A stretch of 64,000 nt of DNA, taken from Alcanivorax sp. DSM 26293. GTDB lineage: Bacteria > Pseudomonadota > Gammaproteobacteria > Pseudomonadales > Alcanivoracaceae. Below are positions 1 through 64,000 of the stretch, piece by piece (within the stretch, counting starts at the first letter, position 1; every line of letters starts with the position of its first letter). A program made the position numbers and the translations under genes. The notes below the pieces were generated by a model. That model was not told the origin of the DNA and searched no databases. It saw only the letters and a program-made list of their open reading frames with translations. The DNA is taken from positions 1-64,000 of the forward strand of contig NZ_FNUM01000002.1 of the NCBI RefSeq assembly GCF_900107995.1. The letters run 5' to 3'.

Positions 1-334
<334 letters not shown>

Positions 335-427
335 GAGGTTCCCTAAAAAAGATCGTTTATCGATACTTACAAAGTACGCATCAAGAAAGCGTACAGCATG
401 AGAGTTCCAGGCCGAAGTCGCTGCTGT

Positions 428-487
428 CACATAACCAATTGCTCTTGCGGATTCGGTTCCCTCGCGCGCAAAGCAAGGCGTTATGTG
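428..487 (+). other. Integron attC recombination site
   Basis: This 60-bp imperfect palindrome has the architecture of an attC site. The R'' box ACATAAC (429-435) pairs perfectly with the R' box GTTATGT (480-486). Next come non-complementary spacers (CAA at 436-438 against GGC at 477-479). The L boxes TTGCTCTTGCG (439-449) and CGCAAAGCAA (467-476) pair except for one extra base, C444. The terminal loop spans 450-466. An unpaired central spacer and an extrahelical base are the features integron integrases recognise in folded attC. Cleavage would fall between G480 and T481. The site belonged to a cassette whose gene lay to the left, now replaced by IS DNA. Confidence 0.8.
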
Positions 488-504
488 TTTTAGAGGTTGC
501 GCTA

Positions 505-1023
505 ATGGATGCGCCAATTCCTGAAATAGACAATTGTTGCGAAAAGGAGATCTTTGCTTTTTTTGGTCTTGCCGTATATTCGGCTCAGGTCATGGAGCAT
601 GGGGCGTTGAATCTTGCGGCTGTTTTGAGGTTGCCTCAAGTCAGCCTGGTTTCCGAAGAGTTATTTGACGAGTTGTTCGAGTCTCTAAGTCGGCGCACCT
701 TCGGTCAGCTTTTGAAGGCTGCTAAAGATGTCATTTCCCTATCTCCTGATCAGGAAATAATTCTCAACGATGCTCTTGATTTAAGAAATATGCTAATTCA
801 TCGCTACTTCAGCGAGCGATATGAGGACTTAGTTTCAGTTTACGGAAAGAATGAAATGCAAAGGGAGCTGCAAGGGATTATCGCGAAATTTGTAGAAGCA
901 GATAATCTGATTGAAGAGATATGCCTTCCAATTTGGAAACGTTTTGGGGTTACTGAAGAAATGGTGAGGATTGAAGTGGACAGAATTCACCAAAAAGCGG
1001 CTATGCGTGACGCAAACTCATAA
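505..1023 (+). CDS. Integron-cassette protein with HEPN-like RX4H motif, function unknown
   Basis: This 172-residue soluble protein is not assigned to a named family. The start at ATG 505 is preferred because GAGGT lies 7 bases upstream; earlier codons fall inside the attC site. The predicted fold is mostly helical. The segment LRNMLIHRYF contains R94-N-x3-H99, which matches the RX4-6H active-site motif of HEPN ribonucleases, though several non-nuclease helical families have a similar stretch. Base composition is clearly more AT-rich than the flanking chromosome, as usual for captured cassettes. The gene starts 18 bases after an attC site, and its TAA stop overlaps a TCATAAC heptamer like another R'' box, the normal position of a cassette's own attC. 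No antitoxin partner is visible. Confidence 0.75.
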   Translation: MDAPIPEIDNCCEKEIFAFFGLAVYSAQVMEHGALNLAAVLRLPQVSLVSEELFDELFESLSRRTFGQLLKAAKDVISLSPDQEIILNDALDLRNMLIHRYFSERYEDLVSVYGKNEMQRELQGIIAKFVEADNLIEEICLPIWKRFGVTEEMVRIEVDRIHQKAAMRDANS

Positions 1024-1317
1024 CAAGCAGCGGTGGGTGGTTCAAATTTCGCTCGTTCCTCGCTCTAATTATCCGGTTGTTTGGAGGCAGGTGTTCCCCC
1101 GTGGATTTCACCGAACCCGGAGAGCGTTGATGGCTAAGCTGTTCGCGCCTCAAGCGGCGTATTCGCTTGGCTCACCCTCCGGGCACGCACTACGTGCGTT
1201 ACTGCGCTACGCTACGTTCCTACAGTAGGCTTCCGGGCCAGCGCAGAAATGGTGATCTCGTCGTTCCCTGGTAGGCCGAATGTAATCAAAATGTTCCTGA
1301 AACCTTTAGGAGAAACA
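1024..1317. other. Gene-free stretch after the cassette gene
   Basis: I see no supportable gene here. The left end (1018-1032, TCATAACAAGCAGCG) looks like the first half of an attC site, but I could not find the complementary second half within the next 150 bases. The right half carries short direct and inverted motifs (about 1185-1230, repeated CTACG/TACGT). The cassette array therefore appears to end in a broken or highly diverged site where it joins the chromosome. Confidence 0.5.
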
Positions 1318-1716
1318 ATGAGCGGCAACCTAATCAGAAACGGTTTTATCGCCGCCGCCTTGATGAACATCGGCGGCGTCCTCCTTTTCTCCCGTGCCTT
1401 CACTAATGACGTCATCAACCAGGCCGATCCGGTGGTCATGTCCAACTTCGGGCTGCTGATGATTGTGGTGTGGGGGCTGGCCTATCTGGGGGCGGCGTTT
1501 ATCCAGGGCAATCTCCGCTGGCTTGCGGCAGCCTTTGCCATCGAGAAGTTGGTGTACGTGCTGGTGTGGGGGCTGTGGATGTCGAACCATAGCCTTGGCG
1601 CGGTGTATGAGCAGGATCTGTTTGCCGGGGTGTTCTACAGTATCTACGGGCTCAACGATCTGGTCTTTATGTTGTTCTTTGGCTGCGTGTTTCTGTCGCA
1701 ACGGTCCAAGGGCTGA
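1318..1716 (+). CDS. Small four-helix integral membrane protein, unknown function
   Basis: This 132-residue protein has four hydrophobic segments (roughly residues 7-27, 40-62, 68-92 and 100-127), so it should sit in the inner membrane. Start ATG 1318 is chosen because TTAGGAGAA lies just upstream. A longer in-frame start at 1249 has no ribosome-binding site. No catalytic motif or named family is recognised. The next gene, a methyltransferase, begins 6 bases after the stop, so the two are probably co-transcribed. Confidence 0.8.
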   Translation: MSGNLIRNGFIAAALMNIGGVLLFSRAFTNDVINQADPVVMSNFGLLMIVVWGLAYLGAAFIQGNLRWLAAAFAIEKLVYVLVWGLWMSNHSLGAVYEQDLFAGVFYSIYGLNDLVFMLFFGCVFLSQRSKG

Positions 1717-1722
1717 TAGCTT

Positions 1723-2325
1723 ATGAATCCCACGGAAACCGGCAAGAAATACGACACCATTACTCATCTTTGGGAAAGCGAGAAGTTCAATCGGCAGAAT
1801 GGCGTTGAGGCCCACAAGCGGGCGCTGCAGTTTGTCCGCCGCAAGGGCCGGGCGCTGGATGTAGGGTGTGGGTGTACGGGTCGGTTTATCGATTTGCTAC
1901 AGGAGCAAGGGTTTACGCCGGAAGGCGTGGATATCTCGGCAAAGATGCTGAGCCTGGCCCGCGATCGCCACAGGGATGTGGCCTTCCATCATCAGGATAT
2001 TTGCCAGTGGGAAAGCCCTGCTGATTACACTTTTATCACGGCGTGGGACAGCATCTGGCATGTGCCTCTCTCGGAACAGGAGAATGTTATCACCCGGCTG
2101 GTGAACAGCCTGGAAGAGGGCGGGGTGTTGATCTTCTCGTTTGGCGGTACCGATGAACCGGGAGATCACCGGGATGATTTCATGGGGCCGGAAATGTATT
2201 ACTCCTCGCTGGGGGTAAACGGGTTTGTGAGTCTGCTATCCGGCCTGGGCTGTCGTATCAGGCATCTGGAGTTCGATCAGTTTCCGGAGTTGCATGCTTA
2301 TCTGGTGGTGCAAAAGAAGTCCTAG
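1723..2325 (+). CDS. Class I SAM-dependent methyltransferase
   Basis: This 200-residue protein has a Rossmann methyltransferase fold. Motif I is ALDVGCGCTGRF (about residues 45-56), an acidic residue ends strand 2 in GVDIS (about 73), and the later motif FITAWDSIWHVP (about 104-115) follows the order seen in ubiE/tellurite-resistance-type methyltransferases. Motif I has an extra Cys-Thr in place of the usual glycines. It should bind S-adenosylmethionine and methylate a small molecule; the substrate cannot be inferred. It lies 6 bases downstream of the small membrane protein gene. Confidence 0.85.
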   Translation: MNPTETGKKYDTITHLWESEKFNRQNGVEAHKRALQFVRRKGRALDVGCGCTGRFIDLLQEQGFTPEGVDISAKMLSLARDRHRDVAFHHQDICQWESPADYTFITAWDSIWHVPLSEQENVITRLVNSLEEGGVLIFSFGGTDEPGDHRDDFMGPEMYYSSLGVNGFVSLLSGLGCRIRHLEFDQFPELHAYLVVQKKS

Positions 2326-2465
2326 TCAGAAGGGGGGACCCGTTCAAACAGCGGTTTCTGTCTGGGCATTGGACCGGTAGGAGAGTCTGCGAAAAGTAAA
2401 CATCCATTCCTTCCCTGTATCTTCTGTCCCGCCCAATTTGACCCATATCAACAAACCATAACATT

Positions 2466-2485
2466 GCTCAATGTAACTATTGAGC
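2466..2485. promoter_or_regulatory. Candidate operator upstream of the hydrolase/monooxygenase pair
   Basis: A perfect inverted repeat, GCTCAAT (2466-2472) and ATTGAGC (2479-2485) with a 6-base spacer, lies 57 bases before the ATG of the hydrolase gene. Symmetry, length and position suit a dimeric repressor such as a TetR-family protein. No such regulator is encoded nearby, so the binding protein is unknown. Confidence 0.45.
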
Positions 2486-2542
2486 CTGTCATCGTGCTGG
2501 CCCTAGCATCCGATCAATCCGATCTGTTCAAGGGGCATGACA

Positions 2543-3394
2543 ATGACAATTCAGGTTGATCCGGTGCGCCGGAATCTCAAATTCGGGCTGCCCGCCGGCA
2601 AGGCATTGAGCTGGAATCCGGGCGGGCTGCATATCTCCCAGTTCTATAACACCCTGTCGATTTTCTTTCCGGCGGGGGAGCGCTTCTTTATCCAGAGCGT
2701 GCGCAACTATCGCCAGGAAATCACCGATGCGCATCTGAAGGAACAGGTTTCCGCCTTTATCGGCCAGGAAGGTTTCCACACCCGTGAGCACGAGGAATAC
2801 AACGAAGCACTGGTGGCGGCGGGTATGCCCATTGAGGCCATGGATGCGGTGGTGGTGCGGTTGCTGGAATTGGTGAAGAAGGCGCCCCGTTCCGTTCAGC
2901 TGGCGGCCACGGTGGCACTGGAGCACCTGACCGCGGTGCTTGGCGACATGCTGCTGCGCAATACCGAATTGATGGAAGGGGTGGACCCGCATTACTCGGC
3001 GATCTGGCGCTGGCATGCCATTGAGGAAACCGAGCACAAGGCGGTGTGTTTCGATGCGTTCGAGCAGGTGGTGGGCAAGGGCATCCAGGCCTATGGCCTG
3101 CGTGTGGGGGCCTTTCTGTTGGCCAATGCGTTGTTCTGGAGCCTGTTCGTGCCGTTCTACACGCTGATGGTGGCGAAGGGCGGTGGCCTGTTGAACCTGA
3201 AGGGGTGGTGGAAGGTGGCCAACCTGGCGGTGGGGCGTCCGGGAGTACTGCGCCGGGCGCTGCCGGACTGGATGGATTTCTTCCGCCCCGGCTTTCATCC
3301 CTGGATGCATGACAACCGGGAATTCCTGGACCAGGCCGAGGCACTGATGGACGAAGTGGCGGCCTTTGATGTGAACCGGCTGCAAGCCGCCTGA
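2543..3394 (+). CDS. Predicted metal-dependent hydrolase, ferritin-like (PF10118 type)
   Basis: This 283-residue protein resembles the 'predicted metal-dependent hydrolase' family with a helical, ferritin-like core. Likely metal ligands lie in QEGFHTREHEEYN (about residues 73-85), LEHLTA (about 128-133) and WHAIEETEHKAVCFD (about 156-170). A hydrophobic segment near residues 190-213 suggests membrane contact. ATG 2543 is preferred over ATG 2537 because AAGGGG sits 7 bases before it but only 1 base before the other. It is followed after 13 bases by an FAD monooxygenase gene; the pair may act together on long-chain lipids or alkanes, which is inference. The biochemical reaction of this family is not established. 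Confidence 0.85.
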   Translation: MTIQVDPVRRNLKFGLPAGKALSWNPGGLHISQFYNTLSIFFPAGERFFIQSVRNYRQEITDAHLKEQVSAFIGQEGFHTREHEEYNEALVAAGMPIEAMDAVVVRLLELVKKAPRSVQLAATVALEHLTAVLGDMLLRNTELMEGVDPHYSAIWRWHAIEETEHKAVCFDAFEQVVGKGIQAYGLRVGAFLLANALFWSLFVPFYTLMVAKGGGLLNLKGWWKVANLAVGRPGVLRRALPDWMDFFRPGFHPWMHDNREFLDQAEALMDEVAAFDVNRLQAA

Positions 3395-3407
3395 GGAGGG
3401 CAGGGAT

Positions 3408-4922
3408 ATGACCAGTAAAGCGAAGATTTCCGCAAAGACGATTTCCGTGGATGTGGCCATCGTGGGCGCCGGTTTCGGCGGGCTGTGCATGGCGATCAAG
3501 CTGCGTGAGGCGGGCAACGAGGATTTTGTGATCCTGGAAAAGGCGGCAGAAGTGGGCGGGGCCTGGTACTTCAATGGCTATCCTGGGGCGGCCTGCGATG
3601 TGCAGTCGCACCTGTATTCCTTCTCGTTCGCCGGCAAGGCGGACTGGAGCAAGCGCTATGCGCCCCGGGACGAAATCGAGAACTACATTCTCGACACCGT
3701 GGAGCAGTATCAGCTGCGGCCCTTTATCCAGTTCAACCAGGAAGTGAACGAAGCCCATTTTGATGAAACCACCGGCCGCTGGACCGTGCGCACCGCGGCG
3801 GGCATGACCATTGATTGCCGCCACTTTGTGCTGGCCTCCGGCCCGTTGCATGTGCCGAACGTGCCCAACATCAAGGGCCTCAAGCGCTTCAAGGGCAAGG
3901 TGATGCATTCCGCCGAGTGGGATCATGGCTATGATCTGGTGGGCAAGAAGGTGGTGTCCATCGGCACCGGTGGCAGCGCCATTCAGTACTGCCCGGAAAT
4001 CGCCCCCAAGGTGAAGAAACTGTCCGTGTTCCAGCGCAGCGCGGCCTGGGTGATTCCCCGGGATGAGCGCGGTTACTGGGGGATTCAACAGCGGCTGTTC
4101 AAGCGTTTCCCGGCGCTGCGTAAACTGCATCGGGCGCGGCTGTACTGGAGCAATGAATCCCGGGTGGCGCCGGCTTCCAGCCCGAAGGCGGCGCAACTGC
4201 TGGGTGCCCTGTGCAAGCAGTTCATTCGTTTGCAGGTGAAGGACAAGGCGCTGGTGAAGGCGCTGACCCCGGATTACACCTTCGGCTGCAAACGGGTGCT
4301 GATTTCCAACAAGTGGTATCCCATGTTCAACCGCGACAATGTGGAGCTGGTCACTGCGGGTATCCGCGAGGTGAAAGCCCACAGCGTGGTCACTGAAGAC
4401 GGGGTAGAGCATGAAGCGGATTGCATCATTCTTGGCACCGGCTTTGTGGTGGATCCGCGTATCTACATGAAAGATTTTCCGCTCACCGGGTTGCCGGGCC
4501 ATGATCTTCATAAGGACTGGGCCAAGTCTGCGGAAGCGCATTACGGCGTTACCGTCAGCGGCTACCCGAACCTGTTTATGCTGGTGGGGCCTAATACTGG
4601 CCTTGGTCATAACTCCATCGTGTTCATGATCGAGTGTCAGGTGAAATATATCCTGCAATGCATGGCGCTGCTGCGTGAGGAAGGCGCGGATTATCTGGAT
4701 GTGAAACCGAAAGCCCAGGAAGCCTTTAACGCCAACGTGCAGCGTCGCCTGCAGGGCACCACCTGGACCTCCGGTTGCACCAGCTGGTACCAACAGGACG
4801 ACGGCAAGAACTTCGCCCTGTGGCCGGGTTCCACCTGGCGCTACTGGCTGGAAACCCGCAACGTGCGCTCCACGGATTATGAGTTTGTGTGTGCCAATGC
4901 TGAGGCAACGGTGGAAGCCTGA
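3408..4922 (+). CDS. Type I Baeyer-Villiger-like flavin monooxygenase
   Basis: This 504-residue flavoprotein has an FAD-binding GAGFGG (residues 20-25), an NADPH-binding GTGGSA (about 186-191) and, between them, the fingerprint FKGKVMHSAEWD (residues 161-172). That fingerprint matches FxGxxxHxxxW(P/D) of type I Baeyer-Villiger monooxygenases. It should insert one oxygen atom from O2 into a ketone or long-chain substrate using NADPH. AlmA long-chain alkane hydroxylases belong to the same superfamily, so that role is possible but not shown. GGAGG precedes the ATG. Co-transcription with the upstream hydrolase is likely (13-base gap), and a rho-independent terminator follows at 4950. Confidence 0.88.
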   Translation: MTSKAKISAKTISVDVAIVGAGFGGLCMAIKLREAGNEDFVILEKAAEVGGAWYFNGYPGAACDVQSHLYSFSFAGKADWSKRYAPRDEIENYILDTVEQYQLRPFIQFNQEVNEAHFDETTGRWTVRTAAGMTIDCRHFVLASGPLHVPNVPNIKGLKRFKGKVMHSAEWDHGYDLVGKKVVSIGTGGSAIQYCPEIAPKVKKLSVFQRSAAWVIPRDERGYWGIQQRLFKRFPALRKLHRARLYWSNESRVAPASSPKAAQLLGALCKQFIRLQVKDKALVKALTPDYTFGCKRVLISNKWYPMFNRDNVELVTAGIREVKAHSVVTEDGVEHEADCIILGTGFVVDPRIYMKDFPLTGLPGHDLHKDWAKSAEAHYGVTVSGYPNLFMLVGPNTGLGHNSIVFMIECQVKYILQCMALLREEGADYLDVKPKAQEAFNANVQRRLQGTTWTSGCTSWYQQDDGKNFALWPGSTWRYWLETRNVRSTDYEFVCANAEATVEA

Positions 4923-4949
4923 CGGGTTTTGAGTCTGCGTTAAGAGAGA

Positions 4950-4975
4950 GGGGCAGCCTGGGCTGCCCCTTTTTT
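4950..4975 (+). terminator. Rho-independent terminator after the monooxygenase
   Basis: A GC-rich stem GGGGCAGCC/GGCTGCCCC with a 2-base loop is followed by six T residues. It ends the hydrolase/monooxygenase unit. Confidence 0.85.
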
Positions 4976-5042
4976 GTGGCGGGTGGTTCTGGCATTGCGG
5001 ATGGCTTGTGGTAAAAAAGGGGAGAAATAAGCCGGCCAGAGA

Positions 5043-5513
5043 ATGTTGATGAGAAAAATAGCCCCGATTATCGCTGCTGTGACAGTGCTGGCACTGTACG
5101 GGCTGGATAACCTGCGAGAGGACAGCACCGTCAGCCAGGCGCCGGCTCAGGCCCCCCGGACGGAATTGCCCGCCGCTGCCGGTGATAGCCTGATTCAGGC
5201 GGCCTATGAAAACCGGCAAAGCGATGTTCAGGTAGAAGGGGCCGGTCGGGTGGTCAAGGTGCTGCCGGACGACAACAAGGGTAGCCGCCACCAGAAATTC
5301 ATTCTGGAGCTGGCCTCCGGCCAGACCTTTCTGGTCGCGCACAACATTGATCTGGCGCCCCGCATTCCAGACTTGCGTGAGGGCGACCGCGTCAGCTTCT
5401 ACGGTGAGTACGAGTGGAATGAGCGGGGAGGGGTGGTCCACTGGACCCACCATGATCCACAAGGCCGCCATGTGGGTGGCTGGTTGAAACACCAGGGCAA
5501 ACGTTACCAGTAA
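5043..5513 (+). CDS. DUF3465 family exported protein
   Basis: This 156-residue protein has a short N-terminal hydrophobic segment (residues 5-20) that could be a signal peptide or anchor, followed by a region resembling DUF3465. Recognisable pieces are [44 protein letters not shown] and the C-terminal [13 protein letters not shown]. Small OB-like proteins of this type occur in many marine gammaproteobacteria; their role is unknown. Two ATGs (5043 and 5049) are possible, and neither has a strong ribosome-binding site. A short hairpin (GCCGGAT/ATCCGGC, 5518-5533) follows the stop. Confidence 0.8.
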
Positions 5514-5853
5514 GTGAGCCGGATCCATCCGGCCCGCGCCACGACTGATACTGCTTTATCTCCCCTTGCCAGATCGCGGCTGCTTGCCGCAGACGGCGTC
5601 CTGCATTCCTGCGACCTAATCAGAAAGAGAACACTTTTGTGTCAGGGGCGAAATGCGCCGGCCCATGCGGGGCTGTTATCTGGAACGAAAGTGCTCCAAA
5701 TTTTGTTCCGGATTCGTGATGGACGTAGCAGATTAGGGCCGGGTTAGGTTCACAATGCGAGGGCAGAAATGACGAAGCAACCGCTTCGTTGTTCTGCAAC
5801 GGTGCCGGCAGACTCGCCGCACTGCACATATCAGCCATGACACGGAGGTCAAA
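5514..5853. other. Gene-free region upstream of the giant gene
   Basis: No supportable gene is visible. It holds a short hairpin directly after the preceding stop (5518-5533) and an inverted pair TCTGGAAC (5679-5686) / GTTCCGGA (5705-5712), which could be an operator. CGGAGGT (5842-5848) is the ribosome-binding site of the next gene. A promoter for the giant gene should lie here but I cannot pick one with confidence. Confidence 0.4.
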
Positions 5854-8800
5854 ATGGCAACGGACGATCGCTCTGGAAGCGACGACGCTTCCCCGTCTCT
5901 TTCTCTCACCAAAAAACATATTGATGCACTGACCCATCGTGTTCATCGCTTTGATGCCGGTATCAGCAAGCTTGAGGCCGAATCGAAAGCGATGAAAAAA
6001 CGCGGTGACGAGGCTGGTGCCGCCAGCCTTGATCGCAAAATCAAAGTGCTTCGCGACGAATTGATCGAGCTGCAGAATGAAGCTGCCAGCGCCCCGGAAA
6101 TCGCCAGCGCGCTAGGCCTGGAAAGTCGCCCACAGGCGGAACTGGCCGAGATTCCTGCCGTGGTCAAAGCGGCCAAGTTTGAAACCATGAACATCGAACT
6201 GAGTGAAGCAAAATACCAGAGCCTCACTCCCATCAGTAGCGAGTGGCCACGCCAGGGGCGGGTGGTGAAGGATGGTGTAGCCGAGCCCGTCCAGACCCTT
6301 GGCAAGGTGCGCATGCTGGTGAACAGCGAAGAGGGCCAGGCTGCGGAGAATCTGCCGTTTCGCCTGGAAGCGAAGGATGCCGACAGCGGCGAGGTATTGG
6401 TTCTGCGTAACGGCCATACCAACAAATTCGGCTATGCCTCGGTGAATCTGGGCAATTTTCCGCTCAGTCGTATCAGCGATATGCACATTGTCGTTGGCAA
6501 AGGCGGCAGCAATGAAGAGGGCGGTGATATTCAGCGCACCCCGGTGCTGAATGCGTCCATTGCCACCCACCGTGATCTGGGGGTTCCCCACCAGGTGGTG
6601 ATTCGTCCGGAGCTGCTGGACAAACTGAAGCCGCGCTTCCCGGGTCGGGATGGGCCGGAAATCCCCGGGACCATCGAAGATCCGGATGACATTGATATCA
6701 AGAATTCTCCTCGCTCTTTTGGTTTGAATGAAGAGCACGTGGACGGCAACTGCTGCCTGCGACCTCGCACGGAGTTCCCGGCGCGGGAATATCATTTCCG
6801 GCAGATTGTGCGGTTGAATGAACCGCTGCTGAACTTCCGTGAGAAAGGCATCTCTCGCCAGGATGTGCAGTCGCCGATTCCCTTTGGCGATGAGTCCCCG
6901 TCGGTTTATGGCCTGACCGGGGGAAACCTGCTTCTGGGTACGGTCAATATGTATCGTCAGGGCTGGTATCCCGTGGGCAGAGGGCTGGGCGAATTGCTGT
7001 ATTCCCTGGCATTGGCACCCTGTGAGCATGTGAATCTGGCATTTGTGGATTGGTCCAGAACACAGCGTGACACGCGGGTCGAGTCACGGGTCCAGCGCGA
7101 GCAGATGGAACATGAACTGAACCATGACCGTGCCATTGAAGAGGTGGTTGATTCGGTGCTCACCGAACGTCAGACCGGTGAATCCGGCAGTGGCGGTGGT
7201 GGTGCCAGCCTGGATCTGGGCTTTTTCAGCATTGGTGGGGGCGGCGGTAAGACCTCCAGTACCACCACCGGGCGACGGAGCCTGCAGGCGTCCACGGTCC
7301 AGGATATCTCCGATGAAGTCACCCAGCGGGCGTCGTCCATTCGCTCGCAACGTTCAACGGTGGTGACAACGTCCTCGCAGCGGGAATCCGAGCGTATTCA
7401 GACGCGCACGGTGCACAACCATAATCGCAATCACGCCATGACGGTGCAGTACTTTCAGGTACTGTCCCACTATTCGGTGAAAACCGAACTGGTGGAAGAG
7501 AAGCCGGTGGTGTTGGTGCCGTATGATATCGACGACGCCATTTTCGATGATATTCCCAGCTTCAATAAATTCAGACTGGCACCGAGCCGACCCATCACCC
7601 GGTTTCTTGATCGCCACTCCCGCCTGCTTCGTCGCATGGTTCCGCGCAGCTATAGCCGGGCGTTTGAATCGTTGTCACGACTGCTGCATTGCCGTGATGT
7701 GTACGATATCGAGACCCCCTATGCCACCTTTTCCCGGTGGAATATCCGCCTGGACAAGGCCTGGCGCCCCGGCCTGACGATCAGTATCGAAACCAATGAC
7801 GGGCAGAGCTTTCCGCTGACACCCCGGGGTGGCAGTGCGGACCAGGCCCCCGTGGAGTTTATTTCTGATCCTGTCAGAGCCGAAGATATCGAGGCCGTCC
7901 GCATCGGCTTTGATCCGGTTGAATCAGCACGGGTTACCGGCAACACCGGCATATTCGGTTTGCTGGGAGAGAGTCTCAATGATTTGCTCGAGCAGACCCT
8001 CAATCACAAACTGACCCGCATCGAGATCACGGCACGGACGGACCGTTCCCGGTTTGTGCCGGAGCGGCAGAGTTTCCGCCTGACGGTCGTGCAGCCGAAT
8101 GTGACGCTGAGTAATGACAATCCTCATGTCTCTCTGGACATCACACCGCCGACCATCAACTTTGATGGTTATCGTGGCCGTGAGCATCAAGACTACTGCA
8201 AGCTCAAGTCCCTGATTGCCTATATCCAGTCCCGCCCCATGCGTTTCCTGCGGGCCATCTGGTATATGGAGGACCCGGATCGTCGTGCCATGCGGTTTGA
8301 CCGCTTCCAGTTCCAGGGAAATTCCTTGCTGGATAGTATCGTCAACAAGCCGGTGGGAGTGCTCGGCAATTATGTGGCATTCGAATTACTCGAGGGCCAC
8401 AAACTGGTTCAGATTGATGCGCCCAACTACGTGGTTTCCAGTCGTATGGTCAGCCTGCCTACCCGGGGCGTCTTTGCGGAAGTGTTCCTGTCCTGTTGCA
8501 ACGCCACAGAGAAACGGGATGTGGAGCGCTTTATTGATCCAGACCAATCCTGCCAGAAGTCGGCACCGGAGATTACCGGTATTTCCCCGGGCTCACGGGC
8601 GCAGGGCAGCGACACCCGGCCTTCGGATTTCGCCACACCGATGATCAATTTGCAGAACGCGCCGGCGGTACCCAACCCGAATGGTATGACGGCAGGCCTG
8701 AATGTGATGGGCACGCCGGATATTTTCCGTGACCTTTCCCGGGGAGCGGAACTGCTTCAGTTTATCAATAACGCCACGAAAGAAGCGTTCACCAGCACCC

Positions 8801-10194
8801 GTCAACACCGCGCGGCCATGGATGCCATCGCCGGCGATGTGGTTCGCGGGCTGGTGTCGGCCTATACCGGTGTTCCCATCGGCTCCAGCGGCAAGCCGGC
8901 CACGGCCAGTTCCGGCACCAGCGGAATTCAATCCGCGCCGTCAGGCTCCGGTGGCAGTGGCGGGGCGGCAACGGGCAGTGCGGGTGACAATGGGGCCTTG
9001 CAGGCACTCACCGGCGAGATGGTGCGCCAGAGCTCTCCGTCACAGGTCAGCGATCATGTGCAAACCGTTAGACGGGCGGTGGAAAGTGGCCTGCTCAGTG
9101 AAGGGCAGGGCAATGCCATCACCAACTCCCTGTTGGGGGGAACGGCTGCCGGGATCCCGGACAGCACGGCGCCGGTGATCATCCTCACGGCACCCACCTC
9201 CCGAGATGGTCTGGCGTTTGGTCCGGCCACGGGGGATAAAAGTGGCGCCCTGGGCCTTTCGGTGAATGTGGAAGGCGAGCCGGAAGGGGCAACCGGTCGC
9301 TGGACCCGACCCAATCCCGCCGCCATGGCACTGTCATCACAAGAGGATGACAACATCACCGTCACGCCGCTGATTCCTGGATTGCAGGAGCTGGACTACA
9401 CCCTGAGAGACACGGCCGGCACCGCACTGGCGAGCATCAAGGTGCCCTTGTCCGTGCCGCAGTTTATCGCCGTGCGCGAGGATGCGGCGGCGTTTGATGC
9501 GGTACTGGCCAGTTATAGCCTGGATGACGTGAAACCCTCGGTGCTGCGGGCGGCCAAGGAAACCTGTGACCTGTTGTTGATGACGGCGAATGTCCGCACT
9601 GTTTGGGAAATGGCGCCATTCAATGAGGCATTGCCGGCCCAGTTTGCAGCGGGCGGGGCTGCCGCAAACCGGTTGACTGTCGCCACATTGCGGGGCAATC
9701 CGCCTTCGGCGGGTCTTGCTGGTCGTACGCAGGCGGGGACCGGTGGCATCGGCGCGACGGTGTATGACGAGACGATCTCCGTCTGGCCGGGGGCGTTCGA
9801 TGATGCGGCCGCCAGCGGCGCGGCCGGGGATGTGGATGATGCTACCCGCCAAGTGGTGCAGCAGATGCAGGGGCTGGATTTTACCGATCTTCGCCTCAAG
9901 CAACTGGCAATTGATATTGTCGGTCGACTCATCGGTGAAACCCTGGCCCATGAGGTGCTGCACAGTCTTCTCGGGTTCCTGATTCCCACCGGACACCACA
10001 ACCCGGCGGTGGCCAGTGACATCATGAATCGGGGCCTGGATCGCAGCTTCCAGAACCGGACCGGTTTTGAGGTCATCGACCTGGCCAACTTCCCGGATGA
10101 GGGCAGTTATTCCGATACGGGGATTGGCTTGATCAATATACCCACGGCGGTGACGCAGGATCTGATCGACCAGCATTTCCCGGTCTCAATCTAG
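5854..10194 (+). CDS. Giant multidomain protein with C-terminal HEVLH metalloprotease-like domain
   Basis: This 1446-residue protein has no signal peptide and no membrane helix. Residues about 18-80 form a charged coiled coil. A conserved-looking core near 370-391 reads GWYPVGRGLGELLYSLALAP. A Gly/Ser linker (about 445-470) leads into a Ser/Thr/Arg-rich helical stretch (about 470-530). A second Gly/Ser/Ala linker lies near 1010-1048. The C-terminal domain carries HEVLHSLLGFLIPTGHH (H1366, E1367, H1370, H1381/H1382), a zinc-protease motif with wider spacing than the classical metzincin HExxHxxGxxH. A self-processing or delivered enzyme is conceivable, but no function is known to me. CGGAGGT precedes the ATG. 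The gene stands alone, with 340 and 151 bases of non-coding DNA on its sides. Confidence 0.9.
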   Translation: MATDDRSGSDDASPSLSLTKKHIDALTHRVHRFDAGISKLEAESKAMKKRGDEAGAASLDRKIKVLRDELIELQNEAASAPEIASALGLESRPQAELAEIPAVVKAAKFETMNIELSEAKYQSLTPISSEWPRQGRVVKDGVAEPVQTLGKVRMLVNSEEGQAAENLPFRLEAKDADSGEVLVLRNGHTNKFGYASVNLGNFPLSRISDMHIVVGKGGSNEEGGDIQRTPVLNASIATHRDLGVPHQVVIRPELLDKLKPRFPGRDGPEIPGTIEDPDDIDIKNSPRSFGLNEEHVDGNCCLRPRTEFPAREYHFRQIVRLNEPLLNFREKGISRQDVQSPIPFGDESPSVYGLTGGNLLLGTVNMYRQGWYPVGRGLGELLYSLALAPCEHVNLAFVDWSRTQRDTRVESRVQREQMEHELNHDRAIEEVVDSVLTERQTGESGSGGGGASLDLGFFSIGGGGGKTSSTTTGRRSLQASTVQDISDEVTQRASSIRSQRSTVVTTSSQRESERIQTRTVHNHNRNHAMTVQYFQVLSHYSVKTELVEEKPVVLVPYDIDDAIFDDIPSFNKFRLAPSRPITRFLDRHSRLLRRMVPRSYSRAFESLSRLLHCRDVYDIETPYATFSRWNIRLDKAWRPGLTISIETNDGQSFPLTPRGGSADQAPVEFISDPVRAEDIEAVRIGFDPVESARVTGNTGIFGLLGESLNDLLEQTLNHKLTRIEITARTDRSRFVPERQSFRLTVVQPNVTLSNDNPHVSLDITPPTINFDGYRGREHQDYCKLKSLIAYIQSRPMRFLRAIWYMEDPDRRAMRFDRFQFQGNSLLDSIVNKPVGVLGNYVAFELLEGHKLVQIDAPNYVVSSRMVSLPTRGVFAEVFLSCCNATEKRDVERFIDPDQSCQKSAPEITGISPGSRAQGSDTRPSDFATPMINLQNAPAVPNPNGMTAGLNVMGTPDIFRDLSRGAELLQFINNATKEAFTSTRQHRAAMDAIAGDVVRGLVSAYTGVPIGSSGKPATASSGTSGIQSAPSGSGGSGGAATGSAGDNGALQALTGEMVRQSSPSQVSDHVQTVRRAVESGLLSEGQGNAITNSLLGGTAAGIPDSTAPVIILTAPTSRDGLAFGPATGDKSGALGLSVNVEGEPEGATGRWTRPNPAAMALSSQEDDNITVTPLIPGLQELDYTLRDTAGTALASIKVPLSVPQFIAVREDAAAFDAVLASYSLDDVKPSVLRAAKETCDLLLMTANVRTVWEMAPFNEALPAQFAAGGAAANRLTVATLRGNPPSAGLAGRTQAGTGGIGATVYDETISVWPGAFDDAAASGAAGDVDDATRQVVQQMQGLDFTDLRLKQLAIDIVGRLIGETLAHEVLHSLLGFLIPTGHHNPAVASDIMNRGLDRSFQNRTGFEVIDLANFPDEGSYSDTGIGLINIPTAVTQDLIDQHFPVSI

Positions 10195-10345
10195 TCCTCG
10201 AACCCGAGAAAGCCCTGGCGTCCCCATCTATGGGTCGTCAGGGCAATCCGGTGGTACCTGCCACCGTCCCGCAAATTTCGCGAGCCCGGTCTGGCACTCT
10301 GTCAGACCCCATTACGGAGACCGCCGGCTCCGTTATCATGTCTCC

Positions 10346-11056
10346 ATGACCTCCCGATACCATCGTCTTGACCGTTTCCTCAGCGCTCGCCTGCAGATCA
10401 GCCGAAGCAATCTGCGGTTATTGCTGGCTGGCGGCCGTGTCCAGGTTAACGGTCAGGTTGAAGGGGATCGGCAACGACGGATTGGTCCGTTCGACAGGGT
10501 GGTTTGCGACGGCGAGATTCTGCAGGCAAACCGGCCCCGTTATCTGATGCTCAACAAGCCTGCCGCAGTGGTCAGTGCCACCCGTGATGATCATCACCCC
10601 ACGGTGCTGGATCTGCTACCGGAGGATCAGCGTGATGGGCTGCACCTGGCCGGGCGGCTGGACTTCAATACCACCGGCCTGGTGTTGCTGACCAACGATG
10701 GCGACTGGTCCCGGCAGTTGAGTCAGCCGGAGAATCAGGTGCGCAAGCATTATCGGGTGACACTGGAAAAGCCGTTAACCGACGACTATGTGACGGCGTT
10801 TGCCGAGGGGATGTGGTTTGAGTACGAAGGCATTACGACGCGCCCTGCGGCGCTGAAAATTCGTACCCCGTTTGAGGCAGACGTGTGGCTTTGCGAGGGC
10901 CGCTATCACCAGATCAAACGCATGTTCGGGCGTTTTGATAACAAGGTGCTGACGCTGCATCGGCTGGCGATTGGTAATTTGGTGCTGGATGAAACGTTGA
11001 AGCCGGGCGAATGGCGGGCGCTTTCGGCGTTGGAGGTGTCCTCCATTTTTTCATGA
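10346..11056 (+). CDS. rsuA: 16S rRNA pseudouridine(516) synthase RsuA
   Basis: This 236-residue protein converts a uridine of 16S rRNA to pseudouridine. An N-terminal S4 RNA-binding domain (residues about 5-50, LDRFLSARLQISRS...LAGGRVQVNG) is followed by the RluB/RsuA catalytic domain. The active-site GRLDFNTTGLVLLTNDG contains the catalytic Asp (about residue 112), and EGRYHQIKRMF is the conserved C-terminal motif. Length matches E. coli RsuA. The assignment as RsuA rather than a paralogue such as RluE/RluB rests on the S4 domain and size. Confidence 0.85.
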   Translation: MTSRYHRLDRFLSARLQISRSNLRLLLAGGRVQVNGQVEGDRQRRIGPFDRVVCDGEILQANRPRYLMLNKPAAVVSATRDDHHPTVLDLLPEDQRDGLHLAGRLDFNTTGLVLLTNDGDWSRQLSQPENQVRKHYRVTLEKPLTDDYVTAFAEGMWFEYEGITTRPAALKIRTPFEADVWLCEGRYHQIKRMFGRFDNKVLTLHRLAIGNLVLDETLKPGEWRALSALEVSSIFS

Positions 11057-11076
11057 GAGGACACCGTCACAGATTG

Positions 11077-11159
11077 CGTAGGGTGCACTGAGCCTAAGGC
11101 GAACTGCACCATCAAACGCGGCATCGGTGCAGTTCGCCTTAGGCTCAGTGCACCCTACG
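11077..11159. repeat. Family C palindrome, perfect 34-bp arms
   Basis: Arms 11077-11110 and 11126-11159 are perfectly complementary over 34 bases with a 15-base loop. The same arm sequence (GTAGGGTGCACTGAGCC...) returns in degraded form at 19440-19523 and as a half copy at 48898-48929. It lies between the convergent rsuA and MpaB-like genes and could also act as a transcription stop, although no T-run follows. Confidence 0.9.
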
Positions 11160-11210
11160 TCTTGAAGGCGCGGGTGTTTGTGACCTTTCCCTCTCTGATC
11201 CTCGAAGCAC

Positions 11211-12095
11211 TTAAACCAGTGGCTTGCCTTTCTTCAGGCGCCGGCGGAAATCCCACAGCACCAGATTGTAAGGGGCCTGCCGGATCACACGCGGCAGCAG
11301 CAGGCTGATGCGGCCAATCGTGCGCACGGTACGCTCGAAACGCCGCTGCTTTTTGTCATTCCATTCCAGCTGCATTTGCGCACGGATTTCCGGCGGCAGA
11401 AAACCCGTGGTCACAAACCGGTTGAAGCGCCCCAGCAGAAAGCGGGTTGGCCGGCTGAGGAATTCCAGGTCGGCGATCATCATCAGGTACCGGCGAATAC
11501 GGTCGTCGATGTGCAATTGCTGCAGGCCTTCCTGCCAATAGGCGTCAAAGGCTTGCAGATCTTTCGGCCAGGTGTCCTGACGAACCTGCAGGGTGGTGCC
11601 CAGCGGGTGGGCCAGCTGGTAAAAGGTTTCCTTTTCCTGCTGGCTCATGGGGCCATGGAGTTTCTGATGGGTATCCACAAAGCCCCAGTAGAGACAGGCG
11701 GCCACCCACATCTGCAGGTTCTCATCGAACGCGTTGTACTTCACCGGTGAGTGTTCGGTGGAGTGGACCTGGGCATGGGAACGATTGACTGCCCTGCGGT
11801 AGGCCAGCTTCTCTTCACTGGTGCCCATCATGGCAACGGCCAGGTAGGTGAAGGTGGTGCGCGAGCGTTTGATCGGGTGATGCAGGATCGAGCCACTTTC
11901 CACCCGGCTTTCCGCGACGCCATAGCCGACCCCTGGCAGGGCCAGTTGCAGGATAATGTTGGCACCACCGGCCAGCAGCATGGCGCCATCGAAGATGCCG
12001 GGAAATTGCGCGTCCAGTTCCCGGGCGGTGGGGGGAGTGGGCCATTGGTGTTCCAGTCGGGCCTGGCGACTTTCCAGGTTGGCTTGGGCTGTCAT
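11211..12095 (-). CDS. MpaB-family (DUF2236) oxygenase-like protein
   Basis: This protein of about 294 residues belongs to the DUF2236/MpaB family, which includes latex-clearing protein and mycophenolic acid MpaB. Helical segments include FDGAMLLAGGANIILQLA (near the N-terminus), HPIKRSRTTFTYLAVAMMGT and VHSTEHSPVKYNAFDENLQMWVAA, which carry the conserved His and Arg residues proposed for haem or metal binding. The start at 12095 is preferred because GAGGA lies about 10 bases upstream. An alternative ATG at 12131 adds 12 residues and has no such site. It follows a LysR-family gene in the same direction after about 125 bases. Confidence 0.8.
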   Translation of the reverse strand: MTAQANLESRQARLEHQWPTPPTARELDAQFPGIFDGAMLLAGGANIILQLALPGVGYGVAESRVESGSILHHPIKRSRTTFTYLAVAMMGTSEEKLAYRRAVNRSHAQVHSTEHSPVKYNAFDENLQMWVAACLYWGFVDTHQKLHGPMSQQEKETFYQLAHPLGTTLQVRQDTWPKDLQAFDAYWQEGLQQLHIDDRIRRYLMMIADLEFLSRPTRFLLGRFNRFVTTGFLPPEIRAQMQLEWNDKKQRRFERTVRTIGRISLLLPRVIRQAPYNLVLWDFRRRLKKGKPLV

Positions 12096-12219
12096 TGTTT
12101 TTCTGTCCTCGCTGTCAGCGCGGTGGTTCATACGCCGTTTTTTTTCATGCTAACGAGGAGTGCGTCATCAAACAATGAGACAAAATTAATTATTTGTATC
12201 ATCGTGGAGTTTTCTGCCC

Positions 12220-13104
12220 TTAAAGCCGCAATGCCCGGAACACCGCCCGCACATGGCCGGCCAGCACATGGGTGGCCGAGCCTTCTTCGCCCCGGTAAAG
12301 CATGGCGATCTGATAGTCGCCCAGTTCAGGCAGCTGATATTCCTCGCCCAGTTGCTGCAGGGGAGGCTGGATTAGGCTGAGCGGGAAGGGGCCAATGGCC
12401 AGATCCGCCTGCATGGCCGCCTCCTGGCCGGCGCAATGTTCGCTGGTGTAAGCCACCCGGTAGCGGTGATCGCTGCGGTCCAGGGCCTCCAGGGCCATCT
12501 TGCGCCAGGGACAGCCCTGGCTGGCCAGAGCCAGGGGCAGGGGCGTCTGGCTCACTGCGATCCCCCCCTGGGCGCCGGCCCACACCAGCGGTTCGCTGTG
12601 CACCACTTCCCCCCGTGCCGGGCGACCCTGTTTACCGGTGGTGACCATAATCAGGTCCAGCTTGCCCGCATCCAGCTGCTTGAGCATGTCGGCGCTGCGC
12701 CCGACGATCACGTTCACCTGCACGGCGGGGTGAGAGCGGGAAAACTGGGTCAGCACCTGGGGCAGGATACGGGTGCCGATGTCATCCGGGGTGCCCAGCC
12801 GCACGGTGCCTTCCAGCTCCGGGGCGGTGAAGTGACTGATGGCCTCCTGGTTAAGTTTCAGCAGGCGCCGGGCGTAGCCGAGCATGGCCTCGCCCTCGGC
12901 GGTGAGGCTGACCCGACGCGCTTCGCGGAGGAACAGCCGTTGCCCCACCTGTTCCTCCAGCCGCTTGATTTGCATGCTCAGGGCAGAGGGGGTGCGGAAC
13001 ACTTCGGCGGCGGCCTGGGTAAAGCTTTCCGTCTCCGCGATAGCCACGAAGCTGCGCAGGATTTCCGTGTCCAGGAGGGGTTGAAGCGGGCTGTCCGGGG
13101 GCAT
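12220..13104 (-). CDS. LysR-family transcriptional regulator (LrhA/HexA-like)
   Basis: This 294-residue regulator has an N-terminal winged helix-turn-helix (residues about 12-70; ILRSFVAIAETESFTQAAAEV...SMQIKRLEEQVG) and a periplasmic-binding-protein-like effector domain (about 95-290). The HTH sequence resembles the LrhA/HexA branch. AAAGGTG precedes the ATG. It is divergent from a small basic protein gene at 13234 and upstream of the MpaB-like gene; by LysR habit it may regulate either neighbour. Its inducer is unknown. Confidence 0.88.
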   Translation of the reverse strand: MPPDSPLQPLLDTEILRSFVAIAETESFTQAAAEVFRTPSALSMQIKRLEEQVGQRLFLREARRVSLTAEGEAMLGYARRLLKLNQEAISHFTAPELEGTVRLGTPDDIGTRILPQVLTQFSRSHPAVQVNVIVGRSADMLKQLDAGKLDLIMVTTGKQGRPARGEVVHSEPLVWAGAQGGIAVSQTPLPLALASQGCPWRKMALEALDRSDHRYRVAYTSEHCAGQEAAMQADLAIGPFPLSLIQPPLQQLGEEYQLPELGDYQIAMLYRGEEGSATHVLAGHVRAVFRALRL

Positions 13105-13233
13105 GTTTCACCTTTCAGAAAAATTGAACGATGAGTAAAGATCTTTTCGATTTACTGATAGTAAACCCGATTGCATCATGGACGCCAATCACAGCCCAGC
13201 CACTCCACAACGTTCCCAAACAGGGAGGAGACC

Positions 13234-13437
13234 ATGAAGCGCAACGACCCTCAAACACTGGAAGCCCCCAAGCGGATTCACTCCCGCAAGCCGGATCTGC
13301 ACATGCCGGCCATGCCTCCCCTGGAGCTGATGGATGCCCTGGATTATCGCATCCGTCTGGCCTGGTATCGTCTGCGCAAGAGCCGTGCGCAGCAGCGGTC
13401 CCGGGTGGCCCAACGGCTGCAAAGAAAGCCGGTCTGA
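13234..13437 (+). CDS. Small basic protein, unknown function
   Basis: This 67-residue, strongly basic protein has a C-terminal helix rich in Arg (AWYRLRKSRAQQRSRVAQRL), recalling small DUF1127-like proteins, though I cannot place it in that family. The start ATG 13234 has an excellent GGGAGGAG ribosome-binding site. It is divergently placed relative to the LysR gene with a 129-base shared upstream region, so it is a likely LysR target. Confidence 0.65.
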   Translation: MKRNDPQTLEAPKRIHSRKPDLHMPAMPPLELMDALDYRIRLAWYRLRKSRAQQRSRVAQRLQRKPV

Positions 13438-13470
13438 GTATGGTGTCTGCGACGGATGTGAAAGCATAGC

Positions 13471-13547
13471 AAGGCGGCTGATTCGCCTTGTGAACAAGGC
13501 TCCAACGGGGTAATGACTGATTCCCTTCCGGAATTCACCGTTGGAGC
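13471..13547. repeat. Pair of small hairpins after the basic protein gene
   Basis: AAGGCG/CGCCTT (13471-13489) is followed by a 10-base perfect inverted repeat, GCTCCAACGG (13499-13508) with CCGTTGGAGC (13538-13547). No strong T-run follows either one. They may end transcription of the small gene or be remnants of a dispersed palindrome. Confidence 0.5.
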
Positions 13548-13592
13548 GTTGCTTGCAAAGCGAATGCTTCAGAATTCCGGCGAGTGACCAGA

Positions 13593-13630
13593 CACAAAAA
13601 AGGCGCCTTTTCAGGCGCCTTTTTTGTGTG
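13593..13630. terminator. Bidirectional terminator downstream of ETF-QO
   Basis: The symmetrical hairpin AGGCGCC/GGCGCCT is flanked by A6 on the left and T6 on the right. It works for the ETF-QO gene reading leftwards and for rightward transcripts. Confidence 0.85.
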
Positions 13631-13653
13631 CGACACGGAAGCCGTGCGGCCAA

Positions 13654-15309
13654 TTACATGTTCGGGTAATTGGGGCCGCCGGTACCTTCCGGAGCCACCC
13701 AGTTGATGTTCTGGGTGGGGTCCTTGATGTCGCAGGTCTTGCAGTGCACGCAGTTCTGGGCGTTGATCTGGAAACGCTTGTCGCCAGTGTTCTCGTCCTC
13801 GACCACTTCGTACACACCCGCCGGGCAGTAACGCTGGGCCGGCTCGTTCCACTTGGGCAGGTTCACCTCAAGCGGTACGTTCGGGTCTTTCAGCGTCAGG
13901 TGACAGGGCTGATCTTCTTCGTGGTTGGTGTTGGACAGGAAAACGCTGTCCAGCTTGGCGAAGGTGATCTTGCCGTCCGGTTTCGGGTAGTCGATCTTCT
14001 TGCTCTGGTCTGCAGGCTTCAGCGTGGCGTGATCCGGGGTGGTGTCACGCATGGTGATCGGCAGTTTGCCGTTGAACAGGTTGATGTCCACGAAGGCAAA
14101 GGCAGAACCGATGAAGTTGCCGAACTTGTGCTGGGCCGGGCCGAAGTTGCGCTGGGCGTGCAGCTCTTCGTGGATCCAGCTCTTGTCGAAGGCATCCTTG
14201 TATTCGGTCAGCTCGTCGCCACCGCGGCCGCCTTTCAGGGCTTCTGCCAGGATTTCCGCGGCAATCATGCCGGACTTCATGGCGGTGTGGGTGCCCTTGA
14301 TCTTGGCGAAGTTCAGGGTGCCGGCGTTACAGCCCACCAGCAGACCACCGGGGAAGGTCATCTTCGGCAGGGACTGCAGGCCACCCTTGGAGATGGCACG
14401 GGCGCCGTAGGAGACACGCTTGCCGCCTTCCAGGTGCTTCTTGATTTCCGGGTTGGTTTTCCAGCGCTGCATCTCGTCGAACGGAGACACGTGCGGGTTG
14501 GAGTAGGCCAGATCGGTGATCAGACCCAGGGCAACCTGGTTGTTCTCGATGTGGTACAGGAAGGCACCACCCGGGGAGCCGGACTCGGTGAGCGGCCAGC
14601 CGGCGGTGTGCACCACCAGGCCTTCCTGGTGTTTGGCCGGGTCGATGTCCCACAGTTCCTTGATGCCGATACCGTAGTGCTGCGGGTCGGTGCCTTCGCG
14701 CAGGTTGAATTTTTCCTGCAGCTGTTTGCCCAGGTGACCACGGCAACCTTCGGAGAAGATGGTGTACTTGGCGTGCAGTTCCATGCCGGGGGTATAGCTG
14801 GGCTTCTTCTCGCCGTCATGGCCGATGCCGGAATCGCCGGTGGCGATACCTTTTACGGAACCATCGTCGTTATAGAGTACTTCGCTGGCAGCAAAGCCGG
14901 GGAAGATCTCGATGCCCAGACCTTCCGCCTGTTCTGCCAGCCAGCGACACAGGTTACCCAGGGAAATAATGTAGTTCCCTTCGTTGTGCATGGTCTTGGG
15001 TACGAACAGGTTCGGCACTTTCTGTGCCTTTTCCGGGCCGGTGAGGTAGTAGATCTCGTCGCCGGTGACCTTGGTGTTCACCGGAGCGCCCATTTCCTGC
15101 CAGTTGGGGAACAGCTCGTTCAGTGCACGGGGCTCAAGCACCGCACCGGAGAGAATATGGGCGCCGACTTCGGAGCCTTTCTCTACCACGACCACACTGA
15201 TTTCCTGACCGGTTTCCTGGGCGATCTGGCCCAGACGGCAGGCGGTTGCCAGACCGGAAGGACCGGCGCCGACGATGACTACATCGACTTCCATAGATTC
15301 GCGTTCCAC
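13654..15309 (-). CDS. Electron transfer flavoprotein-ubiquinone oxidoreductase (ETF-QO)
   Basis: This 551-residue iron-sulfur flavoprotein moves electrons from reduced ETF to ubiquinone, linking acyl-CoA dehydrogenases to the respiratory chain at the inner membrane. An FAD-binding GAGPSG lies at residues 14-19. The C-terminal ferredoxin-like part has cysteines at about 495, 520, 523 and 526 (RYCPAG and CVHCKTCDIKDP) for one 4Fe-4S cluster. The start is taken as GTG 15309 because GAGGAG lies 7 bases upstream and the product then has the usual length. An ATG at 15408 would add 33 residues unlike the family. It is divergent from etfBA, which encodes its electron donor. Confidence 0.93.
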   Translation of the reverse strand: MERESMEVDVVIVGAGPSGLATACRLGQIAQETGQEISVVVVEKGSEVGAHILSGAVLEPRALNELFPNWQEMGAPVNTKVTGDEIYYLTGPEKAQKVPNLFVPKTMHNEGNYIISLGNLCRWLAEQAEGLGIEIFPGFAASEVLYNDDGSVKGIATGDSGIGHDGEKKPSYTPGMELHAKYTIFSEGCRGHLGKQLQEKFNLREGTDPQHYGIGIKELWDIDPAKHQEGLVVHTAGWPLTESGSPGGAFLYHIENNQVALGLITDLAYSNPHVSPFDEMQRWKTNPEIKKHLEGGKRVSYGARAISKGGLQSLPKMTFPGGLLVGCNAGTLNFAKIKGTHTAMKSGMIAAEILAEALKGGRGGDELTEYKDAFDKSWIHEELHAQRNFGPAQHKFGNFIGSAFAFVDINLFNGKLPITMRDTTPDHATLKPADQSKKIDYPKPDGKITFAKLDSVFLSNTNHEEDQPCHLTLKDPNVPLEVNLPKWNEPAQRYCPAGVYEVVEDENTGDKRFQINAQNCVHCKTCDIKDPTQNINWVAPEGTGGPNYPNM

Positions 15310-15786
15310 AGCCTGTCTCCTCGCTATCGATTGCGTGTTCGGCCCTGAAGCCACTGAGAAAGGGGTTCTGAAACACTCTGCCACAGAAAAACCTTTCTCA
15401 GCAGCCACCTGGGGCCAGCCTTGGGGTGGCGCGGAGTATATAGAGATAGGCCAAACCGCACCACTGCCTGGGTTGGCCGCAACGCCCGCTGCATTGTTAC
15501 CGGGTGTTGATCCGGTGGGGCGGCCACTGCAACCATTTCAAACAGGTGTTCGGATTATCCCTTGCTAGCTGGTTGATTTACAAGGAAATGGCCGACCGTA
15601 AAGTCACGAAAAGTGGACACCTTGCAGAGTCTATTTGCAGCAAAATCATTCGCTTACAGATTTTCGGCCTATTGACCTGCTTTGGCCGAGCGTTCAAGAT
15701 AGCGGCTCTTTCGCGGGGGTGGACCCGGCAACGGCGTCAATTCGCCTCCTTCTACATGTCACCCAATGGAACATTCCGAGGATCCT
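15310..15786. promoter_or_regulatory. Divergent control region between ETF-QO and etfBA, with a PsrA-like site
   Basis: These 477 bases contain no supportable gene and must hold promoters for both directions. CAAACAGGTGTTCG at 15539-15552 differs by one base from a CAAAC-N4-GTTTG palindrome, the style bound by PsrA, a fatty-acid-sensing regulator of beta-oxidation genes in pseudomonads. This is a weak single-site match. ACCTTTCTC-like pyrimidine tracts near 15390 are not interpretable. GAGGA before 15787 is the etfB ribosome-binding site. Confidence 0.35.
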
Positions 15787-16536
15787 ATGAAGGTTCTTGT
15801 ACCCATCAAGCGAGTCATTGACTACAACGTCAAGGTTCGCGTGAAGGCGGACAACTCTGGTGTTGATCTCGCTAATGTCAAAATGGCCATGAACCCCTTC
15901 TGTGAAATCGCTGTAGAAGAAGCGGTGCGCCTGAAAGAGAAGGGTGTGGTTACCGAAATCGTTGCCGTTTCCATCGGTCCCAAGACCGCTCAGGAGCAGC
16001 TGCGTACTGCCATGGCACTGGGCGCTGATCGCTCCATCCTGGTAGAAACCGATGAAGACGTTCAGCCGCTGGGCATCGCCAAGGCACTGAAAGCCATCGT
16101 TGACGAAGAAAAGCCGGACCTGGTGATTCTCGGCAAACAGGCGATCGACGGCGACAACAACCAGACCGGCCAGATGCTGGCTGCTCTGACCGGCATGCCG
16201 CAGGGCACGTTCGCGTCTGAAGTGGACGTGGCTGACGGTAAAGTGAAGGTGACCCGTGAAATCGACGGTGGCCTGCAGACCGTTGAGCTGAACCTGCCGG
16301 CGGTGGTTACCACCGACCTGCGTCTGAACGAGCCGCGTTATGCGTCTCTGCCGAACATCATGAAAGCCAAGAAGAAGCCGCTGGACACCAAGACCGCTGC
16401 TGATCTGGGCGTTGACCTGACTCCCCGTGTGACCACTGTCAGTGTGGAAGCCCCGGCCGAGCGTCAGGCTGGCATCATCGTTGGCTCCGTTGACGAGCTG
16501 GTTGAGAAACTGAAGAACGAAGCGAAGGTGATCTGA
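15787..16536 (+). CDS. etfB: Electron transfer flavoprotein beta subunit
   Basis: This 249-residue beta subunit of the ETF heterodimer accepts electrons from FadE-type and other acyl-CoA dehydrogenases. The N-terminus [20 protein letters not shown] and the signature [15 protein letters not shown] near the C-terminus are typical. The segment [28 protein letters not shown] forms the nucleotide-binding region that holds AMP. ATG 15787 has GAGGA upstream; the longer frame start at 15766 does not. It overlaps etfA by one base, so the subunits are translationally coupled. Confidence 0.95.
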
Positions 16537-17465
16537 TGAGTGTATTAGTTTACGCCGAACACGATAACGCCGCGCTCAACAAGGTCACCCTGAGTGTGGT
16601 TGCTGCTGCCAAAGAAATCGGCGGCGACATCACTGTGCTGGTAGCCGGTAAAGGCTGTGGCGCTGTTGCTGAAGAAGCGGCCAAGATCGATGGCGTTTCC
16701 AAGGTACTGTGCGCTGACAATGACGCCTACGAGCACCAGCTGGCCGAGAACGTTGGCGACCTGGTTGCTGAAGTTGGCGCGGATTACAGCCACATCCTGG
16801 CTGCCGCTACCACCACCGGCAAAAACTTCGCGCCGCGCGCTGCAGCGCTGCTGGACGTGGCCCAGATCTCCGAGATCTCCGACGTGATTGATGCGGATAC
16901 CTTCAAGCGTCCGATCTACGCCGGTAACGCCATTGCTACCGTGAAAAGCAGCGATGCCAAGAAAGTGATCACCGTGCGTGGTACCTCTTTCGACGGCGTT
17001 GCCGCTGAAGGTGGTTCTGCTGCCGTTGAGAACATCGACGTTGCCAAGGACGCCGGTATCTCCTCCTTTGTGGGTGAAGAGCTGGCCAAGTCCGACCGTC
17101 CCGAGCTGACCTCTGCCGAGATCGTGATCTCCGGTGGTCGTGGCATGGGCAACGGCGACAACTTCGAAATCCTGTACAAGCTGGCTGACAAGCTGGGCGC
17201 TGGCGTGGGTGCATCCCGTGCTGCCGTTGACGCAGGCTTCGTACCCAACGACATGCAGGTCGGTCAGACCGGTAAAATCGTTGCGCCGAACCTGTACGTT
17301 GCTGTGGGCATCTCCGGTGCCATCCAGCATCTGGCCGGCATGAAAGACTCCAAGGTCATCGTTGCGATCAACAAGGACGAAGAAGCCCCCATCTTCCAGG
17401 TGGCGGACTACGGCCTGGTCGCTGACCTGTTCGAAGCGGTACCGGAGCTGGACAGCAAGCTGTAA
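16536..17465 (+). CDS. etfA: Electron transfer flavoprotein alpha subunit
   Basis: This 309-residue alpha subunit carries the FAD of ETF. The C-terminal FAD-binding domain (about residues 195-305) contains [43 protein letters not shown] and [18 protein letters not shown], all standard for EtfA. Its stop is followed by a clear terminator at 17486. Strong, even codon bias (GCT/GTT/CTG-rich) suggests high expression of both etf genes. Confidence 0.95.
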
Positions 17466-17485
17466 AAAGCCTGCAGTCAGCACCA

Positions 17486-17518
17486 ACAAAAACCCGGCCT
17501 TGTGCCGGGTTTTTTGTT
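17486..17518 (+). terminator. Terminator of etfBA
   Basis: The stem AACCCGGC/GCCGGGTT is flanked by an A-run on the left and TTTTTT on the right. It could also serve the leftward lipoprotein gene that ends at 17535. Confidence 0.85.
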
Positions 17519-17534
17519 ATGGGATGGCGCTCAA

Positions 17535-18443
17535 TCAGTCTGACTCCGGCTCTGTACACTCCAGCCTTACACTAACCTGAAGATCCGGCCAGGGGTCACT
17601 GATGTGGGTGGCGTCGCAGCGAGGCGTCAACCCAAAGGCGGGATCAGTGGGGGAGAGGGTGGCGAACCATTCGCCGCGAGGCCGGCCATTAAAGGCGTCG
17701 GTTGACTCACCGGCCCCCAGAGTGATCGGCCCGACGGCAGGATCGCTTGTGCGAAGCTGAATCGCATGTCCCGAGGTATTTGTCACCGTTATCACCTGCA
17801 CGCTGTCACTGGCATAGCGTCGCTCACGCCATCCGTACTCCCGATCCAGATCGATGGATTGCCATCCGGGTGTGGCGCCGTTGCACACAAAGGGAAAGTC
17901 GAAATCCCGGGTACTGGGAGGCGAGAGTTGCAGCATTTCGGTGGCGACGGACATGTCATAGGTCTCGCCATCCGTGATCAGCGTGGCGGTAAACCGGGTA
18001 CTGGCTTCGGGAGTGACTGTGCGGGAATCCGCCAGGGCCTCGTTTTCGCCATTTACCGGTGGGCTCAGGGTGAGCGTGTCAGCGGTGACCGTGATCGCAA
18101 AGGGGGGATAGCAGCCATCATGATTCGGGCAAACCTGGGCAACGCCGGGAGGAAAATCCGAGGGGCAGCAGTAGCCGTCCACACACCGTCCATCACTGGG
18201 GCATTCTGATGCCGTGGCACAGCTTGGTGCCGTGCTGTATGCGTCACCGAAAACGCTGCAGTGCGATTCGTCACGGGGCATATTGCGGGCATCCCAGCTG
18301 ACGGTGATCGGGTCGCCGGGACAGAATAAATGGGGTTCCGCTTTCAGTTGCGCCGGGTCACCGGGTAGTCCATCCAGTTTTACGGCGCAGGCAGAGATCA
18401 GTAAAAGAGAAAATAGAAAAGCGGCAAGCAGTCCATTGCGCAT
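17535..18443 (-). CDS. Cysteine-rich putative lipoprotein
   Basis: This 302-residue protein has a signal peptide ending in the lipobox LLISAC (Cys19), so it is probably a lipidated envelope protein. The mature N-terminal half has a cluster of cysteines (FCPGDP, SHCSVFG, APSCATASECPSDGRCVDGYCCPSD..QVCPNHDGC) resembling disulfide-knotted eukaryotic-style motifs. The C-terminal half looks beta-rich. GGGAG precedes the ATG. I do not recognise a family. It is divergent from an SDR gene and convergent with etfA. Confidence 0.75.
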   Translation of the reverse strand: MRNGLLAAFLFSLLLISACAVKLDGLPGDPAQLKAEPHLFCPGDPITVSWDARNMPRDESHCSVFGDAYSTAPSCATASECPSDGRCVDGYCCPSDFPPGVAQVCPNHDGCYPPFAITVTADTLTLSPPVNGENEALADSRTVTPEASTRFTATLITDGETYDMSVATEMLQLSPPSTRDFDFPFVCNGATPGWQSIDLDREYGWRERRYASDSVQVITVTNTSGHAIQLRTSDPAVGPITLGAGESTDAFNGRPRGEWFATLSPTDPAFGLTPRCDATHISDPWPDLQVSVRLECTEPESD

Positions 18444-18633
18444 CGTTGTTACTCCCTTGTGTTGGTGATAATGCCTCTCTCGGTTGGTGCTATTCCTGCC
18501 GCCGGGATTGGCGCAGGGCGAGTCAGTTAAGTGTAGGGTCCGGCAAACAGGAAAGGGGTGAACTGTCTCACTATTAGCACGGATAATGCGTTTCCATCAT
18601 GACGGACCCTATTTGGCATATCGGGGGCACTCC

Positions 18634-19416
18634 ATGCAGATCTTCAAGGGTAAAACGGCGCTGATTACCGGTGCATCCAGCGGCATTGGTGAGGAAATGG
18701 CTAGGCAGCTGGCTTCGGTGGGCTGCAATCTGATTCTGGTAGCGCGGCGCACTGAGCGACTCGGTTCCCTTGCCGCGGAGCTGGCATCGTTCACCGTTGA
18801 TGTCATTACCGCCGATCTGTCTGATCCGCAAGCGGCCGAAGCGGTGTTTGCACAGACGCAGGCCGCCGGGCGGCAGGTGGATATTCTCATCAACAATGCC
18901 GGCTTTGGTTTCCAGAAACCGCTGTTGTCGCTGCCGGTGGCGGATCAGCTGGGCATGGTCGATGTCAATGTACGGAGCCTGCTGGTGCTGACTCAGCGGT
19001 TTGCCGCGCCCATGGCGCAACGGGGCCAGGGCTGGGTGCTCAATGTGAGCTCGGTGTCTGCCTGGTTTCCGATCCCGGGCATGGCCACCTATGCAGCCAG
19101 CAAGGCCTGTGTGCTGCATCTGAGTCGTGCTCTCCACGAAGAGCTCAAGTCAGCGGGCATTGTGGTGACGGCACTGTGCCCCGGCGGCACCCGCACCGAG
19201 TTTTCGTCCATCGCCCGTGAGCGGATGGACCCGGATCTGGAAAAAGCCATGATGCCTGCGGACGTAGTGGCAGGGGCCGGACTGAAGGCGCTGGCCAGTG
19301 GAAAAGCGGTGGTGGTTCCCGGGGCCTTGTATCGAGTCATGGTCTCTTTGGTGCGGGTATTACCTGCTAGCTGGGTGACGCGTTTGGCGGGAAGGGTAAT
19401 GGGACGTCATCACTGA
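18634..19416 (+). CDS. Short-chain dehydrogenase/reductase
   Basis: This 260-residue classical SDR has the NAD(P)-binding TGASSGIG (residues 12-19), NNAG (near 90), a catalytic Ser in NVSSVSAW and the catalytic pair Y153/K157 (YAASK). RR after the second strand (VARRTERL) suggests NADP preference. ATG 18634 is preferred because GGGGGC lies upstream; an earlier ATG at 18586 has no site. Substrate unknown. A family C repeat follows the stop. Confidence 0.88.
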   Translation: MQIFKGKTALITGASSGIGEEMARQLASVGCNLILVARRTERLGSLAAELASFTVDVITADLSDPQAAEAVFAQTQAAGRQVDILINNAGFGFQKPLLSLPVADQLGMVDVNVRSLLVLTQRFAAPMAQRGQGWVLNVSSVSAWFPIPGMATYAASKACVLHLSRALHEELKSAGIVVTALCPGGTRTEFSSIARERMDPDLEKAMMPADVVAGAGLKALASGKAVVVPGALYRVMVSLVRVLPASWVTRLAGRVMGRHH

Positions 19417-19439
19417 TATCGCTCTCAATTTCCGCTGAG

Positions 19440-19523
19440 CGTAGGGTGCACTGAGCCCAAGGCGAACTGCACCACTAAAACGCCAGATGATGCAGTCCTC
19501 CCTAGGCTCAGTGGCACCCTGCC
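19440..19523. repeat. Family C palindrome, degraded copy
   Basis: Left arm 19440-19471 is nearly identical to the left arm at 11077. The right arm (about 19491-19523) carries several substitutions and an inserted G. It sits between two convergent genes, as does the intact copy. Confidence 0.75.
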
Positions 19524-19528
19524 TATAT

Positions 19529-20623
19529 TTAACCCCGACTGGCGATGTCTTCCGCAATGGCCAGCGCTGCTGTCAGGCCGGGGGACTCTATTCCCAGCAG
19601 ATTGATCATGCCTTTGATGCCGTGTTCCTTCTCATCCTGTATCAGGAAATCCCGCCAGGGCGCTCCGTTGACGAATAACTTGGGGCGGATACCGGCATAG
19701 GCGGGGGAAAGTCTCTGGGGGGCAAAGGACGGCCAGTAACGACGTATGGCGTTTTCGAACTGCGGTTGCCGTGACGCGTTGACTTGATAATCCCGCTGCG
19801 CAATCCATTCCACATCCGGGCCGAAGCGGGCGTTGCCTGCCAGGTCCACGGTAAGGTGAATGCCCAGTCCATCGCTTTCCGGCAAAGGATAAACCAGCCG
19901 TTGTGTCGGGCTGCGGCCCGCCAGTGAAAAGTAGTTCCCCCGGGCCAGCCGTTGCTCGGGAATGCCGTCTGCGGGAAATCCATGGCAGTGCTGCAGCAGT
20001 GGTGCGGCACCCAGGCCGGCGGCATTGATGAGATGCCGGCACTGTAACTCGAAGGGCCCCTCGTCACTGTCTACCAGCAGCAGGAAATGCGCCTGATGGC
20101 AATCAATCCGGCGCACCCGGTGGCGATAGCAGAGCAGGGCATGATTTGCCTGCGCCTGCGCGGCGAGACACTGCATCAGGGCGTGACTGTCGACAATCCC
20201 GCTATGTTCACTGAGCAGCGCCTCGCTGGCATGGAGCCAGGGTTCCTGGCGACCCAACCACTGCTGGCTACATGGATGCAGGCCGGTGGCGCCGCTGTTC
20301 AGAGCGTTCTGGTGCAGTTGCTCCAGTGTGTCCTGTTGCCCTTCATTGGCGACGACCAGCTTGCCGCACTGCCGGTAGGGAATGTTTTTTTCCTGGCAGT
20401 AACGATATAGCAGGGCATTGCCGCGCAGGCACAGGCGGGCTTTCAGAGAGTCCGGCGGGTAGTAGAGACCGGCGTGGATGACTTCGCTATTGCGGGAAGA
20501 GAGGTGTTCGCCAAAGTGGCTTTCCTGCTCAAGCAGTACCACCGACCTTGAAGGGGCCAGTTCACGGGCGATCGCCAGGCCGATGACGCCGGCACCGACG
20601 ATCACGGTATCAACCTGCTCCAT
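19529..20623 (-). CDS. FAD-dependent oxidoreductase, L-2-hydroxyglutarate oxidase-like
   Basis: This 364-residue protein of the DAO family has FAD-binding GAGVIG (about residues 10-15) and the signature SSRNSEVIHAGLYYPP (about 43-58) found in L-2-hydroxyglutarate dehydrogenases/oxidases. Its C-terminal LLGIESPGLTAALAIAEDI closes the FAD-binding fold. It is somewhat shorter than LhgO (about 420 residues), so the substrate is uncertain. A GAGAGG ribosome-binding site precedes the ATG. It is divergent from the Anbu operon with a 202-base shared upstream region. Confidence 0.82.
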   Translation of the reverse strand: MEQVDTVIVGAGVIGLAIARELAPSRSVVLLEQESHFGEHLSSRNSEVIHAGLYYPPDSLKARLCLRGNALLYRYCQEKNIPYRQCGKLVVANEGQQDTLEQLHQNALNSGATGLHPCSQQWLGRQEPWLHASEALLSEHSGIVDSHALMQCLAAQAQANHALLCYRHRVRRIDCHQAHFLLLVDSDEGPFELQCRHLINAAGLGAAPLLQHCHGFPADGIPEQRLARGNYFSLAGRSPTQRLVYPLPESDGLGIHLTVDLAGNARFGPDVEWIAQRDYQVNASRQPQFENAIRRYWPSFAPQRLSPAYAGIRPKLFVNGAPWRDFLIQDEKEHGIKGMINLLGIESPGLTAALAIAEDIASRG

Positions 20624-20825
20624 GTAGCCTCTCTCTGCCGGTTCCCGTCCTGTGCGCTATTTTGGACATACTGATCCGTGCTTGTCGAAACCGGTGCTTC
20701 ATTATGAAGCAGGGCGGCTCTGGAGTGGGGTCGCTGACCGGTCTGTTGAGCGATTTTCTGGCATGGGACTTGCTCAATAACTTTCATGGAAGGCGCAAAG
20801 CCTTTCTTGAGAGAAGGAAAGTGCC

Positions 20826-22265
20826 ATGCGGTCATTAACGTTGCCGGCCGTTGCCGGTTTTGATGAGATGATTGCCCCGGGCCGAGGTATTCGGACGCAT
20901 TATACGCACTACCACGACTGGCTGTTGCAACAGGACGGCCAAAGCCTGGAAAGAAAGCGCAGGGAAGCGGAGCTTCAGTTCCACCGAGTGGGCATTACAT
21001 TCAATGTGTACGGTGAGGATAGTGGCACCGAACGGTTGATCCCCTTTGATACCTTGCCTCGGGTCATTCCGGCCTCCGAATGGCAGAAGCTGGAGCGCGG
21101 GGTGATACAACGGGTCCAGGCGCTGAATCTGTTTCTGCACGATATTTACCACGATCAACGCATCATCAAGGAAGGCCACTTGCCGGCTGAGCAGGTATTC
21201 GGCAATGCCCAATACCAGCCCTGCATGCAGGATGTGGATCTTCCCAATCAGGTTTATTCGCAAATCAGCGGTGTTGATCTGATCCGCGATGGCGAGGGTG
21301 CCTGGTACGTGCTGGAGGATAACCTCCGTACCCCTTCCGGGGTCAGTTACATGATCGAAAACCGTCGCATGATGATGCGGCTTTTCCCGGAACTGTTTGC
21401 CAGACAGATGGTGGCACCGGTTGATCATTACCCCTCGTTACTGCTGGAAACCTTGCAGCAGAGCGCCCGTCACAGTAACCCCACGGTGGTATTGCTGACC
21501 CCGGGGCGTTACAACAGCGCCTATTTCGAGCATGCCTTTCTGGCGCAGCAAATGGGGATAGAACTGGTTGAGGGAGCCGACCTGTTCGTGAAGGAAGGCT
21601 GCGTCTTCATGCGGACGACCGCGGGTTCCCAGCGGGTGGATGTGATTTATCGCCGGGTTGACGATGCCTACCTGGACCCTCTGGCATTTCGTCAGGACTC
21701 CATGCTCGGGGTGCCCGGCTTGCTGTCCGTGTATCGAGAGGGAAGGGTGGTTCTGGCCAATGCGGTGGGTACCGGGGTAGGGGATGACAAGTCCATTTAT
21801 CCCTATGTGCCGGCCATGATTCGCTTCTATCTGGATGAAGAACCGATCCTGGCCAACGTGCCCACATGGCAGTGCCGCCGCAAGGATGAACTGAAACACG
21901 TTCTCGCCAATCTCCCGGAGCTGGTCGTCAAGGAGGTCCATGGGGCCGGTGGCTATGGAATGCTGGTAGGGCCGGCGGCCACCCGGGAAGAAATCTCTCA
22001 CTTCCGGGACCGGTTGCTGGCAAACCCGGATAACTATATTGCCCAACCGACACTGTCACTCTCGACCTGCCCGATTTTTGTCAGTGAAGGCATCGCTCCC
22101 CGTCATATCGACTTGCGTCCTTTTGTTCTCAGCGGGAACGAAACCCGGGTTGTCCCCGGTGGCTTGACCCGTGTGGCCATGAAAGAGGGATGCCTGGTTG
22201 TGAATTCCTCCCAGGGCGGCGGCACCAAGGATACCTGGGTGCTGGAGGAGAGAGAGCCATGCTGA
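20826..22265 (+). CDS. Circularly permuted ATP-grasp protein (Anbu operon)
   Basis: This 479-residue protein belongs to the circularly permuted ATP-grasp group (DUF404/DUF407 style). Motifs include GITFNVYGEDSGTERLIPFD, DNLRTPSGVSYMIENRRMM, LTPGRYNSAYFEHAFLAQQMG and VVKEVHGAGGYGMLVGP, the last being the ATP-binding core. Such enzymes are predicted to ligate amino acids or peptides using ATP. AGAAGGAAAG precedes the ATG. The next gene overlaps by 7 bases, and the following two are close: this is the conserved ATP-grasp/alpha-E/transglutaminase/Anbu set. Confidence 0.92.
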   Translation: MRSLTLPAVAGFDEMIAPGRGIRTHYTHYHDWLLQQDGQSLERKRREAELQFHRVGITFNVYGEDSGTERLIPFDTLPRVIPASEWQKLERGVIQRVQALNLFLHDIYHDQRIIKEGHLPAEQVFGNAQYQPCMQDVDLPNQVYSQISGVDLIRDGEGAWYVLEDNLRTPSGVSYMIENRRMMMRLFPELFARQMVAPVDHYPSLLLETLQQSARHSNPTVVLLTPGRYNSAYFEHAFLAQQMGIELVEGADLFVKEGCVFMRTTAGSQRVDVIYRRVDDAYLDPLAFRQDSMLGVPGLLSVYREGRVVLANAVGTGVGDDKSIYPYVPAMIRFYLDEEPILANVPTWQCRRKDELKHVLANLPELVVKEVHGAGGYGMLVGPAATREEISHFRDRLLANPDNYIAQPTLSLSTCPIFVSEGIAPRHIDLRPFVLSGNETRVVPGGLTRVAMKEGCLVVNSSQGGGTKDTWVLEEREPC

Positions 22266-23188
22266 GTCGTACTGCTTCTGACCTGTACTGGTTGTCCCGT
22301 TATTTCGAGCGGGCGGAAAATACCGCGCGGATGCTGGACGTGGTCTGGAACCTGTCGCTGATCCGCTTTGCGGTGGATCTGGAATCAGAGTTGATGGCGC
22401 CGCTGGCGATTACCGGGTCCGGAGAACGCTACAAAAGCCGCTATGGCAACGTGACCATCGGCAACCTGCTGTATTTCTTTACCCTGGACGAGGATAACCC
22501 TTCCAGTATCTACCAGTGCCTGCGGCAGGCCAGAAGCTGTGCCCATGCGGTGCGCGGCAAGATTACCGCGGAGATGTGGGAGAGCGTGAACAGTACCTGG
22601 ATCGAGCTGAAGGATATCCATCAAACCGGCTTGCAGGATTACGGAGAAACGGCGTTTTTCGAGTGGGTGAAAAACCGCTCTCACCTGTTTCGTGGTGCGA
22701 CCTACGGCACCTTGATGCGCAGTGATACCTTCAACTTCCTGCGTCTGGGCACCTTCGTCGAGCGAGCGGATAACACCGCACGGATTCTTGATGTGAAACA
22801 TCAGGACGGGGATGTGGAGTCCAATACCACCGTGGATTACTACCGCTGGCATGCATTGTTGCGCTCTGTGGGAGCCTATGAAGCCTACCGGGAAATGTAT
22901 AGCGAGCCGATTAACGCGGAGCGTGTGGCTGAGTTGCTGATTCTCCGTCCGGAGATTCCACGCTCGTTGTTATCCTGCCTGCAGATGCTTTGCCAGTTCC
23001 TGCCCAGCATCGAAGGGGACGCCGGATTACAGTCCAAGCGCCTGGCAGCGGTGCAGTTGGCGCGGCTGCAATACGGTGATATCGAGCACGTTACCGACAT
23101 CGGTCTGCATGACTACCTGACGGATTTTCTGCGTCGGATTAATGAATTGGCGGATACCATTCAATCTGAATATCTGGAGCTGGTATGA
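22259..23188 (+). CDS. Alpha-E domain protein (Anbu operon)
   Basis: This 309-residue all-helical protein has the alpha-E (DUF403) signature MLSRTASDLYWLSRYFERAENTARML at its N-terminus and a repeat of the same theme at FLRLGTFVERADNTARILDVK (about residues 160-180). Alpha-E proteins occur almost only beside circularly permuted ATP-grasp and transglutaminase genes. ATG 22259 inside the preceding gene's end matches the family start and has GAGAGAG upstream. The biochemical role is unproven; peptide synthesis or tagging is the published prediction. Confidence 0.92.
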   Translation: MLSRTASDLYWLSRYFERAENTARMLDVVWNLSLIRFAVDLESELMAPLAITGSGERYKSRYGNVTIGNLLYFFTLDEDNPSSIYQCLRQARSCAHAVRGKITAEMWESVNSTWIELKDIHQTGLQDYGETAFFEWVKNRSHLFRGATYGTLMRSDTFNFLRLGTFVERADNTARILDVKHQDGDVESNTTVDYYRWHALLRSVGAYEAYREMYSEPINAERVAELLILRPEIPRSLLSCLQMLCQFLPSIEGDAGLQSKRLAAVQLARLQYGDIEHVTDIGLHDYLTDFLRRINELADTIQSEYLELV

Positions 23189-23982
23189 AATTGTCGATCC
23201 GTCACAGTACGGAATACCATTATTCTGAGCGAGTAAAGCACAGCACGCAGTATCTGCGACTGACCCCCAGGCCCTCCGCCCGGCAAAAAATTCTCAGCTG
23301 GGAAATGGATTTGCCGGAGACGGCGGAACGGGCGTCTGATGGGTACAACAACATCCTCCACGTGCTCACCCTGGATCAACCGCATCAGGAGATTCGGTTG
23401 TCGGTCAGGGGACTGGTGGAGATCACGGATGAAGATGGTGAAGACGCGGATCAGCGCCTGTCACCCCTGGTTTTCACGCGCATGACAGAGCTCACTCAGC
23501 CGGATGAAGCGTTATTGGAGCTGGCGCATCGTCATGCTGGCCTGCCCGTGGATGCGCGGCTTGAAGCCCTCAGCGAGACGATACTCTCTGCCATGCCCTT
23601 TACCCCCGGAGTAACGGATGTGGCCAGCAACGCGGCGGAGGCGTATCTGGGCGGGTATGGGGTGTGTCAGGATCATACCCATGTGTTCCTGGCCTGCTGT
23701 CGTGCCCTGGGATTGCCGGCCCGCTATGTCAGTGGTTACCTCTACAGTCAGGATTCAGAACATGTGGCGAGTCATGCCTGGGCGGAAGTCTGGCAGGACG
23801 GTAGCTGGCATACCTTTGATGTGACCAATCAGACCCGGTTACCCCGGCACCACCTGAAGCTGGCAGTGGGTCTGGATTATATGGACGCCTGTCCAGTGCG
23901 TGGCGTACGCTTCGGTGGTGGGATTGAGTCCCTGAAGGCGGTGGCAGAGGTGCGCCAGTCGTCTTCTTCCCGTTGCCAGTGA
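23185..23982 (+). CDS. Transglutaminase-like cysteine peptidase (Anbu operon)
   Basis: This 265-residue protein has an N-terminal beta-rich domain (HSTEYHYSERVKHSTQYLRLTP) and a transglutaminase core with the triad C161 (GYGVCQDHTH), H197 (ASHAWAEVW) and D212 (FDVTN). In this genomic setting it is predicted to cut or transfer peptide bonds made by the ATP-grasp enzyme. It overlaps the alpha-E gene by 4 bases (ATGA), so translation is coupled. Eighteen bases separate it from the Anbu gene. Confidence 0.92.
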   Translation: MKLSIRHSTEYHYSERVKHSTQYLRLTPRPSARQKILSWEMDLPETAERASDGYNNILHVLTLDQPHQEIRLSVRGLVEITDEDGEDADQRLSPLVFTRMTELTQPDEALLELAHRHAGLPVDARLEALSETILSAMPFTPGVTDVASNAAEAYLGGYGVCQDHTHVFLACCRALGLPARYVSGYLYSQDSEHVASHAWAEVWQDGSWHTFDVTNQTRLPRHHLKLAVGLDYMDACPVRGVRFGGGIESLKAVAEVRQSSSSRCQ

Positions 23983-24000
23983 TCGTGCGGAGTCTCGAAG

Positions 24001-24720
24001 ATGACCTATTGCGTTGCCATGGCTCTGCAGGATGGCTTGGTGTTTGCTTCCGATTCGCGAACCAATGCGGGGGTGGACCAGATTGCCACCTATCGCAAGC
24101 TACACAAATTTGTGGTCGACGATGAACGGGTGATTATCATCCTGTCGGCGGGAAATCTGGCCACCACCCAGAGCGTTATCAGCTTGTTGAATATGCGTCT
24201 GAACAGTGATCAGGCGAATCTTTTTGGTGTTCGCTCACTGTATGAGGCGGCCACAGTGATAGGGACCACCAGTCGTGAAGTGGTGCGTCGCGATGCCGGG
24301 CAAAGCCAGGGCAATGTGGACTTTGGCAGCAGTTTCATTGTGGGTGGGCAAATTCATGGTGAACGCCACCGCCTGTTTCTGGTGTATCCGGAGGGCAATT
24401 TCATCGAATGCACGCCTGATACCCCTTACTTCCAGATTGGTGAAACCAAATACGGTAAACCCATTCTGGATCGTGTGGTGGATTACCAGTTACCCCTGCA
24501 GGCAGCGGCCAAATGTGCTCTCATCAGTCTGGACTCAACGATTCGCTCCAACCTCTCGGTGGGGCTGCCTCTGGATCTGTTGATCTACCAAAAAGACGGT
24601 TTTTCTGCCGACAATCATCATGATGTTACCGATCAGAATTCGGATTTCCGGGCCCTGGGCGAAGCCTGGTCCCAGGGCTTGCGGGAAGCCTTTTCGCAAT
24701 TGCCGGATATGAATTGGTAA
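24001..24720 (+). CDS. Anbu, proteasome-type Ntn-hydrolase
   Basis: This 239-residue protein is a bacterial proteasome-like peptidase of the Anbu family. Removing Met1 would expose Thr2 as N-terminal nucleophile. ASDSRTNAG (D18) and RKLHKF (K33/K36) supply the expected Asp and Lys, and the GSSFIVGGQ strand is also typical. Anbu particles form open helical rings in the cytoplasm rather than a closed barrel. The gene closes a four-gene operon with ATP-grasp, alpha-E and transglutaminase genes and is followed by a terminator. The natural substrate is unknown. Confidence 0.92.
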   Translation: MTYCVAMALQDGLVFASDSRTNAGVDQIATYRKLHKFVVDDERVIIILSAGNLATTQSVISLLNMRLNSDQANLFGVRSLYEAATVIGTTSREVVRRDAGQSQGNVDFGSSFIVGGQIHGERHRLFLVYPEGNFIECTPDTPYFQIGETKYGKPILDRVVDYQLPLQAAAKCALISLDSTIRSNLSVGLPLDLLIYQKDGFSADNHHDVTDQNSDFRALGEAWSQGLREAFSQLPDMNW

Positions 24721-24735
24721 GAGAGAAACGGGGAT

Positions 24736-24771
24736 AAAAAAAGGGCGTGCCAGGCACGCCCTTTTCTTTTC
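24736..24771. terminator. Bidirectional terminator between the Anbu operon and the sulfatase gene
   Basis: The stem GGGCGTGCC/GGCACGCCC is preceded by a run of A and followed by TTTTCTTTT. It serves two convergent genes. Confidence 0.85.
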
Positions 24772-24780
24772 TGCGGTGTC

Positions 24781-26823
24781 TTATTCCTTGTTATCCACGT
24801 TATCGTAGAACAGATATCGTGCTGTTTCGTATTGACCCCGTGCCAGCTTGAACAGCCGCTCGTAGACCTCCGGGTGCGCTGCGGCCACATCCTGTTTCGG
24901 GGTGTCGCTATGCAGGTCATGCAGGCTGGCGTTGCTGCCATCCGCATTCATTTGCAACAGGAAATCTTTGGTCACCATGCCATAGATAGGGCTGGGGCCT
25001 TCCTGCAGCACCACAAAATTGGCGCGTTCCCCTTCCGGGGCGGGCATCTGGAAATCCCGTCCCAGTGTGGTATTGCGGTAGGGAAATCCGAGCATGCCGG
25101 CCATGGTGGGTAGCACGTCCACAAGGCCCACGGATTCCTCGATCACCCTGGGCTTCAGGTAGCGAGGGGCATAGATGATGTGCGGGACATGGTTACTTTC
25201 CAGTCCCAGCTGATCCATGGCCGGCATATGGGGCAGGGTGGTAATGCGGTTACTGTGATCACCAAAGAACACGAAGATGGTGTTATCAAAGTAATCGCTT
25301 TCCCGGGCCCATTTCATGTACTCGCCCACGTTGTAATCCAGCAGCCGTACGGCATTGAACTGGGCGGCACTGCGAAACCCGAACTTGGCCAGCTCCTCAT
25401 CGGACAGGTCCGTGCGCGGCTGGAAGTCGCCATTATTCTCCGGGATGGTGAAGGGGCGGTGGTTGCCGGCGGTCTGGATGAAGGCAAAGAAGGGTTGGTC
25501 ATCCGGCAGGTCGGCGAGAATCCGGTTGGATTCGCGGAACAGATTCAGATCGGAAATCCCCCAGACATCCACGTCCGGAGATTGCCAGTCGCCTTCCTCA
25601 TGCAGCTCGAGGTCATCAATGGTCTGTTGCACCAGCCCGTCCAGGTTGGCCCAGCCGGCGTTACCGCCAATGAAATAGAAATTCCGGTAGTCCGGAAATT
25701 CATTCAGCACGGTACGCTGATGGCTGGTCAGGGGGTTGCGACTGGCGCTTTCAGTGGGGGCCACGTCGGGGATGCCGGTGAAGGTGGCCCAGATGGTTTT
25801 GGCGGTGCCGGTGACAGGCACGTAGAAGTTTTCGAACCGCCAGCCATCGCGGCTTAGTTGGTCCAGGTTGGGGGTGCTCTCAATGGGCAATCCATAGCTG
25901 CTCACCCGGCTCGCCCCGAGGGATTCCAGCATGATGAAGACCACATTGGGCGGACGCTCATAGTCGAGCTTGTGGCTTTGCACCTCCACCATGCGCTCGA
26001 AATTCAGGTCCTTGCGCTGATCTTCGGGGATGCCGAGGTGCTCCGCCATGAGGGGGTAATACTCGGCGACCTTTTCCTTGTCGAACGGGGAAACCGGAAT
26101 CAGCAGGGTATCGCGAAAATAGAGGACTGGATTCAGGCCCAGGGCGCCAATGGCACGGTCACCGGAGACAAAGGCTTCGCTCCAGCGCAATGGAATCGGG
26201 TTAAGAATATTGATATTGCTGACCCGGCCAAGAATGGCAAAGAAGAACAGGGCAAAGCAGACCAGAAAACCGGCTGTGGCCTGGAGCCCGGAGATACCGG
26301 CGGCTGACCGCTGCAGCAATTTGCGCTCGGCAATCCGGGCCAGCCAGTAACTGCCTGCCACGCCGCCAATCAGGCCCAGGGTAATCCAGATTACCGGATA
26401 GCTTTCCCAGACCATCAGGGTGGAATCCCGGGTGTCCTGGAGGAAGCGCAGGGCGGTAACGTTCAGGCGTTCACCCAGATAGGCATAATGCCCAAAGTCG
26501 AGAATATAGGTGAGGCCGAGCAGGGTCAGTGCAACGATCAGGTAGGCATGCGCAAGGACCCGCATCACTGCGCTGGTGAGCAGGTTGAAGCGGGGCAGAT
26601 AGGCCAGCGCGGCAAGCGGCAACATCATCAACAGGGCCAGACGCAGGTCGAAGCGCAACCCGATCCCCAGGGCGCTGAGCACGGCGCCTGAATCCGCATC
26701 CGGGGTGGAGGGAATTTCTGAAAAGCCGAAATAGAAAACCGCCCGCAGAATGACCATCAGGCTGAAAAACAATGCCGTCATGGCCAGCAGGTAGTGCAGG
26801 CGTCGTGATTTCAACCAGGTCAT
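24781..26823 (-). CDS. LTA-synthase-family membrane sulfatase/phosphoglycerol transferase
   Basis: This 680-residue inner-membrane enzyme has five N-terminal transmembrane helices (about residues 10-190) and a periplasmic sulfatase-fold domain (about 290-620). NVVFIMLESLGASRVSSYG provides the metal-binding Glu, TGTAKTIWATFTG the nucleophilic Thr region, and FVFFGDHSNR the distal metal-binding Asp-His. In gram-negatives such proteins include OpgB-type phosphoglycerol transferases; the acceptor (glucans, lipid or other glycan) cannot be told. GGAG precedes the ATG. Divergent from the thioesterase gene. Confidence 0.88.
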   Translation of the reverse strand: MTWLKSRRLHYLLAMTALFFSLMVILRAVFYFGFSEIPSTPDADSGAVLSALGIGLRFDLRLALLMMLPLAALAYLPRFNLLTSAVMRVLAHAYLIVALTLLGLTYILDFGHYAYLGERLNVTALRFLQDTRDSTLMVWESYPVIWITLGLIGGVAGSYWLARIAERKLLQRSAAGISGLQATAGFLVCFALFFFAILGRVSNINILNPIPLRWSEAFVSGDRAIGALGLNPVLYFRDTLLIPVSPFDKEKVAEYYPLMAEHLGIPEDQRKDLNFERMVEVQSHKLDYERPPNVVFIMLESLGASRVSSYGLPIESTPNLDQLSRDGWRFENFYVPVTGTAKTIWATFTGIPDVAPTESASRNPLTSHQRTVLNEFPDYRNFYFIGGNAGWANLDGLVQQTIDDLELHEEGDWQSPDVDVWGISDLNLFRESNRILADLPDDQPFFAFIQTAGNHRPFTIPENNGDFQPRTDLSDEELAKFGFRSAAQFNAVRLLDYNVGEYMKWARESDYFDNTIFVFFGDHSNRITTLPHMPAMDQLGLESNHVPHIIYAPRYLKPRVIEESVGLVDVLPTMAGMLGFPYRNTTLGRDFQMPAPEGERANFVVLQEGPSPIYGMVTKDFLLQMNADGSNASLHDLHSDTPKQDVAAAHPEVYERLFKLARGQYETARYLFYDNVDNKE

Positions 26824-27030
26824 GCTGATGTCTCCGTACCGGGGAAACTGAAAAATTGGCGCCTATGCTACCGGGAAGGGGCCAGTGACGCATGGTCAAA
26901 TCGCCGCTTTTGGCGGTTATTTGAACAAATTTCAGCGGGATGTCGCGGCTGGCTTGGGCGATGACGGGATAATGGCTTTAACCGGCCGGGACGCAATGGT
27001 ATTAAAGGCATTCGCTGACGGGAGACGGAC

Positions 27031-27816
27031 ATGAATTTTGACGAGATCCTGGCCACGGTGGACGGCCAGGGCAACGGCATGATGCCAGAAGGGTGGGGGC
27101 AGGGGCGTGCCCTGTTCGGCGGTCTGGTGGGGGCCGTGTTGTTTGATCATCTGGAAAAAACCGTGGCCGCGGGCAGGACCTTGCGCAGTTTTTCCCTGTC
27201 CTTTGTTGCCCCGATGGCGCCGGGCCCGATCAGCCTGCACAGCCAGGTGTTCCGGGAAGGAAAATCCGTGATGCAGGCCATGGTGTCGGCGCGCCAGGAG
27301 GGTGAGGTCGTGGCCGCCATGCTGGTCAGCCTGGGGGCTGCCAGGGAATCCGGGGTGATTGTGCCCCCGGCCGCCGCGCCGGCCATGCCGCCACCGGAAC
27401 GCTGTATAGAGCTCCCTTTCATGCCGGGTCTGACACCGGATTTTCTGCAGCACTTCCAGATGCGCTATGCGGACGGCATGCCTCCCTTCAGCGGAAGTGC
27501 GGTGCCGGATTTCAGTGGTTACATGGGCTTTCGAACGCCGCCGCAGGCCATGAGCACGGCGGCCCTGATCGCGCTGGTTGATACCTGGCCGCCCTCGGTA
27601 TTGCCCATGTTGAAGAAACCGGCGCCGGCCAGTTCTCTGACCTGGACCATGGAGTTGCTGGATGATCCCGGGTCGCGCCCTGCGGATACCCTGTGGCAGT
27701 ATCGGGTTAAGACGGATCAGAGCAGCGATGGCTATGGCCAGAGCCAGGCAACGATCTGGGACGGGGAAGGCAAGGCGGTGGCATTGAGCCGTCAGACATT
27801 TACGGTATTTGCATGA
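27031..27816 (+). CDS. Acyl-CoA thioesterase-like double hotdog protein
   Basis: This 261-residue protein contains two hotdog halves of the 4HBT_3/TesB-like type. Pieces such as GRALFGGLVGAVLFDHLEK, LRSFSLSFVAPMAPG and FREGKSVMQAMVSARQ form the first half, and YMGFRTPPQAMSTAALIALVDTWPP the second. It probably hydrolyses or binds an acyl-CoA. GGAGACGG precedes the ATG. The gene overlaps an acyltransferase gene by 4 bases, suggesting a joint role in acyl group handling. Confidence 0.82.
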   Translation: MNFDEILATVDGQGNGMMPEGWGQGRALFGGLVGAVLFDHLEKTVAAGRTLRSFSLSFVAPMAPGPISLHSQVFREGKSVMQAMVSARQEGEVVAAMLVSLGAARESGVIVPPAAAPAMPPPERCIELPFMPGLTPDFLQHFQMRYADGMPPFSGSAVPDFSGYMGFRTPPQAMSTAALIALVDTWPPSVLPMLKKPAPASSLTWTMELLDDPGSRPADTLWQYRVKTDQSSDGYGQSQATIWDGEGKAVALSRQTFTVFA

Positions 27817-28454
27817 AAAAAGAACTGCCGCCGATCAAGGCGAAAACCCTGGGAGATAAGGTGCCACGCCGTGGGCATTGGCTGTTGGCCGGTCTGGGCC
27901 GGGTGATCCTTGCTGCCATGGGATGGCGGATTGTCGGCACGCTGCCCAATGTGGAGCGCGCGGTCCTGGCGGTGGCGCCGCATACCTCCAACATGGATGG
28001 TGTGATCGGTATCAGTGCGATACAGAGCCTGCGTGTCCATGTGAAGTTCATGGCCAAACACACCCTTTTCGAGGGGCGGCTGGGCCGCTTGATGGTCTGG
28101 CTGGGTGGCATACCGGTGAATCGTGACAGTGCGGACGATGTGGTGGACCAAACGACGGCCGTGATGCGCGAGAAGCCTTTCTGGCTGGGTCTTGCGCCAG
28201 AGGGAACGCGGGAGGGCGCCGAGCGCTGGAAAACCGGGTTTTACCGGATTGCCGAGCAGATGCAGATCCCCATCGTCGTGATTGGTTTCTGTTATCAGCG
28301 GCGTCAGGTCCGTATTGTCGGCAGCTTTATGCCCACCGGTGATCTGGAGCAAGATATGGCCCGGATTGTTCAGGCGTTGGCTGACATCGTGCCGCGTCGC
28401 CCGGACCGGCTTTCCGGGCCGTTACGCAACCATGGGCAGGGCCCTCAAGCCTGA
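27813..28454 (+). CDS. PlsC-like 1-acyl-glycerol-3-phosphate acyltransferase family protein
   Basis: This 213-residue acyltransferase has the catalytic HX4D motif H57-TSNM-D62 and the EGTR motif at E130-R133, with GIPVNR between them as the usual third block. It should transfer an acyl chain to a glycerolipid or related acceptor at the membrane. It is translationally coupled to the thioesterase-like gene (ATGA overlap). Its 3' end overlaps the end of the convergent GAF gene by 10 bases. Smaller than PlsC, so an accessory rather than the main enzyme. Confidence 0.85.
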   Translation: MKKELPPIKAKTLGDKVPRRGHWLLAGLGRVILAAMGWRIVGTLPNVERAVLAVAPHTSNMDGVIGISAIQSLRVHVKFMAKHTLFEGRLGRLMVWLGGIPVNRDSADDVVDQTTAVMREKPFWLGLAPEGTREGAERWKTGFYRIAEQMQIPIVVIGFCYQRRQVRIVGSFMPTGDLEQDMARIVQALADIVPRRPDRLSGPLRNHGQGPQA

Positions 28455-29671
28455 GCAGTGCGGTCCCGCTCCCCCATGCGGTCGAGGAAATGCTGGCGGC
28501 GTTGGGCGGATTGCAGTGCAAAGGCCAGAGGCCGGTGTAGCTCGTTGAGCAGCGCTTCCTCGGGGGCAGAGAAGGGTCGGGCCCCGGCTACCTCTACAAT
28601 ACCCAGAGCGACGTCGCCCTGGTGAATCGGCCACATCAGCAGAGTGGCAGGTTGACGCTTGCCTTCTCCCACTTCCAGATCCAGATATCCTTCCGGCACG
28701 CTGTGTTGCTGTATCAGCAGCTTCTGATTGAGGGCCGCCCCCAGCAGTGTTTCATCCCGGGGAAGTCGGCGGCGCGCTTCTGCATCGGCATTAAGGCCCC
28801 AGGCCGCCAGGCGAACCAGCTCCTGATTTTCCAGCGTGTACGCGGCCCCGGCTTTTGCGTCGATTTGTTCAATGAGGTAGCTGAGCACCCGTTCCAGCAG
28901 TTGCGCGGGGGTCAGGTTGCCGGCGATACGTTCGAGAAAGAGATTGAGCTGCTGTTGGCGCAAGGTGTCCCTTTCGGCCTGTTCGCGCCAGCGGGCCAGC
29001 TGGGCGGACTCACTTTCCAGTAGCAGGTTGTTGGCGAAATTGCGGCGGGCACTGATATCCAGAATGTAGCCATTGAGCGTGCAGATCAGCAACGGAATGG
29101 CGAAATAAAGCAGCATGGAAAGAAGCGGCAGGGGCAGTTGTCGTAACAGGGCGACAAGTAGCGCCGCGGCGAGTGCGCACAGGCAACTGGTCAGCGTCTG
29201 TCTTGGCGGCAGGCGCAGGATGGAGAAACCGATAATCAGGATATAGATGGTCTCAAAGGCGGAAATCTGTCCCGGGAAGAGTCCGTCGAAACGGATGGCG
29301 CCCAGCAGGGTGCCGGTGAGGGCAAGGCCGAGTGCCAGATAAAGGACTAGGACGGTATGCGGCTTGAGCCAGGACAGGCGGGTGCTGCACCACAGAGCCA
29401 CCAGCGCCACTGCAATGGGGTATACGCCGTAATTGCGCCAGGCGACCATCTCGGCCGTATCCACCAGCAGCATCACGGGCACGACCACCACCAGATACAA
29501 TAAACCCAGCAGATAGACGGAATGGCTGATCAGATCCCTGGCGCGGCTGTGAGCATGTTGCCGATACCGGGCTTCCAGATCCCCATCGAATGTCACCAGC
29601 AGGCTGTCCAGCGCGTTGCGCAGAACGGCCTCCTGACTTTTGCTGATCGCTGCTTCCGATGCTGCGGGCAT
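28445..29671 (-). CDS. Six-helix membrane protein with coiled coil and C-terminal GAF domain
   Basis: This 408-residue protein has about six transmembrane segments (residues 48-205), a short coiled coil (about 215-245) and a GAF sensor domain (about 250-385; LERVLSYLIEQIDAKAGAAYTLE to GIVEVAGARPFS). The order sensor membrane part, coil, GAF normally precedes a GGDEF, kinase or phosphatase output module, but the protein ends right after GAF. It may signal through a partner, or be a degenerate member. A clean AGGT precedes the ATG. Confidence 0.8.
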   Translation of the reverse strand: MPAASEAAISKSQEAVLRNALDSLLVTFDGDLEARYRQHAHSRARDLISHSVYLLGLLYLVVVVPVMLLVDTAEMVAWRNYGVYPIAVALVALWCSTRLSWLKPHTVLVLYLALGLALTGTLLGAIRFDGLFPGQISAFETIYILIIGFSILRLPPRQTLTSCLCALAAALLVALLRQLPLPLLSMLLYFAIPLLICTLNGYILDISARRNFANNLLLESESAQLARWREQAERDTLRQQQLNLFLERIAGNLTPAQLLERVLSYLIEQIDAKAGAAYTLENQELVRLAAWGLNADAEARRRLPRDETLLGAALNQKLLIQQHSVPEGYLDLEVGEGKRQPATLLMWPIHQGDVALGIVEVAGARPFSAPEEALLNELHRPLAFALQSAQRRQHFLDRMGERDRTAQA

Positions 29672-29918
29672 GGGGTTACCTGATTATTATTCCGTTGCGG
29701 TGTCTCTGAATAATGCCTTGCACATCCCGTGTGGCCTGAAGGGAGTGGTTGTTGTGCTTTGTCGCCACGCGCAGCATGGCGCTTCTTCCCTCAAGACTGC
29801 GGTGGTATCCAGAGTCTCCTTGATTCGCGAGCTGTGACAGCGCAGTATTTTGTCAGCCTGATCGCGAACAAATGGCGCTCGCGATATTCAATAATGATCA
29901 CAATCAACAGGAAGCATC

Positions 29919-30185
29919 ATGACCGATACCGCACGTTTTGAACAAGCCCAAAAAGATGTGAAAACCCTGGACCGCAAACCCGGCAATGATGATCTGCTGT
30001 TCCTCTATGCCCACTTCAAGCAGGGCAGTGCCGGTGATGTCAGTGGCAAGCGCCCGGGGATGATGGACATGGTGGGCCGTGCCAAGTACGACGCCTGGGC
30101 AAAGCTCAAGGGCATGTCCGCGGATGACGCCAAACAAAAGTACATTGATAAGGTCGACAGCCTTTTGAAAAGCCACAAAAGCTAA
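29919..30185 (+). CDS. Acyl-CoA-binding protein (ACBP)
   Basis: This 88-residue four-helix protein binds long-chain acyl-CoA. The family markers are clear: FEQAQKDVKTL, LLFLYAHFKQGSAGDV, RPGMMDMVGRAKYDAWAKLKGMSADDAKQKYI. Length equals eukaryotic ACBP. ACBP is common in eukaryotes but patchy in bacteria, where it marks lipid-rich lifestyles. CAGGAAG precedes the ATG. Upstream lies a small inverted repeat ATCGCGA/TCGCGAT (29860-29884) that could be an operator. It ends 4 bases before the end of the convergent TPR gene. Confidence 0.93.
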   Translation: MTDTARFEQAQKDVKTLDRKPGNDDLLFLYAHFKQGSAGDVSGKRPGMMDMVGRAKYDAWAKLKGMSADDAKQKYIDKVDSLLKSHKS

Positions 30186-30189
30186 TCGA

Positions 30190-31353
30190 TCAACCTCTGG
30201 CTTGCAGCAGTTGGGCCTTGCCCAGCTGCGCTTCCCCGGCCAGGTTACGGTAAAACCGTTGTAGTTCGGGGAGCTGAGCCTGCAGGGCCTGGCGAACCTG
30301 TCGCCGGGCCGCCTCCATCTCTTGTTCAACCCGCTGCTGGTTTTCCTGCATCTCCCGCTTTCGTTTTTCCAGTTCCGCAGGCAGGGCGGTGCTTCCCAGT
30401 TTGTCCAATCGTGCATTGATACGCTGCAGACGGTCGCGGGCATCGTTCAAACGGGCCTGGAGATCCTGCGCATCCGGGGCGTTGTGCAGAACCCGTTCCA
30501 GGTCGGCAATTTCCTGGCGGGTGGCGCGCTTTTCCATCTTGGCTGAGGTGCGAAAGGCGCTGTTGGAAAGGTCCCGGGCGGTGGCATGGTGAATGGCGTT
30601 ATGCAGGGATTTCTCCTGTTGCCGAAGGCACTTGCGCACGTTGTTGGCGTTGATCAATTTACGGGTGGCATCCAGTACCCCGCTGTCATGGTCGCGGACC
30701 ATGGCCAGTACCAGCTGGTCCATGACCGTGGTGCTGTTACCGGCAACACTGTTGGTGAGCGACCGATAGAGACGGTCCGGGTCATCGGCCAGGGTTTGCA
30801 GGGCTTTCATGTTTTCCGCCACCTTGTTCAGAGCCAGGTTGTAGACCGGCAGGGCCTGCTCCATGGCCCCCTGATTGCGCCAATCATCGCCGGCTAGAAC
30901 CAGACCGGAAATTGCCCGTGGATTGCCCGGAAAGCGCGCGGCAATCCGCACAAACCAGTCCCTGGCCCGTTGCCGGTCCCCGTCCAGTCGATAGCTCTCG
31001 GCCAGTAGCAGGGCGGCATCCACCGCTGCCGGGCTGCGCTGTTCTACCTGACTGAGTTGTTGGCGGGCAAACTCGGTATCGCCATCGCGCAGGGCCATGG
31101 CTGCCAGGCGCAGACGGGCGTAGTTGCCAAGAATGGGTTTGTTGATACTGTCGGTCCGCTCGTTATAGCGGATCAGATCGGGGGTGTCGCCGTTGTTGGC
31201 GCCTGCGCCCAGTATGGTCAGCAATTGCTGGTCCAGGGAGGACAGATGCACAGTGAACGCCCCTTCTGCCTGGCAGTCCGCGGGGGCTGCCTGCAGGGCA
31301 GGGGTCAGCAATGCGCCTAGAAGGCAGCAAATGGCCAGGGTGATTGCTCTCAT
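30190..31353 (-). CDS. Exported TPR/coiled-coil protein, unknown function
   Basis: This 387-residue protein starts with a signal peptide (cleavage expected after LQA, residue 22), so it is periplasmic or outer-membrane associated. Helical repeats near 75-165 (NYARLRLAAMALRDGDTEFA, AALLLAESYRLDGDRQRARDWF) look like tetratricopeptide repeats. Residues about 270-365 form a long charged coiled coil. The combination resembles envelope assembly or scaffold proteins. No enzyme motif seen. Confidence 0.75.
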   Translation of the reverse strand: MRAITLAICCLLGALLTPALQAAPADCQAEGAFTVHLSSLDQQLLTILGAGANNGDTPDLIRYNERTDSINKPILGNYARLRLAAMALRDGDTEFARQQLSQVEQRSPAAVDAALLLAESYRLDGDRQRARDWFVRIAARFPGNPRAISGLVLAGDDWRNQGAMEQALPVYNLALNKVAENMKALQTLADDPDRLYRSLTNSVAGNSTTVMDQLVLAMVRDHDSGVLDATRKLINANNVRKCLRQQEKSLHNAIHHATARDLSNSAFRTSAKMEKRATRQEIADLERVLHNAPDAQDLQARLNDARDRLQRINARLDKLGSTALPAELEKRKREMQENQQRVEQEMEAARRQVRQALQAQLPELQRFYRNLAGEAQLGKAQLLQARG

Positions 31354-31588
31354 TGTCCCATCGTTTTGTTATTGGTTATCCGGGCTTCAGGCAATGCCAC
31401 TGGGGCGTATTGCACCGGCAGGAGCTCAGCGAGAACCTGCCTGGCAAATGGTGCGCCAACTGTGGGCGGAGAGAAGGAACTGGGTCACAGGGCGGTACAC
31501 AAATTTATGCATTCCGGTGTGGCATTCCCCTCGGGGACCCTGTTGCCGTAGCGGCGGGGCAGGCAGGGCAAAGCCCCGCCTGTGGCAC
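31354..31588. other. Gene-free gap with a GC hairpin
   Basis: No gene is visible. A stem GGCGGGG (31553-31559) / CCCCGCC (31574-31580) follows the stop of no rightward gene and lacks a T-run, so its role is unclear. It lies 25 bases before the 3' end of the leftward membrane protein gene. Confidence 0.35.
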
Positions 31589-32215
31589 TCAGAAAGCCCT
31601 GATATTGGCGATAACAAGGCCGATTACCACGGTGGCTACCAGCAAGCCCACGCCCATAAGAACGGTGGCAATGATGCCCAGCACCTTGCCGGCGCGGGTC
31701 ATGCCTTCCCCGGCCGGATCCATGTCACCTCTGGCCATGCTGTTCAGGTCCTTGCTGCCCAGTATCCAGGCGACGATCCCCAGCGGCGCAAACAACAGGA
31801 TACCCAGCAGACCGAAGGTCAGTACCAGCCCGCCTCGATGGACTGGAAAATACCCTTTGGGACGAAATTCGACCTGAGGGGGCGCGGAGGCGGGAGCCTT
31901 GGGTGACTGGCGACCCGCAAAGGCCGCAAACAGCAGCAGGGCGCTGATGGCCAGATAGAACAGGTTGTAGGCGGCGGTGGCGATGATGGAGTAGGTGTCC
32001 GCACTGATCACGTCATCAAACATCCATTCCATCAAGACGATCTGGTTAAAGATGATCCAGCCGTTCTGCAGCAATGTGAGGAGACCGGCGATCAGGACCA
32101 GTATGGCGGCCGTGCGGGCACGCTCCATGAATATGCCGGCGAGCACAAAGGCAGTGATTGCTACCAGGGTGCCGGGAGCAAGGGCGGGAATCAGGGTGAG
32201 AAGATCCGGTCCCAT
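31589..32215 (-). CDS. Integral membrane protein, unknown function
   Basis: This 208-residue protein has about five hydrophobic helices (near residues 8-25, 33-53, 78-97, 128-150 and 175-203) and a Pro/Ala-rich cytoplasmic loop (QSPKAPASAPPQVE). The last third, with LLFAPLGIVAWILGSKDLNSMARGDMDPAGEGMT, resembles DUF4190-like domains of small bacterial membrane proteins. AAGGA lies before the ATG. It follows the EamA transporter in the same direction after 33 bases and may be co-transcribed. Confidence 0.7.
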   Translation of the reverse strand: MGPDLLTLIPALAPGTLVAITAFVLAGIFMERARTAAILVLIAGLLTLLQNGWIIFNQIVLMEWMFDDVISADTYSIIATAAYNLFYLAISALLLFAAFAGRQSPKAPASAPPQVEFRPKGYFPVHRGGLVLTFGLLGILLFAPLGIVAWILGSKDLNSMARGDMDPAGEGMTRAGKVLGIIATVLMGVGLLVATVVIGLVIANIRAF

Positions 32216-32248
32216 AAGACATCCTTTTCGTTGGGGGTGAGGAAAGTA

Positions 32249-33286
32249 TCAATCCTGTGTGGAAACACGTGACAGAACCTGTTTCAACAGGCTTCTTACC
32301 GCTCGCCAGCGATTGACCAGCAGTGACAGGAAAATCAGCGCGCAGCCAGCCACCTGCCACAGTGTCATCTGCTCGGTAAACCAGGCGGCAGCCATTAGGG
32401 CCGTCCACATGGGTTCGAGTACCATGATCACAACGCCGTGGCTTTGCAGTGACAGGCTCTGTGCATAGGTTTGAACGAGAAAGCGCAGGGCGGTGCCGAC
32501 GGTGGCGCTGAGGATGACCCAGATCGCCAGTTCGAGGGTGGCGTCCGCGGCGGCCTCGCCCCAGGGCTCGATAATGGCGGACAGCATACCCGTCAGCACA
32601 CCGACCACCGCCAGTACCACCGTGGTCAGCGCCAGGGCGGGAATGCGAGGATGTTCGATGGGGTTGCCACTCCGATCAAGGGTGGAAATGGTGTTGGCGG
32701 CCCGGGTATTGAGGTTGAAATAGAGGGCGAAAATGGTCGCCGCCGCCACAAAGAATAACTGCCCGGCTTCAAGATGAAGGCCCTTTTCCAGTGACAACAG
32801 GGCCAGTCCGGCGGCGGCTACCGGCAGCGCCAGCCAGGTGCTGCCTGGCACCGGCTCGGCAAACACCAGCCGCGCGATCACCGGTACCAGCACCACACCA
32901 AGACTGGTGAGAAAGGCCCCTTCGCCCACATGTTCGGCCATGGCCAGCCCCATGACCCAGCAGCTCATGGCAACGCCAAAAACCACACCTACCCGGGCAC
33001 AGCGAAACAATTGCCGCCCGTTGAGACGGCGCAATTGCGGATAGGCGATCATGGCCAGCAGGCTTGCCGCCAGCAGGAAACGCAGCGACATGAACAGCAG
33101 TGGCGGCATGGCCAGTACCGCTTCTCGCGAGAACATCCAGCTGATGGCGGCGAGCAGGGTGACCAGCAGCAGTAGCAGATCGGCTTTGTGGGCTTGGCTA
33201 ACAGGCACTGAACAGGATTCGCATGGAAAAAGAGCTGGCGATGGTAGCACAGGCCCGGAGCCGGGTAACGACTGTTCAGGCGACAT
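32249..33286 (-). CDS. EamA/DMT-family transporter
   Basis: This protein of up to 345 residues has ten predicted membrane helices in two EamA repeats, one beginning LLLLLVTLLAAISWMFSREAV and the other about FFVAAATIFALYFNLNTRAA. It should be an inner-membrane metabolite exporter of the drug/metabolite transporter superfamily. The start is uncertain: ATG 33286 lacks a ribosome-binding site, and a GTG at 33208 would give 319 residues, closer to the family norm. Substrate unknown. Confidence 0.8.
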   Translation of the reverse strand: MSPEQSLPGSGPVLPSPALFPCESCSVPVSQAHKADLLLLLVTLLAAISWMFSREAVLAMPPLLFMSLRFLLAASLLAMIAYPQLRRLNGRQLFRCARVGVVFGVAMSCWVMGLAMAEHVGEGAFLTSLGVVLVPVIARLVFAEPVPGSTWLALPVAAAGLALLSLEKGLHLEAGQLFFVAAATIFALYFNLNTRAANTISTLDRSGNPIEHPRIPALALTTVVLAVVGVLTGMLSAIIEPWGEAAADATLELAIWVILSATVGTALRFLVQTYAQSLSLQSHGVVIMVLEPMWTALMAAAWFTEQMTLWQVAGCALIFLSLLVNRWRAVRSLLKQVLSRVSTQD

Positions 33287-33312
33287 GGATCAGGTCAAAG
33301 TGGACACGGATT

Positions 33313-33408
33313 AGCGAGTTACGAGTCACGAGTTGAAAGGAGCGAAAGGCATATAACAATGCGGGCTCTGATCTTTTCGTGCCTTTCGACTCGTGACTCG
33401 CGACTTGG
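33313..33408. repeat. Family A dispersed palindrome
   Basis: Imperfect palindrome with left side GCGAGTTACGAGTCACGAG and right side CTCGTGACTCGCGACTT, with a core of GCGAAAGGC against GCCTTTCG. It is the first of five copies of a family built from short CGAGTCACGAG-like words, all in intergenic DNA. Confidence 0.8.
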
Positions 33409-33484
33409 AGACTGCCAAGTCCGGGAACGGTGGTGATATATCGTAGCACCCGGACAGGGTGTGGCTTTATGGGTTGAGGTAACA

Positions 33485-34237
33485 ATGTTTGCAGCCTGGC
33501 GAAACTGGCGCGACAAGCGCCGGGTCAAAAAAATGGGATACACCGAGGCGGAATGGGAAGCGGCGGTGGCCGACTGGCCGGTGTTGCAGCGCTACCAGGG
33601 AGAGGCGCGGGCCCGGCTGCGGGATCTGAGCTTTCGCTTTCTGGCGCGCAAGAGTATCGCTCCAGGTTCCGGTTTCGTGATTACCGACGCCATGTGTCTG
33701 CGCATTGCCACCATGGCTTGCGTACCGATTCTGGAATTGGGCCTGGACTGGTACGACGGCTGGTACACGGTCATTCTTTATGAAGGGGACTTTATCCCCA
33801 ACCGGCCCTGGCAGAGTGAGGACGGTGTGGTGCACGCCAGTGGCCCGGTGCTGGCCGGTGAGGCCTGGCACCAGGGCCCGGTGATCCTGTCCTGGCAATC
33901 GGTGCTGGAAGCCGGGCAGGGCAGTAATGTGGTGATTCACGAGATGAGTCACAAACTGGATATGCGTCGCAACGGGGCCAATGGTGCACCGCCACTGCAT
34001 CCGGGGATGAATCCGCGGCAGTGGCACGAGACCTTCACGGCAGCCTGGGATCGCCTGTTTGATGATTATGAGCAGCACCGGCCCCTGTCCATCGATCCCT
34101 ATGCATTGACCGGGCCGGGGGAGTTTTTTGCCGTTTGCAGCGAAGCCTTTTTCGAGACACCGGCGTCGTTGCTTCGGGACTGGCCGGATCTCTACCGGCT
34201 GTTGGCGCAGTTTTACCGACAGGGAGAACAGCCATGA
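33485..34237 (+). CDS. mtfA: MtfA-family zinc peptidase
   Basis: This 250-residue protein is an MtfA (Mlc titration factor A) homologue. The zinc motif H152-EMSH-156 sits in a VIHEMSHKLDM context, and EFFAVCSEAFFE supplies the third ligand (Glu). In E. coli, MtfA binds Mlc and thereby affects ptsG control, and it has aminopeptidase activity; whether an Mlc partner exists here is unknown. The start at ATG 33485 has GAGGT 6 bases upstream; a start at 33461 does not. Four-base overlap with the next gene. Confidence 0.88.
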   Translation: MFAAWRNWRDKRRVKKMGYTEAEWEAAVADWPVLQRYQGEARARLRDLSFRFLARKSIAPGSGFVITDAMCLRIATMACVPILELGLDWYDGWYTVILYEGDFIPNRPWQSEDGVVHASGPVLAGEAWHQGPVILSWQSVLEAGQGSNVVIHEMSHKLDMRRNGANGAPPLHPGMNPRQWHETFTAAWDRLFDDYEQHRPLSIDPYALTGPGEFFAVCSEAFFETPASLLRDWPDLYRLLAQFYRQGEQP

Positions 34238-34542
34238 AATTTGTTTTCGAAGTGCGCGTGAAACCGGGCTTTACCGTGGAGGAATATGCCCAGGGTTGGG
34301 TGGAAGCCAGTGAAATCATTCAGCAAACCCCCGGGGCCCGTGGTACCTACCTGCATCGCAAGATCGGTCACCCCGATACGGTTCTGGCCATCGCCCATTG
34401 GGACAGCAAGGCCCACCGGGATGCCAAGGACGACAGCCGCAGTGAAAAGGTGAAAGCGATCCTGGCGAAGCACGCCAAGGTCTGTGAGGTCACGGTAATC
34501 GGGGAATTCGACGAACCGGAATGGCAGGTGCTGCCGGAATAG
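34234..34542 (+). CDS. Antibiotic-biosynthesis-monooxygenase-like ferredoxin-fold protein
   Basis: This 102-residue protein has the alternating beta-alpha pattern of dimeric alpha+beta barrels (MKFVFEVRVKPGFTVEEYAQGW, then TYLHRKIGHPDTVLAIAHWDS). It resembles small ABM/Dabb-type proteins, but key His/Asn positions cannot be checked. Coupled by ATGA overlap to mtfA. Function unknown; a joint role with MtfA is only positional inference. Confidence 0.65.
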   Translation: MKFVFEVRVKPGFTVEEYAQGWVEASEIIQQTPGARGTYLHRKIGHPDTVLAIAHWDSKAHRDAKDDSRSEKVKAILAKHAKVCEVTVIGEFDEPEWQVLPE

Positions 34543-34584
34543 GAGGCCTGCCGTAGCTCGTGGCCGCACCTTTATCACGAAGCC

Positions 34585-34767
34585 GCTGTAGGAGTTCCGC
34601 TTGGGGGACGAACCACGCGTCAGCGTGGAAATCAGGCGCAGAGTCTACCCGGGCTTCGGTCCGCAGCAGCAGAGCAACCGGCTCTCTAGAGTGATCAGGT
34701 GACGCCCGCATCGACTGTTTCTTCGCCAAGGCGCGGATTCGTCCCTCAAGAGGAACTCCTACAACAG
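34585..34767. repeat. Family B dispersed palindrome
   Basis: The left arm begins CTGTAGGAGTTCCGCTTGGG (34586 on) and the right arm GGATTCGTCCCTCAAGAGGAACTCCTACA ends at about 34767. The arms are imperfectly complementary and enclose about 120 bases with no gene. TAGGAGC-type ends recall REP-like elements of pseudomonads. Confidence 0.75.
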
Positions 34768-34782
34768 GGCGTTCGGGGATTT

Positions 34783-34811
34783 GAAACAAAAGAGCCGCCT
34801 TGCGGCGGCTC
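34783..34811 (-). terminator. Terminator of the minCDE operon
   Basis: On the minus strand a stem GAGCCGCC/GGCGGCTC with a 4-base loop is followed by TTTTGTTTC, 12 bases after the minE stop. Confidence 0.85.
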
Positions 34812-34822
34812 CTGAAGCCGAC

Positions 34823-35089
34823 TCAGGATTGCTGGGCGGCTTCTTCGGGCAGGGTGATGTTCAACTCGAGAATTTCGCAGCCGGATTCCCGGTCGAGCTG
34901 AATATTGACCGCATCCTGATCCACAGGAACATACTTGCGAACCACCTGCAGCAATTCTTCCTGCAGTTGCGGCAAGTAATCCGGTCCACCGCGGGTGGAA
35001 CGTTCCCGGGCCACAATAATCTGCAGGCGTTCCTTGGCCACCGATGCGGAGCTCTGCTTCTTGGGAAGCAGGTAACTGAAGATGCTCAT
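34823..35089 (-). CDS. minE: Cell division topological specificity factor MinE
   Basis: This 88-residue protein stimulates MinD ATPase and drives pole-to-pole oscillation of MinCD. The N-terminal membrane-targeting and MinD-binding part [31 protein letters not shown] and the C-terminal dimerisation domain are both present. It is the last gene of minCDE, 3 bases after minD. Confidence 0.95.
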
Positions 35090-35092
35090 CCC

Positions 35093-35908
35093 TTAGCCTC
35101 CAAACAGACGGCCGAACAGACCTTTCTTGTTCACATTGACGAACCGATGGGGCAGTTGGTCGCCGAGGAAGCGGGCAACCGCATCGCTGTAAGCCTGACC
35201 GGCATCGGAATCGATATCCAGAATCACCGGGCTACCGGCGTTACTGGCGTTCAGCACCGCCTGGGATTCAGGAATCACGCCGAGCAGTTCAATGGCGAGA
35301 ATTTCCTGCACATCCTCTACGGACAGCATCTGGCCGTTCTCCACCCGTTCCGGTGAGTAGCGGGTCAGCAGCAGGCGAGCCGGGATATCCCCTTCACCCT
35401 GTTCGGCACGGCGTGTCTTGCTGGCCAGAATACCGATGATGCGATCGGAGTCCCGCACACTGGAGACTTCCGGGTTGGTCACGACGACCGCCTCGTCCGC
35501 GAAATACGCGGCCATCAGGGCACCTTTCTCGATACCGGCCGGGCTGTCGCAGATGATGTAGTCCATCTTCATGTCATCGCGCAGGGCGTTGAGTACGCCT
35601 TCCACACCTTCGGTGGTCAGGGCGTCCTTGTCGCGGGTCTGGGATGCGGGAAGGATGAACAGATTGTCCACCTTCTTGTCCTTGATCAGCGCTTGCTTGA
35701 TGTTTGCATCGCCACTGATCACATTGACCAGGTCATAGACCACTCGGCGCTCACAGCCCATGATCAGGTCCAGATTGCGCAGGCCCACATCAAAATCAAT
35801 CACGGTGGTTTTGAAACCGCGCAGGGCAAGGCCTGTGGCCAGCGCTGCACTGGTGGTGGTTTTGCCGACGCCACCCTTGCCGGATGTCACGACCACAATC
35901 TTCGTCAC
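35093..35908 (-). CDS. minD: Septum site-determining ATPase MinD
   Basis: This 271-residue ATPase has the deviant Walker A GKGGVGKTT at residues 10-18 and a C-terminal amphipathic helix (KGLFGRLFGG) that binds the membrane. Together with MinC it blocks FtsZ rings away from mid-cell. The start is GTG at 35908 with AAGGAG upstream. It lies between minC (41-base gap) and minE. Confidence 0.96.
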   Translation of the reverse strand: MTKIVVVTSGKGGVGKTTTSAALATGLALRGFKTTVIDFDVGLRNLDLIMGCERRVVYDLVNVISGDANIKQALIKDKKVDNLFILPASQTRDKDALTTEGVEGVLNALRDDMKMDYIICDSPAGIEKGALMAAYFADEAVVVTNPEVSSVRDSDRIIGILASKTRRAEQGEGDIPARLLLTRYSPERVENGQMLSVEDVQEILAIELLGVIPESQAVLNASNAGSPVILDIDSDAGQAYSDAVARFLGDQLPHRFVNVNKKGLFGRLFGG

Positions 35909-35949
35909 GCTCTTCTCCTTACCTTCGTCTTTCCGTGGCGCCAGCTACT

Positions 35950-36675
35950 CTAGCTCAGCGCGGTAAATTGCATGGCGTCACCGTCCAGGGACAGATACAC
36001 CGCCCGGTTTCGGTGCGCCTCGGGCAGATCTTCGGCTACCCGGTAATGGCCGGCAATGGACACCAGCTCGGCATTCAGTTGCTGGCAGAAAATACGGGCA
36101 CTGCCGTCGCCGCGGACGCCTGCCAGGGCGCGGCCACGCAGTTTGCTGTAGACATGGATATTGCCTTCCGCCATCAACTCGGCACCGGTGCTCACGGGCG
36201 CCAGCACGATCAGATCGCCACGGCTGTAGACCTGCTGCCCGGAACGGACCGGCTGATCCACCACCAGTGTCTCGATGCGCTGGGTGGCGGTGGGGACTTT
36301 CTCTTCTTCCACCTGCGGGGCCGGCTCACTGCGGCGCGGCACATCGCGGCCGCCAGACAGGCTCAGGGTACCCAGGCCCAACATGGCGGCGGTATCGCTA
36401 TCGATGCCGGTGGTGCGGGCCAGGGCCACCAGATTCACGCCCAGGCTGCGCAGGGTGTCCACTGCGGCCATCAGGGCCACCGGCTCCACCTCCAGGTCCT
36501 TGCTCACGTCAATGACAACCGGGGCTTCCTGCAGCCACTGGGCGGCATCTTCCAGCCGTTGGCTGACTTCCTGGTGCAACAGGTTGGCATCCAGATTTTT
36601 CAGTTGCAGGACCGTCATCATCAGCATGCGGCCCTTGAATTCGAGAACGGTATTTTCTTCGACGACTGCTGTCAT
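35950..36675 (-). CDS. minC: Septum formation inhibitor MinC
   Basis: This 241-residue protein inhibits FtsZ polymerisation. The N-terminal domain (about 1-105, TVLQLKNLDANLLHQEVSQRL) is followed by a linker and the C-terminal beta-helix domain (about 140-240, VRSGQQVYSRGDLIVLAPVSTGAELMAEGNIHVYSKLRGRALAGVRGD), which binds MinD. The start is set at ATG 36675 (MTAVVEEN) with AGGTCAGGA upstream; the longer frame to 36771 is not expected in MinC. First gene of the minCDE operon. Confidence 0.93.
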   Translation of the reverse strand: MTAVVEENTVLEFKGRMLMMTVLQLKNLDANLLHQEVSQRLEDAAQWLQEAPVVIDVSKDLEVEPVALMAAVDTLRSLGVNLVALARTTGIDSDTAAMLGLGTLSLSGGRDVPRRSEPAPQVEEEKVPTATQRIETLVVDQPVRSGQQVYSRGDLIVLAPVSTGAELMAEGNIHVYSKLRGRALAGVRGDGSARIFCQQLNAELVSIAGHYRVAEDLPEAHRNRAVYLSLDGDAMQFTALS

Positions 36676-36976
36676 TCCTGACCTGTTGTCCGAGGGGCAA
36701 AGGACGCGGGACAGTCTCCAGGCGGAGGCTCTCCGGAGCACGTCTGGCCCGGTGGGGCGTAATTTTGGCAAAGCCTAGACGAAAGCGGCGAGCCGTAAAA
36801 GCGCCAAAAGGGTGATATGAATGTTAAATCTGCGTGATATCCCGGTGACAGCGTAATAACTGGTGGAAAAAGCAGCACTTTCCCTGTCGACGTGGCCTTG
36901 TGGCTTTTTGTGAAACTGTGGACGAGTTGGCGACCTTGCCAAAAATCTCCAGTAGGAGGCTGCTGCGACGAAGCCG

Positions 36977-37160
36977 CTGTAGGAGCTATGCTTGCATGGC
37001 GAACCGCGCTTGCGCGGAAATCGCCCGAGGGCGATCAGGAATCTCAGAGCTCGACAGGTGTCTCCAGAAACGATGGCGGATAAATGTTGACTTCTGCCGC
37101 CTCGCTACGCTCGGTTCGCATGTCGCAGATCCCCCTGGGGGGACAAGCATAGCTCCTACG
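36977..37160. repeat. Family B dispersed palindrome, long spacer
   Basis: Left arm CTGTAGGAGCTATGCTTGCA (36977 on) and the end of the right arm, TGCAAGC-like GACAAGCATAGCTCCTACGG (37141-37160), are complementary at their tips. A second inverted pair GGCGAACC (36998-37005) / GGTTCGC (37113-37119) lies inside. The rest of the 36676-37229 gap shows no gene; the minC promoter must lie at its left end. Confidence 0.75.
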
Positions 37161-37184
37161 GGGGGGGGCTTCGGAGTATAGGGG

Positions 37185-37221
37185 AAAGGAAAAAGCGGAG
37201 GGGCTTTGCGGCCACCTCCGC
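37185..37221 (-). terminator. Terminator of fadE
   Basis: On the minus strand a stem GCGGAGG/CCTCCGC is followed by TTTTTCCTTT, 8 bases after the fadE stop. Confidence 0.75.
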
Positions 37222-37229
37222 CTGGTGGG

Positions 37230-39686
37230 TCACATCATCGGCCGCTCTGCGTGCACGTTGACGTCCTTCAGCTCCATATCGAAGGCGTCGGTGAGCAGGC
37301 AGTCGTAGCGCATGGCATCGTACTCGTTCACCGCCTCTACCTGATCGGCGTCGATGATGCCCTTGCTGGCGGCATCCTGCAGCTTCTCCAGCATGGTCTT
37401 GCCTTCCAGTTGGCCCTTGCCATCGGCTTTCAGGAACGCCAGATAGGCCGGCTCGACTTCCAGCAGTTTGTTGAAGGTTGCCTCCACGCGACCGATGGAA
37501 TCCTCCGGGTCCTGGGAGATATAGGCCGGCTCCGCCAGGGCATCGCGTACCGAGCTGGGCGCCATGATCATGTCACCCAGAGTACGGATCTGGTCGTCGC
37601 TGGGGGCCTGGGCCTTGCAGGGACGACCGAACGGGAAGAACAACCCTTTCAGCAGGTAGCCGACACCAAAGAAGCCGAAGTTGCGGTAGAAGGCTTCCAG
37701 AGCGTCGTGGGCCTTGCTGAAGGACCGGCGCAGCGCATAGCTGGCATGGGCGTCATTGGCCTCGTCCCGTGGCAGGGTAGCGTGGTACTTGAGAATGGAG
37801 CAGGCAATCAGCAGCTGGCTGTGCACATCCCCCAGTCGAGCCGAGAGCAGCTCGCGGCGCTTGAGGTCGCCACCCAGCAGGGCCAGTGCCATGTCGGCCG
37901 TGCTGGAGAGCACCGCGCTGTAGCGGTTCACCAGTCGATACCAGGGCGCGCTGAAGGCGTCCGCGTTGCCCGGCGCATCGGACAGATAGGGCCCGGCCAA
38001 TGCCTGGATAATGCCGCTGCTGATATTGCCCAGGGTATGCCCGGCGTGGGAGAAGAACAGGGCATCGAAATCCTGCAGCCCCTGTTTCTTGTCTTCCGCC
38101 TGAATGGCCTGCAATTCATCGTACAGGTACGGGTGGCAGCGCATGGCGCCCTGACCAAAGATCATCAGGGAGCGGGTGAGGATGTTGGCCCCTTCCACGG
38201 TAATGGCGATCGGTGTGGACTGGTAGGGCAGGGCCAGGAAGTTACGCGGCCCCAACTGGATACCGCGACCGCCGGCGATGTCCATGCCGTGGTTGATCAG
38301 CTCACGCATCATTTCCGTGGCATGGTATTTGGCCATGGCGGTGACCACCGACGGTGCACCGTCTTCCAGCGAACGGGTGACCAGGTGGCGGTAGGCTTCC
38401 AGGGTGTAGCCGATGGCGGCCACTTCCGCGGACGCTTCCTGTACCCCTTCAAATTGCCCCACAGCGGTATTGAACTGGCGACGAATCCGGCCGAAGGCAC
38501 CGGTCATCCGGTAGCCGATTTCGCCGCTGGCGGTGGCCAGGGCAGGCAGGGAGACACCGCGACCGGCGCCCAGACATTCGATCAGCATGCGCCAACCGCG
38601 GCCGGCCATCTCCGGCCCGCCAATGATCACATCCAGCGGAACGAACACGTCCTTGCCGTTAATGGGGCCGTTCATGAACGGGGAGCCCGGGTAATGGCGG
38701 CGGCCGATTTCCACTCCGGGAGTGTCGGCAGGAATCAGCGCACAGGTAATACCCAGCTCTTCCTTGTCGCCGAGCAGTTTTTCCGGGTCGTAGAGCTTGA
38801 AGGCCAGACCCACCACGGTGGCCACCGGGGCCAGAGTGATCCAGCGCTTGGCAAAATTCAGGCGCATGCCCAGCACTTCCTTGCCGTCAATCTCGCCTTT
38901 ACAGATCACCCCGGTGTCCGGAATGGCGCCGGCGTCAGAGCCCGCTTCCGGACCGGTCAGGCCGAAGCAGGGGATCTCGTCACCCTTGGCCAGGCCCGGC
39001 AGCCAGCGGTCCTTCTGTTCCTGGGTGCCGTATTCGGCCAGCAATTCACCGGGTCCCAGGGAATTGGGGACCATGGCGGTGACTGCAGCGGTCAGGGAGC
39101 GGGTGGCGATCTTGCTCATGATGCGGCTTTGCGCATAGGGAGAGAACGCTTTACCACCGTATTCCTTGGGGATGATCAGACTGAAAAAGCCTTTGTGCTT
39201 GAGGAAATCCCAGACTTCTTCGGGCAGATCCTTCAACTCGTGGAAAATTTTCCACTCATCCAGCATGTCGCACAGTTCCTGGACCTCGTTGTCCAGAAAC
39301 GCCTGCTCTTCGTCAGTGAGGGTAGAAAACTGGATATGGGCAAATTTTTCCCAATCCGGTCGGCCGGAGAACAGGTCGGTCTCGAACCAGGTGGTGCCCG
39401 CTTCAATGGCTTCACGCTCGGTGTCGCCAATGGCCGGCATAACTTTTCCCAGCGCGTTGTAGACCGGCTTGGTAATGAATTTTTGCCGCAGATCCACATG
39501 ATTGAGCAGAGCGACACCGGCCGCCAGCAGAATCAGGGAAATCGGGTGAACCAGCCAGGGGGCCAGGAAAGCGCTCAACAGCCAGACTACTACAAAGACA
39601 GTGCTGCCTATGCCGCGACTGATTCGCTGGTAGAACAGGGTCATCAGCGTGGCAATTAACACTACAATAGCCAACAGGCTAAGCAT
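37230..39686 (-). CDS. fadE: Acyl-CoA dehydrogenase FadE
   Basis: This 818-residue enzyme carries out the first step of beta-oxidation, passing electrons to ETF. The length matches E. coli FadE (814). Two N-terminal hydrophobic stretches (about 3-22 and 30-65) attach it to the membrane. The acyl-CoA dehydrogenase core (about 115-540) has GKAFSPYAQSRIMSK, CFGLTGPEAGSDAG (flavin/substrate contact) and ITVEGANILTRSLMIFGQGA, where the Glu of VEGAN is the probable catalytic base. ATG 39686 has AAGGAG upstream; a start at 39758 does not. It works with etfBA and ETF-QO elsewhere in this window. Confidence 0.93.
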   Translation of the reverse strand: MLSLLAIVVLIATLMTLFYQRISRGIGSTVFVVVWLLSAFLAPWLVHPISLILLAAGVALLNHVDLRQKFITKPVYNALGKVMPAIGDTEREAIEAGTTWFETDLFSGRPDWEKFAHIQFSTLTDEEQAFLDNEVQELCDMLDEWKIFHELKDLPEEVWDFLKHKGFFSLIIPKEYGGKAFSPYAQSRIMSKIATRSLTAAVTAMVPNSLGPGELLAEYGTQEQKDRWLPGLAKGDEIPCFGLTGPEAGSDAGAIPDTGVICKGEIDGKEVLGMRLNFAKRWITLAPVATVVGLAFKLYDPEKLLGDKEELGITCALIPADTPGVEIGRRHYPGSPFMNGPINGKDVFVPLDVIIGGPEMAGRGWRMLIECLGAGRGVSLPALATASGEIGYRMTGAFGRIRRQFNTAVGQFEGVQEASAEVAAIGYTLEAYRHLVTRSLEDGAPSVVTAMAKYHATEMMRELINHGMDIAGGRGIQLGPRNFLALPYQSTPIAITVEGANILTRSLMIFGQGAMRCHPYLYDELQAIQAEDKKQGLQDFDALFFSHAGHTLGNISSGIIQALAGPYLSDAPGNADAFSAPWYRLVNRYSAVLSSTADMALALLGGDLKRRELLSARLGDVHSQLLIACSILKYHATLPRDEANDAHASYALRRSFSKAHDALEAFYRNFGFFGVGYLLKGLFFPFGRPCKAQAPSDDQIRTLGDMIMAPSSVRDALAEPAYISQDPEDSIGRVEATFNKLLEVEPAYLAFLKADGKGQLEGKTMLEKLQDAASKGIIDADQVEAVNEYDAMRYDCLLTDAFDMELKDVNVHAERPMM

Positions 39687-39905
39687 GGTGATCTCCTTTG
39701 CCGTGAACCCGGGCAAACAGGGGCCCAGGTTGTTTTGAATACAATCCAGCGTACTCAAAGGTCATGTACATGGCGTGAAGCCTTACAGACCTTACTGTCT
39801 TGAGTCTAACCCGTGAAAGTGATCAGTTGCACAGGATTTAACCGGATTTAATGGCAGCCATCCCTTACAATTACGTGCAGATTCAAAGCTTTCAGGAGCA
39901 AGGCG

Positions 39906-40775
39906 TTGCAAGCGAACAACTACATCATTGAAGCAACTGAACAGAACATTCAGCAAATTCTTGAGCAGTCCCGGCAGGTGCCGGTGATTGTGGATTTCTG
40001 GGCCAGCTGGTGCCAACCCTGTCAGCAGATGGCGCCGATACTGGAGCGCCTTGTCAATGAGTACCAGGGCAAGGTGATCCTGGCCAAGGTCAACGCGGAT
40101 GAGCAACAGATGCTGGCCAGCCAGTTCGGCGTGCGCAGTCTGCCCAGCTTGAAGCTGGTCTATCAAGGGCAATTGGTCAGTGAGCTGGATGGTGCCCAGA
40201 CGGAGGGGGCGCTGCGGCAGTGGCTGGCACCGGTGGTCGATCCCGAGGCTGCTGAACAGCAGCAGGAAGAGGGCTTTATCGAGCAGATCCGCATGGCCAT
40301 CGACGCCGGCCATGGTGAGCAAGCGGAAGCCGCCCTGCGACAGACCCTGCAGCAGAGCCCGGACAAGCACGCCATCCGCGCCATGCTGGTGGAATACCTG
40401 CTCGGCGAGGGGCGGCTGGACGATGCGCAGTCGATATTGGCGGAAGTGACGGAAGATGCGGAGCCGCTTCGCCCGTTCCGGGCCCGCTTTGCGTTGCTGG
40501 AAAAGCTGGAAGGGGAGAGTGTGTCCCTGGCCGAACTGCGCCAGCGAATCAATGATCAGGCCACACCGGAGGATCTCCATGCCTTCGGCCTGCAGGCCGC
40601 CGCCGCCGGCCAGTTCCAGCCAGGGCTGGAGGCCTTGCTACAGTTGTTGCGGGATCACCGGGATTTCCGTGACGGCATTGCCCGCAGCGCGCTGCTGGAA
40701 GTGTTCGAGTGCCTGCCCAAGGGCGATCCCCTGGCCAGCGAATACCGGCGCAAGATGTTCAACTACCTTTACTGA
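39906..40775 (+). CDS. cnoX: Thioredoxin-TPR co-chaperone CnoX (YbbN)-like
   Basis: This 289-residue protein joins an N-terminal thioredoxin domain to a C-terminal TPR domain (about 120-285), the CnoX/YbbN layout. E. coli CnoX guards substrates against over-oxidation and hands them to GroEL and DnaK. Here the site is a full CxxC (W35-C36-Q-P-C39), whereas E. coli CnoX has lost one Cys, so redox activity is likely. The start is the rare codon TTG at 39906, chosen because AGGAG lies 8 bases upstream and no in-frame ATG fits. Confidence 0.88.
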   Translation: MQANNYIIEATEQNIQQILEQSRQVPVIVDFWASWCQPCQQMAPILERLVNEYQGKVILAKVNADEQQMLASQFGVRSLPSLKLVYQGQLVSELDGAQTEGALRQWLAPVVDPEAAEQQQEEGFIEQIRMAIDAGHGEQAEAALRQTLQQSPDKHAIRAMLVEYLLGEGRLDDAQSILAEVTEDAEPLRPFRARFALLEKLEGESVSLAELRQRINDQATPEDLHAFGLQAAAAGQFQPGLEALLQLLRDHRDFRDGIARSALLEVFECLPKGDPLASEYRRKMFNYLY

Positions 40776-41467
<692 letters not shown>

Positions 41468-41477
41468 GGGGGCCACG

Positions 41478-42764
41478 ATGAAATCATTACTTGCTGTCCT
41501 GTTGATGCTGCCCTCACTGGCCCTGGCCGATGGCCTGGATACCGGTGACACCGCCTGGATTCTGACTGCCACCGCCCTGGTGCTGTTCATGACCATTCCG
41601 GGTCTGAGCCTGTTCTATGGCGGTCTGGTGCGTAGCAAAAACGTGCTGTCCGTCCTGATGCAATGTTTTGCCATTACCTGTGCGGTATCGCTGGTGTGGC
41701 TGATCTGCGGTTACTCGCTGGCGTTTTCCGATGGCGGCAGCATGAATGCCTGGATTGGCGGTCTGGACCACGCTTTCTTTGCCGGCATCGGCAAGGACAC
41801 GCTGGAAGGCACGCTGCCGAAAAGCCTGCACGGCTTGTTCCAGATGACCTTCGCCATTATTACCCCGGCGTTGATTGTGGGTGCCTTTGCCGAGCGTATG
41901 CGTTTCGGCCCCATGCTGGCGTTCTCCGTGCTCTGGCTGCTGGGTGTCTACGTGCCTGTCTGCCACTGGGTATGGGGCGGCGGCTGGTTGGCTGATCTGG
42001 GCCTGTATGACTTCGCCGGCGGCACCGTGGTGCATATCACGGCCGGTGTGGCAGCCCTGGTGGCGGCACTGGTCCTGGGGGGGCGCAAGGGCTTCCCGGG
42101 GCAGGGCATGCTGCCGCACAACATGACCATGACCGTGACCGGTGCCGGCATGCTGTGGGTAGGCTGGTTCGGCTTCAACGGTGGCTCGGCACTGGCTGCT
42201 GGCGGCGATGCGGCCATGGCCATGCTGGTGACGCATATTTCTGCGGCAGCAGGCTCGCTGGCCTGGATCACCATGGAGTGGAAGAAATTCGGCAAGCCCT
42301 CGGCGCTGGGTATTGCCACCGGTATGGTGGCTGGCCTGGGTACCATTACCCCGGCATCCGGTTTTGTCGGTCCGGCGGCGGCGCTGGTGATCGGTCTTTC
42401 CGCGGGCGTGATCTGCTTCTACGCGGTGATTTTCATCAAGCACAAGTTGAAGATCGACGACTCCCTGGATGTCTTCCCGGTGCACGGGGTGGGTGGCATT
42501 CTCGGTACCCTGTTTGCCGGTATCTTTGCCTCCACCGAGCTGGGTCTGTTCTCCGGTTACGGGTTTGCCAAGCCGGAGTTCACCATGCTGGATCAGTTCG
42601 GTGTTCAGGCACTGGGTGTGGTCGCCACGTTTGTCTACACCGCCGTGGTGACCTGGGTGTTGCTGAAGCTGGTTGGTCTGTTCGCGGAACTGCGGGTGGA
42701 AAGCGACGAAGAAACCCAGGGGCTGGATATTGCCCTTCATGAAGAGCGCGGTTACGACCTTTGA
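41478..42764 (+). CDS. amtB: Ammonium transporter AmtB
   Basis: This 428-residue transporter has a signal peptide (about 1-18, MKSLLAVLLMLPSLALA) and eleven membrane helices. The pore histidines lie in FAGGTVVHITAGVAAL and VFPVHGVGGILGTLF. It moves ammonium into the cell and is blocked by unmodified GlnK, encoded just upstream. A terminator follows at 42788. ATG 41478 matches the family start. Confidence 0.95.
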   Translation: MKSLLAVLLMLPSLALADGLDTGDTAWILTATALVLFMTIPGLSLFYGGLVRSKNVLSVLMQCFAITCAVSLVWLICGYSLAFSDGGSMNAWIGGLDHAFFAGIGKDTLEGTLPKSLHGLFQMTFAIITPALIVGAFAERMRFGPMLAFSVLWLLGVYVPVCHWVWGGGWLADLGLYDFAGGTVVHITAGVAALVAALVLGGRKGFPGQGMLPHNMTMTVTGAGMLWVGWFGFNGGSALAAGGDAAMAMLVTHISAAAGSLAWITMEWKKFGKPSALGIATGMVAGLGTITPASGFVGPAAALVIGLSAGVICFYAVIFIKHKLKIDDSLDVFPVHGVGGILGTLFAGIFASTELGLFSGYGFAKPEFTMLDQFGVQALGVVATFVYTAVVTWVLLKLVGLFAELRVESDEETQGLDIALHEERGYDL

Positions 42765-42787
42765 TTACTGTGTTATGACCGTCATCG

Positions 42788-42817
42788 AAAAGCCCGGCCC
42801 AGTGCCGGGTTTTTTGT
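42788..42817 (+). terminator. Terminator of glnK-amtB
   Basis: The stem CCCGGC/GCCGGG is followed by TTTTTTG, about 25 bases after the amtB stop. Confidence 0.85.
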
Positions 42818-42958
42818 CCCGGATAGACGTGGATTGTGCTATTGCCACCCCCTGGGGCTTTCTATAAGGTACGGGTAAGTTTCGAACGCTCGTTTGAATG
42901 GCGATGCCGGTTTATGCGGGGTGTCGAAGCCACAACGATAGGTCAAGGAGATATAAGA

Positions 42959-43345
42959 ATGAGCCTGGAATTTTTGTCTGACGAGTGGTTTGCGAAGGTA
43001 AAAGAGATCCGTGACGGTGCCGGCGATGTGGAAACTCCGGCTGCCCTGGCAGACCTGGTAATCAACATCACCGTATCCGGTGATAACGGTGACAAGGAAA
43101 TGGCGCTGGTAGGCGGCATGATTGAAGAAGGTCACCACGCGGATGCGCCGACCACCATGATTCTGCCCGCCGACCTGGCCAAGCGCATCTTCATCGAAGG
43201 TGACCAGTCCGCCGGCATGCAAGGCTTCATGAGCGGCCAGATCCGCATCGAAGGGGACATGAGCAAGCTGATGGCGCTGCAAACTGCACAGCCTTCTGCT
43301 GACCAGGTTGCCCTGATGAAGCAGATCCAGGAAGTGACTGCCTGA
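42959..43345 (+). CDS. SCP2 sterol-binding-like protein
   Basis: This 128-residue protein has the fold of SCP2 lipid-carrier domains: MSLEFLSDEWFAKVKEIRDG at the start, then a beta-rich half with GHHADAPTTMILPADLAKRIF and MQGFMSGQIRIEGDMSKLMALQ. It probably binds a fatty acyl chain or acyl-CoA in a hydrophobic cavity. AAGGAG lies 8 bases before ATG 42959. Separate unit with its own terminator. Confidence 0.85.
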   Translation: MSLEFLSDEWFAKVKEIRDGAGDVETPAALADLVINITVSGDNGDKEMALVGGMIEEGHHADAPTTMILPADLAKRIFIEGDQSAGMQGFMSGQIRIEGDMSKLMALQTAQPSADQVALMKQIQEVTA

Positions 43346-43380
43346 TATAACGACGCTGTCGTTTATCCGGAGTCTTTCCC

Positions 43381-43412
43381 CAATGCCCGCCTTGTGCGGG
43401 CATTGTTGTTTC
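43381..43412 (+). terminator. Terminator after the SCP2 gene
   Basis: The stem AATGCCCGC/GCGGGCATT with a 5-base loop is followed by GTTGTTT. Confidence 0.75.
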
Positions 43413-43423
43413 TAGGGGAATCA

Positions 43424-43510
43424 GTTACGAGGAGCGAGTCACGAGTGACGAAAAGCAGAGCCGCGACGGGTTGTTTGGGTTAGTGCTTTCGCTCCTCGCT
43501 CCTCGTAACG
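43424..43510. repeat. Family A dispersed palindrome
   Basis: Left side GTTACGAGGAGCGAGTCACG and right side CGCTCCTCGCTCCTCGTAAC are near-perfect reverse complements at their ends. It lies between the SCP2 and mobA genes, which converge. Confidence 0.85.
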
Positions 43511-43515
43511 CGTTC

Positions 43516-44058
43516 TTATATCTCTTTGTGATTCAGATTCTGTAGCGGCGTGGCCACGGCCACCGGGTGCACAGGGACCTGCTCCAGCCAGCCGTAGGCG
43601 CTACGACCCCCGTTATCCAGATAGCCATGCAGGGACGCACGCCAGGGTTCCGCGTACAGCGCCAGGCAAAGGGGCTGGCGGCGTATCGGGTCCTGGGCCA
43701 CACAGACGTGATCCGGCCCGGCCTTTTTCAGCAGGTCGCCGGGCATGGGGCCGGGGGGTTGTACCAGGTCGCAGGGCAGGCACAGACAGAGTCCCTGGCT
43801 GGCATCCAGTGCCGCTTCCAGCCCGGCCATGGGCCCCTGGAATCCGTCCCGTTCATCGCTGACCACCTGATCCGCCCAGTGCCGGTAGGTGGTCTGGTTG
43901 CGATTGGCGCTGATCACGATGCGGGCGGGGGAGGGTGTCAGGTGATCCAGCAGGTGGGCAATCAGCGGTTTGCCGTCCAGTTCCAGTAATCCCTTGTCGG
44001 CGCCGCCCATTCGTTTTCCCTGGCCGCCCGCCAGGATGATCAGGGTATAGTTTTCCAC
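43516..44058 (-). CDS. mobA: Molybdenum cofactor guanylyltransferase MobA
   Basis: This enzyme of about 180 residues attaches GMP to molybdopterin. The GTP-binding signature LAGGQGKRMGGADKGLL lies at the N-terminus, and CDLVQPPGP holds the metal-binding Asp. The start is taken as GTG 44058 because AAGGAG lies 6 bases upstream; a TTG at 44064 would overlap that site. Its presence implies molybdoenzymes elsewhere in the genome. Divergent from the helicase gene. Confidence 0.9.
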   Translation of the reverse strand: MENYTLIILAGGQGKRMGGADKGLLELDGKPLIAHLLDHLTPSPARIVISANRNQTTYRHWADQVVSDERDGFQGPMAGLEAALDASQGLCLCLPCDLVQPPGPMPGDLLKKAGPDHVCVAQDPIRRQPLCLALYAEPWRASLHGYLDNGGRSAYGWLEQVPVHPVAVATPLQNLNHKEI

Positions 44059-44136
44059 GCCCAACTCCTTTGGGGTTCCGCAGGTGAATGGTATGCTCTG
44101 TCGCTTGCTTCCCTTCCGACATCCTCAGGACATCGT

Positions 44137-46092
44137 GTGACCAGCGCCCGTAACCATCTTACCGATCTGACGCGCTTTGCGCCGCTTTTGCCGGGCTATC
44201 AGCCCCGTGAGGCGCAGCTGGCCATGGCGGACGCCGTGGATGCGGTCATCGGTACCGGTGGAACCCTGATGGTCGAGGCGGAAACCGGCACCGGTAAAAC
44301 CCTGGCCTACCTGGTGCCGGCCCTGTTGTCGGAGGGGCCAACGCTGGTTTCCACCGGCACCAAGAGTCTCCAGGATCAGCTTTTCTTCAAGGATGTGCCG
44401 CTGGTCAAGAAAGCCCTGGGCCTGCCGCGCAAGGTGGCGCTGTTGAAAGGGCGCGCCAATTATCTGTGCCCCTATCGGATGACCCTGCATCAGGAGGAGG
44501 CGCGCTTTCTGACCCGGGAAACCGCCGAGCAATTGCAAATCGTGGCCCATTGGGCCGGGCGCACCCAAACCGGTGACATTGCCGAGCTGCAACAGATTCC
44601 TGAAGACGCCCCGGTATGGCCCTGGGTCACCAGCACCGCCGATAACTGTCTGGGGACGGACTGCCCCAATTATCAGGAATGCCCGTTGATGAAGGCCCGC
44701 AAGGAAGCCCAGGAGGCGGACCTGGTGGTGGTCAATCATCACCTGTTCTTTGCCGATGCGGCCCTGCGCGGGAATGGTTCGGCCTCGGAGCTGTTACCCA
44801 GCGCCAATACGGTGATCTTTGACGAAGCCCATCAACTGCCGGAAATCGCCGCCGCCTTTTTCGGTGACACACTGAGTACCCGTCAGGTTCAGGAACTGGG
44901 TCGTGACAGCCTGTCCGAAGCCGGACACACCGCCGCCGACCTGGCGCGGCTCAACCAGTTGATCGCGGCGGTGGAGAAGGGCTGCCTGGATCTGCGTCTG
45001 AGTCTGGGGGACGGCGAACGTCGTGAGCCCTGGTCGGAAGTGGCGGAAAAGGACGCGGTCATTGAAGGGGGCGAAACCCTGCTGGCGGCCCTGCGGGATC
45101 TGGAAATGTTTCTGGGGCCCCTGGCCAAGGCCAGCCGTGGCATGGAAGCCTGTGCCCGCCGGGCCAGTGAGCAGGTGGACTGCCTGGCGGCGTACCTGAA
45201 AGGGGAACAGCCCAACCGGGTGTACTGGTTTGAAACCTTCAAACGCACGGTGGTGTTGCACAGTACGCCCCTGTCTGTGGCTGCCCAGCTGCGGGCCCAG
45301 CGTGAGCGCCAGCCATGTAGCTGGGTTTTGACCTCGGCAACGCTCTCCGTGGGCGGTCGTTTTGAACACATCCAGAAACGCCTTGGCATGGACGCGGCGA
45401 CCACCCTGCGGCTGGAAAGCCCGTTTGATTTCAAGCGTCAGGCGGTCTTTTACGCCCCGGAGGGGCTGCCGGCGCCGAATGATCCCGGTTATACCGCAGC
45501 TCTCTGTGACGCCATGGTACCGGTGATCAATGCGGCAAAGGGGCGCACTTTTTTCCTTTTCACCAGTCACCGGGCGCTGCGCGAGGCTGCCCAGTTACTG
45601 CGTCCGCGCCTGGACTACCCGTTGCTGGTGCAGGGGGAGTCCGGGCGGCGGGAGTTGCTGGACAGCTTCCGGGAAAAAGGCAACGCGGTGCTGCTGGGCA
45701 CCAGCAGTTTCTGGGAAGGCATTGATGTCCGCGGCGAGGCCCTCAGCTGCGTGATTATTGATAAACTGCCTTTCGGTTCCCCGGGGGATCCGGTGGCGGC
45801 GGCGCGTATCGAACATATCAATCGCAATGGCGGTAATGCCTTCCGCGATTATCAGCTGCCCCAGGCGGTACTGGCCTTGCGCCAGGGCGCCGGGCGCCTG
45901 ATCCGTGATCCGAAAGATACCGGTCTGCTGGTCGTTGCGGATCCCCGACTGCTGACGCGCAGCTACGGAAAATTATTTGTTAACAGCCTGCCAAACATGA
46001 CCCGCACCCGGAAGCTGGACGTGGTACAACGGTTTTTTGATTACCTGGCCCGGCAACAGCAAGGGCAGGCAACGGAACAGATGGAATCATGA
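44137..46092 (+). CDS. yoaA: YoaA/DinG-family iron-sulfur DNA helicase
   Basis: This 651-residue XPD-like helicase has Walker A AETGTGKT (about residues 48-55), four cysteines for a 4Fe-4S cluster (one near 109 in YLCPYR, then CLGTDCPNYQEC near 171-182), the VVNHHLFF motif, DEAHQ (near 229) and C-terminal motifs SSFWEGIDVRGE and RQGAGRLIRD. YoaA of E. coli is 636 residues, whereas DinG is longer, so YoaA fits best. It unwinds damaged replication intermediates. The start is GTG 44137 with AGGA upstream. tsaB follows with a 4-base overlap. Confidence 0.88.
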   Translation: MTSARNHLTDLTRFAPLLPGYQPREAQLAMADAVDAVIGTGGTLMVEAETGTGKTLAYLVPALLSEGPTLVSTGTKSLQDQLFFKDVPLVKKALGLPRKVALLKGRANYLCPYRMTLHQEEARFLTRETAEQLQIVAHWAGRTQTGDIAELQQIPEDAPVWPWVTSTADNCLGTDCPNYQECPLMKARKEAQEADLVVVNHHLFFADAALRGNGSASELLPSANTVIFDEAHQLPEIAAAFFGDTLSTRQVQELGRDSLSEAGHTAADLARLNQLIAAVEKGCLDLRLSLGDGERREPWSEVAEKDAVIEGGETLLAALRDLEMFLGPLAKASRGMEACARRASEQVDCLAAYLKGEQPNRVYWFETFKRTVVLHSTPLSVAAQLRAQRERQPCSWVLTSATLSVGGRFEHIQKRLGMDAATTLRLESPFDFKRQAVFYAPEGLPAPNDPGYTAALCDAMVPVINAAKGRTFFLFTSHRALREAAQLLRPRLDYPLLVQGESGRRELLDSFREKGNAVLLGTSSFWEGIDVRGEALSCVIIDKLPFGSPGDPVAAARIEHINRNGGNAFRDYQLPQAVLALRQGAGRLIRDPKDTGLLVVADPRLLTRSYGKLFVNSLPNMTRTRKLDVVQRFFDYLARQQQGQATEQMES

Positions 46093-46763
46093 CACGAATT
46101 CTGGCTCTGGAAACCGCCGGCGAGACCTGCTCGGTGGCCATCATGGACGGTGACGAGGTGCTCGAGCATTTTGAGCAGGCCCCCCGTCGTCAGACCGAAA
46201 AAGTGCTGCCCATGGTGGAGGCGCTACTGGCGGAATCGCAACTGACACTGCGCCAACTGGACGGCATTGCCTTTGGCCATGGTCCCGGTGCCTTCACCGG
46301 CGTGCGGGTGGCGGCGGCGGTGACCCAGGGGCTGGCTTTTGCGGCAGACTTGCCGGTGATCGGCATTTCAACCCTGGCCGCCTGTGCCCTCAGTGCTCAG
46401 GACATTTCCCCCCATCGGGATGTGATTGCAGTATTTGACGCGCGTATGGGAGAAATTTATCTGGGTGCCTATGCCTGTGAGGAAGCGGGTGCCCGTGCCT
46501 TGGCCGATGACGGCCTGTTTCACCCGGATACCTTGCCGGCCTTGCCGGAAAAAGACTGGATGATCGTTGGTTCCGGTCTGGTCTATGGTGAGGCGCTGCG
46601 CAAGGCCTATGGCGCAAGTCGCTGTGAGGCTGACGTGCATCCCCATGCGAAAGCGGTAGCACAGCTGGCATTATCGGGTTTCCAGCGCGGGGAAGGGGTG
46701 AGTGCGGAACAGGCACAACCGGTTTATCTTCGCGATCAGGTAATTCAGGGAGCAGTACGATGA
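46089..46763 (+). CDS. tsaB: tRNA t6A synthesis protein TsaB
   Basis: This 224-residue ASKHA-fold protein is a partner of TsaD in making t6A37 in tRNAs that read ANN codons. N-terminal ILALETAGETCSVAIMDG and GHGPGAFTGVRVAAAVTQGLA are diagnostic. It overlaps yoaA by 4 bases and the thioesterase gene by 4 bases, a yeaZ/yoaA linkage also seen in other gammaproteobacteria. Confidence 0.93.
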   Translation: MTRILALETAGETCSVAIMDGDEVLEHFEQAPRRQTEKVLPMVEALLAESQLTLRQLDGIAFGHGPGAFTGVRVAAAVTQGLAFAADLPVIGISTLAACALSAQDISPHRDVIAVFDARMGEIYLGAYACEEAGARALADDGLFHPDTLPALPEKDWMIVGSGLVYGEALRKAYGASRCEADVHPHAKAVAQLALSGFQRGEGVSAEQAQPVYLRDQVIQGAVR

Positions 46764-47194
46764 TCAATTGGGACCTTCCCAATGTGCATGAACTGGCGGT
46801 AACCGTGCCAGCCGAAGCCATTGACGTGATGGGGCATGTGAACAACACCGAATACCTGCGTTTCATGGAAAAAATTGCCTGGGACCATACCGCGTCCCTG
46901 GGGCTGGGCTGGGACCTGTATCAGAAGCTCAACCGGGGCATGGTGGCCCGGCACACGGAAGTGGATTATCTGGCCCCGGCTTTCGAAGGTGAGCACCTGA
47001 AAATCGGCACCTGGATCGTGGAAAACGACCAGCGTATCAGCATCACCCGTCGTTACCAGATCGTTCGCGAATCAGACGGGCGGACCTTGCTGCGCGGTCG
47101 CACCCGTTGGGTGTGCGTGGCACTGGATTCCGGCAAGCCCCGTCGCATGCCCCCGGAATTCCTGCAGGGCTACCAGATTACCGCCAGCGAATAG
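46760..47194 (+). CDS. 4HBT hotdog-fold acyl-CoA thioesterase
   Basis: This 144-residue single hotdog protein has IDVMGHVNNTEYLRFMEKIAWDH near the N-terminus, where the Asp/Asn-x-x-x-H-V-N-N pattern is the 4-hydroxybenzoyl-CoA thioesterase-type active site. It should hydrolyse an acyl-CoA. It is coupled to tsaB by an ATGA overlap, although no pathway link is obvious. A family A repeat follows. Confidence 0.85.
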   Translation: MINWDLPNVHELAVTVPAEAIDVMGHVNNTEYLRFMEKIAWDHTASLGLGWDLYQKLNRGMVARHTEVDYLAPAFEGEHLKIGTWIVENDQRISITRRYQIVRESDGRTLLRGRTRWVCVALDSGKPRRMPPEFLQGYQITASE

Positions 47195-47200
47195 AAAAAC

Positions 47201-47277
47201 GTTACGAGTCACGAGGAGCGAGGTACCAGTCGCGAAAAGCAAACCGGTTTTGATTTTCGCAACTCGCAACTCGTCAC
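47201..47277. repeat. Family A dispersed palindrome
   Basis: Left side GTTACGAGTCACGAGGAGCG and right side CGCAACTCGCAACTCGTCAC. Its core ACCGGTTTTGATTTTCGCAA is shared exactly with the copy at 59128, so the two are recent relatives. Confidence 0.85.
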
Positions 47278-47303
47278 TGAAGTTTCATTAACAAGGACAT
47301 TCC

Positions 47304-48101
47304 ATGGATTGGTTCCAGGCCCTGGTGCTGGCCCTGATACAAGGCCTTACCGAATTTCTTCCCATTTCCAGTTCTGCCCACCTGATTCTGCCGTCTCAGG
47401 TTTTGGGGTGGCCCGATCAGGGGCTGGCATTCGATGTGGCAGTCCACCTGGGCACCTTGATGGCGGTGATGGCCTACTATCGCCGGGATCTGTTTGCCAT
47501 GATCGGCGGTGCCGGCGTGGCTGTGACACAGCGCACCATGAATGAGGATCTGAAGCTGGGTCTACTGGTGGTGCTGGCTACCATCCCGGCAGTGGTATTC
47601 GGTTTTCTTGGTGGCGACTGGATCGAACAGGAGTTGCGTTCCGCGCTGGTCATCGCCATCACCACCCTGGTATTCGGTGCCTTGCTGTGGGCAGCGGATG
47701 CGTTTGGCAAGCGCCAGTTCAGCCTGGTGCGCCTGGGCGTCTTGGGGGCGATCTTTATCGGTCTGGCCCAGGCCTTGGCGCTGATTCCCGGCACCTCGCG
47801 CAGCGGCATTACCATTACCGCGGCGCTGGCACTGGGTTACCGGCGCGAGGATGCCGCCCGTTTCTCCTTCCTGCTGTCCATTCCGGTGATTCTTGGCGCT
47901 GGCCTATTGAAGACAAAGGATCTGATCGAACAGCAGCTGGCGGTGGACTGGGGAATGATGGCCCTGGGCGTGGTAGTCAGTGCGGTGACCGCCTACCTGA
48001 CCATCGTGTTTTTCATTCGCCTGCTTGAGCGTATCGGTATGCTGCCGTTTGTGGTGTATCGCCTGATCCTTGGCGTTGCGCTGCTGGCGTGGCTGGCCTG
48101 A
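47304..48101 (+). CDS. uppP: Undecaprenyl-diphosphatase UppP (BacA)
   Basis: This 265-residue membrane enzyme dephosphorylates undecaprenyl pyrophosphate, recycling the lipid carrier for peptidoglycan and other glycans. Both active-site motifs are present: LTEFLPISSSAHL (about residues 14-26) and IPGTSRSGITI (about 161-171). About eight hydrophobic helices. AAGGACA precedes the ATG. Confidence 0.95.
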   Translation: MDWFQALVLALIQGLTEFLPISSSAHLILPSQVLGWPDQGLAFDVAVHLGTLMAVMAYYRRDLFAMIGGAGVAVTQRTMNEDLKLGLLVVLATIPAVVFGFLGGDWIEQELRSALVIAITTLVFGALLWAADAFGKRQFSLVRLGVLGAIFIGLAQALALIPGTSRSGITITAALALGYRREDAARFSFLLSIPVILGAGLLKTKDLIEQQLAVDWGMMALGVVVSAVTAYLTIVFFIRLLERIGMLPFVVYRLILGVALLAWLA

Positions 48102-48104
48102 TCC

Positions 48105-48827
48105 ATGCCCGGATCGATGCTGGGCCTGTTGCCCGGGTGCCCCGAAGGGCTTCCCGGTACCCCGGTCGAGGAGGCTGGCAGGGCAGAGGAATTGGGTTTG
48201 TCGCTGGTGCTGGGCTGGCACGAAGAGCGCCTGAGCCTGTGGCGACCGGAAGGCCGGGAAACTCCCTTGAGTGTCAGTTTCAATGATGGCAAACAGGGCT
48301 ACCGGCTGACGCCGGAGCGGGTTCGACACGAACGGTTGATCAAGGCACTGGGCAAACCCCGGCAAGAGACTCTCACCGTGCTGGATGCCACTGCCGGTCT
48401 GGGTCGGGATGCAGCCCTGATTGCCATGGCGGGTTTTCCCGTGCTGTTGGCTGAGCGCTCGCCGATACTCCATGCCATGCTGGCGGACGGTTTGCAGCGG
48501 GCGCCCGGGGAGCTGGCTGAAGCCATGCAATTGTTGCCCTGCGCTGATGCTGACACGCACACCTTGCCGCCACTCCATGCGGTCTATCTGGATCCCATGT
48601 TCCCGTCCCGGGACAAAAGTGCCGCCGTTAAAAAAGACCTGCAATGGCTGCAGCAGTTGGCAGCGTACCCGGATCAGCAGGAAGAAACGGCTTTATTGGA
48701 GTGGGCGCTAGGGCTTGACCCGCAACGGGTCGTGGTCAAACGACCCGGCAAGGCAGAGCCGCTGGCAAAACGCCGCCCTCACCACCAGATTGCCGGTAAG
48801 GCTATTCGTTTTGATGTTTATGAGTAA
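48105..48827 (+). CDS. rsmJ: 16S rRNA (guanine1516-N2)-methyltransferase RsmJ
   Basis: This 240-residue SAM-dependent methyltransferase has the SAM-binding VLDATAGLGRDAALIAMAG, the catalytic VYLDPMFPSRDKSA (DPMFP) and a C-terminal VVVKRPGKAEPL, all typical of RsmJ. Three bases separate it from uppP. An internal ATG at 48117 is an alternative start. Confidence 0.92.
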   Translation: MPGSMLGLLPGCPEGLPGTPVEEAGRAEELGLSLVLGWHEERLSLWRPEGRETPLSVSFNDGKQGYRLTPERVRHERLIKALGKPRQETLTVLDATAGLGRDAALIAMAGFPVLLAERSPILHAMLADGLQRAPGELAEAMQLLPCADADTHTLPPLHAVYLDPMFPSRDKSAAVKKDLQWLQQLAAYPDQQEETALLEWALGLDPQRVVVKRPGKAEPLAKRRPHHQIAGKAIRFDVYE

Positions 48828-48897
48828 AATCTCGCCTGACAACACAGGTGCGCAAGGTGCGATAGTCAGACGAGTCATCTTGATTGAGCGGTTAGCG

Positions 48898-48929
48898 GGT
48901 GCAGTTCGCTACGCTCAGTGCACCCTACG
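48898..48929. repeat. Family C half copy
   Basis: GGGTGCAGTTCGCTACGCTC followed by AGTGCACCCTACG matches one arm of the palindrome at 11077, with GCTACGCT in place of GCCTTAGGCT. No second arm is present. Confidence 0.6.
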
Positions 48930-48956
48930 AGCAGAGCGCTGGTCAAAAGGGGAGAG

Positions 48957-49023
48957 GTAGGAGCTTGCCTGCAAGCGAAACGGCGTTGATCGAAAGATTG
49001 CCGCCAGCAGGCTGGCTCCTACG
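48957..49023. repeat. Family B dispersed palindrome, short copy
   Basis: The left arm GTAGGAGCTTGCCTGCAAGC and right arm GCCAGCAGGCTGGCTCCTACGG flank about 25 bases. It lies 14 bases before the 3' end of the leftward plsB gene and could act as its transcription stop. Confidence 0.8.
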
Positions 49024-49036
49024 GTAGCCAACCCCG

Positions 49037-51538
49037 TCAGGCGCTTGCCGGTTTTTCCTCCACCAGGTGCTCAATGTCGGTAACCCGCGTCACCCGTTGA
49101 ATGGCATCGCTGATATCCGGGCTGAGGATACGGCGGGCTTCATCGTCGAGGGATTCCAGCTTGTCATCAAAGACCAGCGCACCGGCACCGTCCGTGGTGA
49201 CCAGTCCGGTGCCGTACAGCTGGCTGATGAAGTTTTTCAGCACTACCTTGTCGAAGAATTCCGGAGAGTTGAATTCGTAGAGCAGCGACAGTCGTTGCGC
49301 GGTCTGGTGCGCCAGTTCCCCCAGCTGCTCGGCAGTGAGCATGCCTGACCCGTATTGGACCAGCAGGCGAATGGTCAGGTAGTAACGCTCCAGTGATGGC
49401 ATTACCGTCTGGCCGAGATGATCCAGCATGTCGGATTCGTGGGTGTGGATAGGGGCACCGTGCAGACAGTTATCCTCACGGCTGATCAATTGCTCGGCTT
49501 CCAGCACATCCACAGTCTTGCTGACTGCCTGGGACAGGTCATCGCCATCCTGCCAATGGAGATAGTATTCATTGCGCAGGAAGGGGTAGAGCAGGTGGAC
49601 CATGCTTTGCAGGGTGTCCATGCTGATGGAGCGGGCGTTCATCACCAGGGAACAAATCAGACCGGGAAGAATGAACAGGTGCAGGCTGTTGTTGCGCACA
49701 TAGGCCATCTGCAGGGCCGTTTTTTCATCGGTGGTGACCACGTCTCCCAGCTTGTGCTCGATGCGCTCCAGGAATTCGTTGTCGAGACCATACTGGATGA
49801 TGGCAGAGGCATCGTCCGTGGCGATGGAGGCGCTGTCGCTGTAGGGCGCCTGCTTCAGCAGGGCGATGTACAGATTCAGCTGCTGGCGTAACTGGGCCAC
49901 ATCCATGGTGTGCTTGGGGGACGCCAGCAGGGCCAGGCTGAGCAGGTTGATCGGGTTGGCCACTGCCGCCGCATTGATGGATTCCACCACTTCCTGCCCC
50001 AGCTCATTGACCACATGCTTGAACCAGGCGGGGTTTTCACTGGCGGCCAGATCCTCGCTACGCCAGGCACCATGGTGTTGATCCAGAAAATCCACCAGCT
50101 TGATGGGTTCGCCGAAATTCACATGCACCTGGCCGAAATGACTGCGCAGCACCGACAGGGACTTCATCAGCCCGCCAACGGATTCCTTCTGCTTTTTCTT
50201 GCCATGCAGCTCGCCGATATAGGAGCCGGACTCGATAACTTTTTCGTAGCCCACATAGACGGGAACAAAGGCAATGGGTTTGCGTGCATCGCGCAGGAAG
50301 CTGCGCAGGGTCATGGCCAGCATGCCGGTGCGGGGTTTGAGCATCCGGCCGCTGCGACTGCGACCGCCCTCCACGAAGTACTCAATGGAGTAGCCGCGCA
50401 CGGTGATGGTATGCAGGTATTCGCTGAACACCGTGGCGTAAAGGGGGTTGTCCCGGAAGCTGCGGCGCATGAAAAAGGCGCCGCCACGGCGGAGAATGGT
50501 GCCAACAATGGGCATGTTCAGATTGATGCCAGCGGCAATGTGTGGCGGCACCAGGCCGTTCCGGAACACCACGAAGGATAACAAAAGGTAGTCAATGTGG
50601 CTGCGGTGGCAGGGCACATAGATCACTTCATGATCCCCGGCGACCTTGGTCAGGTTGTCCATATTGTACAGCCTGACCCCGCCATACAGCCGGTTCCAGA
50701 CCCAGTTCAGGAACAGCTCAAGGAACCGGATGACGGTATGGGAGTAATCTGCCGCGATTTCCATGGCATAGCGCCGGGCTTTGGCTTCCACCTTCTCGAC
50801 GCTGGTTTCCTGACGCTCAGCCTCGGCACGGATAGCTTCCTGTACCGGAATGGATTCCACCACGGTATTGGTGAGAGTGCGCCGGTGTGACAGGTCCGGC
50901 CCAATGGCGGCCTCCTGCTGTCGGCGGAAATGCACGCGCAGGATACGGGAAGCCTTGCGGACGGTCTGTTCATCCGTGGGGCACTGGTCTACCAGGGTGC
51001 GCAGGGACATGGGCTTGCTGAAATGGACGTACAGCTGTCGGCCCTGGGTGACGATAATAAAGAACTTCTTGATAAAACCTGCCGGCGACCAGTTGTCGGA
51101 AAACAGGATGCGCCACATGGAGCTTTCCTTTTCCGGACGACGACCCCAGAACACGGAGACCGGGACCAGCTGCACATCGGCTTCCGGGTTGGCGCGCAGT
51201 GCGCTGACCAGTTTTTCCAGCCGGGGCGGTGAGACCGGGGTGCGCTGCCGGCCATTGCTGAATTTGCGACGGTAAAGCTGGAAGTAACTGTGGCTCAGGT
51301 GGCTCTTGCCCAGCGTCAGGCCATGCAGGGCGGAAGCCAGGCCCAGCTGTCGAGCGGATTGATCGGCTGCGGCGGCGTCGGCGGCAGAGCGATCGCGCAG
51401 CACATAGACCACCGGAGTATTCGGGGCAAGCTGCAGTTCGTCGGGGTTGGAAGGCAATGCGTTAGCACGTGTGCACAAACGCAGAAAAATGCGGATCAGG
51501 AAAAAGCCCAGGCGATCCAGGCCAAGCCAAGGTGTCAT
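49037..51538 (-). CDS. plsB: Glycerol-3-phosphate 1-O-acyltransferase PlsB
   Basis: This 833-residue inner-membrane enzyme makes lysophosphatidic acid from glycerol-3-phosphate and acyl-ACP/CoA. The motifs HRSHIDYLLLS (HX4D), GAFFMRRSFRDN and FVEGGRSRSGRM are conserved in order in the middle (about residues 310-400). Length is close to E. coli PlsB (807). It opens glycerolipid synthesis, later steps of which use PlsC-type enzymes. Confidence 0.95.
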   Translation of the reverse strand: MTPWLGLDRLGFFLIRIFLRLCTRANALPSNPDELQLAPNTPVVYVLRDRSAADAAAADQSARQLGLASALHGLTLGKSHLSHSYFQLYRRKFSNGRQRTPVSPPRLEKLVSALRANPEADVQLVPVSVFWGRRPEKESSMWRILFSDNWSPAGFIKKFFIIVTQGRQLYVHFSKPMSLRTLVDQCPTDEQTVRKASRILRVHFRRQQEAAIGPDLSHRRTLTNTVVESIPVQEAIRAEAERQETSVEKVEAKARRYAMEIAADYSHTVIRFLELFLNWVWNRLYGGVRLYNMDNLTKVAGDHEVIYVPCHRSHIDYLLLSFVVFRNGLVPPHIAAGINLNMPIVGTILRRGGAFFMRRSFRDNPLYATVFSEYLHTITVRGYSIEYFVEGGRSRSGRMLKPRTGMLAMTLRSFLRDARKPIAFVPVYVGYEKVIESGSYIGELHGKKKQKESVGGLMKSLSVLRSHFGQVHVNFGEPIKLVDFLDQHHGAWRSEDLAASENPAWFKHVVNELGQEVVESINAAAVANPINLLSLALLASPKHTMDVAQLRQQLNLYIALLKQAPYSDSASIATDDASAIIQYGLDNEFLERIEHKLGDVVTTDEKTALQMAYVRNNSLHLFILPGLICSLVMNARSISMDTLQSMVHLLYPFLRNEYYLHWQDGDDLSQAVSKTVDVLEAEQLISREDNCLHGAPIHTHESDMLDHLGQTVMPSLERYYLTIRLLVQYGSGMLTAEQLGELAHQTAQRLSLLYEFNSPEFFDKVVLKNFISQLYGTGLVTTDGAGALVFDDKLESLDDEARRILSPDISDAIQRVTRVTDIEHLVEEKPASA

Positions 51539-51727
51539 AGTCGGATTCAGTTAACCAATGTGGACCAAGTGTAGCGAAAGGCCCGGGCAGGGAACACCAG
51601 CGCATATTTCAATTTGTTTCAGAATTGCGTCCGAAATCTTGTACGTATGTTCCTGATATTCACGGGAACCCGCCTTTGAGCCCTGCTACACTGGGTGTGA
51701 GAGATGACCAGGACTAAGGAGTGACAG

Positions 51728-52597
51728 GTGTCGACACCGCAAACGGGGATTTTTGATCGTAGTTATCAGCATCATCTGTTCTTCGAATTTTGCCTCAGCA
51801 GTGGCCAGGACATACAGGCGGTGAAAGCCGCACTGGGCCAGCTTAATGCGCTCAAAAGCGGGAAGACGCCGGTGTTGATGGCGTTTGGCCCGGCCCTCTG
51901 GGAGCAGCTGGATAGCCGGTTCACCTTCCCGCCGTTTTCCCTGGAGGGGCATGTGCCGGCCACCCAGGGCGATCTGTGGATCTGGGTTCAGGCGAAAGAG
52001 CGGGGAGACCTGTTCGACACCGGCATGCAGGTCCGGGATGCGGTGGGGGAGTTGTTCTCCACGCAACTGGAATTAAACAGTTTTGTCTATCACGACATGC
52101 GTGATCTGACCGGGTTTGTGGATGGCATTGGCAATCCCACCGGAGACAAGGCAGAAAAGGCCGCCTTCATTGCTGAGCCCCATCCTGGCGCAGGCGGCAG
52201 CTGGGTGCTGAGCCAGAAATGGGTCCATGATCTGAAATCATTCAATCAGCTGCCGGTGAACGAGCAGGAAAACGTGTTTGGCCGTACCAAGGAAGATGCG
52301 GTGGAGTTCGATGAAGAGCGTATGCCGCCGGATTCTCATGTGGGCCGCACCGACGTGGATCGGGATGGCGTTCCCCAGAAAATGTGGCGCCGTTCTGTCC
52401 CCTACGGTGACAGCACCGAACACGGCCTGTATTTCCTGGCGTTCTGCTGCGAACTGGACCGCTATGACTATCTGCTACGCCGGATGTATGGCATCGCCGA
52501 CGACACCGTCAAAGACCGCCTGCTGAACTATACCCGCCCGGTAATGGGCTCATGGTGGTACGCGCCGGATCAGGAGTGGCTTGATAAGATCAGTTGA
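51728..52597 (+). CDS. DyP-type haem peroxidase
   Basis: This 289-residue peroxidase has the GXXDG motif as GFVDGIGNPTGD (about residues 130-141), the proximal haem His in DSHVGRTD (near 202) and the distal Arg in WRRSVPYGD. It lacks an export signal, in line with cytoplasmic or encapsulin-loaded DyPs. The start is GTG 51728 with AAGGAG 7 bases upstream. Its stop codon TGA lies inside a D-type palindrome. Confidence 0.92.
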   Translation: MSTPQTGIFDRSYQHHLFFEFCLSSGQDIQAVKAALGQLNALKSGKTPVLMAFGPALWEQLDSRFTFPPFSLEGHVPATQGDLWIWVQAKERGDLFDTGMQVRDAVGELFSTQLELNSFVYHDMRDLTGFVDGIGNPTGDKAEKAAFIAEPHPGAGGSWVLSQKWVHDLKSFNQLPVNEQENVFGRTKEDAVEFDEERMPPDSHVGRTDVDRDGVPQKMWRRSVPYGDSTEHGLYFLAFCCELDRYDYLLRRMYGIADDTVKDRLLNYTRPVMGSWWYAPDQEWLDKIS

Positions 52598-52752
52598 CAG
52601 TTGATAGTGGACAGTTGACAGCGTCGCGAGGAACAACTGTTTTGACCTGAAACGCAAGAGGCCGCGCCCGTATACCGGGCGCGGCCTCTTGCGTTTCAGT
52701 AACAGACAATCTGGATCGCGCAGCTGTCAACTTTCAACTGCTAACTGTCAAC
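52593..52752. repeat. Family D nested palindrome
   Basis: Outer arms 52593-52622 and 52723-52752 (GTTGACAGTT... and ...AACTGTCAAC) match at 25 of 30 positions. Inside lies a perfect 23-base stem, 52648-52670 with 52676-52698, with loop TATAC. It lies between two convergent genes and includes the DyP stop codon. The inner stem may end transcription but has no T-run. Confidence 0.9.
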
Positions 52753-52756
52753 TTAT

Positions 52757-54355
52757 TTAGTCCGTTTTCCATTTGGTAAACATCTTCTTCACCAGGAACG
52801 GTGTGAGTTTCAGTGAGGCACTGAGCATCTGGCCGATGCCCCTGGGGAAGACGAAGTGCAGAGCATTCTTGATGCCGTTGTAGGTGGCTTCGTCGAAGGG
52901 GTACCAGAAGATGTTGCGCTTGGAGGGCAGGATGTCCCAGTTGACCACTTTGGCCTGGGTCATTTCTTCCAGACCTTCCGGGCCATGGGTGCGGCCAATG
53001 CCGGACTCCTTCCAGCCACCCCAGGGGGTTTCGGACAGGCCGTGGCTGTAGAGGTGGTCGTTGATGGTGGTGACCCCGGACTGCAGGCGGGCGGCAATGG
53101 CGCGGCCGCGCTTGTTGTCTTTGGTCCATACCGAGGAGGTCAGTGCCAGTTTGGATTCGTTGGCCTTGCGAATGGCTTCTTCTTCGTTGGCCACACGCTG
53201 CACGGCTATCAAGGGCCCGAAGGTCTCGTCGCACATGGTGAGCATGTCGTCGGTGACATTGGTGAGCAGCGTGGCCGGGTGGAAGAAGCCGTTTTCCACA
53301 TCGCCCACCGGGCGGGACTGGGCTTCGATCCGGGCGCCCTTGGCCAGGGCATCTTCCAGATGTTGCTGCACGGTGCGCAGCTGGCCGGCGGTGGTCAGAC
53401 TGCCGATATCCACATCGAAATCCTTGCAGCCGACTCCGTGACGCAGCTGGCGGGTCTTTTTGGCAAGCAGATCCACAAACTGGTCGTAGACCGCATCTAC
53501 CACATACACCCGTTCCACGCCGCCACAGCTTTGTCCGGCATTCTGGTAGCCGGCCCAGGCGGCGCCGTTGGTGGCACGTTCCAGATCCGCGTCTTCCAGC
53601 ACCAGCATGGGATCATTGCCGCCCAGCTCCAGGGACACCGGGGTGAGGGTTTCGGCGGCCTGGGCCATCAGGGTCTTGCCGGCGGGGACGCTGCCGGTGA
53701 AGAACAGTTTGTCCACGCCATTCTCGAAAAAGCCGGTGGCCACTTTGGAACCGGAGCCGACGATATGATGGAACAGGCCTTCGGGTAACTCACCGGCAGC
53801 GATGATCTGCTCGATAGCACGGCCCACGGCCGGCGTGGCGGCAGCCACTTTCAGCAGCACGGCGTTGCCGGCCATCAGGCCCATGACAATTTCGCCGAAG
53901 GGAATGGATAGCGGGTAGTTCCAGGGGCTGATGATACCCACCACACCCAGGGGAACACGGAGCATGTGGGTCTTCTTGTTGAAGAACAGGATGCTGCCGC
54001 CGGGGCGGCTCTTTTCTTTCAGCGTTTTTTCAGCGTTGTTCGCATACCACTTGCAGGCCAGGGCGCAGGGCAGGACTTCCGTGGCCAGGGCGTCGGTCAG
54101 GGTCTTGCCGTTGCTCTCGCTGACAGTGCGAGCCAGGTCGTCAGCCCGATCCACGATGTAGCTGCGCATCATGGTGATATGGCGAGCCCGTTCCTTGAAC
54201 GATTTGGCCGCCCAGATGGCCTGGGCTTCTCGGGCTTTGCTCATGATCTCCGGCAGTTTGGCCAGATCGGTTTCATTCAGCTCCGCCACGGCGGTGCCGG
54301 TGGCCGGGTTGGTATCCAGTACGGTCTTGCTGTCGAGTTTTTCTTGCGCGGTCAT
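52757..54355 (-). CDS. Aldehyde dehydrogenase family protein
   Basis: This 532-residue NAD(P)-dependent dehydrogenase oxidises an aldehyde to an acid. The motifs IISPWNYPLSIPFGE (about residues 140-155), FTGSVPAGKTLM, SLELGGNDPMLV (catalytic Glu) and NAGQSCGGVERVYV (catalytic Cys) appear in order. The C-terminal IGQMLSASLKLTPFLVKKMF is longer and more hydrophobic than usual and may touch the membrane, which would suit fatty aldehydes. This assignment of substrate is inference. Confidence 0.9.
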   Translation of the reverse strand: MTAQEKLDSKTVLDTNPATGTAVAELNETDLAKLPEIMSKAREAQAIWAAKSFKERARHITMMRSYIVDRADDLARTVSESNGKTLTDALATEVLPCALACKWYANNAEKTLKEKSRPGGSILFFNKKTHMLRVPLGVVGIISPWNYPLSIPFGEIVMGLMAGNAVLLKVAAATPAVGRAIEQIIAAGELPEGLFHHIVGSGSKVATGFFENGVDKLFFTGSVPAGKTLMAQAAETLTPVSLELGGNDPMLVLEDADLERATNGAAWAGYQNAGQSCGGVERVYVVDAVYDQFVDLLAKKTRQLRHGVGCKDFDVDIGSLTTAGQLRTVQQHLEDALAKGARIEAQSRPVGDVENGFFHPATLLTNVTDDMLTMCDETFGPLIAVQRVANEEEAIRKANESKLALTSSVWTKDNKRGRAIAARLQSGVTTINDHLYSHGLSETPWGGWKESGIGRTHGPEGLEEMTQAKVVNWDILPSKRNIFWYPFDEATYNGIKNALHFVFPRGIGQMLSASLKLTPFLVKKMFTKWKTD

Positions 54356-54375
54356 GTGAGGACGTCTCCATCACG

Positions 54376-54397
54376 ACAGGCCGCCAGGGCGGCCTGT
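54376..54397 (-). terminator. Possible terminator of the AaeXAB-like operon
   Basis: The hairpin ACAGGCCGC/GCGGCCTGT lies about 100 bases downstream of the efflux gene, which reads leftwards, and just before the aldehyde dehydrogenase start. No T-run follows, so it is weak; it could also affect aldehyde dehydrogenase translation. Confidence 0.4.
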
Positions 54398-54489
54398 GGG
54401 CAGTTCAGAGGGGGCCAGTGTCTGGCGCCGGGAAAGGCGCATAGGTAAACACAGAGTAGACATCCTGGCTAGTGCTGTTCGGGCCGATT

Positions 54490-56586
54490 TCAGGCGGTGA
54501 CGCCCCGGTTTTGTTGCGTTTGTGCCAGGCGATACGCCATGCGCTCGAAAGTCAGGGCAATTCGCTCAAGGGCACCGGCAATCAGCTCCCGGTCGCGCTG
54601 GGCCAGGTTGCCAGCGTCTTCCATGTCCAGTTTGAGCTTTTCCGACTGTTGGCGAAAGCCCTCGTCGACTTTGCCCTGGGAGCAGGCCTGATAGGCGGCC
54701 GACAGTGCCAGTTGCCACCGGTTGGCGCTGTCTGCCAGGGAAGCAGGGGCATTACTGCGCAGCCGGCTTTGAATCCACAGGGAGACCTGGCCCAGGTTCA
54801 GCCCGGTGAGCCCCAGGTCAGTGAAGTGGCGGTGTGCCTCTGGCAGCGCCTTGTCACAGATGGTCAGCCAGCGCAGGCGGTCGGCCATGCGCGCATTGAA
54901 CCATTCCTCGTTAACGTTGGCGTTGCCGCCGGAAGCCTGGGACGGAACTCCCAGAAGCGTCAGATCCGCAGCGGTCTGGCGGATCAAACGTCGTCGCAGG
55001 TTGGGGCCATTGGGTGGGGTAATCAGCCGGAACATGAGGAAGGCGATGGCAATTCCCGTACTGATCGCCAGCCCGTTACTGGCCACTCTGGCCACGTCAA
55101 AATCCATGGCGTTACCCGGCTGCACCAGAATGATATAGGGCGTGCAGAATCCCAGTCCCAACGGCAGGGTCAGTCGTTTGCTGATCGCCAGCAGGCCGAT
55201 AAACAGGGGCGCGCCGAGAATCAGGATGAGCAGGGGAAAGTTGCCGTTATTGATCGCCAGCAGGGGCAGGGTGAAGAACAGTGCCACCGGTGTGGCCAGC
55301 ACGGAACTGAACGTGGCCCGCTTCAGTACCTGATCCGGTTCGGGCAGTCGTGCAAAGAGGATCGTGAACATGACCGGCATGATCATCAGCATGATCGCCA
55401 TGGGGCTGGCCGTACCGACCCAGAGGCCCGCTGCAAGGGCAAATACCAGCGCACTGCGCAGGCCCACGGCGGCGGCGATTTGCAGATCCCGATAGGGTTT
55501 CAGGCCCTGGGGCCGCAGCTGTACCTCGTGGCTCATATGCAGGGCCCGGTTGGCTTCCAGCGCCAGGATCAGATCAGCGGTCAGGTTCTGGGCGACCTGG
55601 AAGAAGCGACGCTGCAATGGCGGCGCATCATCGGCCTGGTCTCCCCGGGCCTCTCGCAATTGCTGGCGCAGGGCCTGGGCCTCTTTCATGGCCTGTTCGG
55701 CGGAAGGGGTTTCGCGCATGCGCTGGAAGGCGGTCCGCAAGGCATCCAGCAGGTCGCGCAGGGCCGGGGTCAGCAGATCGTCGTGGTTGCGCATCAGGCG
55801 CCCGATCACGCGAATGCGAGCGACCAGCGACAGGGTCTTGTGGCAGATTACCGTGGCTGCGCGGGCTCGCCCCGGCCCATGGCTGCCTTCGTAGTGAACC
55901 GCGCTGCTGTCATCACTGAGGGCAAAAATACCCTGCAGCAGGGTATCCACCTGATGGTGCCGTTTGGCGTGGGTGCCCGCCGGGTCCAGTTCCAGTTCCA
56001 GATAGGCCAGTGTCTGGTTGAGGGCGGTACGGGCATGCTCCTTGAGCAGGCTGCTGACCCGCACCGGCCATAGCAGGCTGCTGACCAGGGTGGCGCAGAG
56101 GGCGCCAAGAATGATTTCGCTGACCCGGGCGTTGGCAATGTGGAAGATGCCCAGACTGGAGGTGTTGGCCGGGTCGACAATCGCCAGCACCACAATGAGG
56201 GTGGCGGTGATCCCCGCCATGGCAAATCCGTAGATAAAATTGGCCTGGCGTACCCAGGCGGAGGCGCCAGCGTTAAGCCCGATCCACAGGGTCAGTGCGC
56301 CAATGGCGAGGGCCGGGTAGGGCAGCAACCAGGCCAGAATCAGCAGCCCCACGGCGCCGCCCACCAGGGTCCCGCCGATCTGGCAGAAGCCTTTTTCAAT
56401 GACCAGCCCGGTCTCCGGACGAACTTGCAGGAAGACGGCGGAAATCAGCGCCCAATAGGGCCGGTCCAGCTGTAACAGCATGGACAGATAGAGTGCCAGC
56501 GCCATGGCAATGACACCCTTGGTGGCGAACAGGACAGACTGGCGGTCTGGAGTGAGCAGGACGGCCAGTCGCGGATCCAGTGTCAT
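54490..56586 (-). CDS. FUSC-family efflux protein, AaeB-like
   Basis: This 698-residue inner-membrane protein has two blocks of membrane helices (about residues 20-170 and 360-520) separated by cytoplasmic domains, the FUSC/AaeB layout. E. coli AaeB exports aromatic carboxylic acids. The start ATG 56586 overlaps the HlyD-like gene's stop (ATGA); a longer frame to 56712 reads over that gene. It forms an operon with a HlyD-family protein and a DUF1656 protein, the AaeX/A/B order. Confidence 0.9.
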   Translation of the reverse strand: MTLDPRLAVLLTPDRQSVLFATKGVIAMALALYLSMLLQLDRPYWALISAVFLQVRPETGLVIEKGFCQIGGTLVGGAVGLLILAWLLPYPALAIGALTLWIGLNAGASAWVRQANFIYGFAMAGITATLIVVLAIVDPANTSSLGIFHIANARVSEIILGALCATLVSSLLWPVRVSSLLKEHARTALNQTLAYLELELDPAGTHAKRHHQVDTLLQGIFALSDDSSAVHYEGSHGPGRARAATVICHKTLSLVARIRVIGRLMRNHDDLLTPALRDLLDALRTAFQRMRETPSAEQAMKEAQALRQQLREARGDQADDAPPLQRRFFQVAQNLTADLILALEANRALHMSHEVQLRPQGLKPYRDLQIAAAVGLRSALVFALAAGLWVGTASPMAIMLMIMPVMFTILFARLPEPDQVLKRATFSSVLATPVALFFTLPLLAINNGNFPLLILILGAPLFIGLLAISKRLTLPLGLGFCTPYIILVQPGNAMDFDVARVASNGLAISTGIAIAFLMFRLITPPNGPNLRRRLIRQTAADLTLLGVPSQASGGNANVNEEWFNARMADRLRWLTICDKALPEAHRHFTDLGLTGLNLGQVSLWIQSRLRSNAPASLADSANRWQLALSAAYQACSQGKVDEGFRQQSEKLKLDMEDAGNLAQRDRELIAGALERIALTFERMAYRLAQTQQNRGVTA

Positions 56587-57461
56587 TGGTCGCTCTGGTT
56601 TTCCCGCTCGTGGAGTCGCACGGTGGCGGTCATGCCGGCGGCCAGCAGGATGTCGTCGGGGATGTGGTCCAGTTCGATATGGACGGGAATGCGCTGGGCC
56701 AGCCGCACCCAATTGAAGGTCTGCTGGACCTGGGGCAGTAACTGGCCGTCGGTCTGGGTGTTGGCGTTGGCGATGGCCTGTCCCACGCTGGTGACCTTGC
56801 CGCGCAGTTTGCGGGCGCCGTTCATGAGCACCACCGTGGCTCGCTGGCCCACTTCCACCATGGGTAGCTTGGTTTCTTCGAAGTAGCCGGTGACATAGAA
56901 GCTGCCGGCTTTGACCATGGAAACCACCGGGGTGCCCTGTTTGACGAAGTTACCCTGTTGCAGGGTCAGGTTGACGATGGTGCCGTCTGCGGGAGCTTCC
57001 ACCTGTGTCCGCTCCAGGTTGATTCGGGCGCTGGCCACTTCGGCTTGGGCCAGCGCCACATTGGCGGCGGCTAACTGGGCCTCAATACGCGCACTATCCA
57101 GCTCTTCAGGGCTGATGCTGTTGCTGGCGTGCAGCTGCTTGCGCCGTTCGTACTGGTGCTCGGCCAGGCGCAGGGATTCCTGCTCGTGAAGCAGCTGGGC
57201 TTCCGCCCGTGCCAGGGTGGCCCGGTAGCGGATGTCATCGATACGGAACAGGGGGTCTCCCTGTTGTACGGTCTGATCGTCTCGAATATGCAGTTCCCGT
57301 ACCCAGCCGGACACATCCGGAGAGAGTGTAATGATCTCGGCGCGCACCTTGCCGTCGCGGGTCCAGGGGGCATAGAGGTAATAATTCCACACCCAGTTGC
57401 CGGCCAGCAGGGCCAGAATCACCAGCACTACGGTGAGCAGAATGCGTAGCGGTTGTTGCAT
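56583..57461 (-). CDS. HlyD-family membrane fusion protein, AaeA-like
   Basis: This 292-residue periplasmic adaptor has an N-terminal anchor (about 7-27), a biotinyl-lipoyl-like hairpin (about 45-185, VSGWVRELHIRDDQTVQQGDPLFRID and APADGTIVNLTLQQGNFV) with a coiled-coil hairpin between, and a beta-barrel domain. It would link the FUSC pump to an outer-membrane channel, which is not encoded nearby. Nine bases after the DUF1656 gene. Confidence 0.92.
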   Translation of the reverse strand: MQQPLRILLTVVLVILALLAGNWVWNYYLYAPWTRDGKVRAEIITLSPDVSGWVRELHIRDDQTVQQGDPLFRIDDIRYRATLARAEAQLLHEQESLRLAEHQYERRKQLHASNSISPEELDSARIEAQLAAANVALAQAEVASARINLERTQVEAPADGTIVNLTLQQGNFVKQGTPVVSMVKAGSFYVTGYFEETKLPMVEVGQRATVVLMNGARKLRGKVTSVGQAIANANTQTDGQLLPQVQQTFNWVRLAQRIPVHIELDHIPDDILLAAGMTATVRLHERENQSDQ

Positions 57462-57470
57462 GAATTGTCC

Positions 57471-57671
57471 CTAGCTCAGCGCTCTCAGGAAAAGGGCTAC
57501 AAAGCAGATAAACAGTGACAGATAGACCCAGGCACTCTTCCAGAGTTGCTGATGCCAGCCCAGTTTGCGCAGCAGCAGGAAGGTCAACAGGGTAAGCACC
57601 ATGCCCAGCAGCACGAACAGCACCATGGGGCTGATCAGCAGTCCGCCAACCGGAATTTCATGCAGCCACAT
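57471..57671 (-). CDS. DUF1656 (AaeX-like) small membrane protein
   Basis: This 66-residue protein has two hydrophobic helices and the DUF1656 start MWLHEIPVGGLLISPMV. Such proteins accompany AaeAB-type efflux systems; their role is not established. It is the first gene of this operon. Confidence 0.9.
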   Translation of the reverse strand: MWLHEIPVGGLLISPMVLFVLLGMVLTLLTFLLLRKLGWHQQLWKSAWVYLSLFICFVALFLRALS

Positions 57672-57727
57672 CGTTGTTTCCCGGCAGTGTCATGTTAGCG
57701 AGCATGGTAACGGATAATTCGGGGCCG

Positions 57728-57869
57728 CTGTAGGAGCATCGCTCGAGGTGCGAACCGCGCATCAGCAAGGACCGAAAAGGAGCTTCCTGGCTCGACAGGT
57801 TCAGAAAGACACTCGAAATGGTTTCCCTCGCCAGGGCTCGGGTTCGCACCTCGAGAGGTGCTCCTACAG
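57728..57869. repeat. Family B dispersed palindrome
   Basis: Left arm 57728-57756 (CTGTAGGAGCATCGCTCGAG...) and right arm 57841-57869 (...GAGAGGTGCTCCTACAG) pair at 27 of 29 positions around 84 bases. It lies between the dapE and DUF1656 genes; the rest of the gap (57672-57936) shows no gene. Confidence 0.9.
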
Positions 57870-57936
57870 GTGCCATAAGTAGAGGCCGGATTAGCCTGTT
57901 TCCGCGCTACGGACACCCTCGGCAACGAGTGCCGAT

Positions 57937-59064
57937 TCACTGCATCAGCTTTTCGAGCAGGCGGGTGTAGATTCCGGTCAGCGTATTCAGCTCACTGATG
58001 CTGGTGTGCTCGTCCACCTTGTGGATGGTGGCATTGATGGGGCCCAGTTCCACCACCTGGCTGCCGGTGGGCGCAATAAAGCGGCCGTCACTGGTGCCAC
58101 CGGCGGTGGACAGCTCGGTGTCGCGCCCCGTGATATCGCGAATCGCCGCGACGGCAGCATCCACCAGGGCGCCTCGATCGGTGAGGAACGGCTGGCCGGA
58201 CAGGGTCCATTGCAGGTCGTAATCCAGGCCATGCTTGTCCAGGATCGCCTCGGTACGTTCGCGCAACAGGGCATCTGTCAGCTCCGTGGAGAAACGGAAA
58301 TTGAAGATGACCTCACAGGTGCCTGGGATCACATTGGTGGCACCGGTGCCGGCGTTGATGTTGGAGATCTGGAAACTGGTGGCGGGAAAGAACGCATTGC
58401 CCTGATCCCATTCCGTGGCGGCCAGTTCGGCCAGGGCTGGTGCCACATCGTGGACCGGGTTGCGGGCCAGGTGCGGGTAGGCCACGTGGCCCTGGATGCC
58501 TTTGACTGTCAGGCGAGCCCCCAGTGAGCCACGGCGCCCGTTCTTGATCACATCGCCCACGGTGTTGGTGGAGGAGGGTTCGCCCACCAGGCAGTAGTCG
58601 ATATGTTCGTTGCGGGCCTGCAGATGCTCGACCACCTTGACGGTGCCGTTCACTGACGGTCCTTCTTCATCGGCGGTGATCAGCAGTGCCAGGCTTCCCT
58701 TGTGTTCCGGGTTGGCGGCAACGAAATCTTCAATGGCCACCATCATGGCCGCGATGGAGCCTTTCATGTCGGCCGTGCCACGGCCATAAAGCAGATCGCC
58801 TTCCTCGGTGGGGGTGAAAGGGTCGTACTTCCACGCTGTCACATCCCCGGTAGGGACCACGTCGGTGTGGCCGGCAAAGGCAAATACCGGTCCCTCCGTG
58901 CCACGGCGGGCCCACAGGTTGCGGACCTCCTCGAACCAGAGGGTTTCGCACTGGAAACCGAGGGCTTCCAGTTTTTCAATCATCCAGTCCTGGCAGCCTT
59001 CGTCCTCAGGGGTAACGGAAGCGCGGCGGATGAGTTCCTTGGTGTAATCGAGGGTGCGGGACAT
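57937..59064 (-). CDS. dapE: Succinyl-diaminopimelate desuccinylase DapE
   Basis: This 375-residue zinc hydrolase cleaves N-succinyl-LL-diaminopimelate in lysine and peptidoglycan precursor synthesis. Metal and catalytic motifs are visible: [39 protein letters not shown] and GEPSS. Length is standard. It is in the same direction as dapD, with a nested repeat between them. Confidence 0.95.
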
Positions 59065-59094
59065 GACGATTCCAGTATCGGTGATTCAAAGCCG

Positions 59095-59240
59095 CTGTAG
59101 GAGCACCTCTCGAGGTGCGGAGGGTGGTTGCGAGTCACGAGTTACGAGAAGCGAACGGCAAAACCGGTTTTGATTTTCGCAACTCGTGCCTCGTTACTCG
59201 CTTCTGGCCTTGGTTCGCACCTCGAGAGGTGCTCCTACAG
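59095..59240. repeat. Family B palindrome enclosing a family A element
   Basis: The outer arms 59095-59119 and 59216-59240 are perfectly complementary over 25 bases (CTGTAGGAGCACCTCTCGAG...). The 96 bases between them consist almost wholly of a family A unit (59128-59205). Confidence 0.9.
59128..59205. repeat. Family A palindrome nested inside family B
   Basis: Left side GTTGCGAGTCACGAGTTACG and right side GTGCCTCGTTACTCGCTTCT. The core from ACCGGTTTTGATTTTCGCAA matches the copy at 47201 exactly. Confidence 0.85.
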
Positions 59241-59265
59241 GTGGCCCGGTCGGGGGCTTGGAGCC

Positions 59266-60300
59266 TCAGTTGTGTTTGTGCAGCTCTTCGTTCAGGGCGA
59301 TGGCGCTCTTGTTGGTCAGGCACTGCACCGCACCATTGGTGGTGTTGCGGCGGAACAGCAGGTCGGACTGGCCAGCCAGATCGCGGGCCTTGACGGTGTC
59401 CACAATCTCGCCCTTGTCGTCCAGCAACTGCACCTTGGAACCGGAGGTGATGTACAGGCCGGCTTCGATGGTGCAGCGGTCTCCCAGCGGGATACCGGTA
59501 CCGGCATTGGCGCCCAGCAGGCAGCCTTCGCCCAGGGAGATGATGATGTTGCCGCCGCCGGACAGGGTGCCCATGGTGGAGGCGCCGCCGCCAATGTCGG
59601 AGCCTTTGCCCACGAACACGCCGGCGGAAATACGGCCTTCGATCATGCCCGGGCCTTCGGTGCCGGCGTTAAAGTTGATAAAGCCTTCGTGCATGATGGT
59701 GGTGCCTTCGCCCACATAGGCGCCCAGACGCACCCGTGCCGTGTCGGCAATCCGTACGCCCTTGGGCACCACGTAGTCCGTCATCTTGGGGAACTTGTCC
59801 ACGCTGTTCACTTCCAGCACCTTGCCGTTAAGGCGGGCCAGCAGCTGACGCTCGGGCAGTTCGTCCAGATCCACGGCACCTTCGTTGGTCCAGGCCACGT
59901 TGGGCAGCAGCGGGAACATGCCGGAGAGATTGACGCCGTGAGGCTTTACCAGACGGTGGGAGATCAGCTGCAGTTTCAGGTAGGCCTCCGGGGTGGACGC
60001 CGGCTCCGCATCGGTTTCCAGCACGGTGAGAACCACAGGACGATCGGATTCCTGGAACGCCACCGCATAGCTGGCTTCATGTTCAAAGCCGGCTTCACGC
60101 CATTCGCGGGCAATGTGCTGCACCTGACGGTGGGTCAGTTCGATGGCGGCATTGCCACCTTGATAACCCAGTTCCTCGCGGATCACTTCCACCAGTTTGT
60201 TATCCGGGTTGATGGCCGGATCCGGGTAAAACACTTCCAGCCAGTTGTCGTTGCGGTTCTTGGTGCCGCAGCCCAGGGCGATGGCGAAAAAGTTGCTCAT
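59266..60300 (-). CDS. dapD: Tetrahydrodipicolinate N-succinyltransferase DapD
   Basis: This 344-residue enzyme succinylates tetrahydrodipicolinate with succinyl-CoA. The length and left-handed beta-helix hexapeptides (GRISAGVFVGKGSDIGGGASTMG, GEGCLLGANAGTGIPLGDRC) match the longer pseudomonad type of DapD, not the 274-residue E. coli type. GAGAGGA precedes the ATG. Clustered with dapC and dapE. Confidence 0.95.
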   Translation of the reverse strand: MSNFFAIALGCGTKNRNDNWLEVFYPDPAINPDNKLVEVIREELGYQGGNAAIELTHRQVQHIAREWREAGFEHEASYAVAFQESDRPVVLTVLETDAEPASTPEAYLKLQLISHRLVKPHGVNLSGMFPLLPNVAWTNEGAVDLDELPERQLLARLNGKVLEVNSVDKFPKMTDYVVPKGVRIADTARVRLGAYVGEGTTIMHEGFINFNAGTEGPGMIEGRISAGVFVGKGSDIGGGASTMGTLSGGGNIIISLGEGCLLGANAGTGIPLGDRCTIEAGLYITSGSKVQLLDDKGEIVDTVKARDLAGQSDLLFRRNTTNGAVQCLTNKSAIALNEELHKHN

Positions 60301-60342
60301 GGTGTCCTCTCTTCAATGCGTCGAACGACAGGCGTCTGACGC

Positions 60343-60690
60343 TTAATTCAATGTGTCTTTCCACTCGTCGGCCTTGAAACCGGCGAGGATGAAATCGTCG
60401 TTCTGCAGAATCGGGCGTTTGATGATGGACGGATTCTCCGTCGCTACGGTAATCGCCTTTTCCGTGTTCATGGATTCCTGGACCGCATCATCCAGCTTTT
60501 TCCAGGTGGTGCCGCGTTTGTTGATCACGGTTTCCCAGCCCAGTGCTTCCAGCCACTGACGAAGACGTTGCTCAGGCACGCCTTCCTTTTTGTAGTCATG
60601 GAAGTGATAGACGATACCGTTGTCGTCCAGCCACTTCATGGCTTTCTTCATGGTATTGCAGTTCTTGATACCGAAGAGGGTCAGTTCCAT
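60343..60690 (-). CDS. ArsC/Spx-family protein, YffB-like
   Basis: This 115-residue thioredoxin-fold protein has an N-terminal GIKNCNTMKKAMKWLD with a single Cys of the CX3-type and a later Arg in SIIKRPIL, as in YffB/Spx relatives. Its place between dapD and dapC is conserved in pseudomonads, but its role there is unknown. True arsenate reduction is unlikely. Confidence 0.88.
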   Translation of the reverse strand: MELTLFGIKNCNTMKKAMKWLDDNGIVYHFHDYKKEGVPEQRLRQWLEALGWETVINKRGTTWKKLDDAVQESMNTEKAITVATENPSIIKRPILQNDDFILAGFKADEWKDTLN

Positions 60691-60711
60691 GTCGGTTCCT
60701 TCTAACGCTTT

Positions 60712-60742
60712 CTGTAGGAGCGTCGCTGGCGGCGCGAATCAG
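60712..60742. repeat. Family B left arm
   Basis: CTGTAGGAGCGTCGCTGGCG opens this unit. A possible degraded right arm (GCGCCTGCGGCGATGTTACAG, about 60865-60885) runs into the dapC stop codon. Between them is a family A unit, repeating the nested arrangement at 59095. Confidence 0.6.
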
Positions 60743-60750
60743 ACCGGGTG

Positions 60751-60842
60751 GCGAGTCACGAGTTTCGAGTTGCGAAAACCTTAAAACAATGCTGGTTTTA
60801 CGTTTTTGACCTTCGAAACTCGCTTCTCGTAACTCGAAACGC
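60751..60842. repeat. Family A dispersed palindrome
   Basis: Left side GCGAGTCACGAGTTTCGAGT, right side CGCTTCTCGTAACTCGAAAC. It lies between the YffB-like and dapC genes. Confidence 0.85.
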
Positions 60843-60879
60843 TTGTCTCCTTGCTGTCAGCACCGCGCCTGCGGCGATG

Positions 60880-62061
60880 TTACAGCGTATCCAGCAACGC
60901 CTTGATCCGTTTCGCCCCTTCCACACATTCTTCCAGTGGTGCCACCAGCGCCATGCGAACCCGGTTCTTGCCCGGGTTCTTGCCATTCACCGTGCGTGAC
61001 AGGTAGCGGCCGGGAAGGACGGTCACATTCTGTTCAGCTTGCAGGCGCTGGGCGAATTCCTCATCGGAAATCGGTGTCTTCGGCCACAGGTAGAAGCCCG
61101 CTGCCGGGGCGGATACCTTAAGAGCGCCACCGAGAATGTCCAGTACCGCGTCGAATTTTTCCCGGTACAGGGCCCGGTTCGTTTCCACGTGGGTTTCATC
61201 ATTCCAGGCTGCGATGCTGGCCAGCTGATGATGCATCGGCATGGCGCAGCCATGGTAGGTGCGGTAGCGCAGGAAACCCTTGAGGATTTCGCTGTCACCG
61301 GCCACGAAACCGGAGCGCAGCCCCGGCAGGTTGGAGCGTTTGGACAGGGAATGAAACACCACGCAACGGCGGTAGTCATCCCGGCCCAGTTCCGCACAGG
61401 CCTGAAGCAGGCCGGCGGGGGGCTTGTCCCGGTAGATTTCCGAATAGCACTCGTCCGAGGCGATCACGAAATCGTACTTGTCGGCCAGCTGTATCAGGGC
61501 CTTGAGCTGGGCCTTGGTCAGGGTGGCCCCGGTGGGGTTACCGGGGGTGCAGATAAACAGCAGCTGGGTGCGAATCCAGGTGTCTTCGCTGACGGCATCG
61601 AAATCCGGCTGCAGGCCGGTGTCATCGGTGCAGGGCAGATACACGGGTTCGCCACCGGCCAACAGGGTGGCACCTTCATAGATCTGGTAGAAGGGATTGG
61701 GCATCAGCACCAGCGGCTGACGCTGGCGATCGATGACCGCTTGGGTGAAGGCAAACAGCGCCTCCCGGGTGCCATTCACCGGGAGTACCTGGCTGCTGGC
61801 ATCCACGCTATTGAGATGGAAGCGGCGCTTCAGCCAGGTCGCAATGGCGTCGCTCAGCTCCGGAATGCCGGCGGTGGTCGGGTAACGCGACAGCAGGGCA
61901 GTGTTGTCGCGCAATACCTCTTGCACGAAGTCCGGTGAAGGATGTTTCGGTTCGCCAATGGACAGGGCAATGGGGGACTTGTCCGAGCCCGGCAAGTCCT
62001 TGAACAGGAGCTTCAGTTTTTCAAACGGGTAAGGGTGCAACCGTTCCAGATCTGGGTTCAT
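60880..62061 (-). CDS. dapC: N-succinyldiaminopimelate aminotransferase DapC
   Basis: This 393-residue PLP enzyme of the aspartate aminotransferase fold I class makes N-succinyl-LL-diaminopimelate. Seen are CTPGNPTGATLT, ASDECYSEIY and the PLP lysine region FHSLSKRSNLPGLRSGF. Position beside dapD, dapE and glnD supports DapC. ATG 62061 fits the family; the frame extending to 62217 runs into glnD. Confidence 0.93.
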   Translation of the reverse strand: MNPDLERLHPYPFEKLKLLFKDLPGSDKSPIALSIGEPKHPSPDFVQEVLRDNTALLSRYPTTAGIPELSDAIATWLKRRFHLNSVDASSQVLPVNGTREALFAFTQAVIDRQRQPLVLMPNPFYQIYEGATLLAGGEPVYLPCTDDTGLQPDFDAVSEDTWIRTQLLFICTPGNPTGATLTKAQLKALIQLADKYDFVIASDECYSEIYRDKPPAGLLQACAELGRDDYRRCVVFHSLSKRSNLPGLRSGFVAGDSEILKGFLRYRTYHGCAMPMHHQLASIAAWNDETHVETNRALYREKFDAVLDILGGALKVSAPAAGFYLWPKTPISDEEFAQRLQAEQNVTVLPGRYLSRTVNGKNPGKNRVRMALVAPLEECVEGAKRIKALLDTL

Positions 62062-62065
62062 AGGG

Positions 62066-64000
62066 TCAGGAGTTTCCGTTGTTCTTGTCGTCGAGCTCTT
62101 TGATGAGGGTTTCCTGCAGTTGCTGACACAGGGCCGGGTCGGAAACCGGCTCACCATCAAGATCGGTAATGAAAAAGACGTCTTCTGCGCGCTCGCCCAG
62201 GGTGGCAATGCGGGCATTTTGTACCAGCAGTTCGAAGCGCATGAAGATGCGGCCGATATGCGCCAGCAGGCCGGGGCGATCCAGGGTCTGGATGTCTACG
62301 GCGGTGCGATCGTTGACGATGTCGTTGCTGATCACCACCTGGGTGGGCACATCGAAATGTTTGTGTCGACGCGGCATGCGCCGGCTCACCGTGGAGGAGA
62401 AACGTTCCGGGTGTTTCAGGGTTTCGGTGAGCGTTTTACGAATCTGTTCGATGCGCGGCCAGTCTTCGCCAATGGGGGTGCCATGCTCGTCCAGAACGAT
62501 GTAGGTATCCAGACTGAAGCCGTCGGCACTGGTGATGATCCGTGCGTCCATGATGGTCAGGCCCAGGGTGTCCAGGGCGTTCACCGTGGCGCTGAACAGG
62601 TTGCGGGTGTCCGGGGTGTAGATAAAGATCTGCGACCCTCCCGCCAGCACGCTCTGACTGGACTCCCGAATCAGCACCAATGGGTCGTCCGGATCTTCCC
62701 GGTCCAGCAGGGCTTCGGTATGCCAGGCGATGTCCCGGGGTGTCTCGCGCAGAAAGTATTCGTCACCAATGTTCGCCCACAGGGATTCGATGGCTCTGGG
62801 ATCGTGATCCCGCTCGGTGAGCATCTTCATGGCGGCATCGCGGGTTTCGTCGATCCAGTCCTGTTTCTCCACCGGATTGTTGAGACCCCGGCGCAGGGCG
62901 CGCTTGGTTTCCGTGTAGAGCTGACGCAGCAGGGAGGCCCGCCAGGAGTTCCACAGGGTGGGGTTGGTGGCGTTGATATCCGCCACGGTCAGCACATAGA
63001 GATAATCCAGGTGGACCAGGTCGCCGACCTTGCGGGCAAATTCGTAGACCACATCCGGGTCGGAGATGTCCTTGCGCTGGGCGGTCACGCTCATGGTCAG
63101 GTGGTTTCTTACCAGCCAGGCCACCAGCTTGCCGTCCCAGGCGGTCAGTCCATGGCGCTGGCAGAAGGCAATGGCGTCTTCCGCGCCCAGTTCGGAATGG
63201 TCGCCGCCGCGGCCCTTGGCGATATCGTGGTAAAGCCCGGCGGTGTAGAGCAGTTCCGGCTTGGGCAGGCGGTAGAACACCTCGCTGGCCAGGGGGAATT
63301 CCTCGCGCAGGTCCTCATAGCGCAACCGGCGCATATTCTTGATCACCAGCAGGGTATGGGCATCCACGGTGTAAATGTGGAACAGGTCGTACTGCATCAT
63401 GCCGATGATGCCGCCGAACTCCGGCAGGTATTTGCCGAGGATGCCGTAGCGTTTCATGCGCCGCAGCTGCGAGAACAGGGCATGGGGGCTGCGCAGCAAC
63501 TGCATGAAAAGGTCGGTGTTTTCCGGGTTGCTGCGGAAGGCATCATTGATCTGCCGGCGATGATAAATCAGTGCCCGCACCGTGGCGGCCCGAATCCCTT
63601 TCAATTCCGGGTTCTGGGCCATCAACACAAAGGCTTCCAGCAGGGCGCTGGGGTGTTTCTCGAAGACGTCCGGGCTGGTCACTTCCAGGTAATCGTTGCG
63701 CACCTGGAAGCGCCGGTTCAGTGGTCGCACCTGGTCCGGCTTTTCGTTGTGCAGGATTACCTCATCGAACAGCTGCAGCAGCATTTCGTTGAGTACCGAC
63801 AGGGCCAGTGCTACCCGGTAGAAGCCTTTCATGAAATGTTCCACCGCCAGGTTGGCGTTGGAATCCTCGTGGCCCAGACGGGTGGCGAGCTGGCGCTGGT
63901 GATCGAACAGCAGCCGGTTTTCGTTGCGCTCGGTGTGGACATGCAACTGCCAGCGTACTTCCCAGAGATAATCCAGGCACTTGCGCAACACGCCATACTC
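62066..64000 (-). CDS. glnD: Bifunctional uridylyltransferase/uridylyl-removing enzyme GlnD, 3' part
   Basis: The C-terminal 645 or so codons of GlnD are present; the 5' end with the nucleotidyltransferase active site lies beyond the right edge. Visible parts are the HD domain (HDIAKGRGGDHSELGAEDA, the uridylyl-removing site) and two ACT domains (TVNALDTLGLTIMDARI, DRPGLLAHIGRIFMRF) that sense glutamine. GlnD modifies GlnK Tyr51, and glnK is encoded at 41129. It lies 4 bases upstream of dapC, matching the glnD-dapC order of pseudomonads. Confidence 0.95.
   Translation of the reverse strand, partial: EYGVLRKCLDYLWEVRWQLHVHTERNENRLLFDHQRQLATRLGHEDSNANLAVEHFMKGFYRVALALSVLNEMLLQLFDEVILHNEKPDQVRPLNRRFQVRNDYLEVTSPDVFEKHPSALLEAFVLMAQNPELKGIRAATVRALIYHRRQINDAFRSNPENTDLFMQLLRSPHALFSQLRRMKRYGILGKYLPEFGGIIGMMQYDLFHIYTVDAHTLLVIKNMRRLRYEDLREEFPLASEVFYRLPKPELLYTAGLYHDIAKGRGGDHSELGAEDAIAFCQRHGLTAWDGKLVAWLVRNHLTMSVTAQRKDISDPDVVYEFARKVGDLVHLDYLYVLTVADINATNPTLWNSWRASLLRQLYTETKRALRRGLNNPVEKQDWIDETRDAAMKMLTERDHDPRAIESLWANIGDEYFLRETPRDIAWHTEALLDREDPDDPLVLIRESSQSVLAGGSQIFIYTPDTRNLFSATVNALDTLGLTIMDARIITSADGFSLDTYIVLDEHGTPIGEDWPRIEQIRKTLTETLKHPERFSSTVSRRMPRRHKHFDVPTQVVISNDIVNDRTAVDIQTLDRPGLLAHIGRIFMRFELLVQNARIATLGERAEDVFFITDLDGEPVSDPALCQQLQETLIKELDDKNNGNS

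Follow-up and report, generated by a model that had tools for sequence, protein, structure and literature searches.

A conserved protein core with exchangeable enzymatic tails in bacteria and archaea, represented by a lone modular gene of Alcanivorax sp. DSM 26293

Polymorphic toxin systems and the toxins associated with contractile injection systems are the described systems closest to the protein examined here. In the available portion of PMC3482391, peptidoglycan-directed domains are counted among the polymorphic toxin types, and a missing adjacent immunity gene is argued to mark latrotoxin-CTD toxins as host-directed. The accessible part of PMC11297309 describes contractile-injection-associated toxins with variable cargo, for which HExxH peptidases are a recurring partner. 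The gene examined here lies in a window of 64,000 nucleotides from Alcanivorax sp. DSM 26293 (the whole stretch of DNA that was analysed) and encodes a member of what is apparently a family not described before, in which a conserved core carries exchangeable tails (Table 1).

Table 1. Features of the gene and its predicted protein, with positions in the window.
Feature	Residues	Position	Strand	Basis
Whole gene, unnamed modular family member	1446 aa	5854..10194	+	ORF list and relatives
Head segment	1-110	5854..6183	+	found in 5/94 family frames
Second head segment	154-323	6313..6822	+	more widely shared; head class of 28/90 members
Conserved core, variable middle (about 600-780)	345-1003	6886..8862	+	family alignment
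Practically indel-free block	about 359-563	6928..7542	+	71-sequence alignment
First putative hairpin helix	about 411-445	7084..7188	+	alignment-averaged hydrophobic moment
Gly-rich tip of putative hairpin	about 446-471	7189..7266	+	block's only length-variable place; hydropathy
Second putative hairpin helix	about 473-508	7270..7377	+	inferred from block alignment
Gly/Ser linker, core to tail	about 1010-1047	8881..8994	+	sequence; region in 6/94 family frames
First tail segment, perhaps Ig-like	1103-1227	9160..9534	+	Big_2 in 1/10 members, E 0.15, non-significant
Metalloprotease-like tail	1215-1446	9496..10191	+	common to 10 family frames
HEVLH; H1366, E1367, H1370 invariant 10/10	1366-1370	9949..9963	+	tail alignment
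G1380 H1381, both invariant	1380-1381	9991..9996	+	second-to-third His spacing 11 to 13, 10 members
D1389-I-M1391-N1392; D, M, N invariant; possible Met-turn	1389-1392	10018..10029	+	tail alignment

The frame, start, stop and length given by the first-pass annotation were reproduced on re-checking. The gene is present once in its own Alcanivorax genome, and dN/dS values of 0.05 in comparison with A. jadensis and 0.083 with Alcanivorax sp. S6407 indicate purifying selection on the frame. Searches with the window protein gave no strong match to a well characterised family: nothing exceeded the cut-off in Pfam (best DUF6167, E 0.27, 11.8 bits against a cut-off of 27) or PHROGs (0 matches), and NCBIfam and PADLOC gave 0 matches at E<=0.01. 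None of the PDB sequences matched a profile of the core. A phmmer search of PDB with the whole protein returned 11 weak matches, the best to an alphaRep (E 0.016), which were taken as chance. A description of the family was not found in the literature searched, where coverage was thin for subscription papers and preprints, and five core motif strings were likewise absent from it. A phage or prophage origin was considered and rejected, as 28 pattern matches in viral contigs included 0 relatives and phage records gave one weak match (25.8% identity across 12% of the query).

A single scan of species genomes, seeded with core residues 345-1003, recovered 131 core relatives, 80 of which were fetched; two of the fetched loci (L064 and L087) yielded no frame in the family cluster. 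Carriers span many bacterial phyla as well as archaea, and free-living marine and soil organisms are among them. Plasmid-borne copies were found in Polaromonas, Nostoc, Psychrobacter, Streptomyces and the archaeon Haladaptatus (a haloarchaeal isolate), one plasmid copy adjoining restriction genes. Between an archaeal MAG and bacterial MAGs, core identity reached 88%, with unrelated tails.

The core alignment comprised 70 of the 77 eligible relatives, omitting L104, L106, L114, L116, L092 and the two L109 frames; L109 is a duplicate of L107, despite the different organism in its title. A conserved-looking GELLYSLALAPCE core had been noted earlier, and this motif, which begins at residue 380, does lie inside a block of some 205 residues with practically no indels in 71 sequences; the block also holds DWSR at 399 and NHNRNHAMTVQY at 522. 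Because a single short pattern seeded the family scan, the conservation at residues 527-536 is in part a product of how the relatives were picked. The hydrophobic moment and the indel pattern of the block suggest a hairpin of two helices. Alpha-helical pore-forming toxins have a helical hairpin with a hydrophobic tip. In the window protein the tip is only mildly hydrophobic (best 19-residue mean of 0.55, compared with values of up to 1.99 among relatives), and the most hydrophobic stretch of some relatives lies outside the tip, so the case for membrane insertion is weak for the window copy. Two Gly/Ser linkers had been proposed; the second is linker-like, while the first corresponds to a conserved loop joining the two putative helices.

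Ahead of the core, the first head segment is carried by the window protein, two Alcanivorax, a MAG and Marinobacter. The putative coiled coil reported earlier falls within this segment. CarboxypepD_reg was recognised by Pfam in 2 of 34 full-length relatives; the window protein's own head gave no significant Pfam match, CarboxypepD_reg included.

Tails are exchanged on the core. Among 66 members with a tail of at least 240 residues and a head of at least 150, the 81 pairs with core identity of at least 70% had homologous heads in all 81 cases and homologous tails in 29; at 40-60% core identity, heads were homologous in 301 of 403 pairs and tails in 15. These pair counts reveal a constant N-terminal part with an exchangeable C-terminal domain, as in polymorphic toxins. 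A Marinobacter relative (L041) shares 70.2% core identity with the window protein and no homologous tail. The tail of L084 is 48.9% identical to that of the window protein and 48.5% identical to that of L080, with core identities of 31.8% and 69.7%, respectively. Tail kinds include papain-like peptidases, GH25, CHAP, amidases, M15, OmpA and several HExxH types, with a PETase-like domain also among them. In 76 tails scanned, Pfam recognised Peptidase_C70 in seven, GH25 and OmpA in three each, Amidase_6, C39_2 and CHAP in two each, and M15_4, DUF922 and DUF2272 in one each; many tails contained no recognised domain. Furthermore, Amidase_2 occurred in 1 of 14 full-length relatives. Single-linkage clustering gave 25 tail clusters, a rough count since one cluster of 50 tails mixes types.

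The tail of the window protein, present in 2 of 299 Pseudomonadota genomes (its own included), is likely a zinc protease. The first-pass annotation had described a widened zinc-protease motif; HExxH and the motif's His residues proved conserved in all ten members with this tail. The widened spacing also stands, with the third His, H1381 of a GHH starting at G1380, placed 11 residues after H1370 (10 lie between) and not 10 as first stated. Predicted ligands are H1366, H1370 and H1381, with E1367 as the base, and M1391, invariant among the ten members, lies 10 residues past H1381 in the window protein. Zinc binding and protease activity are predicted for this tail. Metzincins have the consensus HExxHxxGxxH/D, with a second-to-third ligand spacing of 6 and a Met-turn after the third ligand, and in aspzincins the third ligand lies about 11 residues past the second His. 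The window-type tail resembles these groups in its HExxH, in a predicted third ligand further along the chain and in a Met past it; it differs from the metzincin spacing in having 11 to 13 residues from the second to the third ligand, a His, across ten members. No Pfam metallopeptidase family matched the tail significantly (SprT-like in 2 of 10 members, best E 0.014), and no PDB sequence matched the tail profile.

In two congeners the site is empty and DUF3465 is joined directly to the pseudouridine synthase, showing that nothing else arrived with the gene. The next gene in the window, an S4/pseudouridine synthase, is present in 17 of 17 genus genomes. Comparison of the two flanking gaps reported no direct repeats of 9 to 20 bp. 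Across 90 loci (the window, 80 fetched and nine from a genome search), the largest non-family neighbour cluster comprised 20 ORFs in 14 loci at variable offsets, and representatives of six neighbour clusters were common families (response regulator, short-chain dehydrogenase, kinase twice, ABC ATPase and LysR). No neighbour is conserved, and the earlier view that this very large gene stands alone, apart from the pathways around it, is supported. No immunity gene was found among adjoining genes, and a same-strand ORF within 60 bp downstream was not enriched (14 of 87 members against 138 of 566 controls, from a crude ORF list). In agreement with the reported absence of a signal peptide, a crude hydropathy test found a signal-like stretch within the first 80 residues in 0 of 93 family members, and no trafficking domain gave a significant Pfam match. 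The suggested co-occurrence with contractile injection or type VI genes found no support: the genome of the window lacks both Baseplate_J and VipB, and raw counts in 14 carrier genomes were three and one, respectively.

These results are best read as a carrier built like a polymorphic toxin that lacks an immunity gene and any trafficking signature known so far. A self-contained, effector- or exolysin-like modular carrier with a polymorphic enzymatic tail is tentatively favoured, at slightly less than even confidence. The first-pass suggestion of a delivered effector is strengthened, since the window tail belongs to a large set of exchangeable tails, most of them hydrolytic, borne by a shared core. 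We infer that the protein would leave the cell without a signal peptide, via lysis or another route, and would attach to another cell or particle by its head and core, the variable head probably serving recognition or presentation. The hairpin tip may engage or enter the membrane, where the zinc-metalloprotease-like tail would then cut proteins. A counterpoint is that peptidoglycan-acting tails need no inner-membrane crossing. A bolder and somewhat unlikely form of this carrier would be an undescribed single-polypeptide delivery platform common to bacterial phyla and archaea. Its core, with a membrane-engaging hairpin, would bring any one of dozens of exchangeable enzymes to or into other cells with no need of a secretion machine, and the gene would travel alone from one domain of life to another.

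The constant head and core, variable tail and peptidoglycan-directed tails, the last a toxin type in the portion of PMC3482391 available, would also suit a classical polymorphic toxin for interbacterial competition, with a known secretion system and an immunity protein. This is unlikely, however, given that a tight downstream ORF is no commoner than in controls, that the empty site in congeners leaves no room for a co-acquired gene, and that a signal-like N-terminus, VipB and Baseplate_J are all lacking. By the latrotoxin-CTD argument in the same portion of PMC3482391, the absent immunity gene could point to an effector aimed at eukaryotic hosts or predators (grazers, invertebrates), as could the AvrRpt2-like C70 tails (7/76), but GH25, CHAP, M15 and amidase tails act on peptidoglycan and indicate bacterial targets, and carriers include free-living marine and soil organisms and archaea; a eukaryotic target is distinctly improbable.

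An intracellular defence or stress protein, whose core senses an invader and whose tail attacks cell components to end the infection, would be in keeping with a patchy lone accessory gene, an empty site and plasmid copies, one beside restriction genes. Such a role is nevertheless improbable: wall hydrolases and OmpA domains function outside the cytoplasm, recurrent defence-island neighbours were not found at the loci examined, and PADLOC matched 34 members only through ZorB/MotB in one, which fits the OmpA-type tail of that member. OmpA, PETase-like and GH25 tails, and PA-IL in 3 of 34 full-length relatives (though in 0 of 76 tails and 0 of 10 heads scanned), are consistent with an extracellular or surface scaffold whose tails, as enzymes or binding modules, serve feeding, wall remodelling or adhesion without a conflict role. 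Tails are exchanged at 80-90% core identity, however, and the family reaches across phyla and domains, a pattern more typical of conflict proteins; the signal-like N-terminus is also absent, so a scaffold is very doubtful.

The family matters because a core some 650 residues long, conserved and without a library match in the searches made here, spans many bacterial phyla and archaea and bears exchangeable enzymatic tails. If this core serves to deliver or anchor its tails without partner genes, it would represent a simple added class of conflict proteins, and unnamed families of peptidases and wall hydrolases could be drawn from its tails. Because congeners differ cleanly in having or lacking this one gene, its function is directly testable by deletion in a harmless marine bacterium.

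Compared with alpha-helical pore-forming toxins, the core may share two helices of similar length and a variable hydrophobic tip, a likeness offered only as a lead; the core has no sequence match in any library searched. With contractile-injection toxins, as covered in the accessible part of PMC11297309, the family shares a variable, putatively toxic cargo and HExxH peptidases; unlike them, it occurs where Baseplate_J is absent, namely in the genome of the window and 11 of 14 carrier genomes. Polymorphic toxin systems, as described in the available portion of PMC3482391, have in common with it a constant head and core, a recombining variable C-terminal catalytic domain and a patchy accessory distribution. 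The family differs from these systems in having no recognised trafficking domain, signal-like N-terminus or fixed adjacent immunity gene, in the frequency of wall-hydrolase and peptidase tails, and in near-identical cores occurring in archaea and bacteria.

The 1446-residue frame proposed in the first-pass annotation was borne out and is present in single copy in its genome, with a GC content of 0.591 compared to 0.592 for the whole window. The dN/dS of the gene was 0.05 relative to A. jadensis and 0.083 relative to Alcanivorax sp. S6407, while dS was saturated relative to MAG locus L040. A strong match to a well-characterised family had been allowed for, and none was found for the protein in Pfam (top match DUF6167, E 0.27, 11.8 bits, below the cut-off of 27), in PHROGs up to E 1, or in NCBIfam and PADLOC up to E 0.01. 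Eleven weak matches to PDB sequences (top E 0.016) were read as chance, and profiles of the core and of the tail gave no match to the same sequences. A description of the family was not found in a literature search covering mainly open-access journal articles.

Coordinates of the family gene and nearby genes in the window
Feature	Position	Remark
Flavin monooxygenase-like gene	3408-4919	near the family gene
DUF3465 gene	5043-5513	near the family gene
Family gene	5854-10194 (+)	1446 residues
S4/pseudouridine synthase gene	10346-11056	near the family gene

Within the class, a single-sequence search matched 10 of 369 genomes and a 12-row core profile matched 12 of 369, including weak matches to short frames of 435-484 residues in four (G157, G268, G021, and G126). 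Four of the 17 genus genomes, its own among them, gave a match, that in G374 being distant. A species-genome scan seeded by one peptide pattern yielded 134 stretches, 131 of which are relatives, and the best 80 were kept; since the pattern overlaps part of residues 527-536, conservation there is partly built in. These best 80 of 131 come from Pseudomonadota, Actinomycetota, Bacteroidota, Acidobacteriota, Chloroflexota, Bacillota, Myxococcota, and other phyla, as well as two archaeal MAGs. Relatives also occur in 27 plasmid records (18 from Streptomyces), and the core profile matched five annotated plasmid proteins at E 4e-158 or better, one from the archaeal isolate Haladaptatus sp. QDMS2. These plasmid proteins are annotated as hypothetical protein, OmpA family protein, or DUF2272 domain-containing protein, any such names following the tail. 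One full member, ending in a DUF2272 tail, sits on a plasmid from a haloarchaeon (L152:9622-13695). Two family frames adjoin within each of four loci (L083, L088, L090, and L107), and in L088 the two cores agree at every alignment column used. Members from two Legionella species (L053 and L114) have closely similar tails.

It is near certain that the family exists and that its tails are exchanged. Core segments 345-600 and 780-1010 matched 93 and 88 of 94 family frames, respectively, head segment 1-110 matched 5, and tail segment 1215-1446 matched 10. Heads fall largely into three classes (32, 28, and 27 of 90). Across 66 members with a long head and tail, the 81 pairs with core identity of at least 70% had homologous heads in 81 cases and homologous tails in 29; leaving out two Alcanivorax near-copies gave 74 pairs, of which 74 had homologous heads and 24 homologous tails. 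Of the 403 pairs whose cores were 40-60% identical, 301 had homologous heads and 15 homologous tails. The cores of Marinobacter L041 and the window protein, both from isolates, are 70.2% identical and their tail homology is undetectable. The tail of Geofilum L084 is 48.9% identical to that of the window protein (core 31.8%) and 48.5% identical to that of L080 (core 69.7%), which indicates that the window-type tail has moved between distant cores. Tails also differ within one clade of 11 rows with core identities of 72-91%, in which archaeal MAG rows are nested, and ANME-2 L077 and Tharpella L070 have 88% identical cores and unrelated tails. The archaeal rows of this clade may be contaminated, since L107 and L109, labelled Nitrospira and Mesorhizobium MAG, share the same two frames, one of these bins probably being contaminated. 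Haladaptatus is the safer archaeal case.

In a survey of 76 tails at E<=0.01, in which one member may carry more than one label, Peptidase_C70 was found in seven, GH25 and OmpA in three each, Amidase_6, Peptidase_C39_2, and CHAP in two each, and M15_4, DUF922, DUF2272, PETase, Chlorophyllase, Abhydrolase_3, and DUF3238 in one each. Three further labels look spurious, and the window's tail received none. DUF2272 and Amidase_6 are described as papain-like, with some members cleaving peptidoglycan (PMC10318531). Amidase_2 was present in 1 of 14 full-length relatives and PA-IL in 3 of 34, the latter being absent from all 76 tails and all 10 heads scanned. HExxH occurred in 15 of 88 tails, namely ten of window type, L028 (HELGHTFSLYH), the DUF922 tail of L067, and L100, L101, and L117, whose tails have three other HExxH forms.

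In the window's tail, HEVLH spans residues 1366-1370 and GHH starts at 1380. The third His, previously placed 10 residues after the second, is H1381, 11 after H1370. Conservation of the His residues, on which the earlier reading depended, held up: H1366, E1367, H1370, G1380, H1381, D1389, M1391, and N1392 are invariant in all ten window-type tails, with a second-to-third His spacing of 11-13 residues. In metzincins this spacing is 6; aspzincins have an Asp roughly 11 residues past their second His. A SprT-like match in 2 of the 10 (top E 0.014) may be due to HExxH alone.

Residues ~359-563 are practically free of gaps and insertions in 71 aligned cores, except for 454-458 inside a Gly-rich loop, and alignment-averaged hydrophobic moments point to flanking helices at ~411-445 and 473-508. 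With a helix suggested on each side and length variation confined to the loop, the region is read as a putative hairpin whose tip varies in length. Its top 19-residue mean hydropathy ranges from -0.03 to 1.99 over members (window protein, 0.55), and in some members this stretch falls outside the tip. Such a hairpin with a Gly-rich tip would make membrane contact plausible. That the hairpin acts in a membrane is judged less likely than not. Short relatives of ~435-484 residues occur at L032:5561-6919 and L033:9290-10693, and in G021 and G126. The distant L032 and L033 lack an enzyme-like tail, the latter having no Pfam match, and both retain the hairpin with tip letters nearly those of the window protein, which argues for a function of the tip.

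The description of the gene as a lone one was confirmed, as no neighbour holds a fixed recurrent position across family loci and the site is empty in two congeners. Among the 10 of 17 genus genomes in which the site was inspected, G374 and G369 have the DUF3465 and pseudouridine synthase genes 74 bp apart and no family gene, G383 has neither the DUF3465 nor the family gene, the family gene is present in G371 and G379, and other genes occupy the site in G375, G376, G370, G372, and G377. The stretch from the monooxygenase-like to the pseudouridine synthase gene (4920-10345) differs in content among congeners and may be a variable site. By a crude ORF list, a tight same-strand ORF lies downstream of 14 of 87 members versus 138 of 566 other ORFs. 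The suggested co-occurrence with contractile injection or type VI genes was not supported: Baseplate_J and VipB are both absent from the genome itself and were found in 3 and 1 of 14 carrier genomes, respectively.

The preferred reading is that the family protein works like a polymorphic toxin, as a carrier that delivers a hydrolase to a second cell. Tails directed at the wall point to bacterial targets, and C70 and metalloprotease tails to protein targets. An effector-like role is put at slightly below even odds. Neither an adjacent immunity gene nor a known trafficking signature, both of which define polymorphic toxins, was found when looked for, and the family is therefore not classed as a polymorphic toxin, whereas it shares with such toxins a constant head and core joined to an exchanged catalytic tail.
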